Program-made: the position numbers and the translations under genes
From: an uncultured Pelagibacteraceae bacterium
GTDB lineage: Bacteria > Pseudomonadota > Alphaproteobacteria > Pelagibacterales > Pelagibacteraceae
DNA length: 64,000 nucleotides
Direction of reading: 5' to 3'
Assembly: GCA_902633985.1 (NCBI GenBank)
Contig: CACPHV010000003.1
Coordinates: forward strand, 51,782 to 115,781
Shown: piece by piece, positions 1 through 64,000 of the stretch
Layout: each line of letters begins with the position of its first letter
How positions within the stretch are numbered: position 1 is the first letter of the stretch
The notes under the pieces: generated by a model
Told to the model about the DNA's origin: nothing
Seen by the model: only the letters and a program-made list of their open reading frames with translations
The model's database searches: none

Positions 1-1230
<1,230 letters not shown>

Positions 1231-1492
1231 AAACGGCGCACACTAGCTTCCATATAAATTCTAAGAATAAAATTTATATGTGATTGAAGTGTGTACGACA
1301 AATTTTTGGTAACCTTAACCGTCCACACTTCTCTTCTTAAATTTTTACTTTTTAAATAGCTAATTGAGCAAAAAAGCTCAATAATCCTCACTTATTTATT
1401 GTATTTAAAATAATTTACTGAGAAAGTTCAGTGCTTATAGGCTAAAAATATAGGAAATCAAGCAATTATGAACAAAAATTTGTACAAAAATA

Positions 1493-1515
1493 CCCTATTT
1501 TAGGGCCTTTTTTTT
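1493..1515 (+). terminator. terminator-like hairpin (CCCTA-TTT-TAGGG) followed by a T8 tract
   Basis: ccctattttagggccttttttttg read directly; no annotated + strand gene lies upstream of it. Confidence 0.4.
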
Positions 1516-1563
1516 GATTTTTAGCGTTCTCTAATCTAATAATTGAGCTCTTTTAATATTTAA

Positions 1564-2856
1564 ATGTTCAAAAAAATACAAAACAAAATTAAAAAAAATT
1601 TTGAGATTTTTGGATTAGTTTTTTTGATATTAGTTTCTATAGTTTTAACAAGTTATTTTAATTTTCAAAAAAAAATATTAGATGAAAGTTATACAAGTTT
1701 TACTGAAAATATTTATTTTAAAAAAACACTTACCCATTTAATTGAAAATCTCGAACCAAAATATAAAAAAATTAAACATAAAATTAAATCTGGAGAAACA
1801 TTTGATAAAATTCTAGAAAATTATTCTATAAACAAACAAGAAATATTAAAAATTAAAAAGTCTCTGCAAAAGAAGGTTAATCTAAATAAATTGAATACCA
1901 ATCAAAGTATTCAATTTAGTTTGGACAAAACAAATAACAAAATAATAGAATTTTATTTTCAAATTTCAAATACTCAAAAAGTATATTTAAAAAGAAGTAT
2001 TGATAATGATAATTTTAACGAGGAAATTTTATCTATTAAGTTAAAGAAAGAAATTGTTTATAAGGAAAATTTAATTTTACAAAGTCTTTATAAGTCAGCC
2101 ATAGACGAAAATGTCCCAGCAAATATTATTATTGAATTTGCTAGAATTTATGGATTTCAAGTAGATTTTCAAAGAGATATTAGAAAAAGAGATAAATTTC
2201 AAATAATGTATGAAATTTTTTTAAACGAAAAAAAAGAAATAATTGAAACTGGAGAAATACTTTTTTCAAATCTTAAACTTAGTGGTCAAGATAATAGCCT
2301 TTATTATTTTGATGGAGAAGGTAGTGAAGGTCATTATGATAAAAATGGTAAAAGTGTAAAAAAAGCATTAATGAAAACTCCTATTAATGGAGCAAGACTT
2401 TCATCTCCCTTTGGTATGAGAAAACATCCAATAGATGGTTACAACAAAATGCACAGAGGTACAGATTTTGCTGCACCAACAGGCACACCAATTATGGCTT
2501 CTGGTGATGGTGTTATTAAAAAAGCAGGATGGTGTGGAGGAGGTGGAAACTGTGTTAAAATTAGACATAATTCGACGTATCAAACTGTATATGCACATAT
2601 GTCAAAATTTGCTCGAGGAATAAAAGTTGGTGTGAGAGTTAAGCAAGGACAAACAATTGGATATGTTGGTTCTACTGGCAAATCAACTGGTCCACATTTA
2701 CATTATGAGGTAATCGTAAATGGTAAAAAAGTTAATTCCCAAAAATTAAAACTGCCATCTGGTAAAATTTTAAAAGGTAAAGAAAGAAAAATCTTTGAAA
2801 CAAAAAAAATAAAATTAAACGTTTTAAAATCTGAAAAAATAATTGGTTTAAACTAA
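1564..2856 (+). CDS. M23-family metallopeptidase (LytM/NlpD-like) with N-terminal TM segment
   Basis: SSPFGMRKHPIDGYNKMHRGTDFAAPTGTPI...GPHLHYEV matches the M23 HxxxD / HLHYE motifs. Confidence 0.9.
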   Translation: MFKKIQNKIKKNFEIFGLVFLILVSIVLTSYFNFQKKILDESYTSFTENIYFKKTLTHLIENLEPKYKKIKHKIKSGETFDKILENYSINKQEILKIKKSLQKKVNLNKLNTNQSIQFSLDKTNNKIIEFYFQISNTQKVYLKRSIDNDNFNEEILSIKLKKEIVYKENLILQSLYKSAIDENVPANIIIEFARIYGFQVDFQRDIRKRDKFQIMYEIFLNEKKEIIETGEILFSNLKLSGQDNSLYYFDGEGSEGHYDKNGKSVKKALMKTPINGARLSSPFGMRKHPIDGYNKMHRGTDFAAPTGTPIMASGDGVIKKAGWCGGGGNCVKIRHNSTYQTVYAHMSKFARGIKVGVRVKQGQTIGYVGSTGKSTGPHLHYEVIVNGKKVNSQKLKLPSGKILKGKERKIFETKKIKLNVLKSEKIIGLN

Positions 2857-3290
2857 TTAGCCTCTGGCTGTGTCTCTGTACTTGTATCTTTATTTAAATT
2901 ATCATCTAAATTATTGTCTGAATTTTCATTAGATTCAGATGAAAAATTCAATTTATCGGTATTACCCTCATTTTTTAACTGAGCACTCTTTTCTTTTTTT
3001 AAATTCTCTCTCTCATTTAATATTCTGGTAAAATGATCTGCATGCTGAAGGTAATTTTCAGAGAGGATTTTATCTCCATTTGATAAAGCTTCTCTAGCTA
3101 AATCGTTATATTTTTCAATTAATTTTGGGGCATTATGATTATTTCTGCCAGGAGACTTTCTTTTAAAATTTTCACTATTTGAGTAATTTGAACTAAATTT
3201 TTGTCTTTCTCCATTAGACTTAAAATTTCTATCATTTCTTCTAAAATTATTTCTTCTATTATTATTGTTGTTATTTCTAAATGTAACCAT
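2853..3290 (-). CDS. DUF4167-type protein (Asn/Arg-rich N-terminus)
   Basis: NNNNNRRNNFRR N-terminus and KYNDLAREALSNGDKILSENYLQHADHFTRIL core; next to prmC/prfA as in other alphaproteobacteria. Confidence 0.8.
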   Translation of the reverse strand: MVTFRNNNNNNRRNNFRRNDRNFKSNGERQKFSSNYSNSENFKRKSPGRNNHNAPKLIEKYNDLAREALSNGDKILSENYLQHADHFTRILNERENLKKEKSAQLKNEGNTDKLNFSSESNENSDNNLDDNLNKDTSTETQPEAN

Positions 3291-3302
3291 GATTGTAATT
3301 AA

Positions 3303-4145
3303 TTATATTTTTGTACTAACAATACACCTGTCATTATTTGCAAGATCTTTTTGAGTACTATTTATATAAAAACCTTCTTTATTTAATAAATTAATAACTT
3401 TATTTTTTTGATCAAAACCGATCTCTAAAATAAATTTGCCATTTTTTTTTATCAGTTCAGAGGATTTTTTAATTACTTTTCTGATTTCTGATAACCCATC
3501 TAATCCACCATCTAATGCTAGTCTTGGCTCAAACTCAGCAACATCTCTTTCCAAATATTTAAGTTTAGATCTTTTAATATAAGGAGGATTAGAAACAATT
3601 AAATCATATTTTCCTAAATTGAATTTGTCAACATCTGATTTATAAAGTTTTACTCTAGAACTAACTTTCAAATTAATCGCATTAATTTTACTTATATTAA
3701 GACATTTTTCACTTATATCTATGCCAGTACCAGAAAAATCTTTTCTTTCTTTAAGAATTGAAAGAAGAATACAGCCTGAACCAACGCCTATATCCAAAAT
3801 ATTTAACTTATTTCTTTTTTTTGTTAACTTTAATGCATTTTCTACAACGAGTTCTGTATCTGGTCTTGGAATTAATGTATCATTTGAAATAATAAATTCT
3901 GAATTCCAAAAAGATTTTTTTTTAATTAAATATGCTACCGGATTTCCTAAAGATCTCTGTTCAATCAACTTAAAGAAATTATTTAAATCATTTTTATTAA
4001 TAGGATTGCTATAATTTAGTAAAATATAATTTCTATCTTTATTAATTATTTTAGCCATTAAAATTTCAGCATCTAATAGTGGGTTAGGTATAAATTTACT
4101 GTTTAAAATTTTTGAACCCTCATTTATAGCTAAATTAATATTCAT
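3303..4145 (-). CDS. prmC: peptide chain release factor N5-glutamine methyltransferase
   Basis: NPPY motif (IVSNPPYIKRSK), SAM motif LDIGVGSGCILLSIL; adjacent to prfA. Confidence 0.93.
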   Translation of the reverse strand: MNINLAINEGSKILNSKFIPNPLLDAEILMAKIINKDRNYILLNYSNPINKNDLNNFFKLIEQRSLGNPVAYLIKKKSFWNSEFIISNDTLIPRPDTELVVENALKLTKKRNKLNILDIGVGSGCILLSILKERKDFSGTGIDISEKCLNISKINAINLKVSSRVKLYKSDVDKFNLGKYDLIVSNPPYIKRSKLKYLERDVAEFEPRLALDGGLDGLSEIRKVIKKSSELIKKNGKFILEIGFDQKNKVINLLNKEGFYINSTQKDLANNDRCIVSTKI

Positions 4146-4148
4146 ATA

Positions 4149-5222
4149 TTATTTTAAGTTACTAAGACTTTCCTCTTGCGCTTGTAGTGTCAAAGATTCA
4201 ATCATTTCGTCAAATGCTTCTCCTTCTAAAAATTCATCTAATTTATGAAGAGTTAAATTTATTCTATGATCTGTAACTCTTCCTTGAGGGAAGTTGTAAG
4301 TTCTTATTCTTTCTGATCTGTCTCCTGTACCAATTTTTGTTTTACGGTCTTGAGATCTTTCTTGGTCAATTCTTGACCTTTCCAATTCATATAAACGTGC
4401 TCTCAAAATTTTCATTCCTTTAGCTTTATTTTTATGTTGTGATTTTTCATCTTGTTGAGATACACTTAAACCAGTTGGGATGTGAGTAATTCTTACAGCA
4501 CTATCTGTCGTATTAACAGATTGTCCACCTGGTCCACCGGCTCTAAATACATCTATTCTTAAGTCAGAATCATTTATTTTTAAATCTATCTCTTCTGCTT
4601 CGGGTAAAACAGCTACTGTTGCTGCTGATGTATGAACTCTTCCTTGAGTTTCGGTATCTGGAACTCTCTGTACTCTATGAACTCCACTCTCATACTTTAG
4701 TGTTGAATAAATATTAGTACCTTTAATTGAAGCTATAACTTCTTTTAAACCTCCTGCATCACTTCTAGATATCGAGATTAATTCTAAAGACCATTTTTTT
4801 TTGTGACTAACTTTTTCATACATTTTAAATAAATCTGATGCAAATAAACTTGCTTCTAATCCACCTGTCCCTGCTCTTATTTCAATAATAGCATTTTTTT
4901 TATCTGCTTCATCTTTTGGTAACAAAAATAATTTTAATTTTTTTTCATTAGCTTCATATCGATTTTGTAAATCTAGCAATTCTATATCTGCCATTTTTTT
5001 TAATTCTCCATCAGCAGAGCTGTCATTTAATATTTTTTCCAATTCTTCTTTTTCAGTTTGAAAAGAAATGTAATCTTTGGCACTTCCAACTATCTCATTT
5101 AAATCTGAGTATTCTTTTGATTTTTCGGCAAATAACTTGTTATCTAATCCACCTGTGGATAAATCTTTTTCTATGGATGAATGTTTAATTATTAATTCCT
5201 CAACTGTTTTTATGGGTATCAT
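4149..5222 (-). CDS. prfA: peptide chain release factor 1
   Basis: GGQ motif [25 protein letters not shown]. Confidence 0.96.
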
Positions 5223-5224
5223 TA

Positions 5225-6319
5225 TTAGTTCTCTAGTTCAGATGCTTTTTTCTCAACTTCGCTTACAACCTTATTAATTATGTCATCAGTCAAAACTTTT
5301 TCGCTCTGAACACCGGATAAATAAAGCATATTATTTCCTTTTCCTCCTCCAGTAATTCCTATATCTGTCATTGCAGCTTCACCTGGTCCATTTACAACAC
5401 AACCAATAATTGACAGTGTTATTGGTGTTTTTATATGTGCTAGTTTCTCTTCCAATATTTTAACAGTATCGATTACCTGAAATGCTTGTCTTGCACAAGA
5501 AGGGCAAGAAATTATCTTTACTCCTCTATTTCTCAGATTTAGTGATTTTAATATCTCATTTCCAATTTTCACCTCTTGAGTTGGGTTGTCAGATAAAGAA
5601 ATTCTAATAGTATCCCCAATTCCATCCATTAATAAACTACCAAGCCCTATGGATGATTTTATGCTCCCAGATACAAAACTTCCTGCCTCTGTAATTCCGA
5701 GGTGTAAAGGATAATCTATAACTTTAGATAGTTGTCTATATGCTGCTATCGAAAGGAATACATCTGATGATTTGACACTTATCTTAAAATTTAAAAAATC
5801 TTTATCTTCTAAAATTTTTATATTTCTTAAAGCGCTTTTAACTAATGCCTCTGGACAAGGCTCTTTAAATTCCTCTAAAATATCTTTTTCTAGAGAACCT
5901 GCATTTACTCCAATTCTTATTGAACAATTATTATTCTTTGCTGCTTTCAATACCTCGTGTATCTTTGTTTCATCTCCAATATTTCCTGGATTAATTCTTA
6001 AACAACTAGCTCCATTTTCTGCTGCCTCAATAGCCCTTTTATAATGAAAATGTATATCCGCAACTACTGGTATTGATACATGTTTTATTATTTCTTTTAA
6101 TGCTTTTGAAGAGTCCTCATCTGGACAAGACACTCTTACAATATCAGCACCTTCCTCAGCTATTTCATTTATTTGTTTTATGGTTGCTTTAACATCCGTA
6201 GTTAAAGTATTAGTCATTGATTGAACAGAGATTGGATTATCGCCCCCTATCTTTACATTTCCAACATTTATTACTTTTGTTTTTCTTCTTTTAATATCTC
6301 TAAATGGTCTTAAACTCAT
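5225..6319 (-). CDS. ispG: (E)-4-hydroxy-3-methylbut-2-enyl-diphosphate synthase
   Basis: VSVQSMTNT-type N-terminus; C-terminal SCPSCARQ...[10 protein letters not shown] Fe-S motif. Confidence 0.95.
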
Positions 6320-6324
6320 TATAA

Positions 6325-7536
6325 TTAATCTAATTTAAATTCTTTATGTAAAGCAGCTATTGCTCTTTTAACATGCTTAACAGAAACTAGAACTGAAATT
6401 TTTATCTCTGAGGTAGAAATAACCAAAATATTAATTTTTTTTGAAGCTAGTGCCTGGAACATTCTATATGTTATACCTGGAGTCGTTATCATACCAACAC
6501 CGATGATTGAAACTTTAGAAACACCTTTATCAAAAGATAATTTTTTAAAAGATATTTTTTTATTTTGTTTAATTAATTTTTCTGTTTTTTTTAAATCATC
6601 AGCTTTTATAGTAAATGTAAGATCTGTCTCTTTTCCATCTAAAGATATATTTTGAACCACCATATCTACATTGATAAGATTTTTAGATAGTGGTTTAAAA
6701 ATAGAAGCAGCAACACCAGGTCTATCTTTCACTCCTACAATTGTAATTTTAGCATCATTTTTTGTAGATGAAATTCCAGTAATAATTTGGTCACTAAATG
6801 CTTTTTTAGAATTTGTTATTAAGGTACCAGATTTTGATACGAATGAAGATTTTACTTTGACATCAATCTTATTCAGCTTTGCATCCTGAACCGATGTGGG
6901 CTGCATTACTTTTGAACCGAGAGATGCCATTTCTAACATTTCGTCATAAAAAATTTTTTTAATTTTTTTTGCTTTTTTATACTGCCTTGGATCGGTAGTA
7001 TAAACTCCATCTACGTCAGTATATATTATACACTCATCAGCTTTAATAAATTTTGCAAGCATAATTGCAGTTGCATCAGATCCGCTTCTTCCGATTGTTG
7101 TTATTCTTAAATCTTTACTTACACCCTGAAATCCTGTGATTATAGGTATTCCGCCTAAATTTATATATCTATTTAGTTCTTTTATACCTACTGAAATAAT
7201 CCTTGCAGTTGAATGGGGACCATCTGTTAAAATAGGTAATTGCCATGATGTCCAAGATCTCGATTTAAACCCATTATGTTTTAGTCTACCAGCAATAAGT
7301 GCGCATGATGCTTGCTCTCCAGTCGAAACTAATGCATCATATTCTGCTCTATCAAAATTGCTACTTATCAGTTTAGATTTATTAACTAACTCATTTGTCA
7401 CACCACTCATTGCCGATGAAATAACTACTACCTTATTTTTTTTCTTTTTGTAAAAAGCAATAATTTTGCATACCTTTTTAATTCTATCTATAGTTCCTAC
7501 AGATGTTCCACCAAATTTTAATACGATAGTTTTCAT
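6325..7536 (-). CDS. lysC: aspartate kinase
   Basis: KFGGTSVGT start, two C-terminal ACT-like domains, [12 protein letters not shown]. Confidence 0.95.
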
Positions 7537-7611
7537 GCTAGCTTTAATTATTAATATTTAATAAATAATGGATAAAATACATCTAAATTATTATGTCAAC
7601 TATTTATCACA

Positions 7612-8334
7612 ATGACTAGTGTAAATAAAAAAGAAATAGATAAATTTTCTAAAATGGCCAATGAATGGTGGGATCCAGAGGGTAAATTCAAACCACTTCA
7701 TAAATTTAATCCAACAAGAATTAAATATATAAAAGAAAATATTATTAATAATTTCAAATTAAAAAATAAATTAAGACCTTTATCAGGAATAAATATTTTA
7801 GATATTGGATGTGGTGGAGGGTTACTATCCGAACCAATGTCAAGAATGGGAGCAAATGTTACAGGTATCGATGCATCTGATAAAAATATAAGAATTGCAA
7901 AACTCCATTCAAAAAAAAATAAACTAAAAATAAATTATTTATGTTCATCACCCGAAAAGCTTAAAATTACAAAAAAATTTGATGTAATTTTAAATATGGA
8001 AATTGTTGAACATGTAGAGGATATAGATTTTTTTTTAAAATCTTGCTCAAAACTTTTAAAAAAAAATGGACTAATGTTTGTTGCAACAATAAATAAAACT
8101 TTAAAATCTTATATTTTTGCAATTGTTGGAGCAGAATATGTTTTGAGATGGCTTCCAATTGGAACACACGAATGGGAAAAATTTGTTAAACCTGAAGATC
8201 TTAAAAAAATTTTAATGAAATATGATTTCTCTCTAAACAAATTAGAGGGTATGAATTTTAACATTATTAAAGATGAATGGAGTATTTCTAGTGATTTATC
8301 TGTAAACTATATAGCAAAGTTTATTAAAAACTAA
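7612..8334 (+). CDS. ubiG: ubiquinone biosynthesis 3-O-methyltransferase
   Basis: FSKMANEWWDPEGKFKPLHKFNPTRIKYI and LDIGCGGGLLSEPMSRMGA. Confidence 0.93.
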   Translation: MTSVNKKEIDKFSKMANEWWDPEGKFKPLHKFNPTRIKYIKENIINNFKLKNKLRPLSGINILDIGCGGGLLSEPMSRMGANVTGIDASDKNIRIAKLHSKKNKLKINYLCSSPEKLKITKKFDVILNMEIVEHVEDIDFFLKSCSKLLKKNGLMFVATINKTLKSYIFAIVGAEYVLRWLPIGTHEWEKFVKPEDLKKILMKYDFSLNKLEGMNFNIIKDEWSISSDLSVNYIAKFIKN

Positions 8335-8759
8335 TTTTCTTTTTCATCTATCCAAGGAATCATTTGAGCATCTATACCTTCTTCTTTTAATTCTTTCAAA
8401 TCTTCCTTTGATGCACTACCGTAAATACCCTTTGATTTTTTTTTACCATTATAATGAATTGATCTCGCTTCATAAGCAAAATTATCACCAACATAATTAA
8501 AATTATCTTTAATAAATTTTTGATAATCTTTTATAGTTTTTTTTACTTTGTTATATTTTTCTAAGTTGAATTTTTCATCATTTTTTGATTTATGGTTTAT
8601 TAGCTGAGGTGCCATAATTGTTTTTTCAACTTTTTCTGAATTGCAATTATGGCAATTCAAAAGTTTTTTCTTTTTTAGTCTTTCATACTCGTTTGAAGAT
8701 GCAAACCAACTATCAAATTTTAAATTACATTCTTTACAAAAAAGTTTATATTTAATCAT
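8331..8759 (-). CDS. DUF1178 family zinc-ribbon protein
   Basis: KYKLFCKECNLKFDSWFASSNEYERL...CHNCNSEKVEKTIMAP. Confidence 0.85.
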   Translation of the reverse strand: MIKYKLFCKECNLKFDSWFASSNEYERLKKKKLLNCHNCNSEKVEKTIMAPQLINHKSKNDEKFNLEKYNKVKKTIKDYQKFIKDNFNYVGDNFAYEARSIHYNGKKKSKGIYGSASKEDLKELKEEGIDAQMIPWIDEKEN

Positions 8760-8797
8760 GATAATTAGTTAATTATAAAATTTGGGTTTTCAATAAG

Positions 8798-10099
8798 TTA
8801 ACTTCTATAGTCTGCATTAATTTCAATATATTTTTTTGTTAAATCCATAGTATAAACTGTGAAGTTTTTATTTCCTGTAAAAATTTCAATGTTTATTTCT
8901 ATATTTTCAGATTTCATATAATTTACTGTTTGTTTTTCATCGTAACTTTGATTTAATTTTCCACCTTCTACAATTGTTATATTTCCAAACTTAACAGATA
9001 ATTTTTTTAAATTAATTTTAGGCCCAGCTTTACCGATTGCCATTATAACTCGGCCCCAATTTGGATCCTCTCCAGAAATTGCAGTTTTCACTAGTGGAGA
9101 ATTTGCGACAGATAAAGCAATTTTTTTTGCATCTATCTCATTTTTACATTTGCTAACATTTATTGTTATGAATTTTGATGCTCCCTCACCATCTGAAACA
9201 ATTCTTTTGGCCAAATTCAAAAGAACATTATTTAATGCTTTATCAAAATTTTTAATTTTATTTTCATTCACACTTTTTACTTGAGAATTTTTAACTTCAT
9301 TAGTTGCAAAGATAGTTGCCATATCATTAGTACTGGTATCTCCATCACAAGAAATAGCATTAAATGTATTGTTTATATTTTTTTTTAATAGCTTTCCTAA
9401 AACGTCATTAGATAAAGTTGCATCAGTAAATATATACGCAAGTGTTGTAGCCATATTTGGATGTATCATTCCTGAACCTTTAGCAATTCCATATATTTTT
9501 ACTTTTTCACTTCCAATATAACATTCCTCCATAGCTAATTTTGGCTTTGTATCCGTAGTCATGATTGCAAGCGCTGCCTTCATCCAAATAAATTTATTTT
9601 GAGTATAAGTAATTTTTTTTATTAAATTTGGAATATTATTAGAAATTTTTTCATATGGAAAAATTTCCCCAATAGTACCAGTACAACCAAATATTATATT
9701 CTTTGAAGAAATTTTCTTTGGATTCTCCTCGTCTTCTTCTTGTTTTTTATTTAATTGTTTCGCAGTTAAATCTGCTATTTTTTTTAAACTTTCATACCCT
9801 TGCTTTCCAGTGAAAGCATTTGCATTTCTTGTGTTTACAATTAGAGAATATATTTTTTTTGGTCTTTGATTGATATTCCATTTTATATTTTCAGATACTA
9901 TTTTTGACTGTGTATAAACAGAAGCATAATTTGCACCTTCTCTAAAATAAAACATAGTTAAATCATCTCTGATATCTTTATATAAATTTGCTGAAACAAC
10001 TGAAATTGAAAGACCATCTAGATGATCAAGGTCTTGAAAATCAATCATTTTTGTATTTTTTGATTGAGATGATAAAAAATTTGTTAAATTAATTCCCAT
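8798..10099 (-). CDS. argJ: bifunctional glutamate N-acetyltransferase / amino-acid acetyltransferase
   Basis: Contains the self-cleavage type region GMIHPNMATTLAYIFTDA; ends NADYRS. Confidence 0.95.
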   Translation of the reverse strand: MGINLTNFLSSQSKNTKMIDFQDLDHLDGLSISVVSANLYKDIRDDLTMFYFREGANYASVYTQSKIVSENIKWNINQRPKKIYSLIVNTRNANAFTGKQGYESLKKIADLTAKQLNKKQEEDEENPKKISSKNIIFGCTGTIGEIFPYEKISNNIPNLIKKITYTQNKFIWMKAALAIMTTDTKPKLAMEECYIGSEKVKIYGIAKGSGMIHPNMATTLAYIFTDATLSNDVLGKLLKKNINNTFNAISCDGDTSTNDMATIFATNEVKNSQVKSVNENKIKNFDKALNNVLLNLAKRIVSDGEGASKFITINVSKCKNEIDAKKIALSVANSPLVKTAISGEDPNWGRVIMAIGKAGPKINLKKLSVKFGNITIVEGGKLNQSYDEKQTVNYMKSENIEINIEIFTGNKNFTVYTMDLTKKYIEINADYRS

Positions 10100-10164
10100 A
10101 TTGTTTAAATTATTTATTTAATACATATATTAAACAATATAAGTAAAGAATAAATCAAATAGTC

Positions 10165-12729
10165 ATGTTTAACCCATTAAATTTAATAACAAAATTTATC
10201 AAATCTAGTAATCAAAAAGAGCTAGATAGAATTAGTAAAATTGTTGAAAAAATAAACTTATATGAGGAAGAATTAAAAAATTTAAATGACGACGACTTTC
10301 CAAAAAAAACTAATGAATTTAAAAATCAGATAAAAGATGGAAAAACATTAGACGAATTACTTCCAGAAGCTTTCGCTTTAGTCAGAGAAGCTGCAAAGAG
10401 AACTCGAAATGAGAGACATTTTGACGTTCAGTTAATCGGAGGTATAGCTTTACATCAGGGCAAAATTGCTGAAATGAGAACTGGAGAAGGAAAAACTTTA
10501 ACTATAACCCTTGCTGCTTATTTAAATTCATTGAGTGGTAAAGGTGTTCATATAGTAACGGTAAATGATTACCTGGCAAAAAGAGATTCAATTGAAATGG
10601 GTCAAATCTATAATTTTTTAGGTCTTTCATCAGGATTTATTAATAACTATCAAGATGATGCTGAACGTAAGAAAAACTATAATTGTGATATCACTTATGC
10701 AACTAATAGTGAATTAGGTTTTGATTACTTAAGAGATAATATGAAATTTTCTGAAGATCAAATGGTTCAGAGAGATCATAATTTCTCAATAGTAGATGAA
10801 ATAGACTCATGTTTGATTGATGAAGCAAGAACACCTTTGGTAATTTCTGGAGCAGCTGACGATAAAACTGCCCAATATTTAGCAATTGATAAACTTGTTA
10901 GAAACTTGAATAACAAAGACTTTGAAATAGATGAAAAAGAAAAGAGCATTTTATTAACAAACAATGGAATAAATAATGTTGAAAAACTTTTTTCTAATGC
11001 TGGTATTTTAAAAAATAATAATTTTTATGATCCAGAAAATTTACATTTAGTTCACCATGTTAATCAAGCTTTACGAGCTAATCATTTATTTGAAAAAGGT
11101 AAAGACTATATTGTTAAAGATGGAAGTCTTAAAATTATTGACGAACTTACTGGAAGAATTTTAGAAGGCAGACGTTTTGGAGATGGCTTACATCAAGCAT
11201 TAGAGGCTAAGGAAAAAATTCAAGTGCAGGCTGAAAATCAAACCTTGGCTTCAATAACTTATCAAAATTATTTTAAACTTTATAAAAAAATATCTGGTTG
11301 TACTGGTACAGCTGCTACAGAGTCTGAAGAATTTTTTGAAATTTATAATCTGCCTGTTGTTGTAATTCCAACAAATAAAGAAATGATCCGAAAAGATTTT
11401 AATGATTTAATTTTTAGAACAGAAAAGGAAAAAAATGAAGCTATTATAGAAAAAATAATTGAAAGAAACAAATTAGGTCAGCCTATTTTAGTATTTACTT
11501 CTAGTATTAATAAATCTGAAGTTTATTCAAACTTATTAAATCAAAAAAATATTAAACATGTAGTGTTAAACGCAAAAAACCATGAAAATGAAGCCGAAAT
11601 AATTGCAAATGCAGGAAAAGAAAACTCAGTAATTATTACAACAAGTATATCTGGAAGAGGAGTTGATATTCAACTTGGTGGCAAAAAAGGTTCTATTCCA
11701 GAAGACCAACTTAAAATAAATAAAGATAAAATTAAATCCTTAGGTGGTTTATTCGTTATTGGCACAGAGAGAATGGAATCTAGAAGGGTTGATAACCAGG
11801 CTAGAGGAAGATCAGGAAGACAAGGAGATGAGGGTAGCTCTGTATTTTACGTTAGTCTAGAGGATGATTTAATGAGAATTTTTGGATCAGAGTCTATGAA
11901 TAGTATGCTTGAAAAACTTGGGCTTAAAGACGGTGAAAGCATTGATCATCCTTGGATTAACAAAGCATTAGAGCGAGCCCAGCAGAAAGTAGAAGCTAGA
12001 AATTTTGATATAAGAAAAACACTTATCAAATTTGATAACGTTCTTAATGATCAAAGGCATGTAGTATTTTCACAAAGAAAAAATGCGATGAATAGTGAAA
12101 ATATCTTTGATTATTCAGATGAATTTTTAAAAGAAATATCTGATGATTTAATTAAGTTAAAAATTTCAAAATTATCAGATCCTAAAAGCAATGAATTTAG
12201 TAATAAAACTAAACAAATAATTGGAAAAAGTTTTGAAGAAAATGAGTTTAAAAATTTGATAGAGGCGAAGGATAAGGATTTTAGAGAAATGATTTCAAAT
12301 AAATTTCAAGAAACGAGAAACGACCGGATTAAACTTTTAGGCGATGATCATGCAAAAGAAATTGAAAAAAGAATATTTCTTCAATCAATCGATTTAAATT
12401 GGAAATCGCATATCCAATATTTAGAGCAATTAAGACAAGTTGTAGGGTTAAGATCTTATGGTCAAAGAGATCCATTAGTTGAATATAAAAAAGAAGCATT
12501 TGAATTATTTTCAAATCTTTTAGAAAAATTAAAATTAGATTATGTAACAATTTTAATGAACTTAAAAGTAGTAATGGAGCCAAATAACGAAGAAAAAAAT
12601 TCTAAAAAAATAAATCCATCTGACAATCCAAAATGTTTATTGTTAATTAATAAAAATCAAAAAATTTCTAGAAACGATAGATGTGAGGCTACAGGAAAAA
12701 AATTTAAAAACTGTTGTGGAGCTTTATAG
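10165..12729 (+). CDS. secA: preprotein translocase ATPase SecA
   Basis: MRTGEGKT Walker A, VHIVTVNDYLAKRD, RGRSGRQGDEGSSVFYVSLED; atypical C-terminal cysteine motif. Confidence 0.98.
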   Translation: MFNPLNLITKFIKSSNQKELDRISKIVEKINLYEEELKNLNDDDFPKKTNEFKNQIKDGKTLDELLPEAFALVREAAKRTRNERHFDVQLIGGIALHQGKIAEMRTGEGKTLTITLAAYLNSLSGKGVHIVTVNDYLAKRDSIEMGQIYNFLGLSSGFINNYQDDAERKKNYNCDITYATNSELGFDYLRDNMKFSEDQMVQRDHNFSIVDEIDSCLIDEARTPLVISGAADDKTAQYLAIDKLVRNLNNKDFEIDEKEKSILLTNNGINNVEKLFSNAGILKNNNFYDPENLHLVHHVNQALRANHLFEKGKDYIVKDGSLKIIDELTGRILEGRRFGDGLHQALEAKEKIQVQAENQTLASITYQNYFKLYKKISGCTGTAATESEEFFEIYNLPVVVIPTNKEMIRKDFNDLIFRTEKEKNEAIIEKIIERNKLGQPILVFTSSINKSEVYSNLLNQKNIKHVVLNAKNHENEAEIIANAGKENSVIITTSISGRGVDIQLGGKKGSIPEDQLKINKDKIKSLGGLFVIGTERMESRRVDNQARGRSGRQGDEGSSVFYVSLEDDLMRIFGSESMNSMLEKLGLKDGESIDHPWINKALERAQQKVEARNFDIRKTLIKFDNVLNDQRHVVFSQRKNAMNSENIFDYSDEFLKEISDDLIKLKISKLSDPKSNEFSNKTKQIIGKSFEENEFKNLIEAKDKDFREMISNKFQETRNDRIKLLGDDHAKEIEKRIFLQSIDLNWKSHIQYLEQLRQVVGLRSYGQRDPLVEYKKEAFELFSNLLEKLKLDYVTILMNLKVVMEPNNEEKNSKKINPSDNPKCLLLINKNQKISRNDRCEATGKKFKNCCGAL

Positions 12730-12732
12730 AAT

Positions 12733-13827
12733 TTAAATTAGTAAAAAGATTGAAGAAACTAAAATTAATCCACCAATAATCGCTAGTAATATTTTTTTTG
12801 ATTTAAAAATTTGATCTAAATTATTTTTCTTAATTGTTAATGTACTTAGATCCTCAGTACTTGTCATAAAACCATCATTCCTTCCAATTTTTAGAAATTT
12901 ATTTTTTCTCTCAGTCATTATTTCTTCTGAGGATAATTCGTCAAAATAATTTAAATTTTTTGTTAAAGTTTGTCTAACATTGTTTAATATTATATCTCTA
13001 TCTCTGTGGGCACCACCTAATGGTTCGTCAATTATTTCATCAATAACTTTTAACTTAAGTAAATCTTTAGCTGAAAGCTTCATAGCTTTAGCAGCATCTA
13101 GCATTTTTTTTGGATCTCTCCATAGAATAGTCGCACATCCCTCAGGGGATATTACTGAATAAATTGCATTTTCTAACATAAGTACTTTACTTGATGAAGC
13201 TAATGCAATTGCTCCACCAGAACCACCCTCGCCTATAATAATTGCAATTGTTGGAACTTTAAGCTCCATACAGCATTCAATTGATTTTGCAATTGCTTCG
13301 GCTTGTCCTCTCTCTTCTGCTCCTACACCTGGATATGCTCCTGGAGTATCAATAAAAGAGATTATGGGAATATTAAATTTGTTTGCTAAGTTCATTAATC
13401 TTATAGTTTTTCTATAACCCTCTGGTCTCATCATTCCAAAATTTCTCTCAATCCTACTATCTAGATCTTCTCCTTTTTCTTGACCTATAACTAAAACAGA
13501 TTTTCCATTGAACTTTGCAAATCCAGTTAATACTGATTTATCCTCTCCATAATATCTATCCCCAGATAATGAAATGAAGTCTTCAAACAAATTATCAATA
13601 AAAAATTTTGCTTTAGGCCTATCTTCATGACGAGCAACCATAGTAGTCTGCCAAGGATCTAAATTAGAATAAATATTTTTTAATTTTTCATCTATTTCTG
13701 TTTGAGTGCTTGAAATTTTTTGAGTATCGACTTCTGATAATCCCTCTTGGTTGTAAGGATCTTTCAATTTTTCTAGTTCGTTTTCTAGATCTTTAATTTC
13801 TGTTTCAAAATTTAGATAATTTTTCAT
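12733..13827 (-). CDS. accA: acetyl-CoA carboxylase carboxyltransferase subunit alpha, with C-terminal hydrophobic extension
   Basis: ISFIDTPGAYPGVGAEERGQAEAIA, GEGGSGGAIAL, SPEGCATILWRD; extra C-terminal KKILLAIIGGLILVSSIFLLI. Confidence 0.95.
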   Translation of the reverse strand: MKNYLNFETEIKDLENELEKLKDPYNQEGLSEVDTQKISSTQTEIDEKLKNIYSNLDPWQTTMVARHEDRPKAKFFIDNLFEDFISLSGDRYYGEDKSVLTGFAKFNGKSVLVIGQEKGEDLDSRIERNFGMMRPEGYRKTIRLMNLANKFNIPIISFIDTPGAYPGVGAEERGQAEAIAKSIECCMELKVPTIAIIIGEGGSGGAIALASSSKVLMLENAIYSVISPEGCATILWRDPKKMLDAAKAMKLSAKDLLKLKVIDEIIDEPLGGAHRDRDIILNNVRQTLTKNLNYFDELSSEEIMTERKNKFLKIGRNDGFMTSTEDLSTLTIKKNNLDQIFKSKKILLAIIGGLILVSSIFLLI

Positions 13828-13935
13828 GTTTTATTTATAGCGGATGGTTAAAATACAAAAAAGGCAATAAAATGATATTAAATAAGGTGTAATTCTTATT
13901 AATTGACTTAAATCATTTAACAGATACAAATTCAG

Positions 13936-14083
13936 TATCGGGAGAGACTATTTATAGCGCCGAAGGAGCAACCACCCCGGAAACTCTCAGGCAAAAGGAC
14001 CGATAAAGCATAACACTCTGGAAAGAGATTGATTTCCGCCGAAGGAGTAAAGCTCTCAGGCAAAAATACAGAAGGGGTACGAA
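13936..14083 (+). promoter_or_regulatory. tandem glycine riboswitch (two aptamers) upstream of malate synthase
   Basis: Two gcYR-rich aptamer signatures: GCGCCGAAGGAGCAACCACCCCGGAAACTCTCAGGCAAAAGGACCG and CCGCCGAAGGAGTAAAGCTCTCAGGCAAAAATACAGAAGGGG. Confidence 0.93.
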
Positions 14084-14092
14084 TTAAGTGCT

Positions 14093-16267
14093 ATGCAAGA
14101 AAAATATATAAAAATTAATAATCTTCAAGTATCAGAAAAACTATCAAACTTTGTGAGTGATGAACTATTAAAGAATACAAATGTATCTTCAGAAAATTTC
14201 TGGTTAGGTCTCGAAAAAACTCTAGATGAGCTTGCACCAAAAAATAAAAAATTAATTAATTTTAGAGAAGAATTACAAAAAAAAATAGATAATTGGTATA
14301 TAGAAAATAAAGGTAAAGAAATTAAGCTAGAAGAGTATAAAAAATTTTTATTAGAAATTGGTTATTTAAAAAATGAAGGACCTGATTTTAAAATTGAAAC
14401 AAAAAATGTTGATGAAGAAATTTCAAGTATAGCTGGACCTCAGTTGGTTGTGCCTGTCATGAATGCGAGGTATGCATTAAATGCTGCCAATGCAAGATGG
14501 ATGAGTTTATATGATAGTCTTTATGGTACAGATGTAATTGAACAGTCCGAAGATAGCGTATCTGAAAGGTATGATCCTTTAAGAGGTGAAATGGTCATAA
14601 AATATGGAAGAGATTTTTTAGATAAGTATTTTCCATTAGCGGGATTGAGTTGGAATAAAATTACAAGTTTTGCAGTAAAAAATGGAAAATTAAAAGTTTT
14701 AAAAGGTGCTGATATTTTTGATTTGGAAGATGAAAATAAATTTGTTGGGCACAGAGGCGAAAGCGATAATCCGTCTGCAATTATTCTAAAGAATAATAAT
14801 TTACATATTGAAATTCTGAAAGACTCGAGAGCTTTTGCTGCTCAACAAGATCATGCAGGTATTAGTGATATTATACTAGAATCAGCAGTGTCAACAATTT
14901 GTGACAATGAAGATAGTGTAGCAGCTGTTGACTCAGAAGATAAAATTATTTGTTATCGAAATTGGCTAGGTCTAATGAAAGGAGACCTTAAGTCAAAATT
15001 TGAAAAAGAAGGAAAATTATTTGAGAGAAAATTAAATCCACATAGAAGTTATATCTCAAAAGATGGTAAAGGTTTAAAATTACATGGAAGAAGTCTTTTG
15101 CTAGTAAGAAATGTTGGTCATCTAATGACTAACCCTTCAATTTTATTAAGTGATGGAAGTGAAATACCTGAAGGAATTATGGATGCTTTTATAACCACAG
15201 CAGCTGCACTTCATGATATTAAAAATAAAAATAATTCAAGAACTGGATCAGTTTATATTGTAAAACCTAAAATGCATGGTCCAGACGAGACAGCATTTAC
15301 AGATTTAATTTTTTCTAAAGTTGAGGAAGTTCTAAATTTACCTAAGTACACATGTAAAATTGGGATTATGGATGAAGAGCGAAGAACATCAGCAAATTTA
15401 AAAGAATGTATTAGAAGTCTTAAAAATAGAGTTTTTTTTATCAATACTGGTTTCTTAGATAGAACTGGTGATGAAATGCATACATCAATGGAAGCTGGTC
15501 CTATGATTAAAAAAGGTGATATGAAATCATCAAAATGGATTAATGCATACGAAAATAACAATGTTGATATTGGTTTAAGTTGTGGGTTTTCTGGTAAAGC
15601 TCAAATTGGAAAAGGAATGTGGGCAATGCCAGACAAAATGAAAGATATGATGGAGCAAAAAACAGGACACTTAAAAGCAGGTGCAAACTGTGCATGGGTT
15701 CCTTCCCCAACAGCAGCTGCATTACATGCTTTACATTATCATGAAATAAATATTTTTAACGAACAAAAAAAATTAATTGATAGAGAACCAGCTAAGCTTG
15801 ATGATCTATTAACCATCCCAATAGCAGATAGACCTAATTGGTCTGTAGAAGATATAAATCAAGAAATTTCTAATTCTGCACAAACTTTATTAGGGTATGT
15901 TGTGAGATGGATCGATCAGGGTGTAGGTTGTTCTAAAGTACCAGATATTAACAACATAGGTTTGATGGAAGACAGAGCCACTCTTAGAATTTCATCTCAG
16001 CATATAGCAAACTGGATACATCATGGAATTACTACAAAAATACAAGTTACCAATATAATGAAAGATATGGCAAAAATAGTAGACGGCCAGAACAAGAATG
16101 ACCCACTATATGTTAAAATGAGTGATGATTATGAAAACTCTATAGCATTTCAAACCGCATGTGATTTAGTGTTTAAAGGTAAAGAACAACCTTCAGGTTA
16201 TACCGAACCATTACTTCATTTAAATAGATTAAAAAAAAAATCTAATCTGAGCTCGAAACCAAATTAG
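14093..16267 (+). CDS. glcB: malate synthase G
   Basis: VVPVMNARYALNAANARWMSLYDSLYGTD, GIMDEERRTSANLKECI, TGHLKAGANCAWVPSPTAAALHALHYH. Confidence 0.97.
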   Translation: MQEKYIKINNLQVSEKLSNFVSDELLKNTNVSSENFWLGLEKTLDELAPKNKKLINFREELQKKIDNWYIENKGKEIKLEEYKKFLLEIGYLKNEGPDFKIETKNVDEEISSIAGPQLVVPVMNARYALNAANARWMSLYDSLYGTDVIEQSEDSVSERYDPLRGEMVIKYGRDFLDKYFPLAGLSWNKITSFAVKNGKLKVLKGADIFDLEDENKFVGHRGESDNPSAIILKNNNLHIEILKDSRAFAAQQDHAGISDIILESAVSTICDNEDSVAAVDSEDKIICYRNWLGLMKGDLKSKFEKEGKLFERKLNPHRSYISKDGKGLKLHGRSLLLVRNVGHLMTNPSILLSDGSEIPEGIMDAFITTAAALHDIKNKNNSRTGSVYIVKPKMHGPDETAFTDLIFSKVEEVLNLPKYTCKIGIMDEERRTSANLKECIRSLKNRVFFINTGFLDRTGDEMHTSMEAGPMIKKGDMKSSKWINAYENNNVDIGLSCGFSGKAQIGKGMWAMPDKMKDMMEQKTGHLKAGANCAWVPSPTAAALHALHYHEINIFNEQKKLIDREPAKLDDLLTIPIADRPNWSVEDINQEISNSAQTLLGYVVRWIDQGVGCSKVPDINNIGLMEDRATLRISSQHIANWIHHGITTKIQVTNIMKDMAKIVDGQNKNDPLYVKMSDDYENSIAFQTACDLVFKGKEQPSGYTEPLLHLNRLKKKSNLSSKPN

Positions 16268-16853
16268 ATCGATTTTTAAAAGCAGAAAATAAAGTCCCAT
16301 CATCTAGACTTTCAATCTCTCCTCCTACTGGCAAACCTTGTGCTAATTTAGTAATTTTAACATCTAAATTTTTCAGACTATCTTGAATGTAGTATGCTGT
16401 TGTTTGACCTTCCACAGTTGCACTGGTTGCTAAAATTACCTCCTCGATTTTATCTCTATTAACTCTTTCTACTAATGAGTTGATTAATAAATCTTCTTTT
16501 CTTTGGCCAACTGAAGAAATTGTTCCACCCAAAATATGAAAATAGCCCTGAAAGATATTTGAATTTTCAATGGACCATTGGTCTGCTATATCCTCTACTA
16601 CACAAATTTTATTATATTTTTCTTTTGTATTCTCACAATTTAGACATCCACTTGAATTTGACTTTAATGCACCACATGAATTGCATCTAACTACATTTTT
16701 ATAAACTTGCGCCAATGTATTTGCCATAGGTTTTACAAGTTCATCACGATTATTTATTAATTTTAAAACAATTCTTTTTGCTGATTTGGGACCTAAACCA
16801 GGAAGTTTTGAAATTAATTTAATTAATTCTTCTATCTCACTGATATTTTGCAT
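16242..16853 (-). CDS. recR: recombination protein RecR
   Basis: LPGLGPKSAKRI helix-hairpin-helix, C4 zinc motif, Toprim-type region VVEDIADQWSIE. Confidence 0.95.
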   Translation of the reverse strand: MQNISEIEELIKLISKLPGLGPKSAKRIVLKLINNRDELVKPMANTLAQVYKNVVRCNSCGALKSNSSGCLNCENTKEKYNKICVVEDIADQWSIENSNIFQGYFHILGGTISSVGQRKEDLLINSLVERVNRDKIEEVILATSATVEGQTTAYYIQDSLKNLDVKITKLAQGLPVGGEIESLDDGTLFSAFKNRSNLVSSSD

Positions 16854-16856
16854 CTA

Positions 16857-17186
16857 TTATAAAGGCCATTTAAAACCAGGAATTCCAAAGCCTCCGGTTG
16901 CTTTTGTAATTTCCTCAGTTGTTTTTGATTTAAGTTGAGATTTGGCACTATTATGTGCTGCAACAATTAAATCTTCAATTATGGTTTTGTCCTCTTTCAT
17001 AATTTCATCAGATAACTTTATTGTTTGCATCTCTCCCTCTCCATCCAAAGTTATCTTTACAGAATTTGAGCCCGAAACTCCTTCAACTCTAATTTCCTTA
17101 ATCTTTTGTTGGCTTTCTTTCATTTTTGCTTCAAGTTCTTTTGCTTTATCTAAAATTTTACTAAAATCAGTCATTATCAACTCCAT
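16857..17186 (-). CDS. ybaB: YbaB/EbfC family nucleoid-associated protein
   Basis: Position between recR and dnaX; MTDFSKILDKAKELEAKMKESQQKIKEIRVEG. Confidence 0.9.
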   Translation of the reverse strand: MELIMTDFSKILDKAKELEAKMKESQQKIKEIRVEGVSGSNSVKITLDGEGEMQTIKLSDEIMKEDKTIIEDLIVAAHNSAKSQLKSKTTEEITKATGGFGIPGFKWPL

Positions 17187-18822
17187 CTTTGTTTGAATTT
17201 ACATCTATTAATTGTGCGTCAGGAAATCTATCAATCACACTTTTAAATATTTCTGAATTTTTCATTTCATCAATTAATTGTTTTTTAACATTTTTTTCTT
17301 TGTCTTTTAATGACATTTGCCCCTTTAATTTACTAAATGTAATAATCCATCTTTCACCAGTCCAATCAAAAAGTTTTGATGATAAATCTTTTACAAAATC
17401 TTTGTCTAAACTCTCATTAAAAGATATTTCAATTCTATTTTTTTCAAATTTTACAAGATTAACATTTTTTTCTAACTCATATTTTAGTTTAATCTCTTTT
17501 TTTTTTGCACAGATTTCGATCAGATCCTCGAATGCATTTATATTAATTTTATGTACTGCTTTAATTTCTATTTGAACTTCTGGTTTAGTTTTTTCTTCCT
17601 GTGCGACATTCTTAATTTGATTGATTGTTTTAGAAGTTAATTCAGTTTCTGTATTCTTGACTAAATTTTCACCCTTCAAGTCAACCTCAACTTTTTCAAT
17701 TTTATTTCCAGATTTTACAGAACTTAAATGCATCAGTCTTATTAAAAACATCTCAATTGAAAGGTGTTGATTAGAAACTATGTCTATCTCTTCGAGTGAA
17801 GAGATGGAAAATTGCCAAAATAATATTAATACCTCTGTATCTATTTGATTTGATAAATTTTTAATTTTAGAAAACTCTTCATCATTTAATGAAAAGTTTG
17901 TACTTTCTAAAGTTAAAGAATTAATATTTTTAAAGTAGTAAAGTAACTCTAAGAAATCATTAATAAAAACCTTTGGTTCAACACCTTGGTCATAAATTTT
18001 TCTATAAATACTAATTACTTTTTTTTCTTCACCTTTTAAAATTAACTCAAACAAATCAATTAATTGAGATTTATCAAAATACCCAAAAATTTTCTGAGCT
18101 GAATTTAAGTCTAATTCTTTTCCTTCATCCAAACTTAATAGTGCTCTATCGAGCAACGACAAAGAATCTCTAACAGAACCCTCAGAAATTTTGACTATAA
18201 GCTTTAAAGCATCGTCGCTTATTTTTCCATTTTCCTTATTTTTAATTTTTTTAATAAACTCCAATAATTCTGAGGATTTAATTCTAGTTAGATCAAATCT
18301 TTGACATCTAGATACTACTGTAATTGGAATTTTTTTAATTTCTGTAGTTGCAAAAATAAATTTTAGATATTCTGGTGGTTCCTCTAAAGTTTTTAATAAA
18401 GCATTAAATGCTTGTTTACTTAACATGTGAACTTCATCAATAATGAAGATTTTATATTTAGCCGAGGTCGGCCCATATCTTGAAAATTCGATTAAATCTC
18501 TTACGTCATCTACACCTGTTTTGCTTGCCGCATCCATTTCAAGCACATCTATATGACTAGACTCGCTTATAGATTTACAGTTTTCACAAAAGTTTTTTTT
18601 ACATAAATTATCGATACCGTTAGAACAATTAAGTGCTTTAGCAACAATTCGTGCTGTTGTTGTTTTTCCTATTCCCCTTATTCCAGTGAACAAATATGCA
18701 TTAGGTATTTTGTCAGCTTTAATCGAATTGGTAATAGTTTCTGCAACAACCTCTTGACCAATAAGATCATCAAAAGTTTGTGGTCTATATTTTAATGCTA
18801 ATACTTTTGAGTTATTATTCAT
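17167..18822 (-). CDS. dnaX: DNA polymerase III subunit gamma/tau
   Basis: YRPQTFDDLIGQE, LFTGIRGIGKTTTARI, IIDEVHMLSKQAFNALLKTLEEPP. Confidence 0.95.
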   Translation of the reverse strand: MNNNSKVLALKYRPQTFDDLIGQEVVAETITNSIKADKIPNAYLFTGIRGIGKTTTARIVAKALNCSNGIDNLCKKNFCENCKSISESSHIDVLEMDAASKTGVDDVRDLIEFSRYGPTSAKYKIFIIDEVHMLSKQAFNALLKTLEEPPEYLKFIFATTEIKKIPITVVSRCQRFDLTRIKSSELLEFIKKIKNKENGKISDDALKLIVKISEGSVRDSLSLLDRALLSLDEGKELDLNSAQKIFGYFDKSQLIDLFELILKGEEKKVISIYRKIYDQGVEPKVFINDFLELLYYFKNINSLTLESTNFSLNDEEFSKIKNLSNQIDTEVLILFWQFSISSLEEIDIVSNQHLSIEMFLIRLMHLSSVKSGNKIEKVEVDLKGENLVKNTETELTSKTINQIKNVAQEEKTKPEVQIEIKAVHKININAFEDLIEICAKKKEIKLKYELEKNVNLVKFEKNRIEISFNESLDKDFVKDLSSKLFDWTGERWIITFSKLKGQMSLKDKEKNVKKQLIDEMKNSEIFKSVIDRFPDAQLIDVNSNKDGVDND

Positions 18823-18832
18823 ATATTTATAA

Positions 18833-18916
18833 GGAGACTAGAACCTGAATAACTGTCTCTACGACTGCTTCCGTTAAGATCTGGTCGGGTTCAAGCAGCA
18901 TCCACCTCTAGCCTCC
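18833..18916 (-). ncRNA. ffs: bacterial small SRP RNA (4.5S)
   Basis: Reverse complement GGAGGCTAGAGGTGGATGCTGCTTGAACCCGACCAGATCTTAACGGAAGCAGTCGTAGAGACAGTTATTCAGGTTCTAGTCTCC; 10-bp terminal stem and GGAAGCAG SRP core; adjacent to dnaX. Confidence 0.9.
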
Positions 18917-18962
18917 ATATCTATTATAGCAGTTAAAATTTCTAATCTACAAGAAAAGATTC

Positions 18963-19799
18963 TTATTTTTTTTGTCTCAAGCTATCAGCTTCAAAAACAC
19001 CTAGAACGTGAAAATCCTCACAATGTAAACCTAGCTCTTCAAGAGATTTCTGAACTTTTGGATCTTCGATGTGTCCATCCAAATCACATAAGAAAAAATA
19101 AGAGTCGAAACTATTTTTTACTGGATAACTTTGCAATTTCGTTAAGTTTACTCCATTCAAAGATGGACCGCTTAGTGCTTGATATAATGCAGCTGGCTTA
19201 CTTTTCAATTTAAATAAAAAAGAGGTTATATAAGTTTTATCTTTAAATTCTGGTTGAGAAATATTTTTTCCCATAACCAAAAATCTTGTCAAATTTCCAC
19301 TTTCATTTTCTATATTTTTTTTAATTACTTCTAAACCATAAATTTTAGCACTTAATGAAGATGCTATAGCTGATTGCTTAACGTCTTTTGTTTTAGAAAT
19401 CATTTCAGCAGATCCAGCAGTATCTGCTCTAATATGTTCTGCTAAATTATTTTCTTTTATAAATTTTGAACACTGAGACAAACCTTGTGCGTGTGAATAT
19501 ACTTCTTTGATATCTTTTAATTTAGCACCAGGTTGTCCTAATAAGTTGTGTTCAATTTTTTGAAAATGCTCTTTATAAATATTTAGCCTATGTTTAAATA
19601 TTAAATATTCAATTCCAATGTTACCAGTAATTCTATTAGACTCTGGTATTATTATTCTACTATCGGGCTCTTCAGATGCTTTGTTGAAACACTCATCAAA
19701 AGTTTTACAGGGTAATATTTCTGCTTTAGAATCAATAGAGAGTGCTGCTAAATGGGAATATGCACCAAAGGTTCCCTGAAAATAAATTTTACTCATCAA
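18963..19799 (-). CDS. pheA: prephenate dehydratase
   Basis: YFQGTFGAYSHLAA start; ACT domain ESGNLTRFLVMGK; adjacent to kdsB. Confidence 0.92.
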   Translation of the reverse strand: MMSKIYFQGTFGAYSHLAALSIDSKAEILPCKTFDECFNKASEEPDSRIIIPESNRITGNIGIEYLIFKHRLNIYKEHFQKIEHNLLGQPGAKLKDIKEVYSHAQGLSQCSKFIKENNLAEHIRADTAGSAEMISKTKDVKQSAIASSLSAKIYGLEVIKKNIENESGNLTRFLVMGKNISQPEFKDKTYITSFLFKLKSKPAALYQALSGPSLNGVNLTKLQSYPVKNSFDSYFFLCDLDGHIEDPKVQKSLEELGLHCEDFHVLGVFEADSLRQKK

Positions 19800-20527
19800 T
19801 TCTTATATTCCATTATTTTTTTCAAGGCTAGATAATCTTCCTCAGTATCTACTCCTATTGGAGATGACTTAGCAAGTGAAACATTGATATTGATATTATT
19901 ATCTAATGCTCTTAACTGCTCTAATCGATTTTCTATTTCATTTTTGGATTGATCCAAGTGAACAAATTTTTCAAGACAATCTCTTGAATAACAATAAATT
20001 CCAATATGATGATAAATATTTTCTACCTGCTCAGATTTTCTTGAAAAGGATACTGCCTTTGGAAAATGACCCCCTTCTAGTCTGTTTTCAGTGATGACCT
20101 TAACAATATTTTCATTCTTAAGGTTTTTATTATCTTTAATTTTTGCAGCAAGAGTTCCTAAATTAGAATTATTTTTTACCATTTTGTCATTCAAACTTTT
20201 TACATCATCACAATCGATTGCTGGTTCATCACCTTGTAAATTCATAATAAAATCAACATCTCTAACATTTGATTTTTTAAGTGCTTCGTGAATTCTATCT
20301 GTTCCTGTCTTGTGTTTATTGCTGGTCAAAATAACATTGAAACCATTACTTTTAACATCATCGATAATTTCTTGATCCTCTGTAGCTACAATCACGTCTC
20401 CAATATTGGCTTCTTCTGCAACTTTACACACATGTGATATAATTGATAAACCTTTTATTTTTAATAACGGTTTACCTGGCAGCCTGGTTGCAGACATTCT
20501 AGAAGGTATAATTACTAAAGTTTTCAT
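19796..20527 (-). CDS. kdsB: 3-deoxy-manno-octulosonate cytidylyltransferase
   Basis: VIIPSRMSATRLPGKPLLKI, NLQGDEPAIDCDDV, VDTEEDY. Confidence 0.95.
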   Translation of the reverse strand: MKTLVIIPSRMSATRLPGKPLLKIKGLSIISHVCKVAEEANIGDVIVATEDQEIIDDVKSNGFNVILTSNKHKTGTDRIHEALKKSNVRDVDFIMNLQGDEPAIDCDDVKSLNDKMVKNNSNLGTLAAKIKDNKNLKNENIVKVITENRLEGGHFPKAVSFSRKSEQVENIYHHIGIYCYSRDCLEKFVHLDQSKNEIENRLEQLRALDNNININVSLAKSSPIGVDTEEDYLALKKIMEYKN

Positions 20528-20640
20528 TATATTTTCAAATTATTATACTCATTAAACAAATATAGAGGCAAATTTATACATTTAATTTTAGCTTTTTTTT
20601 AATTTATCATGTTATACGTTCACTACAAAATTTAGAAAAA

Positions 20641-21180
20641 ATGAATTCTTTTGAAATAAACAAAATAGTTGCTGCAGTTTTAATGGTTGCCTTGCTTGTT
20701 ATTGGAATTGGAAAATTATCTGATGTTATATTTCACGTAGAGAAACCTGATACACCTGGTTATTCGGTCGAAATAGAAACTGCAACCGTGGTATCCACAG
20801 CTAGTTCAAGTACTACATCAGACAAAATTGATATATCAGCCTTAATGGCAATGGGAGATATTGCGCATGGTGAAAAAGTTTTTAAAAAATGTGCAGCTTG
20901 TCATTCAATTGTTAAGGGAGGGAAGAATGCTATTGGTCCAGCACTATATAATGTTGTGGGAAGAAAAGTTGGAGCGGTTGAGGATTATAAATATTCTAAG
21001 GCTTTAGCAGCATATGATAAAGAATGGACTTTTGAAGAACTAAATGGATTTTTAATTAAACCTGCAAAATGGATTAAGGGAACAAAGATGGCTTACGCAG
21101 GTTTACGAAAAGAAAAAGATAGAGCTTCTGTAATAAAATATCTAAATGAAAATTCAGATAGCCCTTTACCACTACCTTAA
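20641..21180 (+). CDS. membrane-anchored class I cytochrome c
   Basis: N-terminal TM segment; CAACH haem motif KKCAACHSIVKGGKNAIGPALYNVVGRKVG. Confidence 0.93.
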   Translation: MNSFEINKIVAAVLMVALLVIGIGKLSDVIFHVEKPDTPGYSVEIETATVVSTASSSTTSDKIDISALMAMGDIAHGEKVFKKCAACHSIVKGGKNAIGPALYNVVGRKVGAVEDYKYSKALAAYDKEWTFEELNGFLIKPAKWIKGTKMAYAGLRKEKDRASVIKYLNENSDSPLPLP

Positions 21181-22101
21181 TTTCCCAAAACAATATAACA
21201 AAATACTTTTTTGAACATGAACTCTATTGAGTGCTTGTTGCCACACATAAGATTTTTTACCTAAAAAAACATCATCACTTACCTCATCACCTCTTGGCAA
21301 ACAATGTAAAAAAATACAATTTTTTTTTGCATAACTCATTAATTTTTTATCAATTTTAAAATTTTTAAATGCTCGTATTTTTTTCTTCTTATTAACTTTA
21401 TCATTTAAAGAAATAACTTTATCAGAAAAAATTACATCCGCTCCAGACACTGCTTTTTTTGCATCATTATAAATATGAATTTTTTTATTATTTTTTTTGA
21501 CCCAAGATCTAACTTCTTTTCCTGGTTCAAATTTTTTAGGACAACCAATATGTAACTTGAAGGAAAATTTTACTGATGCAGCTATTAAACTATCTAAAAC
21601 ATTATTGGAGTCACCTATCCAACAAATATTTAAATTTGAAATAGGTTTCTTCTTTATTTCCTCAACTGTAAAAACATCTGATAAAACCTGGGTTGGATGA
21701 GATGATGGGCTTAAACCATTAATTACAGGTATTGATAAATACTTTTCAAACTTTTCAATCTTTTTATTGCTATCGGTTCTAAACATAAATCCATCGCCAT
21801 AAGTTGAAAGAATTTTAGCTGTATCAGCAATACTTTCTCCACCTTGACCCAAATGAAGCTCATCAGATCTCAAGGTCATAGTACCTCCACCGAGTTGTTT
21901 GATGGCTAAATAAAAGCTTGATCTAGTTCGCAAACTAGATTTTTCAAACATTTGAATTAATAATTTACCTTTTAAGGGCGCACCTTTATCAACCTCTAAT
22001 GTGCTTAGTTTTTTTCTTAAACTTTTTCTTTTTTTAGCATCAGTAATAATCTTTCTAAGATCTTTTGCAGGTATATCTTTTAAATTAATAAAGTGTTTCA
22101 T
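21172..22101 (-). CDS. argF: ornithine carbamoyltransferase
   Basis: FEKSSLRTRSSF carbamoyl-phosphate motif variant, NGLSPSSHPTQVLSD, HCLPRGDEV. Confidence 0.93.
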   Translation of the reverse strand: MKHFINLKDIPAKDLRKIITDAKKRKSLRKKLSTLEVDKGAPLKGKLLIQMFEKSSLRTRSSFYLAIKQLGGGTMTLRSDELHLGQGGESIADTAKILSTYGDGFMFRTDSNKKIEKFEKYLSIPVINGLSPSSHPTQVLSDVFTVEEIKKKPISNLNICWIGDSNNVLDSLIAASVKFSFKLHIGCPKKFEPGKEVRSWVKKNNKKIHIYNDAKKAVSGADVIFSDKVISLNDKVNKKKKIRAFKNFKIDKKLMSYAKKNCIFLHCLPRGDEVSDDVFLGKKSYVWQQALNRVHVQKSILLYCFGKLR

Positions 22102-22102
22102 A

Positions 22103-23269
22103 TTATTTTATCTGTGAACATACCTTTTCAATAATTTTTATCGCTAAATCTATTTCATTTTTTTTAACATTTAGTGGAGGTAAAATACGAACAACATTTT
22201 CTGCTGCTCGAATTGTCAATAACTTATTATCCATCAATTTTTTAATAAATACGGTTTGATCTTTATATAACTGTATCCCAATCAAAAAACCTCTTCCTCT
22301 TATTTGTTTAATTAAATTGGGATATTTTTCCTGAACTTTATTTAATCTAAATAAAAAATATTTTGATAGACTTTTTACATTATTTAAAAATTTCTTATTT
22401 GATATAATATCCATTACTTTATTTCCAACAGCCATCGCTAATGGATTTCCCCCAAATGTTGATCCATGGGTACCTGGTGTCATCCCTGAAGCAACTTTTT
22501 TATTCATTAAAACTGCTCCGATAGGAAATCCTCCACCTATTCCTTTTGCAATTGGCACAATGTCAGGTTTTACTTTTGATTTTTCAAAAGCAAAGAAATC
22601 ACCAGATCTTCCTATTCCACACTGAACTTCGTCAAGTATTAATAATATTTTTTTCTTATTACATAATGCTCTTAATTCTTTTAAGCACCAATCAGGGATA
22701 ACTTTAATACCACCTTCACCCATAATGGTTTCAACCATAATAGCAGCTGTGTTTTTTTTAATTTTCTTTTTAAGAGAATTATGATCACCAAAGCTGAAGT
22801 GATCGAACCCTGGTACTTTTGGACCAAATCCCTCTGTCATTTTCTTTGATCCACTAGCAAAAATTGCTGCTAAAGTTCTTCCATGAAAGGAATTTTTAAT
22901 GCATAAAATCCTATTTTTATTTGGTCTGCCTATAGAGTAAAAATATCTTCTAGCAACTTTAATTGCTGCTTCCGTAGCCTCGGCCCCGCTATTTTGAAAC
23001 ATTACATAATCAGCAAACGTTTTTTTACATAACTTTTTAGCTAATTTTTCTCCCTCAGGAATTTGAAAAGCATTAGAAACATGCCAAAGTTTTTTTGATT
23101 GATCTCTTATTGTTTTAACTAATTTTGTATGGGCATGACCTAAAGAGTTAACAGCTATTCCTTGAACAAAATCTAAATATTTTTTGTTATCAGAAGAATA
23201 TAAATAACTTCCTTTTCCATGTTTGAATGAAATTTTTTTTCTATTATAGTTTTTTGCTAAATAACTCAT
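22103..23269 (-). CDS. argD: acetylornithine aminotransferase
   Basis: NSGAEATEAAIKVARRY, LILDEVQCGIGRSG, HGSTFGGNPLA; adjacent to argF. Confidence 0.93.
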   Translation of the reverse strand: MSYLAKNYNRKKISFKHGKGSYLYSSDNKKYLDFVQGIAVNSLGHAHTKLVKTIRDQSKKLWHVSNAFQIPEGEKLAKKLCKKTFADYVMFQNSGAEATEAAIKVARRYFYSIGRPNKNRILCIKNSFHGRTLAAIFASGSKKMTEGFGPKVPGFDHFSFGDHNSLKKKIKKNTAAIMVETIMGEGGIKVIPDWCLKELRALCNKKKILLILDEVQCGIGRSGDFFAFEKSKVKPDIVPIAKGIGGGFPIGAVLMNKKVASGMTPGTHGSTFGGNPLAMAVGNKVMDIISNKKFLNNVKSLSKYFLFRLNKVQEKYPNLIKQIRGRGFLIGIQLYKDQTVFIKKLMDNKLLTIRAAENVVRILPPLNVKKNEIDLAIKIIEKVCSQIK

Positions 23270-23438
23270 ATGTCTATTTGGTTTTATTAAGTTTAATTAT
23301 TTATACAAGTAAGGATTGAAAACATATACATTTTGTTAATTGAATATTAATGTTGATAACTCTTAATTTTTGGTTGTTTAATTTAATTTAATATCAGTAT
23401 ATTGTTATTATATATAAAGAAGATACAACATATTGATT

Positions 23439-23936
23439 ATGAGTTGGACTGAAGAAAAAGTTGCAAAATTAAAAGAGCTTTGGGGTAAAGGTAATAATAC
23501 TGCAAGTCAAATTGCTGAGATAATCGGAGGCATAAGTAGGAATGCTGTAATTGGTAAAGCTCATCGTCTGAATTTATCAGCAAAAATAAAAACAAGAACT
23601 GCAACTTCAAATCACAATTTTGAAAATTCTTTAGATGAAAAAATTACTAAATCTAAAAGAGTTCGTAGAAGTAAATTCAAATCATTAATAATAGAAAAAG
23701 ATTTTGAACCAGAAAATCCTAAACAATTAGAAGAGCTTGATGAAAATTCATGCAAATGGCCAATTGGACACCCAGATGAAAAATCATTTTATTTTTGTGG
23801 AAGATCATCATTGAAAGATTTTTCATATTGTAAACTTCATCTACTTTATGCTTACCAACCAAAAGGTAAAAAAGAAGAGGTTAGTGAAAAAGAGGATGTT
23901 CCAGAATTTGAAGAAAAGAAAATACAATCAGCTTAA
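23439..23936 (+). CDS. gcrA: GcrA family cell cycle regulator
   Basis: MSWTEEKVAKLKELWGKGNNTASQIAEIIGGISRNAVIGKAHRLNL. ATG at 23439 preferred over the upstream TTG of the ORF track. Confidence 0.92.
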   Translation: MSWTEEKVAKLKELWGKGNNTASQIAEIIGGISRNAVIGKAHRLNLSAKIKTRTATSNHNFENSLDEKITKSKRVRRSKFKSLIIEKDFEPENPKQLEELDENSCKWPIGHPDEKSFYFCGRSSLKDFSYCKLHLLYAYQPKGKKEEVSEKEDVPEFEEKKIQSA

Positions 23937-23944
23937 GTTTTATT

Positions 23945-24925
23945 TTATTTTTCTTCCAGATCATTATTAGATGAATATTTTTCTGTAGAGAATTGCCCAC
24001 CATCTCTCCACATATAGCAATATTTTTTAACTTCTTCATCAAAATACCTTATACTAGGCACTCCAATTTCAAAATTAGATTTATATTTTCCACTTAATAC
24101 ATTGTCATACTTTAGAAGTCTCAATTGATCTCTTGTTAGAGGGGGTTTAGGTAACATTTCAAACAAGCTTGTAGAGATATTTGCCAAAGGTAATGGTAAA
24201 GGTATTAAAATTCTTTGTTTGTTTATGAGCTTAAGCAATCTCTGTAAAATTTCTTTAAAGGTAATTTCCTCAGGACCAACACATTCAATAATTTTAGAAT
24301 AAATATTTTTTGAAATGATGTGATAAATTATATCTGTCAAATCTGAACAATGAATTGGAGTAAACTTAGTATTACCATTATAGTATATGGGGAAAAAAGG
24401 AAGCCTATTAAGCAATGTCATAAAGTTTGTTGTAAAGTTATCATCTACTGAATAAACCACTGATGGTCTTAAAATTGTAGCTAAAGGAAAATTATTTAAA
24501 ACTTCGGTTTCTCCGTTAAGTTTACTTTTAGCATAATCAGAATTTTCAGCTTCATTAATACCTAATGCTGATAAATGAATAAAGTGTTTTAACTTATACT
24601 CTTTACAAAGTTTTGCCAAAAGACCTGGAAAAACAGTATGAATATTTTTAAATGTATTTCCCTTTTTTTGTTCAAATAAGATACCAATTAAGTTAATGCA
24701 AATGTCGGCATTCTTAAAAAGTTTTCTTATTTTTTTTTCTTCAAAAATATTTGACTCAACAATATCTATATAACCAGCATTAGCTTGAGTTTTAATTATA
24801 TAACTTTTTTGATGTATATTTCTTGTTACTACAGTAACTTTATAGTTGTTCTTAGTCAGTTTTCTTAATAAGTTTCTGCCAATTTGACCACTACCACCAA
24901 AAATTAGACAATTTCTTGCTTTCAT
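23945..24925 (-). CDS. NAD(P)-binding protein, complex I NDUFA9-like family
   Basis: IFGGSGQIGRNLLRKL Rossmann motif, LRPSVVYS, HFIHLSALG. Confidence 0.8.
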   Translation of the reverse strand: MKARNCLIFGGSGQIGRNLLRKLTKNNYKVTVVTRNIHQKSYIIKTQANAGYIDIVESNIFEEKKIRKLFKNADICINLIGILFEQKKGNTFKNIHTVFPGLLAKLCKEYKLKHFIHLSALGINEAENSDYAKSKLNGETEVLNNFPLATILRPSVVYSVDDNFTTNFMTLLNRLPFFPIYYNGNTKFTPIHCSDLTDIIYHIISKNIYSKIIECVGPEEITFKEILQRLLKLINKQRILIPLPLPLANISTSLFEMLPKPPLTRDQLRLLKYDNVLSGKYKSNFEIGVPSIRYFDEEVKKYCYMWRDGGQFSTEKYSSNNDLEEK

Positions 24926-24939
24926 ATATATATTCTAGA

Positions 24940-25551
24940 ATGAGTAATAATATTCAGTTACACAAAAATGATCTACCAGATGATTTAAAATTAGGCAATA
25001 AAATAGCAGTGGATGGTGAATTCATGGGTCTAAATGTTAGGCGTGATCCACTATGTTTAATTCAAATTTCCTCAGGTAATTCAGATGCACATATTGTCCA
25101 ATTTGATAGAGATAATTATGATGCTCCAAATCTAGTTAAATTATTAAGTGATGATAAAATAACTAAAATTTTTCATTTTGGCAGAGCTGATATGGCTCAC
25201 ATCAAACATTATTTAAAAACAGAGACAAAAAATATTTTAGATACAAAAATTGCGTCAAAACTTGCAAGATCATACTCAGATAATCACTCTTTAAAAACTC
25301 TTATTAAAGAATTTATAAATATTGATATTAGTAAACAATTCCAAAGCTCAGATTTTGGAGGAGATTTGTCACCAGCACAACTTAAATATTGTGCAAATGA
25401 TGTGATTTATCTTCATAAAATACATGAAGAATTAAATAAAATATTAGTAAGAGAAAATAGAGTTGAATTGTATAAAAATTGTTTAAAATTTTTAAAAACT
25501 AGAGTTGATCTTGATTTAGCATTGTTTAAAGAAGACATTTGGTCTCACTAA
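24940..25551 (+). CDS. rnd: ribonuclease D-like 3'-5' exonuclease
   Basis: LHKNDLPDDLKLGNKIAVDGEFMGLNVRRDPLCLIQIS; DEDD-type residues. ATG at 24940 preferred. Confidence 0.88.
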   Translation: MSNNIQLHKNDLPDDLKLGNKIAVDGEFMGLNVRRDPLCLIQISSGNSDAHIVQFDRDNYDAPNLVKLLSDDKITKIFHFGRADMAHIKHYLKTETKNILDTKIASKLARSYSDNHSLKTLIKEFINIDISKQFQSSDFGGDLSPAQLKYCANDVIYLHKIHEELNKILVRENRVELYKNCLKFLKTRVDLDLALFKEDIWSH

Positions 25552-26519
25552 TGAAAAATAAAAAATTTATAAGTATTGCAAAAGATGTAATAAATCTAGA
25601 AATAAATGCATTACAGAAATTAAAAAAAAATATAAATAATTCTTTTTGTACTGCAGTAACAAAAATTGCAAAATGTCAATCAAAAGTAATTTTGTGTGGG
25701 GTTGGAAAAAGTGGACTTATAGCCTCAAAAATTGCTGCCACTTTAGCTTCAGTTGGAACTCCGTCTTTCAGCCTTGTAGCAAGTGAAGCGTCCCATGGAG
25801 ATCTTGGAATGATATCAAAAAAAGACATTTTGGTTATGATAAGTTATTCAGGTAATACCAATGAATTAAAAAATATAATTCAATATGCTAACAGGAATAA
25901 AATTTTATTAATAAGTATTGTGTCAAAAAAAGATTCTATTTTATATAAAGCGTCAGATATTAAAATTTTAATACCTAAGGTAATTGAGGCTGGAGGAATA
26001 GTACCCACTGCTAGCACTACTTCACAGCTTGCCTTAGGTGATGCATTAGCAATCGCTGTAATGAATTATAAAAAATTTGGAAAAATGGACTTTAAAAAAT
26101 TGCATCCTTCAGGAAGTTTGGGTGCACAATTAATAACAGTAGAAGATATAATGTTAGTAAATAACAAAATTCCTTTTGTAAGTGAAGATCTTAAAATGCA
26201 GGATGCTCTTAAGATATTAAGTAATAAAAAGTTAGGAGTTTTAATTGCACAAAATAAAAAAAAGAAAACAACTGGTATAATAACAGACGGGCAGATAAGA
26301 AGGTTCAACGAAAAAAAATTAAATCTTAACACCATGAAAGTAAAAGATATAATGACCAAAAACCCAATAAGTATTGATAAAAATCAATTAGCTGCCAAGG
26401 CTCTTTCTTTAATGAACAGTAAAAAAATTACCTCCTTGTGTGTTTATGATAACAAAAATAAATTTAAAACTATAGGAATTATTCATATACATAATATTTT
26501 GCAGTCAAATATTTCTTAA
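25539..26519 (+). CDS. kdsD: KpsF/GutQ family arabinose-5-phosphate isomerase (SIS + CBS domains)
   Basis: VGKSGLIASKIAATLASVGTPSFSLVASEASHGDLGMI; HPSGSLGAQL; C-terminal CBS pair. Confidence 0.92.
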   Translation: MVSLMKNKKFISIAKDVINLEINALQKLKKNINNSFCTAVTKIAKCQSKVILCGVGKSGLIASKIAATLASVGTPSFSLVASEASHGDLGMISKKDILVMISYSGNTNELKNIIQYANRNKILLISIVSKKDSILYKASDIKILIPKVIEAGGIVPTASTTSQLALGDALAIAVMNYKKFGKMDFKKLHPSGSLGAQLITVEDIMLVNNKIPFVSEDLKMQDALKILSNKKLGVLIAQNKKKKTTGIITDGQIRRFNEKKLNLNTMKVKDIMTKNPISIDKNQLAAKALSLMNSKKITSLCVYDNKNKFKTIGIIHIHNILQSNIS

Positions 26520-27103
26520 TGAAAAAAAAAATCTTTAAGTTTTTTTTTATTATCGCTCTATTAATAATTATTGCTCAAGTTATCTTTTACTTCTTCCCAA
26601 AAAAAGAGGTCATTAAAAAATCAGATGATAAAATTGAGAGTCCCTCTTATAGTTCAAATATTATTAAAGATGTAAAATATACCTCTATAGATTCAAAGGG
26701 AAATAAATATACTATAACTGCTTTAACCGGAGAAATAGATTATTCAGATCCAAGTACGATATTTCTTACAAAGGTAAAAGCATTAATTGAACTTACTAAT
26801 TCTAATAATATTCAGATTGTTTCAGATTATGGAAAATATAATACAAATAATTTTGATACAATTTTTTCAAAAAATGTAATAGTAAATTATTTAGATAACA
26901 AAATAACTGGAGAATATTTAGATTTTTCTATTGGAAGAGGAAATATGATTATTTCGAAAAATGTAATTTATACAAACTTAGATAATATTTTAAAGGCTGA
27001 TATTATAGATATAAATATTGAGACTAAAGATACTAAGATTTCAATGTATGATAAAAAAAATAAGGTAAATATTAAAAGTAAAAAATATAATGGCAATAAT
27101 TAA
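26519..27103 (+). CDS. lptC: LPS export ABC transporter periplasmic protein LptC
   Basis: N-terminal TM, KYTSIDSKGNKYTITALTGE; immediately upstream of lptB. Confidence 0.8.
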   Translation: MKKKIFKFFFIIALLIIIAQVIFYFFPKKEVIKKSDDKIESPSYSSNIIKDVKYTSIDSKGNKYTITALTGEIDYSDPSTIFLTKVKALIELTNSNNIQIVSDYGKYNTNNFDTIFSKNVIVNYLDNKITGEYLDFSIGRGNMIISKNVIYTNLDNILKADIIDINIETKDTKISMYDKKNKVNIKSKKYNGNN

Positions 27104-27866
27104 AAAATTTAGAATCAAGTCATTTAAAAATACAAATTCAATAATTGAATTTGAAAATGTTTCTCTTTCATATGGTAATAGATTGATTTTAGATAATATT
27201 AGTTTTAAAATAAATGAAGGACAAATATTTGGGATGCTTGGTCCAAACGGTGTAGGTAAATCTACAATATTTAATCTTATAACAGGCTTGGTTAATCCAA
27301 GAAATGGAAAAATAAAAATTACTGGGGAAGACGTATCAAAATATCCTATTTATTTAAGGACTAAAAAATTCAAAGTTGGGTATGTTCCACAATATGGGGG
27401 TTTTTTTAGTGATTTAACACTATTAGATAATTTAAAAGCAATAAGTGAAATTGTAATTGAAAGTAAAAATTCAAGAAATGAAAGAATAAATTATTTATTA
27501 TCTAAATTTGAATTAGAAAATTTAAAAGATATCAAAGCAAAATTTTTATCTGGAGGACAGAAAAAAAAATTAGTAATTGCACTTTCTCTTTTAAGTGAAC
27601 CAAAGCTATTACTACTAGATGAATGCTTTGCAGCTCTTGATGTTTTAACAATTAAGATGTTGCAAGAAATTATAGTAAACTTACAACAAGAAAACCGTAT
27701 CACTATTTGTATTTGCGACCATCAAGCTAGAGATCTACTTGCTTGTGTTGATGTTGCGATGATTTTGAGTAATGGGAAAGTAATTGCTCAAGACACACCT
27801 TCTAACTTAGTAAAAAATATTAATGCTAAAAATGCGTATTTTGGTGAGAGTTTTAAGTTCAATTAA
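27090..27866 (+). CDS. lptB: LPS export ABC transporter ATP-binding protein LptB
   Basis: GMLGPNGVGKSTIFNLITGL Walker A, LSGGQKKKLVIALSLLSEPKLLLLDE signature/Walker B. Confidence 0.9.
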   Translation: MAIIKKFRIKSFKNTNSIIEFENVSLSYGNRLILDNISFKINEGQIFGMLGPNGVGKSTIFNLITGLVNPRNGKIKITGEDVSKYPIYLRTKKFKVGYVPQYGGFFSDLTLLDNLKAISEIVIESKNSRNERINYLLSKFELENLKDIKAKFLSGGQKKKLVIALSLLSEPKLLLLDECFAALDVLTIKMLQEIIVNLQQENRITICICDHQARDLLACVDVAMILSNGKVIAQDTPSNLVKNINAKNAYFGESFKFN

Positions 27867-27869
27867 AAT

Positions 27870-29213
27870 ATGCCAAACACAGTCACAATAAACAAGCAAA
27901 TAAGACCATTTAAAAAAAAAATTATTGTAAGTGGTGATAAGAGTTTAAGTATAAGATGGGTCTTATTTTCATCTATTGCAAATGGAATTTCTGTTGCCGA
28001 AAATCTTTTAATTTCAGAGGATGTTATGGCCGCGATTGAGAGTATTAAAAAATTAGGCATAAAAGTTAAATTTGAAAAAAAAAAGTGTAAAATTTTTGGA
28101 AATGGAGTCGATGGCTACAAATATAAAAAAAATATTACTTTAAATGCAAAAAATTCAGGGACTTTTGGAAGACTAATATTGGGTTTATTAATTAATAGCA
28201 AATATAGTATAAAATTAATTGGAGACAAAAGTCTTTCAAAAAGAGATTTTAAAAGGATATCAGATCCTTTAAGTGAATTTGGAGCAAATTTTAAACTTAA
28301 AAATAATAAAAACTTACCACTTATCATTAAAGGGTCCTCGAATTTAAAATCTATAAATTATAATGAAAATAAAGGTTCTGCTCAATGTAAGAGTTCTGTA
28401 ATTTTAGGAGCTCTTCGTTCAAATGGAACAACGATCATAAAAGCAAAAAAATCAAGAAACCACACTGAGCTAATTTGTAAATATCTCAAGTTGCCAATAA
28501 AAATAAATAATAAAAAAAACTATGATCAAATCAAAGTTAGTAAAGCTGTTAGGATAAAACCATTAAATTATAAAATTCCCTCAGATATAAGCTCAAGCGC
28601 TTTTTTCATGGTTTTAACTGCTCTATCAAAAAACTCACAACTAATTATAAAAAACGTAAATATAAATCCATCTAGAATTGGAATTATAAATATTTTAAAT
28701 AAAATGGGAATAAAAATTAATTTGATTAATACAAAAAATTATAAAGGTGAAAAAAATGCTGATATTGAAATTTTATCGCCTAAATTTATAAAACCTATTA
28801 ATTGTCCAGCTAGCTTAACAAGTGAAGCAATTGATGAATTTTTGGTTATCTTTTTAGTAGCAGCAAAAGCCAGAGGTGTATCTTATTTTAAAAACTTGAG
28901 TGAACTAAATAACAAAGAAAGTCCAAGATTAAAATGGGGGTCAAAAATTCTAAATAAGATGGGTATAAAAAATATAGTGACTAAAGACTCAATTAAGATA
29001 TTTGGCAATCCAGAGCTTAAAATAAAAAAAAATATAGTAATAAAAAATTATCTCAAAGATCACAGAGTTTTTATGACAAGTGTAGTTGCAGCCTTAACAT
29101 TTGGAGGTAATTGGAAAATTTATGACAGAGACTCTATTAAAACATCTTTTCCAAATTTTTTAAAAATAATTAAAAAACTTAATAAAAATGATAAAAAGAA
29201 AAAATATTATTAA
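27870..29213 (+). CDS. aroA: 3-phosphoshikimate 1-carboxyvinyltransferase
   Basis: SGDKSLSIRWVLFSSIA, NSGTFGRLILGLL, GDKSLSKRDFKRISDPL, DHRVFMTSVVAALTFGG...TSFPNF. Confidence 0.92.
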   Translation: MPNTVTINKQIRPFKKKIIVSGDKSLSIRWVLFSSIANGISVAENLLISEDVMAAIESIKKLGIKVKFEKKKCKIFGNGVDGYKYKKNITLNAKNSGTFGRLILGLLINSKYSIKLIGDKSLSKRDFKRISDPLSEFGANFKLKNNKNLPLIIKGSSNLKSINYNENKGSAQCKSSVILGALRSNGTTIIKAKKSRNHTELICKYLKLPIKINNKKNYDQIKVSKAVRIKPLNYKIPSDISSSAFFMVLTALSKNSQLIIKNVNINPSRIGIINILNKMGIKINLINTKNYKGEKNADIEILSPKFIKPINCPASLTSEAIDEFLVIFLVAAKARGVSYFKNLSELNNKESPRLKWGSKILNKMGIKNIVTKDSIKIFGNPELKIKKNIVIKNYLKDHRVFMTSVVAALTFGGNWKIYDRDSIKTSFPNFLKIIKKLNKNDKKKKYY

Positions 29214-29856
29214 GGTAGCGATTGACTCTCCTGCCGCAGCTGGAGCAGGAACGCTTGCTAAATCATTGTCAAAACATTATAATCTACTTTATCTTGATAC
29301 AGGAAAAATTTATAGATTTATTGCATATCATAAAATTAAATTTCCAAATAAATTCAATCAAAATTTTCTAAAATCTAAAATAAAATCACTAAAAATAAAA
29401 GATCTTGCAAGCAAGAAATTATTATCAAATAATGTAAGCTATGAAGCATCTTTAATTTCAAAAAAAAAAAATATCAGAAAAATTGTTCATTCTTTTCAAT
29501 TAAATTTTGCATATAATCCACCAAAAAAATATAAAGGTTCATGCCTTGATGGAAGAGATATAACTTATAAGATAATACCTGATGCAGATTTTAAGTTTTA
29601 TGTTACTGCTAACATCAAAACTAGAGCTTTGAGACGATTTAAAGAGCTTAAAAGGCTAAATAAAAAAATAAGCTATAATGAAGTACTAAAAAGTATTAAA
29701 AATCGTGATAAAAACGACTTAAATAGAAAAATTTCACCTTTAAAGAAAACTAAAGATTCCCTATTGATAAATACAACAAACCTTACTAAAAGGGCATGTT
29801 TTTTAAAAATAAAAAAAATAATAGATAAAAAATTAGAAATTAATGGAAATTTATAA
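29188..29856 (+). CDS. cmk: (d)CMP kinase, with non-canonical Walker A
   Basis: IDSPAAAGAGTLAKSL...LYLDTGKIYRFIA...LDGRDITYKIIPDADFKFYVTAN; between aroA and rpsA. Confidence 0.88.
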   Translation: MIKRKNIIKVAIDSPAAAGAGTLAKSLSKHYNLLYLDTGKIYRFIAYHKIKFPNKFNQNFLKSKIKSLKIKDLASKKLLSNNVSYEASLISKKKNIRKIVHSFQLNFAYNPPKKYKGSCLDGRDITYKIIPDADFKFYVTANIKTRALRRFKELKRLNKKISYNEVLKSIKNRDKNDLNRKISPLKKTKDSLLINTTNLTKRACFLKIKKIIDKKLEINGNL

Positions 29857-31567
29857 AGACCTATCAAATCCAAAGTCACAAGAATTTGAAAAATTACTAA
29901 ACAGTCAATTATCTAAAATCCAGATCGAAGAGGGAAAAATAATTGACGGTAAAATAAACAAAATCACTGAAAAATTTGTTTTTCTTTTTGTTGAAGGCCT
30001 TAAATCTGAACCAGTTCTAGACATTAACGAATTGAAAGGTATGGGACTTGCAGACAAAATTAAAATTGGTGAGACAATACCGGTGCTATTAGAAAAAATT
30101 GAGGATAAAAATGGTGAAGTTTTAGTATCCGCAAGTAAAGCACAAAAAATTAAAGGGTGGGATAAATTAGTTGAAGCTTATGAAAAAAATGAACCTATCA
30201 TGGGTAAAATTACCTCAAAATGTAAGGGTGGGTGTATTGTTGAACATATAGATACCGGTTCTCTAATGTTTTTACCAGGATCACAGATTAGTGATAAACC
30301 TATGAAAGATATTAGTCACCTTATGAATGAACCACAAAAATTTGCGCTAATAAAATTAGATAAAGTTAGAGGAAATGCATGTGTATCTAGACGAGAGATA
30401 ATATCTTCATTTAAAAAAGAAGATAAAGCAAAAATAATTGAAAAATATAAAGTTGGGGACATAATCAAAGATGCAGAAGTTAAGGGCTACAGTAGTTTTG
30501 GCTGTTTCTTTAATGTAAATGGTGAGTTAGACGTTCTTGTACATTTACAAGAAATTTCATACTCAAGAGTGAATCATCCGGATGAAGTTTTTAATATTGG
30601 AGAAAAACATAATTTAAAAGTCATAAGTGTTGATAAGGAAAAACTTCAGGTAGGGTGTTCAGTAAAACAATTATCTCCAGATCCTTTTGAGCATATCGAA
30701 AATTACAAATTAAATAAAACTTATAAAGTCAAAGTAGTAAAATTAATGGATTTTGGAGCATTTTGTGAATTGGAACCAGGCTTGACTACTTTACTTCATT
30801 CGAGTGAGATTAGCTGGACAAAGAAAAATATTTCAATTAAAAAAATCTTTAAAGTCGGAGATGAAATAGATTGCGTAATTACTGAAATAGATAAAGATAA
30901 AAGAAGAGTAGCTATCTCACATAGATTAACACAAGAAAATCCATTTGAAGTCTTTGAAAAAAGATATCCTGTAGATTCAATTGTTGAAGGTGAAGTTGTA
31001 AACAAAAATGAATATTCATTATTTGTTAAAGTAGAGGATTTAGATGTAGATGCTTTTTTACACTGTAACGATTTAACTTACTTAAATAATGGAGAAGAAG
31101 AATTATCAAAATATAAAAAAGGTCAAAAAATCAAAGTAAAAGTTCTTGAAATTAAACCTACAGAACAAAAAATAAGAGTTGGTTTAAGACAGACACAAGT
31201 AGATCCATTTGATTGGTTTAAAGATAAGTCAAAAAATCAAACTATTACTGTGAAAGTTATGACAACTGATAATAAAGGTCTAATTGTAAGACCAGAAGGT
31301 TGCGATATGGATTTTCAAATAAAAAAATCAGCTATTGCAATTAATGCTTCTGACGCAAGACCAAGTAGATGGACAGGAGGCGAAAAATTAGACTGTGCAA
31401 TTGCTGAACTTGATTTAGCTAAGAGAAAAGTAGTGCTTAGTATTAAGCTTCTTGAAGAGATAGAAAAGAAAGAGGCATTAGAAAAATATGGATCTGAAGG
31501 CTCTGGTAAAAACCTTCCATTTTCATCATTATCTGAAGATCTAAAAAAAAAAGAAGAAAAAGAATAA
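29843..31567 (+). CDS. rpsA: 30S ribosomal protein S1
   Basis: Repeated S1 domains (VKGYSSFGCFFNVNGELDVLVHLQEIS etc.); downstream of cmk. Confidence 0.96.
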   Translation: MEIYKDLSNPKSQEFEKLLNSQLSKIQIEEGKIIDGKINKITEKFVFLFVEGLKSEPVLDINELKGMGLADKIKIGETIPVLLEKIEDKNGEVLVSASKAQKIKGWDKLVEAYEKNEPIMGKITSKCKGGCIVEHIDTGSLMFLPGSQISDKPMKDISHLMNEPQKFALIKLDKVRGNACVSRREIISSFKKEDKAKIIEKYKVGDIIKDAEVKGYSSFGCFFNVNGELDVLVHLQEISYSRVNHPDEVFNIGEKHNLKVISVDKEKLQVGCSVKQLSPDPFEHIENYKLNKTYKVKVVKLMDFGAFCELEPGLTTLLHSSEISWTKKNISIKKIFKVGDEIDCVITEIDKDKRRVAISHRLTQENPFEVFEKRYPVDSIVEGEVVNKNEYSLFVKVEDLDVDAFLHCNDLTYLNNGEEELSKYKKGQKIKVKVLEIKPTEQKIRVGLRQTQVDPFDWFKDKSKNQTITVKVMTTDNKGLIVRPEGCDMDFQIKKSAIAINASDARPSRWTGGEKLDCAIAELDLAKRKVVLSIKLLEEIEKKEALEKYGSEGSGKNLPFSSLSEDLKKKEEKE

Positions 31568-31583
31568 TTTAAGAAGATTTAAG

Positions 31584-31874
31584 TTGGCTATTGTAAAATC
31601 AAAGCTTTTAAAACAACTAACAAAAAACTATCCCAATTTTCTAAAAAAAGACTTGGAAAAATTTACAAATATTGTTCTGAATGAAATTAAAAGAGCTCTC
31701 AAAAGAGGAGATAGAGTGGAATTAAGAGGCTTTGGAGTTTTCTCAACAAATATTCAAAAAGCAAGAATATCCCGAAATCCTAAAACGGGTGAAAAAGTAA
31801 ATACACCTGAAAAAAAAACTATTCACTTTAAAATGTCTAAAGACTTGTTTAAAAAATTAAATAATGAAGAATAA
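31584..31874 (+). CDS. ihfB: integration host factor subunit beta / HU family DNA-binding protein
   Basis: RGDRVELRGFGVFSTNIQKARISRNPKTGEKVNTPEKKTIHFK; TTG start; downstream of rpsA. Confidence 0.92.
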   Translation: MAIVKSKLLKQLTKNYPNFLKKDLEKFTNIVLNEIKRALKRGDRVELRGFGVFSTNIQKARISRNPKTGEKVNTPEKKTIHFKMSKDLFKKLNNEE

Positions 31875-32556
31875 AACTATATTTGTTGCTTGTGATACTT
31901 CAAATTTAAATAAAATAAAAAAAATAATTAATCAAACGAGTTCAAATAAATTAAAAATAATTCCTAAGTTTGGCATTCAATTCTTTTATTCAAAGAATGG
32001 ACGAAAATTTTTGGAAAAATTTAAAAAAGATTTTTGGTTAGATTTAAAAATAAATGATATCCCCCAAACTGCATTATCTGCCATTAACAGCTTAAAAGAT
32101 TTAAAAAAATGTAAATATATAACAGTACATGCAAATGGTGGTTTGAAAATGCTAAAATCAATTAAAAAAGAGGCAAAGAAAATAAATAAAAATTTAAAAG
32201 TTTTAGGAGTTACAATCCTAACAAGTCTTAATAATAAATCTGTTAAAGAAATAGGTCATACAAAAAATGTCAAACAGTTGGTTTTAAGACAAGCAGCTTT
32301 AATTAAAAAATCAGGATGTGATGGTATAGTTTGTTCAGCTCAAGAAGCTATGATTGTTCGTAAAAAATACAAAAATTTATTAATCATAACTCCAGGAATA
32401 AGATTTCCTGGTGATGGATCAAATGATCAATTGAGAGTTATGACCCCTAAACAAGCATTTGAAAATAAGGTTTCTGGGATTGTTGTAGGAAGATCTCTTA
32501 CAAAAGGTAATATTAGAAACAATACTAAAAAACTTATTGATCATTTAAACAAATGA
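31864..32556 (+). CDS. pyrF: orotidine 5'-phosphate decarboxylase
   Basis: FWLDLKINDIPQTALSAI, TVHANGG, TPGIRFPGDGSNDQLRVMTPKQA, IVVGRSLT. Confidence 0.92.
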   Translation: MKNKTIFVACDTSNLNKIKKIINQTSSNKLKIIPKFGIQFFYSKNGRKFLEKFKKDFWLDLKINDIPQTALSAINSLKDLKKCKYITVHANGGLKMLKSIKKEAKKINKNLKVLGVTILTSLNNKSVKEIGHTKNVKQLVLRQAALIKKSGCDGIVCSAQEAMIVRKKYKNLLIITPGIRFPGDGSNDQLRVMTPKQAFENKVSGIVVGRSLTKGNIRNNTKKLIDHLNK

Positions 32557-33182
32557 TCAAAGGTTGCAAGATTTGTGGTGTAAAAGATTCTGATACTTTA
32601 AATTATATAATTAATCATACTCATCCCCCAAAATTTATTGGCTTCATTTGTAATTATCCAAAAAGCTCAAGATATGTTGAACCTAAATCTCTAAACAAAT
32701 TGTTAAATGTTAAAAAAAATAAAAGTGAATTTGTTGCTGTTTTAGTAAAACCTAACAATGAAATTTTAGAAAAAATAAAAAATTTACCTTTTGACTATTA
32801 TCAATTGTATGACTGTACCCCAGATGAAATTAAAATTATAAAACAAAAATATCGAAAAAAAATTATTACAGCTTTAACAATAAAAGATGAAACCGATGTT
32901 ATTAGATATAAGTCATTTGTTGACGTAACAGATGTATATTTATTTGATAGCAAAGGGTATGAAAAAAGTCATAGCTTTGATCATAACTTGATTAAAAATG
33001 TCAAATTAAAAAAGGAATTAATGTTAGCTGGTAACATAAAATTCGATGATAACCTAAAAAATTATGAGAAAATTGCTAATTACTTAGATTTATCTGGAGG
33101 CTTGGAAACTTCTGGATTAAAAGATAGATCCAAAATAAATTTTTTTTTAAATAATTTAAATAAATTAATAAATGAAAATTAA
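32553..33182 (+). CDS. trpF: phosphoribosylanthranilate isomerase (divergent)
   Basis: KICGVKDSDTL start, catalytic Cys and Asp retained, LSGGLETSGLKDRSKI end; directly upstream of trpB. Confidence 0.82.
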   Translation: MIKGCKICGVKDSDTLNYIINHTHPPKFIGFICNYPKSSRYVEPKSLNKLLNVKKNKSEFVAVLVKPNNEILEKIKNLPFDYYQLYDCTPDEIKIIKQKYRKKIITALTIKDETDVIRYKSFVDVTDVYLFDSKGYEKSHSFDHNLIKNVKLKKELMLAGNIKFDDNLKNYEKIANYLDLSGGLETSGLKDRSKINFFLNNLNKLINEN

Positions 33183-34401
33183 AAAAAAAATTCCTCTAAT
33201 TGACCAGCACGATCGTTACGGTTTTTGGGGTGGTAAATTTGGAGGAAGTTTTATTCCTGAAACTTTAAAAAAACCTGTAGAAGATCTAACACAGGAGTTT
33301 TCAAAATTAAGGAATAATAAAAAATTTTTAAAAAAGAGAGATTATTACTTTAAGAATTATATAGGATCACCCACATCATTTGTAAAATTAGAAAATTTGT
33401 CTAATCACTTAAGTGGTGCTCAAATATGGGCCAAAGTTGTATCGGAGGCTAATGGTGGAGCCCACAAAATATATAATGCAACTGTTCATGCATTAATTTG
33501 TAAAGCAATGGGGAAAAAATATATAGTTGGAGATACAGGTGCTGGTTATGCTGGTAAAATGTTGAGTATGGCTGCAAAGAAATTTGGTCTTAAATGTAAA
33601 ATTTTCATGGGTGCAAAAGATATTAAGAGACAAAAACCAAATTGTGATGCTATGAGAAAAAATGGTGCTGAAATAGTTCCTGTATACTCTGGGAGTCAAA
33701 CTTTAGTTGATGCAGTAAGTGAGTGTATGAGATATTGGGTATCAAATTGTGACACTACACACATGTGTGTTGGAAGTACAGTTGGTCCAAATATATTTGT
33801 AAAAATTTGTGGATGGAGCACTGCACAAATTTCAAGAGAATTAAAAATACAAATTAAAAAAGAATTCAAAAAAATTCCAAAAAAAATTAAATTAATTAAC
33901 TGTGTGGGAGGTGGAAGTTCAGCATATGGTTTTTGGAGTGAATTTATAGATTTTAACAAATCGCAAATAGAGTTAGTTGGTGTAGAGGCTGGAGGTCCAA
34001 AAAAATCAAAACTACATGCTGCACCTTTAAGTAGAAATGCCAAAATTGGAATTTTGCATGGTGCGGCTTCTTATGTTTGTCAAAATAATGAAGGTCAGAT
34101 TAATGACACTGAGTCGATTAGTGCCGGATTGGATTACCCAGGCGTAAGTCCAATACATTGTTTTTTAAAAGATACAAAACGAGCAAGATACACTTATGCA
34201 ACTGACGAAGAAGCACTTAAAGCACATGTAATGGTAACTAAATTTGAAAAACTTAATCCAAGTTTAGAACCTAGTCATGCATTTGCTGAGGCGATAAAAA
34301 TTGCCCCAAAATTAAGCAAAGACACAATTATAATCGTTAACTCTTGTGGTGATGCTAAAAAAGATAGAGATATCTTAAGAGAAAGGTTGGGTAAAAATTA
34401 A
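33172..34401 (+). CDS. trpB: tryptophan synthase subunit beta (divergent active-site motifs)
   Basis: RYGFWGGKFGGSFIPETL, NGGAHKIYNATVHALICKAMGKK, ISAGLDYPGVSPIHCFLKD. Confidence 0.87.
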   Translation: MKIKKKIPLIDQHDRYGFWGGKFGGSFIPETLKKPVEDLTQEFSKLRNNKKFLKKRDYYFKNYIGSPTSFVKLENLSNHLSGAQIWAKVVSEANGGAHKIYNATVHALICKAMGKKYIVGDTGAGYAGKMLSMAAKKFGLKCKIFMGAKDIKRQKPNCDAMRKNGAEIVPVYSGSQTLVDAVSECMRYWVSNCDTTHMCVGSTVGPNIFVKICGWSTAQISRELKIQIKKEFKKIPKKIKLINCVGGGSSAYGFWSEFIDFNKSQIELVGVEAGGPKKSKLHAAPLSRNAKIGILHGAASYVCQNNEGQINDTESISAGLDYPGVSPIHCFLKDTKRARYTYATDEEALKAHVMVTKFEKLNPSLEPSHAFAEAIKIAPKLSKDTIIIVNSCGDAKKDRDILRERLGKN

Positions 34402-35201
34402 TGAGTTCATTAATCAGTAAAGCTTTCTCAGCTGCAAAAAAAGAGAATAGACCAGCTTTACTGACATATACTGTAGCTGGAGATAACACCAAAAAAAAAT
34501 CTTTAGATATATTAAAATCAATTTCAAATTACGCAGATATTTGTGAATTAGGTTTCCCACACAACACACCTATAGCGGATGGAGGACAAATACAAACAAG
34601 TGCCTACCGGGCAATTAAAAATGGTATTAAAATTAATGATGTATTTTCAATTGCAAAAAATTTTAAAAAAATAAAAAAAAATAAACCAATTATACTGATG
34701 GGCTACTACAATATGATCTATCAATATAATGAAAATAAATTTTTAGAAAAATGTAAAAAATCTAAAGTTGATGGTTTAATAGTTGTTGATTTACCTTATC
34801 CTGAAAATAAAAATTTTGCATCAAGATGCAAAAAGAAAGGAATTAATTTTATTCAATTGGTTTCTCCAACAACTTCTAAAGTAAGATTGAAAAATATCAT
34901 AAAAGATTCCCATGATATGATTTATTATATAAGCATGTTATCCACAACAGGTGGAAAGCTTAAAGTATCCCCAAAGAAAATATTGGAAAAATACAATAAA
35001 ATAAAAAAACAAAATAAATCAAAAAATGTTGTTATTGGGTTTGGTATTACAGAAAAAACAATCAAATCTCTAAAAAAAGCTGATGGTTTGGTGGTTGGTA
35101 GTGCAATTTGCAAGGAAATCTCTAAATCAATTGAAAAGAGACAAAATGCTGTCACAAATGTTACTAATATAGTTAAGAGATTAAAAAATAAAATTCAATG
35201 A
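34401..35201 (+). CDS. trpA: tryptophan synthase subunit alpha (divergent)
   Basis: ICELGFPHNTPIADGGQIQTSAYRAI, LMGYYNMIYQY, VDGLIVVDLPYPE. Confidence 0.87.
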   Translation: MSSLISKAFSAAKKENRPALLTYTVAGDNTKKKSLDILKSISNYADICELGFPHNTPIADGGQIQTSAYRAIKNGIKINDVFSIAKNFKKIKKNKPIILMGYYNMIYQYNENKFLEKCKKSKVDGLIVVDLPYPENKNFASRCKKKGINFIQLVSPTTSKVRLKNIIKDSHDMIYYISMLSTTGGKLKVSPKKILEKYNKIKKQNKSKNVVIGFGITEKTIKSLKKADGLVVGSAICKEISKSIEKRQNAVTNVTNIVKRLKNKIQ

Positions 35202-36127
35202 ACTGGATAACTAAAATTATTAAAGCAGGTGAAAAAATTAAAACTGCTATACGTGATAGAGCTACTAAGGAAGATATCGCAAAAAGTGATTGGACCTCAT
35301 GCTGTAAAGGCCCTATTCTTAAAACTGATTTAGAAAAAAATCTTTGGGTTTGCCCTGATTGTAATAAACATCATAGAATAAAACCAAAACAAAGGTTTGA
35401 TATTTTATTTGGTAAAAATAATTACGAAATTTTTAAAACTCCAATACCAAAAGATGATCCATTAGGTTTTGTTGATAGCAAGCCTTACAAAGAAAGATTA
35501 AAAACTGCACGTAAAAAGACAGGTTTAGAATGTAGCATGGTAGTAGCAGAAGGCTCTATCAATCAAATAAAAATTACTGCTGTTGCATCAGACTTTGATT
35601 TTATGGGTGCAAGTATTGGTGCTGCAGAAGGTGAAGCTTTTTTATATGCTGCACAACATGCAATAGAAAATCAACAACCTTTACTTATGGTAGCAACAGG
35701 TGGCGGAATGAAAATGCAAGAGTCACTTATATCATTAAGTCAAATGACAAGAACAACACTTGCAATAAACGAAGTTAAAGCTGCTGGCCTACCTTATATA
35801 GTTTTAATGGCTGACCCAGTTGCAGGGGGCATCACAGCAAGTTACGCAATGTTGGGTGATTTACACATTGCAGAACCTGGTGCATTAATTGCCTTCGCTG
35901 GTGCAAGAGTAATACAGGGAACTGTTAAAGAAGAATTACCAGAAGGATTTCAAAAAAGTGAGTATGTCCAGAAAACAGGTTTTGTTGATGCGATAGTGGA
36001 ACGTAAAGATTTAGCTTCTAAAATTGGAACTTTATTATCAATATTGTTAAAGAAAAATTCTGATATAAGTTCTGAACAAAATGAAACTTCAGAAGATAGT
36101 CTGTCGGTTACAAGAGCTGCATCCTAA
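35198..36127 (+). CDS. accD: acetyl-CoA carboxylase carboxyltransferase subunit beta
   Basis: NLWVCPDCNKHHRI, FMGASIGAAEGEAFLYAAQHAI, ATGGGMKMQESLISLSQM, FAGARVIQGTVKEELPEGFQ. Confidence 0.95.
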   Translation: MNWITKIIKAGEKIKTAIRDRATKEDIAKSDWTSCCKGPILKTDLEKNLWVCPDCNKHHRIKPKQRFDILFGKNNYEIFKTPIPKDDPLGFVDSKPYKERLKTARKKTGLECSMVVAEGSINQIKITAVASDFDFMGASIGAAEGEAFLYAAQHAIENQQPLLMVATGGGMKMQESLISLSQMTRTTLAINEVKAAGLPYIVLMADPVAGGITASYAMLGDLHIAEPGALIAFAGARVIQGTVKEELPEGFQKSEYVQKTGFVDAIVERKDLASKIGTLLSILLKKNSDISSEQNETSEDSLSVTRAAS

Positions 36128-37349
36128 AGAAATAGATTTAAGTTTAAATCGTATTCAAAATCTCTCTAAAAAATTAGGAAATCCTCAAGATAAAATCAAA
36201 GCAATTTCTTTTGTTGGAACTAATGGAAAGTATTCAACAATCCAAGCAATGTTTTCTATTTTAAAAGAGGCAAATTTCAAATGCAATATCTACACTAGTC
36301 CTCATATCAAAAATATCAATGAGAGGTTTGTTTTTAATAATGAAGAATTGAATGATGAAGATTTAGCAAATTTACTTGAAGAAATTGAAGAAGCTAACAG
36401 TGGTGAACCAATTACTTTTTTTGAAATACTGACTGCAGCATATTTTTTAAAAGCATCTCAATATCCAGATAATATCAATTTAATTGAAAGTGGATTGTTC
36501 TTTAGATTTGATGCTACTAATATCTTAAAAAATAACCTTGCTAGTGTCGTAACCTCAATTGGCCTTGATCATTTAGATTGGTTGCCTGAAAATGAGCAAA
36601 CTATTGAAAAAATAATTTTTGAAAAAACATCAAGCCTTTTAAACTCAAATATTATAGTGGCAAAACAAAGTACTAATCAAATCACAGATCACATTAAAAA
36701 AACAATATCAAATAATGGATCAAATAAAGTTTTTCATAAAGAAAATTATAGTTTTACGATACAAGAAAATGACTTCTTTTATTATGAGGATCAATTTGGG
36801 GGAATAAAATTACCTATGCCAAATGTTAAGGGTCATTTTCAATTAGAAAATGTTTCAACAGCTATTGCAACCCTAAAAACTTTAAAAGATTTAAATATTA
36901 AAGATGATCACATTAAAAAAGGTGTTTTAAAAATAATTAGTATCGCAAGATTACAAGAAATTAAATCTGGTAAACTTAAGGAACTTGTAAAAGATCATCA
37001 ACTGTTTGTTGATGGTTCTCATAATCCTTTGGGTGCAAAAGTACTAAATGAATACTTGGAAAGTTTAGATTGTGAAAAACATATCATTCTTGGAATGATG
37101 GCAAATAAAGATCATAGAGAATATATGAGTTTCTTTAAGGATATTGCTTCATTAACAACAATAGATATACCCAATCAACCTAATTCAATTAAAGGAAAAG
37201 AGCTAAAAGACAAACTAAATAGCTTTTCAAATATTAATTATAAAGAAAGTATAGAGGATGCTATCAAGTCAATCCCAGTAAAGGAAAACGATATAATACT
37301 AATTACTGGATCGTTATATCTTGCAGGTGAAGTTTTGAATTTAAATTAA
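36081..37349 (+). CDS. folC: bifunctional folylpolyglutamate / dihydrofolate synthase
   Basis: LQELHPKEIDLSLNRIQNLSKKLGNP, FVGTNGKYSTIQAM, YTSPHIKNINERF, DGSHNPLGA. Confidence 0.9.
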   Translation: MKLQKIVCRLQELHPKEIDLSLNRIQNLSKKLGNPQDKIKAISFVGTNGKYSTIQAMFSILKEANFKCNIYTSPHIKNINERFVFNNEELNDEDLANLLEEIEEANSGEPITFFEILTAAYFLKASQYPDNINLIESGLFFRFDATNILKNNLASVVTSIGLDHLDWLPENEQTIEKIIFEKTSSLLNSNIIVAKQSTNQITDHIKKTISNNGSNKVFHKENYSFTIQENDFFYYEDQFGGIKLPMPNVKGHFQLENVSTAIATLKTLKDLNIKDDHIKKGVLKIISIARLQEIKSGKLKELVKDHQLFVDGSHNPLGAKVLNEYLESLDCEKHIILGMMANKDHREYMSFFKDIASLTTIDIPNQPNSIKGKELKDKLNSFSNINYKESIEDAIKSIPVKENDIILITGSLYLAGEVLNLN

Positions 37350-37663
37350 ATATTTCTATCTAAAAATTCTTTCATATGGCTTTCTGGAACACCACCAACT
37401 TTTCTATCTACTTCAACACCTTTTTTATAAATTATAACTGTTGGAACACCTCTAATACCAGCAGCTGAACCCGTGTTAATTCCACCATCTTCAACATCAG
37501 CATAATAGAAATTAGCTTTATCTTTATACTCATCAGATAATTTATCTAAAATGGGTCGCAAAACACGGCATGGTTGGCACCAAGATGCCGAGAACTGTAT
37601 TATAGATATGTCCTCATTCTTAATTTTACTTTCAAAATCTTCATCTTTAAAATCTATAAGCAT
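37346..37663 (-). CDS. trxA: thioredoxin, WCQPC active site
   Basis: ISIIQFSASWCQPCRVLRPILDKL...GIRGVPTVIIYKKGVEV. Confidence 0.9.
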   Translation of the reverse strand: MLIDFKDEDFESKIKNEDISIIQFSASWCQPCRVLRPILDKLSDEYKDKANFYYADVEDGGINTGSAAGIRGVPTVIIYKKGVEVDRKVGGVPESHMKEFLDRNI

Positions 37664-37697
37664 AAATTCTTTCTATAAATTACTTTACCAAAGTCAA

Positions 37698-39134
37698 CTA
37701 GGCAATTTCATATTTTTTTTCTATAGACATAATAAATTCATTTATTTCATCTAATTTTTTTAATTCTTCATCGTCATCTCGATTTGATGCTTGATCTCTC
37801 AAGGTATCAATTTCTTGGTAGGCCATTCCTATGGTTTGCCACTTTTCTCTATTTTTACTTAAAATTCGTCTAGCAATTTCACTTTTTATATTTTTATATA
37901 AATCTGGTGGCAAAATATGTGGTGCCTCTTGATAGATAATTTTTTGCCCAAACCAACTACATCTTTTATCTTGAAACTTATCCAACATTCTTAATTTATC
38001 TTCCCAAGAAGAACTATGCCAAGTTTTAAATAATTGGGTATCTTTGTTGGGAATAAATTTTTCATATAAAGTTTCTTCTGGCAATAAATCTTCTTGGTTT
38101 TGAGTTTGAGCTTTTTCTTCAGCCGCTTCTCTATTAATGATTTGAATATTTTTACAGAAATTTTCACTACTTCTAACTATTTTTGCTCTTTTTTGAATTG
38201 TTTCTAAATCTAAGTCTACATATGCCTTTTCCTTTAATGCAAACTTTTTATCTAATACAACAGGTGCTTTATTAGTTTTTATCACTCTAAGTGCTTTTGG
38301 ACTAAACTTTTTTAAATAAACTTTAAGATCATTTACTGACAAGTTTAATAATGGTTCGGGATCTCTTCTTAAATCAAATAAATATCCCCACGATGCGTAT
38401 AATGGATGAAAACAATGGTCTGGATGCAGTGTAGAGACAAGGTAGATCATATTTTTTCCTTTAACATTTTCAAATATTGAATAAACACCTTCACTTTTTA
38501 AAATAGTCTCAACACTATTTTTTGTCGATGTACTTAAAAAATTTTCCCAATTGTCTTTATGTTTATCTTTTATAATTCTAAGAATTTTTAAGCTTGTGAA
38601 CGCGTCATGATAGGCTGTGTGTTGTTGAGAGGTATCAAATCCTTGTTGTCTAGCTAAACCTTCTAGAGCAAGACTTTCATTTCCTGCTTCTGTTAATTCA
38701 GTCTTTAATGTTTCAGGATTTAAAGTTTGAGCAACTCTTGCAACGTGTAAACCATCATGTTCTTTATTAGGTGATGAGTGTGTAATATATGGATATCTGT
38801 TTCCTTTAAAAAAATTAAAATGAAACATACGCCTATCAAAATTTAAGTTACTCCAACCCATAAACAATGCTGGGCCAGCCTTAGAAAAAAAGTTTTCTAC
38901 AGCGCCTAAAAAATCATAATGCGAATAATTGCCTTTGGTAAGTAAATCAATACTTGTTGAATTAACCAATAAGGCTTTTGCACTTGGAACTTCGCCTTCA
39001 GGCATTCTGCCACGAATATTTAGCTTACCAATTTCTTTTAAATTTTTATCAACAACTACAGCACCTACTTCAATTATTGAGCCCCAAATTGTGCTGTTGG
39101 TTGTTTCTGTATCGTAAATTACTATTTTATCCAT
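37698..39134 (-). CDS. sbcB: exodeoxyribonuclease I family (DEDDh) protein
   Basis: DKIVIYDTETTNSTIWGSIIEVGAVVVD; AYHDAFTSLKIL; YPYITHSSPN; overall ExoI-like layout. Confidence 0.78.
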   Translation of the reverse strand: MDKIVIYDTETTNSTIWGSIIEVGAVVVDKNLKEIGKLNIRGRMPEGEVPSAKALLVNSTSIDLLTKGNYSHYDFLGAVENFFSKAGPALFMGWSNLNFDRRMFHFNFFKGNRYPYITHSSPNKEHDGLHVARVAQTLNPETLKTELTEAGNESLALEGLARQQGFDTSQQHTAYHDAFTSLKILRIIKDKHKDNWENFLSTSTKNSVETILKSEGVYSIFENVKGKNMIYLVSTLHPDHCFHPLYASWGYLFDLRRDPEPLLNLSVNDLKVYLKKFSPKALRVIKTNKAPVVLDKKFALKEKAYVDLDLETIQKRAKIVRSSENFCKNIQIINREAAEEKAQTQNQEDLLPEETLYEKFIPNKDTQLFKTWHSSSWEDKLRMLDKFQDKRCSWFGQKIIYQEAPHILPPDLYKNIKSEIARRILSKNREKWQTIGMAYQEIDTLRDQASNRDDDEELKKLDEINEFIMSIEKKYEIA

Positions 39135-39140
39135 AAATTC

Positions 39141-39827
39141 TTAAGTTAAATTTGATAGCTCATTAAATTTTTTTAATCTTCCCAAAAACAAATTTTGATA
39201 AACAACTAAATCGTGTCCTTGAATTTTAAACTCTTGAAATAATTTATCTACTGTGCAAACCAAAATTACACAAGAAGTGATATTGGAGTTATACACAATA
39301 TTATGTGCTAATGAATATGCACTTGTTTGAAGAAGCCATGAGTCTATATACTCAGCTTTTTTGGGTTTATTACTTTGTTTAAAATCAATTATTGTTTCTT
39401 TCCCTTCATACACTCCAACACAATCAGCAGTACCTGCATACTTTTCTGGATAATAAAGAGTGCATTCAACACCCCAAATTTCATCCAATCTATTTTTCAA
39501 ACCTTTTTCTATAATTTCTTTAGCCATTAATTTGTATTGTTCATTATCTTCAAAAAAACTTAAATTTTCTCTTCCCAGTAAATAAGACTCTAAATAGTTG
39601 TGCATTTGAGATCCCCTGCTACTTGCTGCCTTTGTTATCGCTTCAGCTTCTTTTTGACCTGTTCTTTCACGCCAATTAACGAGAGCAGCCTTATCTTCCT
39701 CTGATTTTGTTACATCAAGTATTGAGGTTACACTTGGTAATTTTTTCTCCCCTAAAAGATATCTTCTAATTCCATCTACAGTTGCTCTTGAGGATGTAGG
39801 ATAATCATATTTTTTATTCCATTTCAT
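39141..39827 (-). CDS. PD-(D/E)XK nuclease, MGME1/RecB-like single-domain exonuclease
   Basis: LPSVTSIL ... SRGSQMHNYLESYL ... AGTADCVGVYEGKETIIDFKQSNKPKKAEYIDSWLLQTSAYS: GxxD, (I)DFK and QxxAY motifs. Confidence 0.78.
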   Translation of the reverse strand: MKWNKKYDYPTSSRATVDGIRRYLLGEKKLPSVTSILDVTKSEEDKAALVNWRERTGQKEAEAITKAASSRGSQMHNYLESYLLGRENLSFFEDNEQYKLMAKEIIEKGLKNRLDEIWGVECTLYYPEKYAGTADCVGVYEGKETIIDFKQSNKPKKAEYIDSWLLQTSAYSLAHNIVYNSNITSCVILVCTVDKLFQEFKIQGHDLVVYQNLFLGRLKKFNELSNLT

Positions 39828-39902
39828 GATGAATCGAGTGATACCTTGTACTATTAAGTTTAATAATTATCTACTAGATATGATAAAAAGTTAAATTAAA
39901 TT

Positions 39903-41072
39903 ATGGAAGCAATTTTAGGAGTAATAGTAGGATTTGTAGCATTTGGTGTTGTATGGTTTTTTTTACTAAAAGCAAAAAACAATCAAGCAACAATTGATGA
40001 ACTGAAATTAAAAGAAGAAGAATTAAAAAAATCTCAAATAGATTTAGCTACACGGGAGGCAGAGATAAAAGCTGCGGAGGATGCAAAAAAAGATTTAACA
40101 AAACAACTTGACGATAAAAAAGTAGAGGTAACAAACCTTTATAAGAAAGTTGATGGTATCGTTCAAGGAGTAGGTGAATACAAATCAATTTCTGAAAAAG
40201 CAATTAACAAACATGATGAAGCAATAGCACGGCATACAAATTGGTGGGAAAAACTCACAACTAACATCACATATCAAGGAAAATTTAATCAAGAAATTTT
40301 AGAAAATCTTTTAGAAAGTGCAAATCTTGTAAAGGATAGAGATTTTTTTCCACAAAAAAAACAAACTACTTATGACATTGATGGTAATGAAGATAAAGAT
40401 GTAATTCCTGATATGCTTGTAAAATTTCCTGAGAGAAATTATATCATTGATGCTAAAATGTCTTTAACTCATTGGACAAAATACATTAATGAGAAAGATG
40501 AAAATCGAAAAAAACAATATCTTAAAGATCATATATCATCAGTTAGAAATCACTTATTTGGACCAAAAGGTTTAGCTAAGAAAAATTATAACAAACTATA
40601 TGGAATAAAATCATTACAGTCTGTTATTGTTTTTTTCCCAGCATCAAGCTTATATTCTGTAACACTTGATGCTGATAAAACTCTTCAAACAGAGGCTCTT
40701 AAAGCAAACTTTATTTTATCATCCCCTACTGAGCTGTTGAATATGATTAAGGTTTTTGAGCAAATCAAAAGTGAAAAGAAGCAAATAGAAAATATTAGTA
40801 AGATCATAACCTCTGCTAGTAAGATATTTGATAAATACTCAGATGTTAAAACTGCTATTAAAGGAGCGCTTCAATCATATAAAACTCATGCAAATCAACT
40901 ACAAAGTCTAGTTACAAAATCTTGGGGCTCACAAGGTTTAGAGAAGCAAATAAAAAAACTTGAAGATGAACATGGCGTAATACCTGGAAAACAAATTCCT
41001 GAAATACCACCTGAACAAGCAAATATTACTGAGGTTACAGATCCAGAGGAAGACAAAGATAAGTTAAACTGA
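39903..41072 (+). CDS. rmuC: DNA recombination protein RmuC
   Basis: N-terminal TM plus coiled coil, then IPDMLVKFPERNYIIDAKMSLTHWTKYI and downstream RmuC-type domain. Confidence 0.9.
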   Translation: MEAILGVIVGFVAFGVVWFFLLKAKNNQATIDELKLKEEELKKSQIDLATREAEIKAAEDAKKDLTKQLDDKKVEVTNLYKKVDGIVQGVGEYKSISEKAINKHDEAIARHTNWWEKLTTNITYQGKFNQEILENLLESANLVKDRDFFPQKKQTTYDIDGNEDKDVIPDMLVKFPERNYIIDAKMSLTHWTKYINEKDENRKKQYLKDHISSVRNHLFGPKGLAKKNYNKLYGIKSLQSVIVFFPASSLYSVTLDADKTLQTEALKANFILSSPTELLNMIKVFEQIKSEKKQIENISKIITSASKIFDKYSDVKTAIKGALQSYKTHANQLQSLVTKSWGSQGLEKQIKKLEDEHGVIPGKQIPEIPPEQANITEVTDPEEDKDKLN

Positions 41073-41076
41073 TCAA

Positions 41077-41208
41077 ATGGAATTAGCTTTTATAATTAAA
41101 ATATTCTTTTTTATTGCTGGTATTATAACTTTATACGCAATAGGTAGGAACCTTGATATTATCAAAATTATACTAATTTATTGGAAAGACTTAATTTTTA
41201 GAAAGTAA
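41077..41208 (+). CDS. 43-aa hydrophobic small protein, hypothetical
   Basis: ATG..TAA read directly: MELAFIIKIFFFIAGIITLYAIGRNLDIIKIILIYWKDLIFRK; 4 nt after the rmuC stop; below the ORF-track length cut-off. Confidence 0.45.
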   Translation: MELAFIIKIFFFIAGIITLYAIGRNLDIIKIILIYWKDLIFRK

Positions 41209-41880
41209 TTTTACTATTTTTTTAAGATCTATTTTATTATTGGATGACTTAGAAATCATCATACAAGCCTCTGATCTTAATATCTCTCCATCCTTTAAAA
41301 TACGTAAATTATTTGCTTTTAAAGTTTCTCCAGTGGAAGTGATATCTGTAATTATCTCCGAAGAGCCCGTAAAAGGATAGGCTTCAGTTGCACCCAAACT
41401 ATCAATTAATTTAAATTGGGTAACACCCTTTGAAAACAAAAATTCCCTTGTTAAATTTGGATATTTTGTTGCAACTCTTAATCTTTTCTTTTTCTTATCT
41501 TTAAATTCAAATGCAATTTCCTCTAAATCCGCAACAGTTTGTACATCTATCCATGGATCTGGAATTGCAACTACTAATGTGGCCTTACCAAAATTATATC
41601 TTTTTAAAACATTAATTTTTTTTTGAGTGTTTATTTCGCTTTCTTTTAATAAATCAAAACCAGAGAAACCTATATCCAGAGATCCATCGCCAAGTCTTTC
41701 GACAATCTCTCTTGCATGAAGATATAAAATCTTGATATTTTTATATTGCTTTATTGATCCTAAAAGATCTCTTTCTCCTCTTTCAGAAATAAGATTTAGC
41801 TTGTTTTTTTTAAAAATATTTAAAACATCTTTTCTAAGTCTGCCTTTGCTTGGAATTCCAATTTTAATTAATTTATTCAT
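41191..41880 (-). CDS. hisG: ATP phosphoribosyltransferase, short form
   Basis: KIGIPSKGRLRKDVLNIF, LDIGFSGFDLL, RVATKYPNLTREF. Confidence 0.94.
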   Translation of the reverse strand: MNKLIKIGIPSKGRLRKDVLNIFKKNKLNLISERGERDLLGSIKQYKNIKILYLHAREIVERLGDGSLDIGFSGFDLLKESEINTQKKINVLKRYNFGKATLVVAIPDPWIDVQTVADLEEIAFEFKDKKKKRLRVATKYPNLTREFLFSKGVTQFKLIDSLGATEAYPFTGSSEIITDITSTGETLKANNLRILKDGEILRSEACMMISKSSNNKIDLKKIVKLLSKN

Positions 41881-42718
41881 ATTTATATTTTTTTATTTGA
41901 TCTTTATAAAATTCGGTCATTTCATTTATCATTTTTTTATCTAATAAATTTCTAAAATCATTTTTTTTTCCTAAATTAAAAAACTTAATTTTTTCATTTG
42001 TTTTTTTAGAAACTAATGCCTCTTTAAAACCATCATCTTTTTCAAGTTTTTGTAATTTTTCAAATTCACATAATTTAATTACCTGATTAATTTTATCAGA
42101 ATTAATATCAATATTAGAATTAGTTGTATCTCTTAAAAAATTTAAAATTGATTTAAAAGTTTTAAAAGTATCAGCTTGTAAGTCCTCATATCTTATAGTT
42201 AAAACAGGAAACTTTTTACATTCAGACCAACTTTCCTGATGAAATTTCCATGAAAATAAAGGAACAAAGCCTAAAAATTTATTATTTTTTTTTTCAATCA
42301 AAGCCTTTTTTTCATTTTTCATAAAATCAAAAGCCTCATTTTTATTTATTTGATAATGATTGGATAAAGATGTTACCACGTTTCTTGGATCTCTTACTAT
42401 GTGTATTGCTGCTATCGTGTTTTTACTATCTGTAAAACTGAAATTATTTATTTTACACAATGCATTGTGTGTTTTAAAAAATCTTAGTTTTTTGTCTTTA
42501 TTAATATTCTCTTGTTCTTTAATCCAGTATTTCGCAGTACTTTCAGGTTGTAAAAATGTATCTTCATATTTTTTAAAATAATTTACACTTGGAAATTGGT
42601 CTATGAAATTTAGAAGATCAAAATTAAAGTCACTATCTTTTTGATAAAAATAAGATGCTATTAAAGATCTTAACCAGGTATTTCCACTTTTAGGATATGA
42701 TGCAAGCCAAATTATCAT
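41873..42718 (-). CDS. PAPS-dependent sulfotransferase-domain protein
   Basis: 5'-PSB loop WLASYPKSGNTWLRSLI and 3'-PB motif IHIVRDPRNVVTSLSNHY. Confidence 0.9.
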   Translation of the reverse strand: MIIWLASYPKSGNTWLRSLIASYFYQKDSDFNFDLLNFIDQFPSVNYFKKYEDTFLQPESTAKYWIKEQENINKDKKLRFFKTHNALCKINNFSFTDSKNTIAAIHIVRDPRNVVTSLSNHYQINKNEAFDFMKNEKKALIEKKNNKFLGFVPLFSWKFHQESWSECKKFPVLTIRYEDLQADTFKTFKSILNFLRDTTNSNIDINSDKINQVIKLCEFEKLQKLEKDDGFKEALVSKKTNEKIKFFNLGKKNDFRNLLDKKMINEMTEFYKDQIKKYKYE

Positions 42719-42721
42719 TAT

Positions 42722-43768
42722 TTATAAATTTAAAGCAGCACCTACCGCTGGTGTTTGTTTTTTTGATCCTAAATCTGAAATTAGACCATCATAGCGGCCA
42801 CCATTGATAATATTTTTTAATGAGTTTTTAGATTTAATATCAATTTTAAAAACCATTCCAGTGTAATATTCTAATTGCCTTCCAAAGGATGCAGAAAATA
42901 CTACATTTAATTTTGAAACATTGTTATTAGAAATTGGAAAATATTTTTGATCTACAGCTAAATTAATTCTGTTTTTTTTGAAAAATTTATTTAACTCTAT
43001 TGCCGCTTTATTTATTGGACATTTTATTTTTAAGAAATCTTTTATTATTTTAGAAACATTTTTTCCTTTACTAGCTCTTCTAGGGTCTTTTATTTTCTGA
43101 TCAAATCTTTTTAATATTTCATTAATTGTTCTTCCAGCCACAACATTTGACAAATCTTCTTTAAGCATTTTTAGGTAACGCTTTTTATCTATATCTACAA
43201 TTGTTGGATCCACATCTGAATTAGTTTCTAATCTTTTCAATAAATCATTGAAATATTCCTCTCTCCAGAAGTGTCTGGCTAATCTTAGCTTCCATCTCTT
43301 TGGAATATCTAATTTTGATATTAACAAATTAAATATTTCAACATTTCCAATAGTAAGCGTTCCTGAAGAATATCTGATATTTTGAAGTGATTTAAGAGAT
43401 GTATTTATAATTTCTTTATCGTCATTTTTCTCATCCTTAGATCCTAAAATTTCAAATCCGATTTGATTTCTAATGATTGAGTCTTTTTTGTTTTGTGATT
43501 TTCGATAAGCTTGACCACTATAAAAAATTTTTTCCTTACCTTTTAAGTTATTTTCTAAATATCTTAAACATGATGCAATCGTTAAATCTGGTCTAAGACA
43601 TAACTCGCTTCCATTCTGATCAGTAAAGGAGAAAATAAATTTTCTAAAATTTTCTCCAGATCTTTGAACAATGTGATTAGCCTCAATTACTGAGGGTAAA
43701 TCAATATATTTAAAACCCTTAGATTTTACCGATCTAAGGATATTTTCAGATAAGTTTTTTGACTTCAT
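42722..43768 (-). CDS. hisZ: ATP phosphoribosyltransferase regulatory subunit
   Basis: HisRS-like fold without anticodon-binding domain (LRPDLTIASCLRYLEN, YYTGMVFKI, GGRYDGLI); adjacent to hisS, with short-form hisG nearby. Confidence 0.88.
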   Translation of the reverse strand: MKSKNLSENILRSVKSKGFKYIDLPSVIEANHIVQRSGENFRKFIFSFTDQNGSELCLRPDLTIASCLRYLENNLKGKEKIFYSGQAYRKSQNKKDSIIRNQIGFEILGSKDEKNDDKEIINTSLKSLQNIRYSSGTLTIGNVEIFNLLISKLDIPKRWKLRLARHFWREEYFNDLLKRLETNSDVDPTIVDIDKKRYLKMLKEDLSNVVAGRTINEILKRFDQKIKDPRRASKGKNVSKIIKDFLKIKCPINKAAIELNKFFKKNRINLAVDQKYFPISNNNVSKLNVVFSASFGRQLEYYTGMVFKIDIKSKNSLKNIINGGRYDGLISDLGSKKQTPAVGAALNL

Positions 43769-45140
43769 CGATTAAATTTTCTTTTGGAAATGTTTTATTG
43801 TTTTCACCCTTAACACCTTTGAGATTTTTTATATTGACTGTATTTCCTTTAAATTCATTTTCACCACATATTATGGCAACATTTAGCTCACGTTTGTTCG
43901 CTAAAGTTAGTTGCTTACCTAAATTTTTCTTTGAATCTAAAAAAATTTCAGCATTGATATTATTATTTCTTAATAGATCTAAAATTTCATAGTAATTTTT
44001 AAGATATTTTTCATCCATTACACAAACTAAAACTGGTTTTTGACTATCTACTTTTATTTGATCTAATTGCATCAAAGCAAATAACAATCGATCAACTCCA
44101 AAACTAATTCCAGTACCTGGAATATCTACACCTTTAAATCTAGATATTAATTTTGCATAAGCTCCACCAGAACAAATACTACCTATATCAACCTCTTTAC
44201 CTTTGTTATTTGTAACTTTAAAATTTAGATTTGTTTCAACAATGAAATCTGAATAATAAGCCAATCCCCTAACAATTGTAAAATTTGTTTTGACCTGATT
44301 TGAATTTAAACTGTAACCCAATACTTCAAATACTTGTTCTAATTCCTTTATACCTTCTTGAGACAAAGGATTTTTTAATGTTTCTTTTAATTCTTTTAAA
44401 TCTTTAATTTTTAGAAAATTAAGTATTTCAGAAGCTTGTTCATCGTTTAAATCTGCACCCTTAGTGATTGCACCGCTTATATCTTTTCTCTCTTTTTTAA
44501 GAAGTTCTTCAACACCTTTTAAACCAAAACCTGGTTTATCTAATTTATCAATTGCCCTAATTACTTTAACTTGCTTTTCTTCTGATATTTTTAAATCATC
44601 AATTAATCCTTGAACTATTTTTCTGTTACTAATGTTAATTGTAAATTGATCTTTTTTTAGACCACAATCTAACAAAGTACTTGATATTAAATTACAAAGC
44701 TCAGCATTTGCCTGGGCAGAATTAACATTTCCAACAATATCAAAATCAGCTTGCATAAATTCCCTGTACCTTCCGTTACCGGCCTTTTCATTTCTAAAGA
44801 CATTTTGAATGGCATACCTTTTAAAGATTGATGGAAGTTCTTGATTATTTTGTGCAACAAATCTAGCTAGTGGGCTTGAAAGATCATACCTAAGAGTAAT
44901 CCTTTTTTCTCCATCCTGAAATGAGAATACATCAGACATAGGATTAGCGTCATCTTCTGCCAAAAAAGATCCTATATTTTCACTTATCTCAAACGAAGGG
45001 GTTTCCAGAGCCTCTGCTCCAAATTTAATAAAATTATTCTCAATAGCTTTTAAAAGCTTTTTTTTGAGAAGAAGTTTTTTATCCCAACGATCTTCAAATC
45101 CTGAAGGTAATCCAGGAATTAATTTTTTTTCTTTATTCAT
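43746..45140 (-). CDS. hisS: histidyl-tRNA synthetase (alphaproteobacterial atypical type)
   Basis: RITLRYDLSSPLARFVAQNNQ, NVFRNEKAGNGRYREFMQADFDIVG, C-terminal anticodon-binding domain. Start moved to ATG at 45140 because the ORF-track start lies inside tRNA-His. Confidence 0.93.
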   Translation of the reverse strand: MNKEKKLIPGLPSGFEDRWDKKLLLKKKLLKAIENNFIKFGAEALETPSFEISENIGSFLAEDDANPMSDVFSFQDGEKRITLRYDLSSPLARFVAQNNQELPSIFKRYAIQNVFRNEKAGNGRYREFMQADFDIVGNVNSAQANAELCNLISSTLLDCGLKKDQFTINISNRKIVQGLIDDLKISEEKQVKVIRAIDKLDKPGFGLKGVEELLKKERKDISGAITKGADLNDEQASEILNFLKIKDLKELKETLKNPLSQEGIKELEQVFEVLGYSLNSNQVKTNFTIVRGLAYYSDFIVETNLNFKVTNNKGKEVDIGSICSGGAYAKLISRFKGVDIPGTGISFGVDRLLFALMQLDQIKVDSQKPVLVCVMDEKYLKNYYEILDLLRNNNINAEIFLDSKKNLGKQLTLANKRELNVAIICGENEFKGNTVNIKNLKGVKGENNKTFPKENLIDEVKKLI

Positions 45141-45144
45141 TTTT

Positions 45145-45219
45145 TGGTACCCGGGCTGAGAGTCGAACTCAAACTTAAAGTTCCACAAACTTCCGTGCTA
45201 ACCATTACACCACCCGGGC
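45145..45219 (-). tRNA. tRNA-His (anticodon GTG), CCA encoded
   Basis: GCCCGGGTGGTGTAATGGTTAGCACGGAAGTTTGTGGAACTTTAAGTTTGAGTTCGACTCTCAGCCCGGGTACCA; cloverleaf folded by hand. Confidence 0.93.
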
Positions 45220-45395
45220 TTATCCTCTTTGTTTTTATCTTATTTTATGTGGATTTAAAATTATAATATAAATAAATAGCCTACTGGCTATGGAAACAGT
45301 TTCTGTGAGTACTTCTAAAAGTCTTTCTGTATGTAATATTTATATTCATGAGCAGTCTTTTAGACAAAAAAAATTAATATTCAAGGTCTAAATAG

Positions 45396-45436
45396 AAAAA
45401 GGACGTTTATCTATTTGATATATAAAACGCCCTTTT
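45396..45436 (-). terminator. intrinsic terminator of cspA
   Basis: Minus strand AAAAGGGCGTTTT...AAACGTCCTTTTT stem with U tract just downstream of the cspA stop. Confidence 0.65.
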
Positions 45437-45450
45437 AAATAATTTCTAAA

Positions 45451-45663
45451 TTAGTCTATTTTTTTTAAATTAACTGCAGAAGGACCTTTGGGACCATCTT
45501 CTAATGTGAATTCAAGTTTATCACCTTCATTGAGATATCTCATACCAGCAGCTTTTACCGCTGAAGCGTGAACAAAGGCATCTTTTTCTTTATCATCTCT
45601 TTCAATGAAGCCATATCCCTTTTTACCATTATACCATTTAATTTTTCCTTGTAGTGTACTCAT
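45451..45663 (-). CDS. cspA: cold shock protein
   Basis: GKIKWYNGKKGYGFIERDDKEKDAFVHASAV. Confidence 0.95.
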   Translation of the reverse strand: MSTLQGKIKWYNGKKGYGFIERDDKEKDAFVHASAVKAAGMRYLNEGDKLEFTLEDGPKGPSAVNLKKID

Positions 45664-45743
45664 CTTATTTCTTAGTCCTTTTGTTATTTATTATCTCTTA
45701 AAAGTAATTTCTTTTACGATTATTTCAAGATGAAACTTTTTGG

Positions 45744-45818
45744 TGGTGGCTGAGGAAGGATTCGCACCTCCGACACAAGCCTTTTCAGGGCTCTGCTCTA
45801 CTCCTGAGCTACTCAGCC
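45744..45818 (-). tRNA. tRNA-Phe (anticodon GAA), CCA encoded
   Basis: GGCTGAGTAGCTCAGGAGTAGAGCAGAGCCCTGAAAAGGCTTGTGTCGGAGGTGCGAATCCTTCCTCAGCCACCA; cloverleaf folded by hand. Confidence 0.93.
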
Positions 45819-45822
45819 TTAT

Positions 45823-46038
45823 TTATCCCCTAAAGATAATTCTTCCTTTAGTAAGATCGTAAGGTGTCATTTCAACTGTCACATTATCACCTTGGAGAAC
45901 TCTAATTCTGTTTTTTCTTAACTTACCAGCTGTATGGGCAGTAACGGTATGTCCATTTTCTAATTTTACTCTAAACATAGCGTTGGGAAGTAGGTCAATC
46001 ACTGTACCTTTAAATTCCAGTAAGTCTTGTTTTGACAA
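45823..46038 (-). CDS. infA: translation initiation factor IF-1
   Basis: [63 protein letters not shown]. Confidence 0.98.
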
Positions 46039-46040
46039 AT

Positions 46041-47324
46041 TTATTTTCTCCTTATTCGTTTTACTACAGATTGAGCGTGTCCAACTAACCCTTCGTAATT
46101 TGCAAGTGTTATAACTGATGGTCCAAGACTTTCAATACCCTTTTTTGATAAGTTTATGCATGAAATCCTTTTATAAAATTCATTTACACTTATACCGCTT
46201 GAGTATTTTGCAGAACCATTTGTTGGCAACACATGGTTTGATCCAACATTATAATCAGTCATTGCCATAACTGCATATTTTCCTAAACATATTGATCCTG
46301 AATTTTTTATTTTTGGAACTAACGATTTATAATTTTTAATATTTAATTCTAAATGTTCTGGTGCAATTTTATTTACAACACTTATTATTTTATCGTCTGA
46401 AGAAATATACATAAGAATTCCATAATTAATTAAACTTCTTCTTGCTACAGAAGCTCTTGGAATTTCTTTTAATTGTTTAGTAATTTCAATTTTTACTTTA
46501 TCTAGCAAATTTTTATCTTTTGAAATCAAAATACATTGTGCAAGAATATCATGTTCTGCCTGTCCAATTAAATCACTTGCAACCCACTCAGGATTTGAGA
46601 ATTTGTCACAAACGACCGTAACTTCTGAAGGACCTGCAGTCATACCTTCAATACCAACAACACCAAAAACTTCTTTTTTTGCTGCCGCAACATATGTATT
46701 TCCTGGACCAACTATTTTATGAACTTTTTTAATTTTTTTAGTCCCATAAGATACTGCTGCAATAGCAGAAGGGCCCCCGATAGAATAAATTTCTTTTATT
46801 CTGCATTTTTTTGCAGCGTATAATACGGCTGGATTTTGTTTTCCTTTATAGCCTGGATTAATCATAACTATTCTCTTAACACCTGCTACAATTGCTGGAA
46901 TAGCATTCATTAACACACTCGATGGATATGAAGCAGTAGAACCAGGAACATAAATTGCAACAGACTCTAAAGGCACATATTTATATTCAATTTTGTTTTT
47001 TAATTTATCTGTATAAGAAATATTTTTAAATTTTTGAAGTGAATGAAATTTATAAATTCTATTATAAGCCGTATCGATTGCCTTCTTTACTTTTTTATCA
47101 AGTAATTTTATAGATTTTTTTATTTGTTTTGAGCTTGGAATAATTATGTTGTTTTGATTAAATCTTTTCTCATATTTTAATAATGCTTTATCTCCATTTT
47201 TTTTAACATCTTTAATTATATTTGTTACAGAAACAGAGTTTGATTCAATTTTATTCTTTCTCTGTAAAAGCAAATTCTCTAATAATTTATCAAAATTTTT
47301 ACTTTTACTATTTAATATCTTCAT
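46041..47324 (-). CDS. hisD: histidinol dehydrogenase
   Basis: [55 protein letters not shown]. Confidence 0.96.
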
Positions 47325-47326
47325 AA

Positions 47327-47719
47327 CTATTTAATTTCACTTTGATCCTCTAGTCTTGCTTCAATAGTTTCTGTAGTTAAAGCAATATGAGCATTGTTAT
47401 TAAAAATAAGATTTATTTCATAAACATCATTATTTTTCAAATAATCTATAGCTATTAGTTCTAAAACTGTTTCTTGATTTGATTGATCAATGTTCTTTGA
47501 TCTTACATTGTCAATAAAATCAAACCTACAAATACTATTGATTTTTTTATCTTCCTGATCACTTTCAACCTTGGTTCTCTCAATTGAAAATAAAAAAACC
47601 TTATTAGATGCAAGATATTTTATATCTGCAATTTTAACCTTAGCCCCTGAACTACAAGCTGAAATCATTTGTAACCCTTCTTGGTCACTTGCTATTATTT
47701 TTGCTAAATATTTATTCAC
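47327..47719 (-). CDS. DUF2948 family protein
   Basis: Alphaproteobacterial position between murA and hisD; ASDQEGLQMISACSSGAKVKIADIKYL. Confidence 0.8.
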   Translation of the reverse strand: MNKYLAKIIASDQEGLQMISACSSGAKVKIADIKYLASNKVFLFSIERTKVESDQEDKKINSICRFDFIDNVRSKNIDQSNQETVLELIAIDYLKNNDVYEINLIFNNNAHIALTTETIEARLEDQSEIK

Positions 47720-48978
47720 TATTTTAATCTTTTAATTTTAACACCTATTTTTTTTAATTTATTTTCTATATTTTCATAACCTCTATCTAAGTGATAAATT
47801 CTATTAATATATGATTTACCATCAGAAACTATAGCTGCTAGAACCAAAGCAACAGAAGCTCTTAAATCACTAGACATTAATTCGGCGCCAATGAATTTTG
47901 TATTTCCTTCTATTGTAGCGGTATTATTTTTAATATTTATTTTTGCTCCTAGTCTTTGCAATTCTGCAACATGCATAAATCTATTTTCAAAAATACTTTC
48001 GGTTATTGAGCTTTTGCCATCTGCTTTACACATTAAAACCATCAATTGTGCTTGAAGGTCTGTAGGAATACCTGGAAACTCTTTAGTTTTGATACTTTTT
48101 ATTGATTTTATTTTTTCTGGTCCTTTAATTAATATTTTATTTTCATTAGTTTTTATTTTAGCACCAACTTTTTTTAGTAATTTTATTTCTGTATTAATAA
48201 TTTTAGGATTTAAATTATTTATTTGTAAATTACCTTTCGCAAGTGTTGCAGCTACACAAAATGTGCCTGCTTCTATTCTATCAGCCATTACAGAATATTC
48301 AGTTTCATTTAACGAATTTACACCCATGATTTTACAAACTCTTCCTGTCCATTTTATTTTTGCTCCAGCTTTATTTAAAAAATTTGTAAGATCTTTAATC
48401 TCAGGTTCTATTGCACAATTTTTTAAAACTGTTTTTCCTTTTGCTAAACATGCTGCTATTATAGAATTTTCAGTTGCCCCAACACTTATCTTTGGAAAAT
48501 TTATAATTGTTCCGCTAAGTTTTCCTTTTGATTTAGAAAGAATATATCCATCTTTTAGTTCATATTTCATACCAAGTTTTTTTAATGCTGTTAGATGATA
48601 ATTAACTGGTCTAGCACCAATTAAACACCCTCCAGGTAAAGAGATTTTAGATTTATGGTATTTTGAAATAAGTGGACCTAAAACTAAAATAGAACCGCGC
48701 ATTGTTTTGACTAAAGAATAACTAGCAAAAGTTTTCATATTTTTTTTATTTATAATTTTTGCTGTTTTTTGATCTCTTGATAAAATTATTTTAGAACCAA
48801 GAGATTTTAATAAATTTAACATTGTATTAATATCTCTAACTCTTGGTAAATTTTTGATAACTACAGGTTTATCAAATAATAGTGTTGCAGCTAATATAGG
48901 TAAGGATGCATTCTTTGAACCTGAAATTGAAACATTACCCTTCATTTTACAAGGGCCATTAATCAGAAATTTATCCAT
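47719..48978 (-). CDS. murA: UDP-N-acetylglucosamine 1-carboxyvinyltransferase
   Basis: GPCKMKGNVSISGSKNASLPILAATLL, GGCLIGARPVNYHL, FPGIPTDLQAQ, YHLDRGYENIENKL. Confidence 0.95.
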   Translation of the reverse strand: MDKFLINGPCKMKGNVSISGSKNASLPILAATLLFDKPVVIKNLPRVRDINTMLNLLKSLGSKIILSRDQKTAKIINKKNMKTFASYSLVKTMRGSILVLGPLISKYHKSKISLPGGCLIGARPVNYHLTALKKLGMKYELKDGYILSKSKGKLSGTIINFPKISVGATENSIIAACLAKGKTVLKNCAIEPEIKDLTNFLNKAGAKIKWTGRVCKIMGVNSLNETEYSVMADRIEAGTFCVAATLAKGNLQINNLNPKIINTEIKLLKKVGAKIKTNENKILIKGPEKIKSIKSIKTKEFPGIPTDLQAQLMVLMCKADGKSSITESIFENRFMHVAELQRLGAKINIKNNTATIEGNTKFIGAELMSSDLRASVALVLAAIVSDGKSYINRIYHLDRGYENIENKLKKIGVKIKRLK

Positions 48979-48981
48979 AAA

Positions 48982-49542
48982 TTACTTTTTAATCTTAGCA
49001 ACTTGAATTGTGGTTTGACCCTGGTATTTACCGTTCTTTGATTTATAAGTTGTTTCTGGCTGAGTATCTGATTTAAAAAATAAAAATTGTGCTATTCCCT
49101 CGTTTGAATAAATTTTTGCAGGGTTAGGAGTTGTATTACTTAGCTCAATTACAATATTGCCCTCAAATTCATTTTCAATTGGAGTAACATTACAAATAAT
49201 TCCTGTCCTTGCATAAGTACTTTTTCCAACACATATACATAAAACGTCTTTTGGTATTCTAAAATATTCTACTGTTTTAGCTAATACGAATGAATTTGGT
49301 GGTATAATACAGTGTGGTCCTTTTCGTTCTATGAAATTATCATCAGAAAAATTCTTTGGATCAACCAAAGAACTGTTTACATTAGTAAATATTCTATATT
49401 CATCAGAGATTCTTACATCGTATCCCATGCTACTTAATCCATAAGAAATTTTTCCTTCAGAAACTTGATGATCCAAAAATGGCTCTATCATTTTGTGCTC
49501 TTTGCACATTTTTTTAATCCAAGAATCAGGTTGAATTGACAT
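48982..49542 (-). CDS. dcd: dCTP deaminase
   Basis: [52 protein letters not shown]. Confidence 0.94.
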
Positions 49543-49643
49543 TATTTATTTTTCTTTTTATTTTTTTTTTGGAAAATCTTTCTTTTCTTCAAATTTTTTT
49601 TAAGCGCCAAGCTTAAACGCTCATTTTTTTCTTTTGAACTCAT
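49542..49643 (-). CDS. 33-aa basic small protein, hypothetical
   Basis: ATG at 49643 to TAA at 49544-49542, overlapping the dcd start (TAATG): [33 protein letters not shown]. Below ORF-track cut-off. Confidence 0.45.
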
Positions 49644-49840
49644 TCTTTGTTTGGGTTAGTCAGGAAATCTAAAGAAATTGGTTTGTTAGGATCTAGTGTG
49701 GGTGCTTTTTCCACTTCTTTTTTTGGGCCTTCTTTGGCTAAACGTTTAGCTTTTTTTTCAGCAAGCTTTCTTTCTCTTTTAGCTTGCTTTTCCATAAGCT
49801 TATTACCTTTAGTTGATTTGTAATCGTAATGAATTCCCAT
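49640..49840 (-). CDS. 66-aa Lys/Ala-rich hypothetical protein
   Basis: [66 protein letters not shown]; overlaps the start of the 33-aa ORF. Confidence 0.65.
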   Translation of the reverse strand: MGIHYDYKSTKGNKLMEKQAKRERKLAEKKAKRLAKEGPKKEVEKAPTLDPNKPISLDFLTNPNKE

Positions 49841-49940
49841 AACATTTTCCTAAAATAGATATAGATCATATTCATCAAAAAATTAAGGCAATAATTTGAA
49901 AAAAATGGTTTATTATCAATAAAATACAATTTGTCTCTAA

Positions 49941-50014
49941 GCTCCTGTAGTTAAATGGTATAACAAGTCATTGGTAATGACTAGTTCCCTGGTCAGTACA
50001 GGGTGGGAGCACCA
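49941..50014 (+). tRNA. tRNA-Thr (anticodon GGT), CCA encoded, unusual T-loop
   Basis: GCTCCTGTAGTTAAATGGTATAACAAGTCATTGGTAATGACTAGTTCCCTGGTCAGTACAGGGTGGGAGCACCA; cloverleaf folded by hand. Confidence 0.85.
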
Positions 50015-50737
50015 CTAATTTCTATAAAAAAACTTTCTCAAAAATATCGTAATTAGAATTAAAATAAAAAAAGCTATAATAGGAACATATATATCAGATG
50101 AAAATATTATATCAGTTATTCCAGGTACTTCAGCATTTTGATCTATAATTTTTTCTAATCCACTCCCAATAGAAACTGCCAAAAAAATTTGAGGGATTAT
50201 TCCAATCAATGTAGCAAAGAAAAAATTTATAACCTTAACATTAAATAGGGTTGGTAAGAGACAGCTAAGCTGCCAAGGTATACCACCTATAAAACGGTAA
50301 ATTAATAAATAAATAAATTCGGATTGTTTAAATTTTATTTCCAAGTTTTGAAACTTATTTAAAAACTTTTCTCTAATAAGCTGTTTTAAAAAATAGTTTC
50401 CAAAAATATACAAAAAAGTAGCACCAATACTCAAGCCTAAAACAACAACAAGTGTACCTATCCATTTTCCAAATATAAAACCACCCATTAAAGCAACTGG
50501 AGATCCAAATCCTAAAAAAGGGAAAACCCAAAGAATAGTTAATGCTAAAAAAATAATAGAAATTAAAAATAAATTAGATTTTTTAAGTTCAAAAAAATAA
50601 GATTGGTTATCTTTTAGAAAATCATAGGATGTAATTTCTGAGAGACTAAATTTTGAAAAAAAGAAATACAAAAATAAGCAAACAATTAATAAATAAGACA
50701 ATCCAATAAATAATTTAATTTTTTTTGTATTTTCCAT
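50015..50737 (-). CDS. TVP38/TMEM64 (VTT domain) family membrane protein
   Basis: FLGFGSPVALMGGFIFGKWIGTLVVVLGLSIGATFLYIFGNYF; FRFIGGIPWQL-like region. Confidence 0.82.
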   Translation of the reverse strand: MENTKKIKLFIGLSYLLIVCLFLYFFFSKFSLSEITSYDFLKDNQSYFFELKKSNLFLISIIFLALTILWVFPFLGFGSPVALMGGFIFGKWIGTLVVVLGLSIGATFLYIFGNYFLKQLIREKFLNKFQNLEIKFKQSEFIYLLIYRFIGGIPWQLSCLLPTLFNVKVINFFFATLIGIIPQIFLAVSIGSGLEKIIDQNAEVPGITDIIFSSDIYVPIIAFFILILITIFLRKFFYRN

Positions 50738-50833
50738 GATTCCTCTTATTTTAATGCTTAATCTTCTATTTGCTATTTTAATTATTACTAATATAAAGGT
50801 GCAAAATTATAAAAAACTATATCAAATCTAATT

Positions 50834-50974
50834 ATGAAAAGAACTTATCAACCCTCAAATAAAAAAAGAGCTCGAAAACATGGCTTTCGTTCAAAAATGA
50901 AAACTAAAGGTGGTAAAAAGCTTTTGGCCAGAAGAAGAGCAAGAGGAAGAAAATCACTAACTGTTTCTGTATAG
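50834..50974 (+). CDS. rpmH: 50S ribosomal protein L34
   Basis: [46 protein letters not shown] read directly; below ORF-track cut-off; upstream of rnpA. Confidence 0.97.
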
Positions 50975-50978
50975 AATA

Positions 50979-51320
50979 ATGAAAAGCAAAATACTTGCTC
51001 TTTCAAAAAACGAAGAATTTAAAAATTTACTCAAACAAAAAAAGATTACCAATAAATACGTAAGTATTTTTTTTGGAAAATTGTTAAATAAAGATAAAAA
51101 AAGACTAAATATCAGTTTTGTGACTAAAAAAAAAATTGGTAATGCAGTAAAGAGAAATAAAATTAAAAGAAGATTAAGAAACATTATGAATGAAGCTGTT
51201 AAAAAAGTAGAGATAAACTTTGATTATTCATTTCTTGTTATAGCTAAGTCTTCTATGCTAAATAATGAATACAAAATTATAAAAGAAACTCTTTTTCAGG
51301 ATTTTGCAAAAATAAAATAA
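50979..51320 (+). CDS. rnpA: ribonuclease P protein component
   Basis: [16 protein letters not shown] motif; between rpmH and yidD. Confidence 0.92.
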
Positions 51321-51571
51321 TGAATATATTTACTTTAATTTTAATTAAATTTATCAAAGGCTATAAATATTTGATTAGTCCATTGTTGGGTCATTCTTGT
51401 AGATATTTACCAACATGTTCTGAATACAGCATAGATGCTTTAAAAGAGTATGGTTTTTTTAAAGGTTTATTACTTAGTATAAAAAGAATTTTATCCTGTC
51501 ATCCAATAAAATTTTTAGGGGGTGGCGAAGGTTTTGACCCAGTTAAAAAAGAAATAAAGGATAATAAATAA
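51320..51571 (+). CDS. yidD: membrane protein insertion efficiency factor YidD
   Basis: [33 protein letters not shown]. Confidence 0.95.
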
Positions 51572-53250
51572 TGGAAACTAGAAATATAATTGCCGCCATA
51601 AGTTTATCAGCTGCTGTAATTATATTATACTCGCTATTTTTTGCACCACCTCCTGTAACGAAAGAAAATTTAGCTGAAAAAACTAAGACTGAACAGAATT
51701 CAGACGCACCTAGTCTTGATCAAAAAGAAAATGTAACTGAAATTTCACGAGAAGAAGCGTTACAACAAAGTGAAAGAATTCAATTTGAGAACCAAAGTAT
51801 TATTGGATCTATTTCATTAAAGGGGGCCGCAATAGACGATCTAACTTTCAAAGAATATAATGTTAGTTTGGAAAGCGATGAAAAGGTAAAATTTCTTGCA
51901 CCACGAAGCTCTAAAGAAGGCTATATAATTGAAAGTGGCTTTATAACTACTGATAAAAATATCGATATTCCAAATGCAGATTCAATTTGGTCAGTTTCTG
52001 GAAATAATAAATTAACTGATCAATCTCCAATAAAACTAAGTTGGACTAATGATCAAGGGGTCACTTTTGAAAAAGAAATTGCATTAGATGATAAGTTTTT
52101 ATTCACAATAAAACAAAGAGTTATAAATTCTACTGATAAAAACTATGACTTCTATTCTTATGGACAAATTATAAGAAATCAGATCCCAGAAGGTATAACT
52201 GATTTTTACATTCTTCATGAGGGTCCTATTGCTACGTTAGATGAAGAATTAATTGAGGAAGATTATGACGATATTGAAGAGAAAAAATTTTCAAGAACAG
52301 CTCAAAAAGGATGGTTAGGAATTGGAGATAAGTACTACATATCAACGCTTATTCCACCAAGAGAAAAAGAATTCAAAACTACAATGGATTATAAGAATAA
52401 GTACAGAATAAACTTTGTTACAACAGAACCATTAGAATTAACTGGTAATTCTTCTATAGAAGAAAATTTACAAGTAATTGTAGCTGCAAAACGAGTTGAT
52501 GTTATTGATGGATACGCAGAGTCTTTAAAAATAGATAAATTTGATTTAACAATTGATTGGGGCTTTCTGTACTTTTTGACTCGACCTTTATTCACTGCTT
52601 TAGAGTATTTCTTTAAAATATTTGGTAATTATGGATTGGCAATTATTGCTGTTACTGTTTGTATTCGTGTAGCATTTTTTCCACTTGCTAACTTTTCATT
52701 CAGAAGCATGGCTAAGATGAAAGCTCTACAGCCTGAGATGGCAAGACTTAAGGAAGTACATAAAGATGACAAGATGAAATTGCAACAAGCAATGATGGCT
52801 CTTTATAAAAAAGAGAAGGTAAATCCTATGAGTGGGTGTCTTCCCATTTTGATTCAAATTCCGGTATTCTTTGCTCTTTATAAGGTTTTATTTGTAACGA
52901 TAGAAATGCGTCATATGCCTTTTTATGGTTGGATCCAAGATTTAAGTGCTAAGGATCCTACTTCAATATTTAATTTATTTGGATTGTTTCCTTATGACGT
53001 ACCTTCTTTCCTTGTAATTGGGGCATGGCCAGTTGCTATGGGAGTATCAATGTGGGTTCAACAAAAGTTAAATCCTGCTCCAACAGATCCAATGCAAGCA
53101 AAAATATTTATGTTCTTCCCTTTGTTTTTAACAGTAATTCTTGCACCATTCCCAAGTGGGTTAGTAATTTATTGGACAGTTAATAACATTTTAACAATGG
53201 CTCAGCAGGTTGTAATAATGAAACGTACAACAGTTAAAACTGTAACCTAA
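51571..53250 (+). CDS. yidC: membrane protein insertase YidC
   Basis: N-terminal TM, periplasmic domain, C-terminal NPMSGCLPILIQIPVFFALYKVL and YWTVNNILTMAQQ. Confidence 0.97.
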   Translation: METRNIIAAISLSAAVIILYSLFFAPPPVTKENLAEKTKTEQNSDAPSLDQKENVTEISREEALQQSERIQFENQSIIGSISLKGAAIDDLTFKEYNVSLESDEKVKFLAPRSSKEGYIIESGFITTDKNIDIPNADSIWSVSGNNKLTDQSPIKLSWTNDQGVTFEKEIALDDKFLFTIKQRVINSTDKNYDFYSYGQIIRNQIPEGITDFYILHEGPIATLDEELIEEDYDDIEEKKFSRTAQKGWLGIGDKYYISTLIPPREKEFKTTMDYKNKYRINFVTTEPLELTGNSSIEENLQVIVAAKRVDVIDGYAESLKIDKFDLTIDWGFLYFLTRPLFTALEYFFKIFGNYGLAIIAVTVCIRVAFFPLANFSFRSMAKMKALQPEMARLKEVHKDDKMKLQQAMMALYKKEKVNPMSGCLPILIQIPVFFALYKVLFVTIEMRHMPFYGWIQDLSAKDPTSIFNLFGLFPYDVPSFLVIGAWPVAMGVSMWVQQKLNPAPTDPMQAKIFMFFPLFLTVILAPFPSGLVIYWTVNNILTMAQQVVIMKRTTVKTVT

Positions 53251-53264
53251 TTAAAAAATAATAA

Positions 53265-54113
53265 ATGGACCTAGAAAAGATATTACCTAAAGATGGGCCA
53301 CCAATTAATGAAGTAACTAAATATATTGAAAAATATAAAAATGATTTAATAGTAATTAAATACGGTGGAAATGTTTTAATTGATAGAAACATATTTAATA
53401 ATTTTATAACTGATCTTATTGTTTTAAATAAATTAGGCCTTGCAACTGTGGTAATTCATGGTGGTGGACCTAGAATTAAAAGAGAACTAGAAAAATCAAA
53501 TATTCAATCAAAATTTATAAGAGGACTAAGAGTAACTGATAAAAATATAATTGACATTGTTGAAACTGTTTTGATTGATTTTAATAATGACATTGTTAAT
53601 TCTTTAAAAGACAAAGGAACAGAAGCAATCTCTATTAATACAAAAAATAATAATGTTATAAGAATTATACCAGAAGTGGAAGAGCTAGGATTTGTAGGAA
53701 TACCAAATGAGATTAATAATGAAAAAATATTAGATATAATTAATCAAAATAAAATTCCTATAATTTCACCATTAGGATTAGGTAAAGAAAACCAAACATA
53801 TAATATTAATGGAGATACGGCTGCAATGGCCATAGCAAAATCTTTGAAATCTAGAAGACTTTTGTTAATGACGAATGTGGATGGTGTTCTAGACAAAAAT
53901 AAAAAATTAATAGAAGAAATTTCCTCATCCGAGATTATGAAAATGATTAAAGATGAAACTATTACAGAAGGTATGATACCTAAAATAAATGCATGCTTAG
54001 ATGCGGTGAATAATGGTGTAACAGCAGTTGGTATAATCAATGGCACAAAGCCACATTCGTGTTTATGGGAAATATTCTCTGACAAGGGCTCCGGGACTCT
54101 AATAAGACAATGA
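53265..54113 (+). CDS. argB: acetylglutamate kinase
   Basis: VIKYGGNVL, VVIHGGGPRI, NINGDTAAMAIAKSL, GGMIPK-like EGMIPKINACLDAV. Confidence 0.95.
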   Translation: MDLEKILPKDGPPINEVTKYIEKYKNDLIVIKYGGNVLIDRNIFNNFITDLIVLNKLGLATVVIHGGGPRIKRELEKSNIQSKFIRGLRVTDKNIIDIVETVLIDFNNDIVNSLKDKGTEAISINTKNNNVIRIIPEVEELGFVGIPNEINNEKILDIINQNKIPIISPLGLGKENQTYNINGDTAAMAIAKSLKSRRLLLMTNVDGVLDKNKKLIEEISSSEIMKMIKDETITEGMIPKINACLDAVNNGVTAVGIINGTKPHSCLWEIFSDKGSGTLIRQ

Positions 54114-54781
54114 AAGAATTAAAGAATATCAAAAACATATTATTTGATTGTGATGGGGTACTCTATAGTGATCTTGAAGGAGTATTTGGTCAAGTAAGTA
54201 AAAAAATGACTCAATATATTTCGAATAAATTAAATGTAGATTTAAAAGAGGCAAAAGAATTACAAACAAATTATTTTCATAAATATAACACTAGTCTTAA
54301 TGGTTTAATGATACATCACGATATACCTCCAAGAGAATTTTTAGACTACGTACATGATATTAACTTAGATTTTTTAGAAAGAGATACTGCTTTAAGAAAT
54401 GAGCTTGAAAATATTAATCTAAACAAATTTGTGTTTACAAATGGTAGTAAAGAACATGTTAAAAATATTACTTCTCACTTAGGAATTGATGATCAATTTG
54501 ACGGTGTATTCGATATTGTTGATGCTGAGTACAGTCCAAAACCTGAGGCAAAAGCATTTGATCTGATGGTCAAAAAATTTCAAATTGATCCAACTGAGAC
54601 ACTTTACATTGAAGATATCGCAAAAAACTTATCTATTGGAAAAGAAAGAGGAGCAAAAACAGTTTGGCTAATCAATGATGAATACTGGGGTAAAAAAGAG
54701 TCTGATGAAGAGTATATTGATTACAAAATTGAAAATCTTTCTTTATTTTTAAAAGAAATAAGGTTATTAAAAAACTCATAA
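54110..54781 (+). CDS. HAD-family hydrolase (pyrimidine 5'-nucleotidase type)
   Basis: FDCDGVLYSD, FTNGSKEHVKNI, KPEAKAFDLM, YIEDIAKNL. Confidence 0.85.
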   Translation: MKELKNIKNILFDCDGVLYSDLEGVFGQVSKKMTQYISNKLNVDLKEAKELQTNYFHKYNTSLNGLMIHHDIPPREFLDYVHDINLDFLERDTALRNELENINLNKFVFTNGSKEHVKNITSHLGIDDQFDGVFDIVDAEYSPKPEAKAFDLMVKKFQIDPTETLYIEDIAKNLSIGKERGAKTVWLINDEYWGKKESDEEYIDYKIENLSLFLKEIRLLKNS

Positions 54782-54785
54782 AACT

Positions 54786-55613
54786 ATGAGTATTGAGAAA
54801 ATTATAAATGAAGCTTGGGAAAATAAAGACCAAGTAAATCAAAATTCAGATAAATCTTTAAAGGATGCTGTGAATCAAATTATTGATGATTTAGACAGTG
54901 GGAAAGCAAGAGTAGCTGAAAAAATCAATGGTGAATGGGTTACACATCAACATCTAAAAAAAGCTATAATGTTAAGTTTTAGAATGTATCCAATGGAAAG
55001 TTTAAATGGTCCATACAGTAGTTGGTATGACAAAGCTCATTTACTTAAAGGTAAAACAGCTGGATGGACAAAAGAGGATCATGAAAAAGCTGGTTTTAGA
55101 ATGGTACCTAATTCACCTGTAAGAAAAGGATCATTTGTAGGAAAGAATGCGGTTTTAATGCCGTGTTATGTAAATATTGGTGCATATATTGATGAAGGAA
55201 CAATGATGGATACATTTAGTCGTGCAGGAAGTTGTTGCCAGATTGGAAAAAATTGTCATATCTCAGCTGGTACTGGAGTTGGAGGTGTATTAGAACCTGC
55301 TCAAGCATTACCAACGATTATTGAAGATAATGTTTTCTTAGGAGCAATGTCCGAAGTAGTTGAAGGTGTAATAGTTGGAGAAGGCTCTGTTCTAAGTATG
55401 GGAATGTATATTGGACAATCAACAAAAATTGTTAATAGAAAAACTGGAGAAATAACTTATGGAAAAATTCCACCTTATTCAGTGGTAGTTCCAGGATCCT
55501 TGCCAGATAAAAACAATCCACAAGCGCCATCTTTGTATTGTGCAGTAATAATTAAACAAGTTGATGAAAAGACGAGATCAAAAACATCAGTTAACGATCT
55601 TTTAAGAGAATAA
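54786..55613 (+). CDS. dapD: 2,3,4,5-tetrahydropyridine-2,6-dicarboxylate N-succinyltransferase
   Basis: AVLMPCYVNIGAYIDEGTMMDTFSRAGSCCQIGKNCHISAGTGVGGVLEP. Confidence 0.97.
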   Translation: MSIEKIINEAWENKDQVNQNSDKSLKDAVNQIIDDLDSGKARVAEKINGEWVTHQHLKKAIMLSFRMYPMESLNGPYSSWYDKAHLLKGKTAGWTKEDHEKAGFRMVPNSPVRKGSFVGKNAVLMPCYVNIGAYIDEGTMMDTFSRAGSCCQIGKNCHISAGTGVGGVLEPAQALPTIIEDNVFLGAMSEVVEGVIVGEGSVLSMGMYIGQSTKIVNRKTGEITYGKIPPYSVVVPGSLPDKNNPQAPSLYCAVIIKQVDEKTRSKTSVNDLLRE

Positions 55614-55615
55614 AA

Positions 55616-56773
55616 ATGCAAAAAATTAATGAACTTCAATTAGCTAAAGAGCTAATTAGGTTTCCATCTGTTACAAAAACTGATGCCGGTGTAATTAAAT
55701 TTTTAGAAAAAAAATTAAAAAAAATCGGCTTTAAGACTAAAATTCTCGAGTTCAAAGATAAAAATAGTTATCCTGTAAAAAATCTTTATGCAAGACTTGG
55801 TACCGCAAGTCCAAATTTTTGTTATGCAGGTCATTTAGATGTAGTACCACCGGGCAATTTAAATGGTTGGACTATTAATCCCTTTAAACCAGCTGTTAAA
55901 AAAGGATACTTAATTGGTAGAGGTGCAAATGATATGAAAAGCTCAATAGCTGCATTTGTTACTGCGGTTAGTAATTTTTCTAAAATAAATAAAAAATTTG
56001 TTGGGTCTATTAGTCTTCTAATCACTGGAGACGAAGAAGGAGTTGCAATTAATGGGACAAAAAAAGTTGTTGAGTATTTGAGAAAAAGAAAAGAAAAAAT
56101 AGATTTTTGCTTAGTGGGAGAACCTACGAATCCAAATAAATTAGGAGAAATGATTAAAATTGGTCGTAGAGGTAGTATGACTGGAAAATTGACTGTCATT
56201 GGTATTCAAGGTCATGTAGCTTACCCAAATAGAGCCAACAATCCTTCAACAGCTTTGGTTCGAATACTAAAAGAGTTAAAAGAAATTAAATTTGATAAAG
56301 GTACAAAAGATTTTCAACCTACAAATTTAGAAATAACAAAAATTGACATTGACAATTCAGCTGACAATGTAATTCCAGGTTTAGCTAGTGCTTCATTTAA
56401 TATTAGATTTAATAATAAACATACATCCTACAAATTAAAGAATAAAATAAACAAAATAATAAAACAAATTTGTAGTAAAAATAAATCAAAATTTAAAATT
56501 GAATATAGTGTTTCTGGTGAGGCTTTTTTAACTAAACCAAATAAAACTACATTTATGATTCAAAATACAATTAAAAAAATTACTAGAATTAAACCAAAGT
56601 TATCAACAACTGGTGGCACGTCGGATGCTAGATTTATAAGAAAAATAGCTCCATGTTTAGAATTTGGGTTAGTAGGAAAAACTATGCATAAAGTAGGGGA
56701 ATGTGTGTCCTTATCTGATTTAAAAAGATTAACTTTAATTTATACTAAAATCTTAGATAATTACTTTAAGTGA
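55616..56773 (+). CDS. dapE: succinyl-diaminopimelate desuccinylase
   Basis: FCYAGHLDVVPPG, GRGANDMKSSIAAF, GRRGSMTGKLTVIGIQGHVAYP, TTGGTSDARFI. Confidence 0.95.
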   Translation: MQKINELQLAKELIRFPSVTKTDAGVIKFLEKKLKKIGFKTKILEFKDKNSYPVKNLYARLGTASPNFCYAGHLDVVPPGNLNGWTINPFKPAVKKGYLIGRGANDMKSSIAAFVTAVSNFSKINKKFVGSISLLITGDEEGVAINGTKKVVEYLRKRKEKIDFCLVGEPTNPNKLGEMIKIGRRGSMTGKLTVIGIQGHVAYPNRANNPSTALVRILKELKEIKFDKGTKDFQPTNLEITKIDIDNSADNVIPGLASASFNIRFNNKHTSYKLKNKINKIIKQICSKNKSKFKIEYSVSGEAFLTKPNKTTFMIQNTIKKITRIKPKLSTTGGTSDARFIRKIAPCLEFGLVGKTMHKVGECVSLSDLKRLTLIYTKILDNYFK

Positions 56774-57699
56774 AAACTGGCTTAATTACATCAGATACAT
56801 CTAAAAATCATGATACAGGTCCTGGACATCCAGAACAAATAGCAAGGGTATCAGTCATAGTAGAAAATTTTAAAAAACTTAATAATAAAAATCTTATATG
56901 GAAGAAACCATCTAGAGTTTCAGATGATATTCTATTAACCACACATGAAAATAATTATTTAAATTTAGTAAAAAGTTCTTTCCCAAAAAAAGGTTTTTTT
57001 TCACTTGATGGTGATACAATCATTTCACCTGGAAGCAAAGACGCAACTTTCGATGCTGTTGGATCAATAATTGCTGCAATTGATGGGGTGGAAAAAAAAG
57101 AATTTAGAAATGCATTCTGTAGTGTTCGACCTCCTGGACATCATAGTTCACAAAATAAGGCTGCTGGTTTTTGCATTTTAAATTCAGTGAGTATTGGTGC
57201 AAATTATTTGTTGAAAAAACATAAATACAAGAAAGTTGCAATAATAGATTTTGATGTACATCACGGTAATGGAACGCAGGATATTTTTTATGAAAATGAA
57301 AATGTTCTTTTTATATCAACTCACCAATATCCCTACTACCCAGGAACTGGTTCAGAACAAGAAAGAGGTAAATTTAACAATATCTTTAATATACCTTTGC
57401 CAGCTGGCATAAGTTCAGAAGAATATTTAAACGTATTTGAACGTGTATTAAAAAAATTAGAGGAGTTTAGACCAGAGTTTATATTAATTAGCGCTGGTTT
57501 TGACGCCCATGAAGATGACCCCCTCGCTCAATTTAATTTAAAAACAGAGGATTATTTTACTATTACTAAAAGAGTGTTAGAGGCTTCTAAAAAGTTTTGT
57601 AATGGAAAAGTTGTTTCAATTTTAGAGGGCGGTTATGACCTAAACGCACTTCGAGACAGCACTAAAAGACATGTTGATGCTCTTTTAGAATTTAATTGA
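56770..57699 (+). CDS. histone deacetylase / acetylpolyamine amidohydrolase family protein
   Basis: VRPPGHHSSQNKAAGFCILN, IIDFDVHHGNGTQDIFY, SAGFDAHEDDPL, LEGGYD; GTG start overlapping the dapE stop. Confidence 0.93.
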   Translation: MKTGLITSDTSKNHDTGPGHPEQIARVSVIVENFKKLNNKNLIWKKPSRVSDDILLTTHENNYLNLVKSSFPKKGFFSLDGDTIISPGSKDATFDAVGSIIAAIDGVEKKEFRNAFCSVRPPGHHSSQNKAAGFCILNSVSIGANYLLKKHKYKKVAIIDFDVHHGNGTQDIFYENENVLFISTHQYPYYPGTGSEQERGKFNNIFNIPLPAGISSEEYLNVFERVLKKLEEFRPEFILISAGFDAHEDDPLAQFNLKTEDYFTITKRVLEASKKFCNGKVVSILEGGYDLNALRDSTKRHVDALLEFN

Positions 57700-57732
57700 T
57701 AATTCTTAAGAAAACTCTTAATAAAAAATTTC

Positions 57733-58224
57733 ATGAAGTTATATAAAATAAAAAAATCTAGCATTGATAATAAAGGAAGAGGGCTTTATGCAACTCGTGA
57801 CATTAAAGAGGGAACCAAAATAATTGACTATGTCGGAAAACTTATAACAAAAAAACAAACACAGGCTTCTGATAAGTACGATAATAGTAAACCAATATAT
57901 TTATTCACAATAAATAAAAGATACGATCTAGATGGAGATTTTCCATGGAATACTGCAGGTTTAATTAATCATTCTTGTGATAATAATTGTGATTACGATG
58001 GAAAGGGATTGAAAATTTGGGTCAAAGCAATCAAAGATATTAAAAAAGGTGAGGAGTTTACCTGTGATTATGGATTTGGTTATGATGAAAACTACAAACA
58101 ATTTCCTTGTAAATGTAAATCAAAAAACTGTTGTGGTTACATTGTAAGAGCTGAGTCTAGATGGCGAATAAATAAAAAGTTTGCTATGAGCAATAAAAAT
58201 AAATTAATAAAGAACTCTAAATAA
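57733..58224 (+). CDS. SET-domain protein with post-SET cysteine motif
   Basis: GRGLYATRDIKEGTKIIDYVG, NTAGLINHSCDNNC, GEEFTCDYGFGYDE, CKCKSKNCCGYI. Confidence 0.92.
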   Translation: MKLYKIKKSSIDNKGRGLYATRDIKEGTKIIDYVGKLITKKQTQASDKYDNSKPIYLFTINKRYDLDGDFPWNTAGLINHSCDNNCDYDGKGLKIWVKAIKDIKKGEEFTCDYGFGYDENYKQFPCKCKSKNCCGYIVRAESRWRINKKFAMSNKNKLIKNSK

Positions 58225-58944
58225 AAATAAACCACTTGGTGGTGCTGGAGGAGCACACAGTGTTCTTTTTTTTGACTTAAATCTCTTTTCAAAAGTTTTT
58301 AAATCCCATTTAGTTTCTCCCAAATATTTTAAACAACCAACCATAGATCTAACCTGATGTTGTAAAAATGATTGAGAACTAAATTGAAATTCAATTTTAT
58401 TTTTTGATGATTTAATTTTAATTGATTTAATAGTTTTAATTGGACTTTTAGCGTGACAGCTTGAAGATCTAAAAGTTGAATAATCATTAGTTCCTAATAA
58501 CTTCTTTGCACCCTTTTTCATTAATTCTAAATTTAAAGGCTTACGAACATGCCACACTCTATTTTTTTCAATTATTGGTTGGCTTATTTGGTTAAAAATG
58601 AAGTATTTATAAATTCTTTGTTTTGCTGAAAATCTAGCATGAAATTTATTATTTCTTTTTTTAATATTTTTGATTGCAATGTCTTTTAAATTTAAAAAAT
58701 GATTAATGGATTTTAAAAATTTAATTTTATCGGTTATTTTATTTTTGCAATCAAAGTGTGCAGATTGCTCAAATGCATGAACCCCTGCATCAGTTCTTCC
58801 TTGACCATATAAAACAATTTTTTCTTTTAATAATTTTGATAATTTTTCTTGAATTAATCCTTGAATTGTTGGTCCCTTTTTTTGAATTTGCCATCCTCTA
58901 AAATTTGTCCCTACATACTCAATAAGTATTTGGTATCTATTCAT
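58204..58944 (-). CDS. truA: tRNA pseudouridine(38-40) synthase
   Basis: YVGTNFRGWQIQ, GRTDAGVHAFEQSAHF, FLQHQVRSMVGCL. Confidence 0.95.
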   Translation of the reverse strand: MNRYQILIEYVGTNFRGWQIQKKGPTIQGLIQEKLSKLLKEKIVLYGQGRTDAGVHAFEQSAHFDCKNKITDKIKFLKSINHFLNLKDIAIKNIKKRNNKFHARFSAKQRIYKYFIFNQISQPIIEKNRVWHVRKPLNLELMKKGAKKLLGTNDYSTFRSSSCHAKSPIKTIKSIKIKSSKNKIEFQFSSQSFLQHQVRSMVGCLKYLGETKWDLKTFEKRFKSKKRTLCAPPAPPSGLFLFRVLY

Positions 58945-59867
58945 TATAAAAATGAACCTTTTTTAATTTGTGTTCCTAAAACAAATTCTCCAATACTTTG
59001 ACGCTTTTTTCCTTGTCTTTGTATCTCTTTAATTTTTATTGATTTTTTATCTCCACATGAAATTTCTAAATGGTCAGATAAAACCTCACCTGGTTTTCCT
59101 TGTGATTGTCCAATTTCTGCTTTTAATATTTTATATCTCTCACTGTTAAACATGAAATAAGCGCCTGGAACTGGATAAAGTCCATTTATTTTACCAATTA
59201 TAATTTTAGAATCTTCTTTCCAATTAATCTGCCCCTCTAATTTTTGAATTTTTGGTGCGTATGTAGCTGATGAATGATCTTGTTCTATAAAGTTTGCTTT
59301 ATCCTCACATATATCATCTATATTATTTAAAATTTTCTCTGCAGCCAAACTTGATAGCTTTTCATTAATATCTTCAGCATTTAAATTACTTTCTATATTA
59401 ATTTTATAAACATTACATACCGGTCCTGTATCTAGTTCTTCCCCTATTTTCATAATACTAATTCCTGTCTCTTTATCTAAATTCATAATTGATCTTTGAA
59501 TAGGAGCAGCACCTCTCCATTTTGGAAGAATAGATGCATGTATATTAATAAAACCTTTTTTAGTTAAATTTAAATATGACTTTGGTATAATTTGACCATA
59601 AGCCACAACTATTGCTAAATCTGCCTCTAAAGATTTAAAATATTCTAATTCATCTAAATTTTCTTTTAATGAATTTGGTGTTCTAAATTCTATATTTAAA
59701 GTCTCTGAAATTAATTGAATTGGTGACTTGTTAATTTTTTGACCTCTTTTAGATTTTTGAGGTGGTTGTGTATAAACACAAGAAATAGTATATCCATTTT
59801 GATAAAGTGATTTTAAAATTGGAACAGCGAACATGGGAGTACCCATAAAAACTATTTTTTTTAGCAT
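58944..59867 (-). CDS. fmt: methionyl-tRNA formyltransferase
   Basis: IVFMGTPMFAVPIL, VVAYGQIIPKSYL, NIHASILPKWRGAAPIQRSI. Confidence 0.96.
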   Translation of the reverse strand: MLKKIVFMGTPMFAVPILKSLYQNGYTISCVYTQPPQKSKRGQKINKSPIQLISETLNIEFRTPNSLKENLDELEYFKSLEADLAIVVAYGQIIPKSYLNLTKKGFINIHASILPKWRGAAPIQRSIMNLDKETGISIMKIGEELDTGPVCNVYKINIESNLNAEDINEKLSSLAAEKILNNIDDICEDKANFIEQDHSSATYAPKIQKLEGQINWKEDSKIIIGKINGLYPVPGAYFMFNSERYKILKAEIGQSQGKPGEVLSDHLEISCGDKKSIKIKEIQRQGKKRQSIGEFVLGTQIKKGSFL

Positions 59868-59870
59868 TGA

Positions 59871-60389
59871 TTAAGCTTCTACAGAAATAGATTTTAATTT
59901 TGATAATTTTTTAATTATCATTGACCTTTTTAATTTTGAAAGATGATCAATAAATAAGATTCCCTCTAAATGGTCCATCTCGTGCTGAATACATGTTGCC
60001 AGAAGACCATCGGCCTTTAACAATTTCTTTTTTCCATCATAATCAAGATATTCTACTTCGCACTTACTAGGTCTATCAATTTCTGCAAACTGATTTGGTA
60101 CAGAAAGACATCCTTCCTCATAAGTTGCTTTTTTTGGATCTTTATTTTTGATAACCGGATTAACGAAATATCTTGGATCTTTTTTGCTCTCATCTTTACT
60201 TATATCCATTACAATTATCCTCTTTGGTACACCAACTTGTATCGCCGCGAGACCAATTCCGTTTGCGTCGTACATTGTCTCTAGCATATCATCCATCAAT
60301 TTTTGCTCTTCTTTACCAACACTATTGACTGGTTTAGATATTTGCCTAAGTAATTTATTAGGTTCTGTTATTATAGTTCTTATAGCCAT
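59871..60389 (-). CDS. def: peptide deformylase
   Basis: GIGLAAIQVGVPKRI, EEGCLSVPNQ, QHEMDHLEGILFID. Confidence 0.97.
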   Translation of the reverse strand: MAIRTIITEPNKLLRQISKPVNSVGKEEQKLMDDMLETMYDANGIGLAAIQVGVPKRIIVMDISKDESKKDPRYFVNPVIKNKDPKKATYEEGCLSVPNQFAEIDRPSKCEVEYLDYDGKKKLLKADGLLATCIQHEMDHLEGILFIDHLSKLKRSMIIKKLSKLKSISVEA

Positions 60390-60410
60390 AACTTGATTTT
60401 ATTATAATTT

Positions 60411-62189
60411 TTATACTTTTAAAGGAAGAACTTTTAGTAATAGTTTGTTTCTAATTAAATCAACATTTAATTGATTTAAAGTATTGATAATAAAATAAAC
60501 TGTATCTTCATCAATATTTTCAATTTTATCAGGTCCAATTACCTCAATTATTCTCAACAATGCGGCTCCAATCTCATTATTATCTATCATTGTTTGAATA
60601 TCGGCAGGCATTTCTGATTGCTTCACCTCATAAAGACCGTTATATTTTTTTGAAATTTCAACTCCATCAGATTTAAGTGCCTCTAGAAAAATTATATCTT
60701 TTTTTGATAAAAAGTATTTTTTATCTTTTTTAATTTTCTTTAAAAATTTATCGAGATCCTCTTCAATTTTAGATTTTGCATAGTCCCCATTGAAATAATT
60801 TATAAGTTTTGATTGATGTAAAATTTTACTATTATATTTAATCTTTTTATCTACTGCCTCTTTATTGTTTAAATTACTAATATAAAATGTTGTAAAGTTT
60901 GATGGAACATCCTCAAAATTAATTTCACCTAAAAATTTTTTTAATTCTAAATCAAAGGCATCACCAATATCATCAGCTATAAATAGATCCTTTAAAATCT
61001 TTAAAAATTCTAATTTGATTTTTGGTTCTTCTGTTAAAAGAGTTCTTTGATATAAAAGAGCACGTCCCTCGATTGAAGATAAAGATTTATACGCCTCTTT
61101 CGCGTTTAAAAATTGATTAATATTAAATTGGAATTTTTTATAAAATTCGAATAACTCCTTTTCAGAATAATTTTTATCATTAACAGCTTTTTCTATTGTA
61201 GAAATTTTTTCTACATCAGTAATTTCTATATCTTGAATTTTAAAAAGTAAATTAGCAGCTGAGAGATATTTCCAAACTATTTTAGGTGTATCTACTGTTG
61301 GTTCATAAGAAAACTCAGGGTTAGTTCTATGAGCTAAATGAAAATCTAAAATTGAATTTATTGATATTTCTTTATCTGTCTCATCTAGATATCCAAATAA
61401 ATAATTTATTTTGTTTTCATAATAATTATCTTCAAAACCTAACTCTTTTTTTAAATCTAAAATTAATTGTGCCTCTTCATTTTTTCCATAATTGATTAAA
61501 CAATATAAATTAAATTTAGATAGATAATCGTCTTGAATAGGTTCAGTATTTTTAGAAAAAATCTCACATGATTTTTTTACATTTGACTCTGATAAATAAC
61601 TATCTACCAAATATCTTGCTAAATTTGGATGCAAATTTATTATTTGATTTTTAATTAAATATTCTTCAATTAATTCTAAGTTTGCATCTTTTATTAACCA
61701 ATCAGATTTAAAGCTCATAAATTCTTGTTCAGTAATGTTTTTAGTTGGAGAATAAGCATTGGTTAATAAAGATATGTGCATTATATCAGATGCATCCTCG
61801 GAAAGATTAAACTTATTAATATTCTGAAATAATTTTTTTAATTTAGTGCCATCTGAGTTTGACCACATATCTATACTTAAGCCGTATTCACTTGGATCAT
61901 ATAACCCAACAATTTTAATTTTTTTTGATGAAAACTCTTTGTCTAGTTTAATTGTATCTGTTTGTTTATTTGTTTGTAATTCGTAAACACTAGTTTGGGC
62001 AGTACCACTTTGAGTAATACCACTAGAATTTTTACTTGAAATATTTGTTTCTGAAATAACCTGATTATCTTTTTTTTCGATATTCCAAATATCTATTGGT
62101 TTCTCTTCTGCAAATACAGGTATAAAAAAAATAAGACAAAATAATGTAATTGAAAAAATTTTCTTATTTAACAATTTTAAAATTTTCAT
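60411..62189 (-). CDS. exported hypothetical protein, probably helical-repeat-rich
   Basis: Signal peptide MKILKLLNKKIFSITLFCLIFFIPVFAEE; no family recognised. Start moved to the internal Met that begins the signal peptide. Confidence 0.75.
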   Translation of the reverse strand: MKILKLLNKKIFSITLFCLIFFIPVFAEEKPIDIWNIEKKDNQVISETNISSKNSSGITQSGTAQTSVYELQTNKQTDTIKLDKEFSSKKIKIVGLYDPSEYGLSIDMWSNSDGTKLKKLFQNINKFNLSEDASDIMHISLLTNAYSPTKNITEQEFMSFKSDWLIKDANLELIEEYLIKNQIINLHPNLARYLVDSYLSESNVKKSCEIFSKNTEPIQDDYLSKFNLYCLINYGKNEEAQLILDLKKELGFEDNYYENKINYLFGYLDETDKEISINSILDFHLAHRTNPEFSYEPTVDTPKIVWKYLSAANLLFKIQDIEITDVEKISTIEKAVNDKNYSEKELFEFYKKFQFNINQFLNAKEAYKSLSSIEGRALLYQRTLLTEEPKIKLEFLKILKDLFIADDIGDAFDLELKKFLGEINFEDVPSNFTTFYISNLNNKEAVDKKIKYNSKILHQSKLINYFNGDYAKSKIEEDLDKFLKKIKKDKKYFLSKKDIIFLEALKSDGVEISKKYNGLYEVKQSEMPADIQTMIDNNEIGAALLRIIEVIGPDKIENIDEDTVYFIINTLNQLNVDLIRNKLLLKVLPLKV

Positions 62190-62346
62190 TTGGAATAATT
62201 TTTTCAATTTCTTTTTTAGGTGCAGGAAAATCAATTGTACTTAGAAAAAAAATAATACCTAAAATAACCCCTAATCCGATTATAGATTTAATGACAAGTC
62301 CTATCATACTTGCTTTGCCTGAACTTGTATTTTTAATGAATTGCAT
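62164..62346 (-). CDS. 60-aa single-TM hypothetical protein
   Basis: MQFIKNTSSGKASMIGLVIKSIIGLGVILGIIFFLSTIDFPAPKKEIEKIIPNENFKIVK; overlaps the start of the downstream exported protein by 26 nt. Confidence 0.6.
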   Translation of the reverse strand: MQFIKNTSSGKASMIGLVIKSIIGLGVILGIIFFLSTIDFPAPKKEIEKIIPNENFKIVK

Positions 62347-62403
62347 ATACTTTTAGATAATTTCAAATTAAGACATATTTATGTTTTTTCAATAAAGAAA
62401 CTT

Positions 62404-62916
62404 ATGAAATCAAAAGAAAATCTAGTTTTTTTGGGAATGATGGGTTCTGGTAAGAGCTCTATTGGATCTTTAGTAGCTAAGAAATTAAAATTAAATTTTG
62501 TCGATATCGATAATGAAATTGAAAAAAATTTAAACACTACAATAAAAAAAATCTTTGAAGTTAAGGGTGAGGATTATTTTAGAAAAATTGAAGAACAAAC
62601 AACTTTAAAAAAACTTAAATTAAGCTCCACTGTGATTTCACTTGGTGGGGGAGCTTTTACAAATAACAATATTAGGAGAGAAATTTTAAAAAATCATTTA
62701 TCTTTTTGGCTAAATTGGGATGATAAAACATTGTTAAATAGAATTAAAAACAGTAAAAAAAGACCATTAGCGATTAATGCAACAGATACTGAGTTAATTG
62801 ATTTAATTAAGAAACGATCTAACATTTATTCTAAAGCTTTATATGAGATAAAGTGTGATAATCTTACTAAAATTGAAATAGTAAAAAAAATTATAGAAAT
62901 ATATGAAACAAACTAG
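62404..62916 (+). CDS. aroK: shikimate kinase
   Basis: MKSKENLVFLGMMGSGKSSIGSLVAKKLKLNFVDIDNEIE, SLGGGAF. ATG at 62404 preferred. Confidence 0.93.
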   Translation: MKSKENLVFLGMMGSGKSSIGSLVAKKLKLNFVDIDNEIEKNLNTTIKKIFEVKGEDYFRKIEEQTTLKKLKLSSTVISLGGGAFTNNNIRREILKNHLSFWLNWDDKTLLNRIKNSKKRPLAINATDTELIDLIKKRSNIYSKALYEIKCDNLTKIEIVKKIIEIYETN

Positions 62917-64000
62917 ATTAAATATAGTAACAAAAACTGAAAAATATCCAATAATTATTGGATCAAATTTGACCTCAAGTGTATCAAAAATTTTTAAATC
63001 AAATTCAATTGATTTTGATAAATGTTTAATTGTTGTTGATAAAAATGTTCCAAAAAAATTTGTCTCAAATATTAAAAAGTCTTTAAAAAATAAAAGTATT
63101 TTTATATTATTTTTTAATGCTAGTGAAAAAAATAAAAATATAAATAGCGTTAATAAAATTCTAGAAGTTTTATTAAATAAAAACTTTTCAAGAAATGATA
63201 TTTTAATTTCTTTAGGAGGAGGAATCACGGGTGATGTAAGTGGTTTTGCGGCTAGTCTTTTCAAAAGGGGCTTAAAGTTTGCAAATGTTCCAACAACTCT
63301 TTTAGCTCAAGTTGATTCATCAATAGGTGGAAAAACTGGAGTTAATTCTAAGTATGGTAAAAATTTAATAGGAAGTTTTTATCAACCATCATTGGTTCTC
63401 TCAGATATCCAATTTCTTAAATCTTTATCAAAAAGAGAGATAATTTGTGGATATGGAGAAATATTGAAGCATTCATTAATTGATAATAAAAAATTTTTTA
63501 GTTTCTTAAATAAAAATCTTAAAAAGATTTTAGGTCTTTCTTCTCCATTTATTGAAAAAGCAATTTATGAAAGTTGTAAAATTAAGAAAAAAATAGTTGA
63601 AAAAGATGAAAAAGAAATAGCATTAAGAAAAGTATTAAATTTTGGCCATACATTTGCCCATGCTTATGAGGCAGGCTTAGGGTATAGCCATAAACTAAAT
63701 CATGGTGAAGCCGTGATACTTGGAATGAAAACGGCACTGAGTTTTAGTTTTAAGGAAAACATGCTTAGTAAAAGTGAATATAATTTAATTATAAATCATA
63801 TTGATAATTCTGGTCTACCTTCTTCTATAAAAAAATATTTTTCTGTCAGTGATTTAAATAAGATTTTATCTTTTATGATCAAAGATAAAAAAAATAATTC
63901 TGAAAAAATTAACTTAGTTTTGTTAAAAAAAATTGGTAAGCCAATTTTCAACAAACAATACTCCAAAGAAAAATTAAATTTATTTTTAAAAAAATTTTTA
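62903..64000 (+). CDS. aroB: 3-dehydroquinate synthase, partial (runs off the window)
   Basis: ATG at 62903 (MKQTRLNIVTKTEKYPIIIG...), ISLGGGITGDVSGFAASLFKRG, TTLLAQVDSSIGGKTGVNSKYGKNLIGSFYQP, NFGHTFAHAYE. Confidence 0.93.
   Translation, partial: MKQTRLNIVTKTEKYPIIIGSNLTSSVSKIFKSNSIDFDKCLIVVDKNVPKKFVSNIKKSLKNKSIFILFFNASEKNKNINSVNKILEVLLNKNFSRNDILISLGGGITGDVSGFAASLFKRGLKFANVPTTLLAQVDSSIGGKTGVNSKYGKNLIGSFYQPSLVLSDIQFLKSLSKREIICGYGEILKHSLIDNKKFFSFLNKNLKKILGLSSPFIEKAIYESCKIKKKIVEKDEKEIALRKVLNFGHTFAHAYEAGLGYSHKLNHGEAVILGMKTALSFSFKENMLSKSEYNLIINHIDNSGLPSSIKKYFSVSDLNKILSFMIKDKKNNSEKINLVLLKKIGKPIFNKQYSKEKLNLFLKKFL

Follow-up and report, generated by a model that had tools for sequence, protein, structure and literature searches.

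RecJ is a nearly universal bacterial DNA-repair exonuclease and is among the most conserved repair nucleases, and many alphaproteobacteria carry addB-addA beside trxA-folC-accD-trpAB-F. A literature search returned no paper on the addAB-trxA-folC-accD neighbourhood in other Alphaproteobacteria. Recombination is heavy in SAR11, the most abundant bacteria of the ocean, although RecBCD and, in some clades, RecF are reported missing (PMC12374537); in the order described below AddA is absent as well, and so is RecJ in most genomes of the window's genus. The nuclease domain of AddA/RecB is related to that of MGME1-type nucleases (PMC6237815). Mitochondria degrade linear DNA by the joint action of MGME1, the 3′-5′ exonuclease activity of POLG and the TWNK helicase (PMC5928156).

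The window is a 64,000-nucleotide stretch of DNA from an uncultured Pelagibacteraceae bacterium of the SAR11 group. The original prediction placed an ExoI-family gene, an MGME1-like nuclease gene and rmuC beside trxA, with no AddAB, and all three open reading frames were confirmed there. The features of the locus are as follows.

37346-37663, minus strand: trxA (Pfam Thioredoxin, 2.2e-20), 34 bp downstream of exoI on the same strand
37698-39134, minus strand: exoI (sbcB family), 478 aa, a DEDDh 3′-5′ ssDNA exonuclease with an ExoI C-terminal domain
39135-39140, minus strand: gap of 6 bp between the MGME1-like gene and exoI, an operon-like spacing
39141-39827, minus strand: MGME1-like RecB-type PD-(D/E)XK nuclease, 228 aa, single domain
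39903-41072, plus strand: rmuC, 389 aa, divergent, of a subtype unlike that of most close relatives

The triad is flanked in the window by trpF-trpB-trpA-accD-folC (plus strand) and trxA (minus strand), and 75 bp separate the divergent rmuC from the MGME1-like gene. The short spacing between exoI and trxA is conserved across the window's genus, and trxA is probably co-transcribed with exoI. A promoter scan gave a number of sites no higher than in shuffled sequence. Between hisG and hisZ (window 41873-42718) is a gene that by eye looks like a sulfotransferase; a minority of relatives have it too.

The ExoI protein matched Pfam Exonuc_X-T_C (PF08411, 1.8e-16) and RNase_T (PF00929), both above cut-off, and a SAR11 ExoI profile matched the E. 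coli ExoI structure 1fxx at 2.2e-47. The DEDDh residues D8, E10, D100, H172 and D177 were invariant in 22 SAR11 ExoIs. The window protein scored below the NCBIfam equivalog cut-off (NF008746; 107 bits versus 260) and is, judging from its sequence, a divergent family member. Like Exonuclease I (SbcB), of which it is a full-length homologue, it retains an intact DEDDh site; it differs in that its gene is linked to rmuC and trxA. RmuC was recognized by Pfam (PF02646, 2.7e-40; 138.7 bits against a cut-off of 26) and likewise lay below its equivalog cut-off (NF007686; 106 bits versus 810).

The best PDB sequence match of the MGME1-like protein was human MGME1 (2.5e-10), and the protein also matched phrog_298, annotated ‘exonuclease’, at 3e-48. 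A Foldseek search with its AF2 model (pLDDT 91.7) again retrieved human MGME1 (1.5e-12, TM 0.75/0.86); the top nine matches were all MGME1, far ahead of DinG, Cas4 and RecE. The two proteins share the RecB-type PD-(D/E)XK fold, and the metal-binding and catalytic residues H180, E223, D238, D251 and K253 of MGME1 (PMC6237815) have their counterparts in H76, E121, D135, D148 and K150 of the SAR11 protein. These five residues, together with Q167 and Y171 (numbered from Met) and the QxxxY motif, were invariant in 17 divergent SAR11 copies. Unlike the human enzyme, to which it is ~24% identical, the SAR11 protein has no sign of mitochondrial targeting, and its gene shares an operon with those of ExoI and RmuC. 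The best reading of the protein is a single-strand exonuclease captured from phage.

The gene is near-fixed in the window's genus (147 of 158 genomes) and occurred in none of 60 genomes of other genera of the order and in none of 304 other Alphaproteobacteria, a set whose one other SAR11 genome also lacked it. Phage records yielded 918 matches, including pelagiphages HTVC023P and HTVC027P, and matches occurred in >550 IMG/VR contigs. A host origin for the gene was unsupported: the 58 SAR11 copies formed a single clade (SH-aLRT 95) nested in a marine-phage radiation, a pattern most simply explained by one acquisition from a marine phage. The phage exonucleases (phrog_298; HTVC027P, HTVC023P, T4-like cyanophages and jumbo phages) are homologous over the full length, the HTVC027P copy being 43% identical to the SAR11 protein over 218 aa, ungapped. 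They differ in context, the SAR11 gene being chromosomal, near-fixed in one genus and beside exoI and rmuC, neither of which was found next to the phage copies. Conserved phage genes of other families flank the phage copies; one such family was taken as the terminase small subunit because of its size and location in HTVC027P. In L345 and L349 (phages HTVC023P and DSL-LC04) the phage gene adjoins that of a superfamily II helicase, which may be its partner.

The likeness to human MGME1, the closest structure with its catalytic residues matched, would also suit a role in replication, in which the enzyme trims 5′ flaps during Okazaki fragment processing as in mitochondria and its ties to ExoI, RmuC and RecJ are incidental; the helicase beside the gene in two phages points the same way. 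The SAR11 gene sits, however, in a tight operon with exoI and rmuC, not with polA or ligase, and near the gene in phage contigs no conserved replication gene was identified, the putative terminase small subunit family being among the conserved neighbours in most of those examined. Such a replication role, with incidental ties to the other genes, is considered quite improbable.

The locus was retrieved from divergent members of the order, with its genes labelled by comparing them to those of the window. No more than 200 bp separated exoI from the MGME1-like gene in 51 of 58 MGME1-like loci, and rmuC lay within 1.5 kb in 52 of the 58. Linkage of the triad across relatives, on which the original prediction depended, was thus borne out, and it persists when the genes are moved: in a minority of genomes (G208, G094, G182, G131, G026 and G046 among examples) the trio was relocated or rearranged yet still together. 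The usual order in the genus is hisG - rmuC - MGME1-like - exoI - trxA on one strand, facing folC-accD-trpA-trpB, and the 365-aa gene beside the MGME1-like gene in relatives is RmuC (Pfam 1.4e-48). The divergent rmuC that had been described is accordingly a property of the window species and a few of its nearest relatives; in most relatives another RmuC subtype runs co-directionally with both nuclease genes. In the RmuC tree, the window and the three contigs nearest to it (L001-L003) carry an RmuC of another clade, in opposite orientation; the window copy groups with the RmuCs of G131, G024, G076 and G156, apart from the co-directional RmuC. RmuC was therefore swapped in place.

The MGME1-like gene had a dN of 0.04-0.11 against a dS of ~1, and a dN/dS of roughly 0.04-0.09, within the range of trpB; these substitution rates show it to be under purifying selection.

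A small protein family of 124-144 aa, with no Pfam or significant NCBIfam match, also recurs alongside exoI and rmuC, both in cassettes that have moved and in genera other than the window's. Its members are located as follows.

L155 7183-7614: member of the 124-144 aa protein family
L156 6933-7328: member of the same family
L157 10563-10997: member of the same family
L159, L161, L199, L201 and L204: further members

The original prediction held that the triad may have replaced AddAB, an idea that AddAB elsewhere in the same genome would have contradicted. AddA was not found in the window's own genome and was above cut-off in 0 of 218 genomes of the order, among them those of eight genera in which the MGME1-like gene is missing; sub-threshold AddA matches in these genomes mapped onto UvrD. 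The window's own genome is a draft (1.22 Mb, 87% complete, 40 contigs), and gene absences were argued from the 218 genomes and from closed genomes. Since AddA is also absent in genera without the MGME1-like gene, loss of AddAB preceded the capture. Those genera, moreover, have exoI next to trxA, in most cases accompanied by rmuC, and replacement of AddAB by the triad as a unit is contradicted. AddA is absent throughout the order, and the distribution of the MGME1-like gene instead tracks loss of RecJ. 

UvrD-type helicase matches, nearly all to UvrD, were obtained in 195 of the 218 genomes; the absence of any match in the window's own genome is probably a draft artefact, and a lineage without a UvrD-type helicase was rejected. 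Compared with AddAB/RecBCD, the SAR11 set has a related nuclease domain, is without a helicase and has no known chi system. The proposal of a helicase-free set for DNA-end processing therefore survives as a description of the locus, and the AddAB replacement attached to it yields to a nuclease that probably covers for RecJ.

RecJ was present in 56 of 60 genomes of other genera of the order versus 26 of 158 in the window's genus, where it was not found in the remaining 132; gain of the MGME1-like gene being a single event, this contrast between genera amounts to one comparison. In the set of genomes with a completeness of at least 97%, RecJ is present in each of the 12 that lack the MGME1-like gene; of the 20 that carry the gene, 13 lack RecJ and 7 have kept it. 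The two are thus not mutually exclusive, and in all genomes of this completeness RecJ loss occurs only where the MGME1-like gene is present. Three genomes of 89-95% completeness (G076, G156 and G174) were without both, and other nucleases occupy the site in them. Deletion of recJ was read in one closed genome, G020, in which 41 bp lie between tRNA-Glu and glpX and recJ is missing; G013, G143 and G005 have tRNA-Glu - recJ - glpX with the same flanking genes as G020. The gene has been cleanly deleted in G020. A small GIY-YIG nuclease gene and the tRNA-Glu border the site with recJ present or not (L411 4088-4441 in G020; L397 8900-9300 in G013).

RecJ status was compared with 18 gene trees, which are not clean because SAR11 genes recombine heavily. 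The trees of the MGME1-like protein and of ExoI accommodated it most economically, each with 0.34 of the mean number of changes after shuffling, versus 0.48-0.86 on the other 16; one unlinked gene (0.48) and the linked accD (0.49) and hisG (0.53) came near these two. For 34 genomes at least 90% complete, RecJ needed two changes on the MGME1-like tree and six on the flanking-gene tree. On a nine-gene tree around uvrD, RecJ status switched nine times among 40 genomes, some of which changes may be missing assembly, and well-supported sister pairs differed. In closed genomes, hundreds of kb separate recJ from the operon, so linkage was ruled out there as the cause of the co-segregation. In G046, recJ lies ~9 kb from the cassette.

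These results also bear on whether the association is a coincidence, in which RecJ and AddAB were lost independently of each other through genome streamlining and the phage nuclease has an unrelated role, e.g. salvage of nucleotides from phage or cell DNA. RecF and, in some clades, MutSL are likewise missing from SAR11 (PMC12374537), an indication that repair genes are lost generally, and some genomes carry RecJ as well as the MGME1-like gene. Coincidence would, on the other hand, leave unexplained why RecJ loss in near-complete genomes is confined to the nuclease-carrying genus and why RecJ status co-segregates with nuclease alleles despite the lack of linkage, and it is judged decidedly unlikely. 

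The preferred model, held with moderate confidence, is that the operon serves DNA end processing and single-stranded DNA degradation, with a phage-captured MGME1-like enzyme acting alongside ExoI and RmuC and covering for RecJ, and for AddAB as well. In this model an ancient RmuC and ExoI pair beside trxA would have gained a single marine-phage gene, that of an MGME1-type single-domain nuclease, giving the operon that usually reads rmuC - MGME1-like - exoI - trxA and has rmuC inverted in the window species. The MGME1-like enzyme would, like RecJ, work chiefly from 5′ ends, trimming flaps and single strands; 3′ ends would be left to ExoI; and RmuC would be a third nuclease, probably membrane-anchored. 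Opening of the duplex would fall to a helicase encoded elsewhere (the lineage has UvrD), and RecOR would load RecA. With 5′-end activity so supplied, recJ could have become dispensable and been lost repeatedly. Polarity of the enzymes, replacement of RecJ, and a joint pathway or shared complex are what we infer from the pattern of genes. RecJ belongs to the unrelated DHH family, and the likeness to it is one of proposed function only, namely 5′-end trimming in RecFOR-type recombination.

The stronger form of this model is put forward more tentatively: the MGME1-type phage exonuclease may have functionally displaced RecJ in much of the genus and, with ExoI and RmuC, may form a helicase-free resection and degradation system paralleling mitochondrial MGME1 and POLG. 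By analogy, the mitochondrial system appears a close parallel to the proposed SAR11 mechanism. The protein families themselves are not new; the combination and the link to RecJ are, and no paper pairing SAR11 with recJ loss or with an MGME1-type nuclease was found in the open-access literature. The operon supplies candidate enzymes for handling broken or gapped DNA, predicts a division of labour by strand polarity, and offers a case in which a phage nuclease may have joined the core repair set of a bacterium.

The operon could instead be a restriction partner or defence cassette, in which ExoI, the MGME1-like enzyme and RmuC degrade restriction-cut phage DNA, the job of RecBCD/AddAB elsewhere, and are retained under pressure from pelagiphages. 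Nucleases with an RmuC domain do act against phage, as in Shield, which is found in Pseudomonas defence islands and whose ShdA homologues degrade DNA in vitro (PMC10270631). PADLOC models for SbcB and RmuC associated with reverse transcriptases matched the window ExoI (3e-57) and RmuC (9e-36), and RmuC has been exchanged for divergent versions, as is common among defence genes. In two divergent genomes, the cassette abuts defence genes (G094 and G131, respectively).

L156 9733-16350: DISARM DrmA/DrmB and an AspBHI/Mrr-type restriction enzyme, directly beside the MGME1-like gene
L158 9889-15305: MzaB-MzaC-MzaD, directly beside the MGME1-like gene

The AspBHI/Mrr-type enzyme beside the G094 cassette is a modification-dependent restriction enzyme. 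The suggestion that the triad might act in phage-DNA restriction thus gains some support, which comes from these two genomes. Against a primary defence function, the operon is near-universal in the genus, lies mostly between housekeeping genes (hisG, trxA-folC-accD) and is constrained like a core gene. No Shield model was among the PADLOC matches, and the window RmuC stands among housekeeping genes rather than in a defence island; although the accessory SbcB/RmuC models matched, the window neighbours include no reverse transcriptase, as a DRT system would have, and no specificity module. A defence role would not predict the tie to RecJ either. It is regarded as unlikely to be the main function, and the operon may additionally serve to degrade restricted phage DNA.

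Other nucleases were found at the same site. In G024, G076 and G156 (L190, L191 and L192), exoI and the MGME1-like gene are both absent, and beside trxA and rmuC are a Dna2-like protein of 1124-1134 aa and a 259-aa Cas4-like PD-(D/E)XK nuclease. The larger protein combines a TM0106 RecB-like nuclease, RNase_H_2 and an IGHMBP2/Dna2-like helicase (TIGR03491, 4.9e-68). In G174, the Dna2-like and Cas4-like genes occur alongside ExoI. Strict exclusion between the Dna2-like gene and ExoI or the MGME1-like gene fails, both being present in several genomes. The repeated gain of overlapping nucleases at this site fits a shared DNA end-processing task. In L163, L190, L191 and L192, from genomes of the genus, TrpA and TrpB are encoded where they are in the window but are only ~30% identical to the window's, which suggests that these too were swapped for distant versions.
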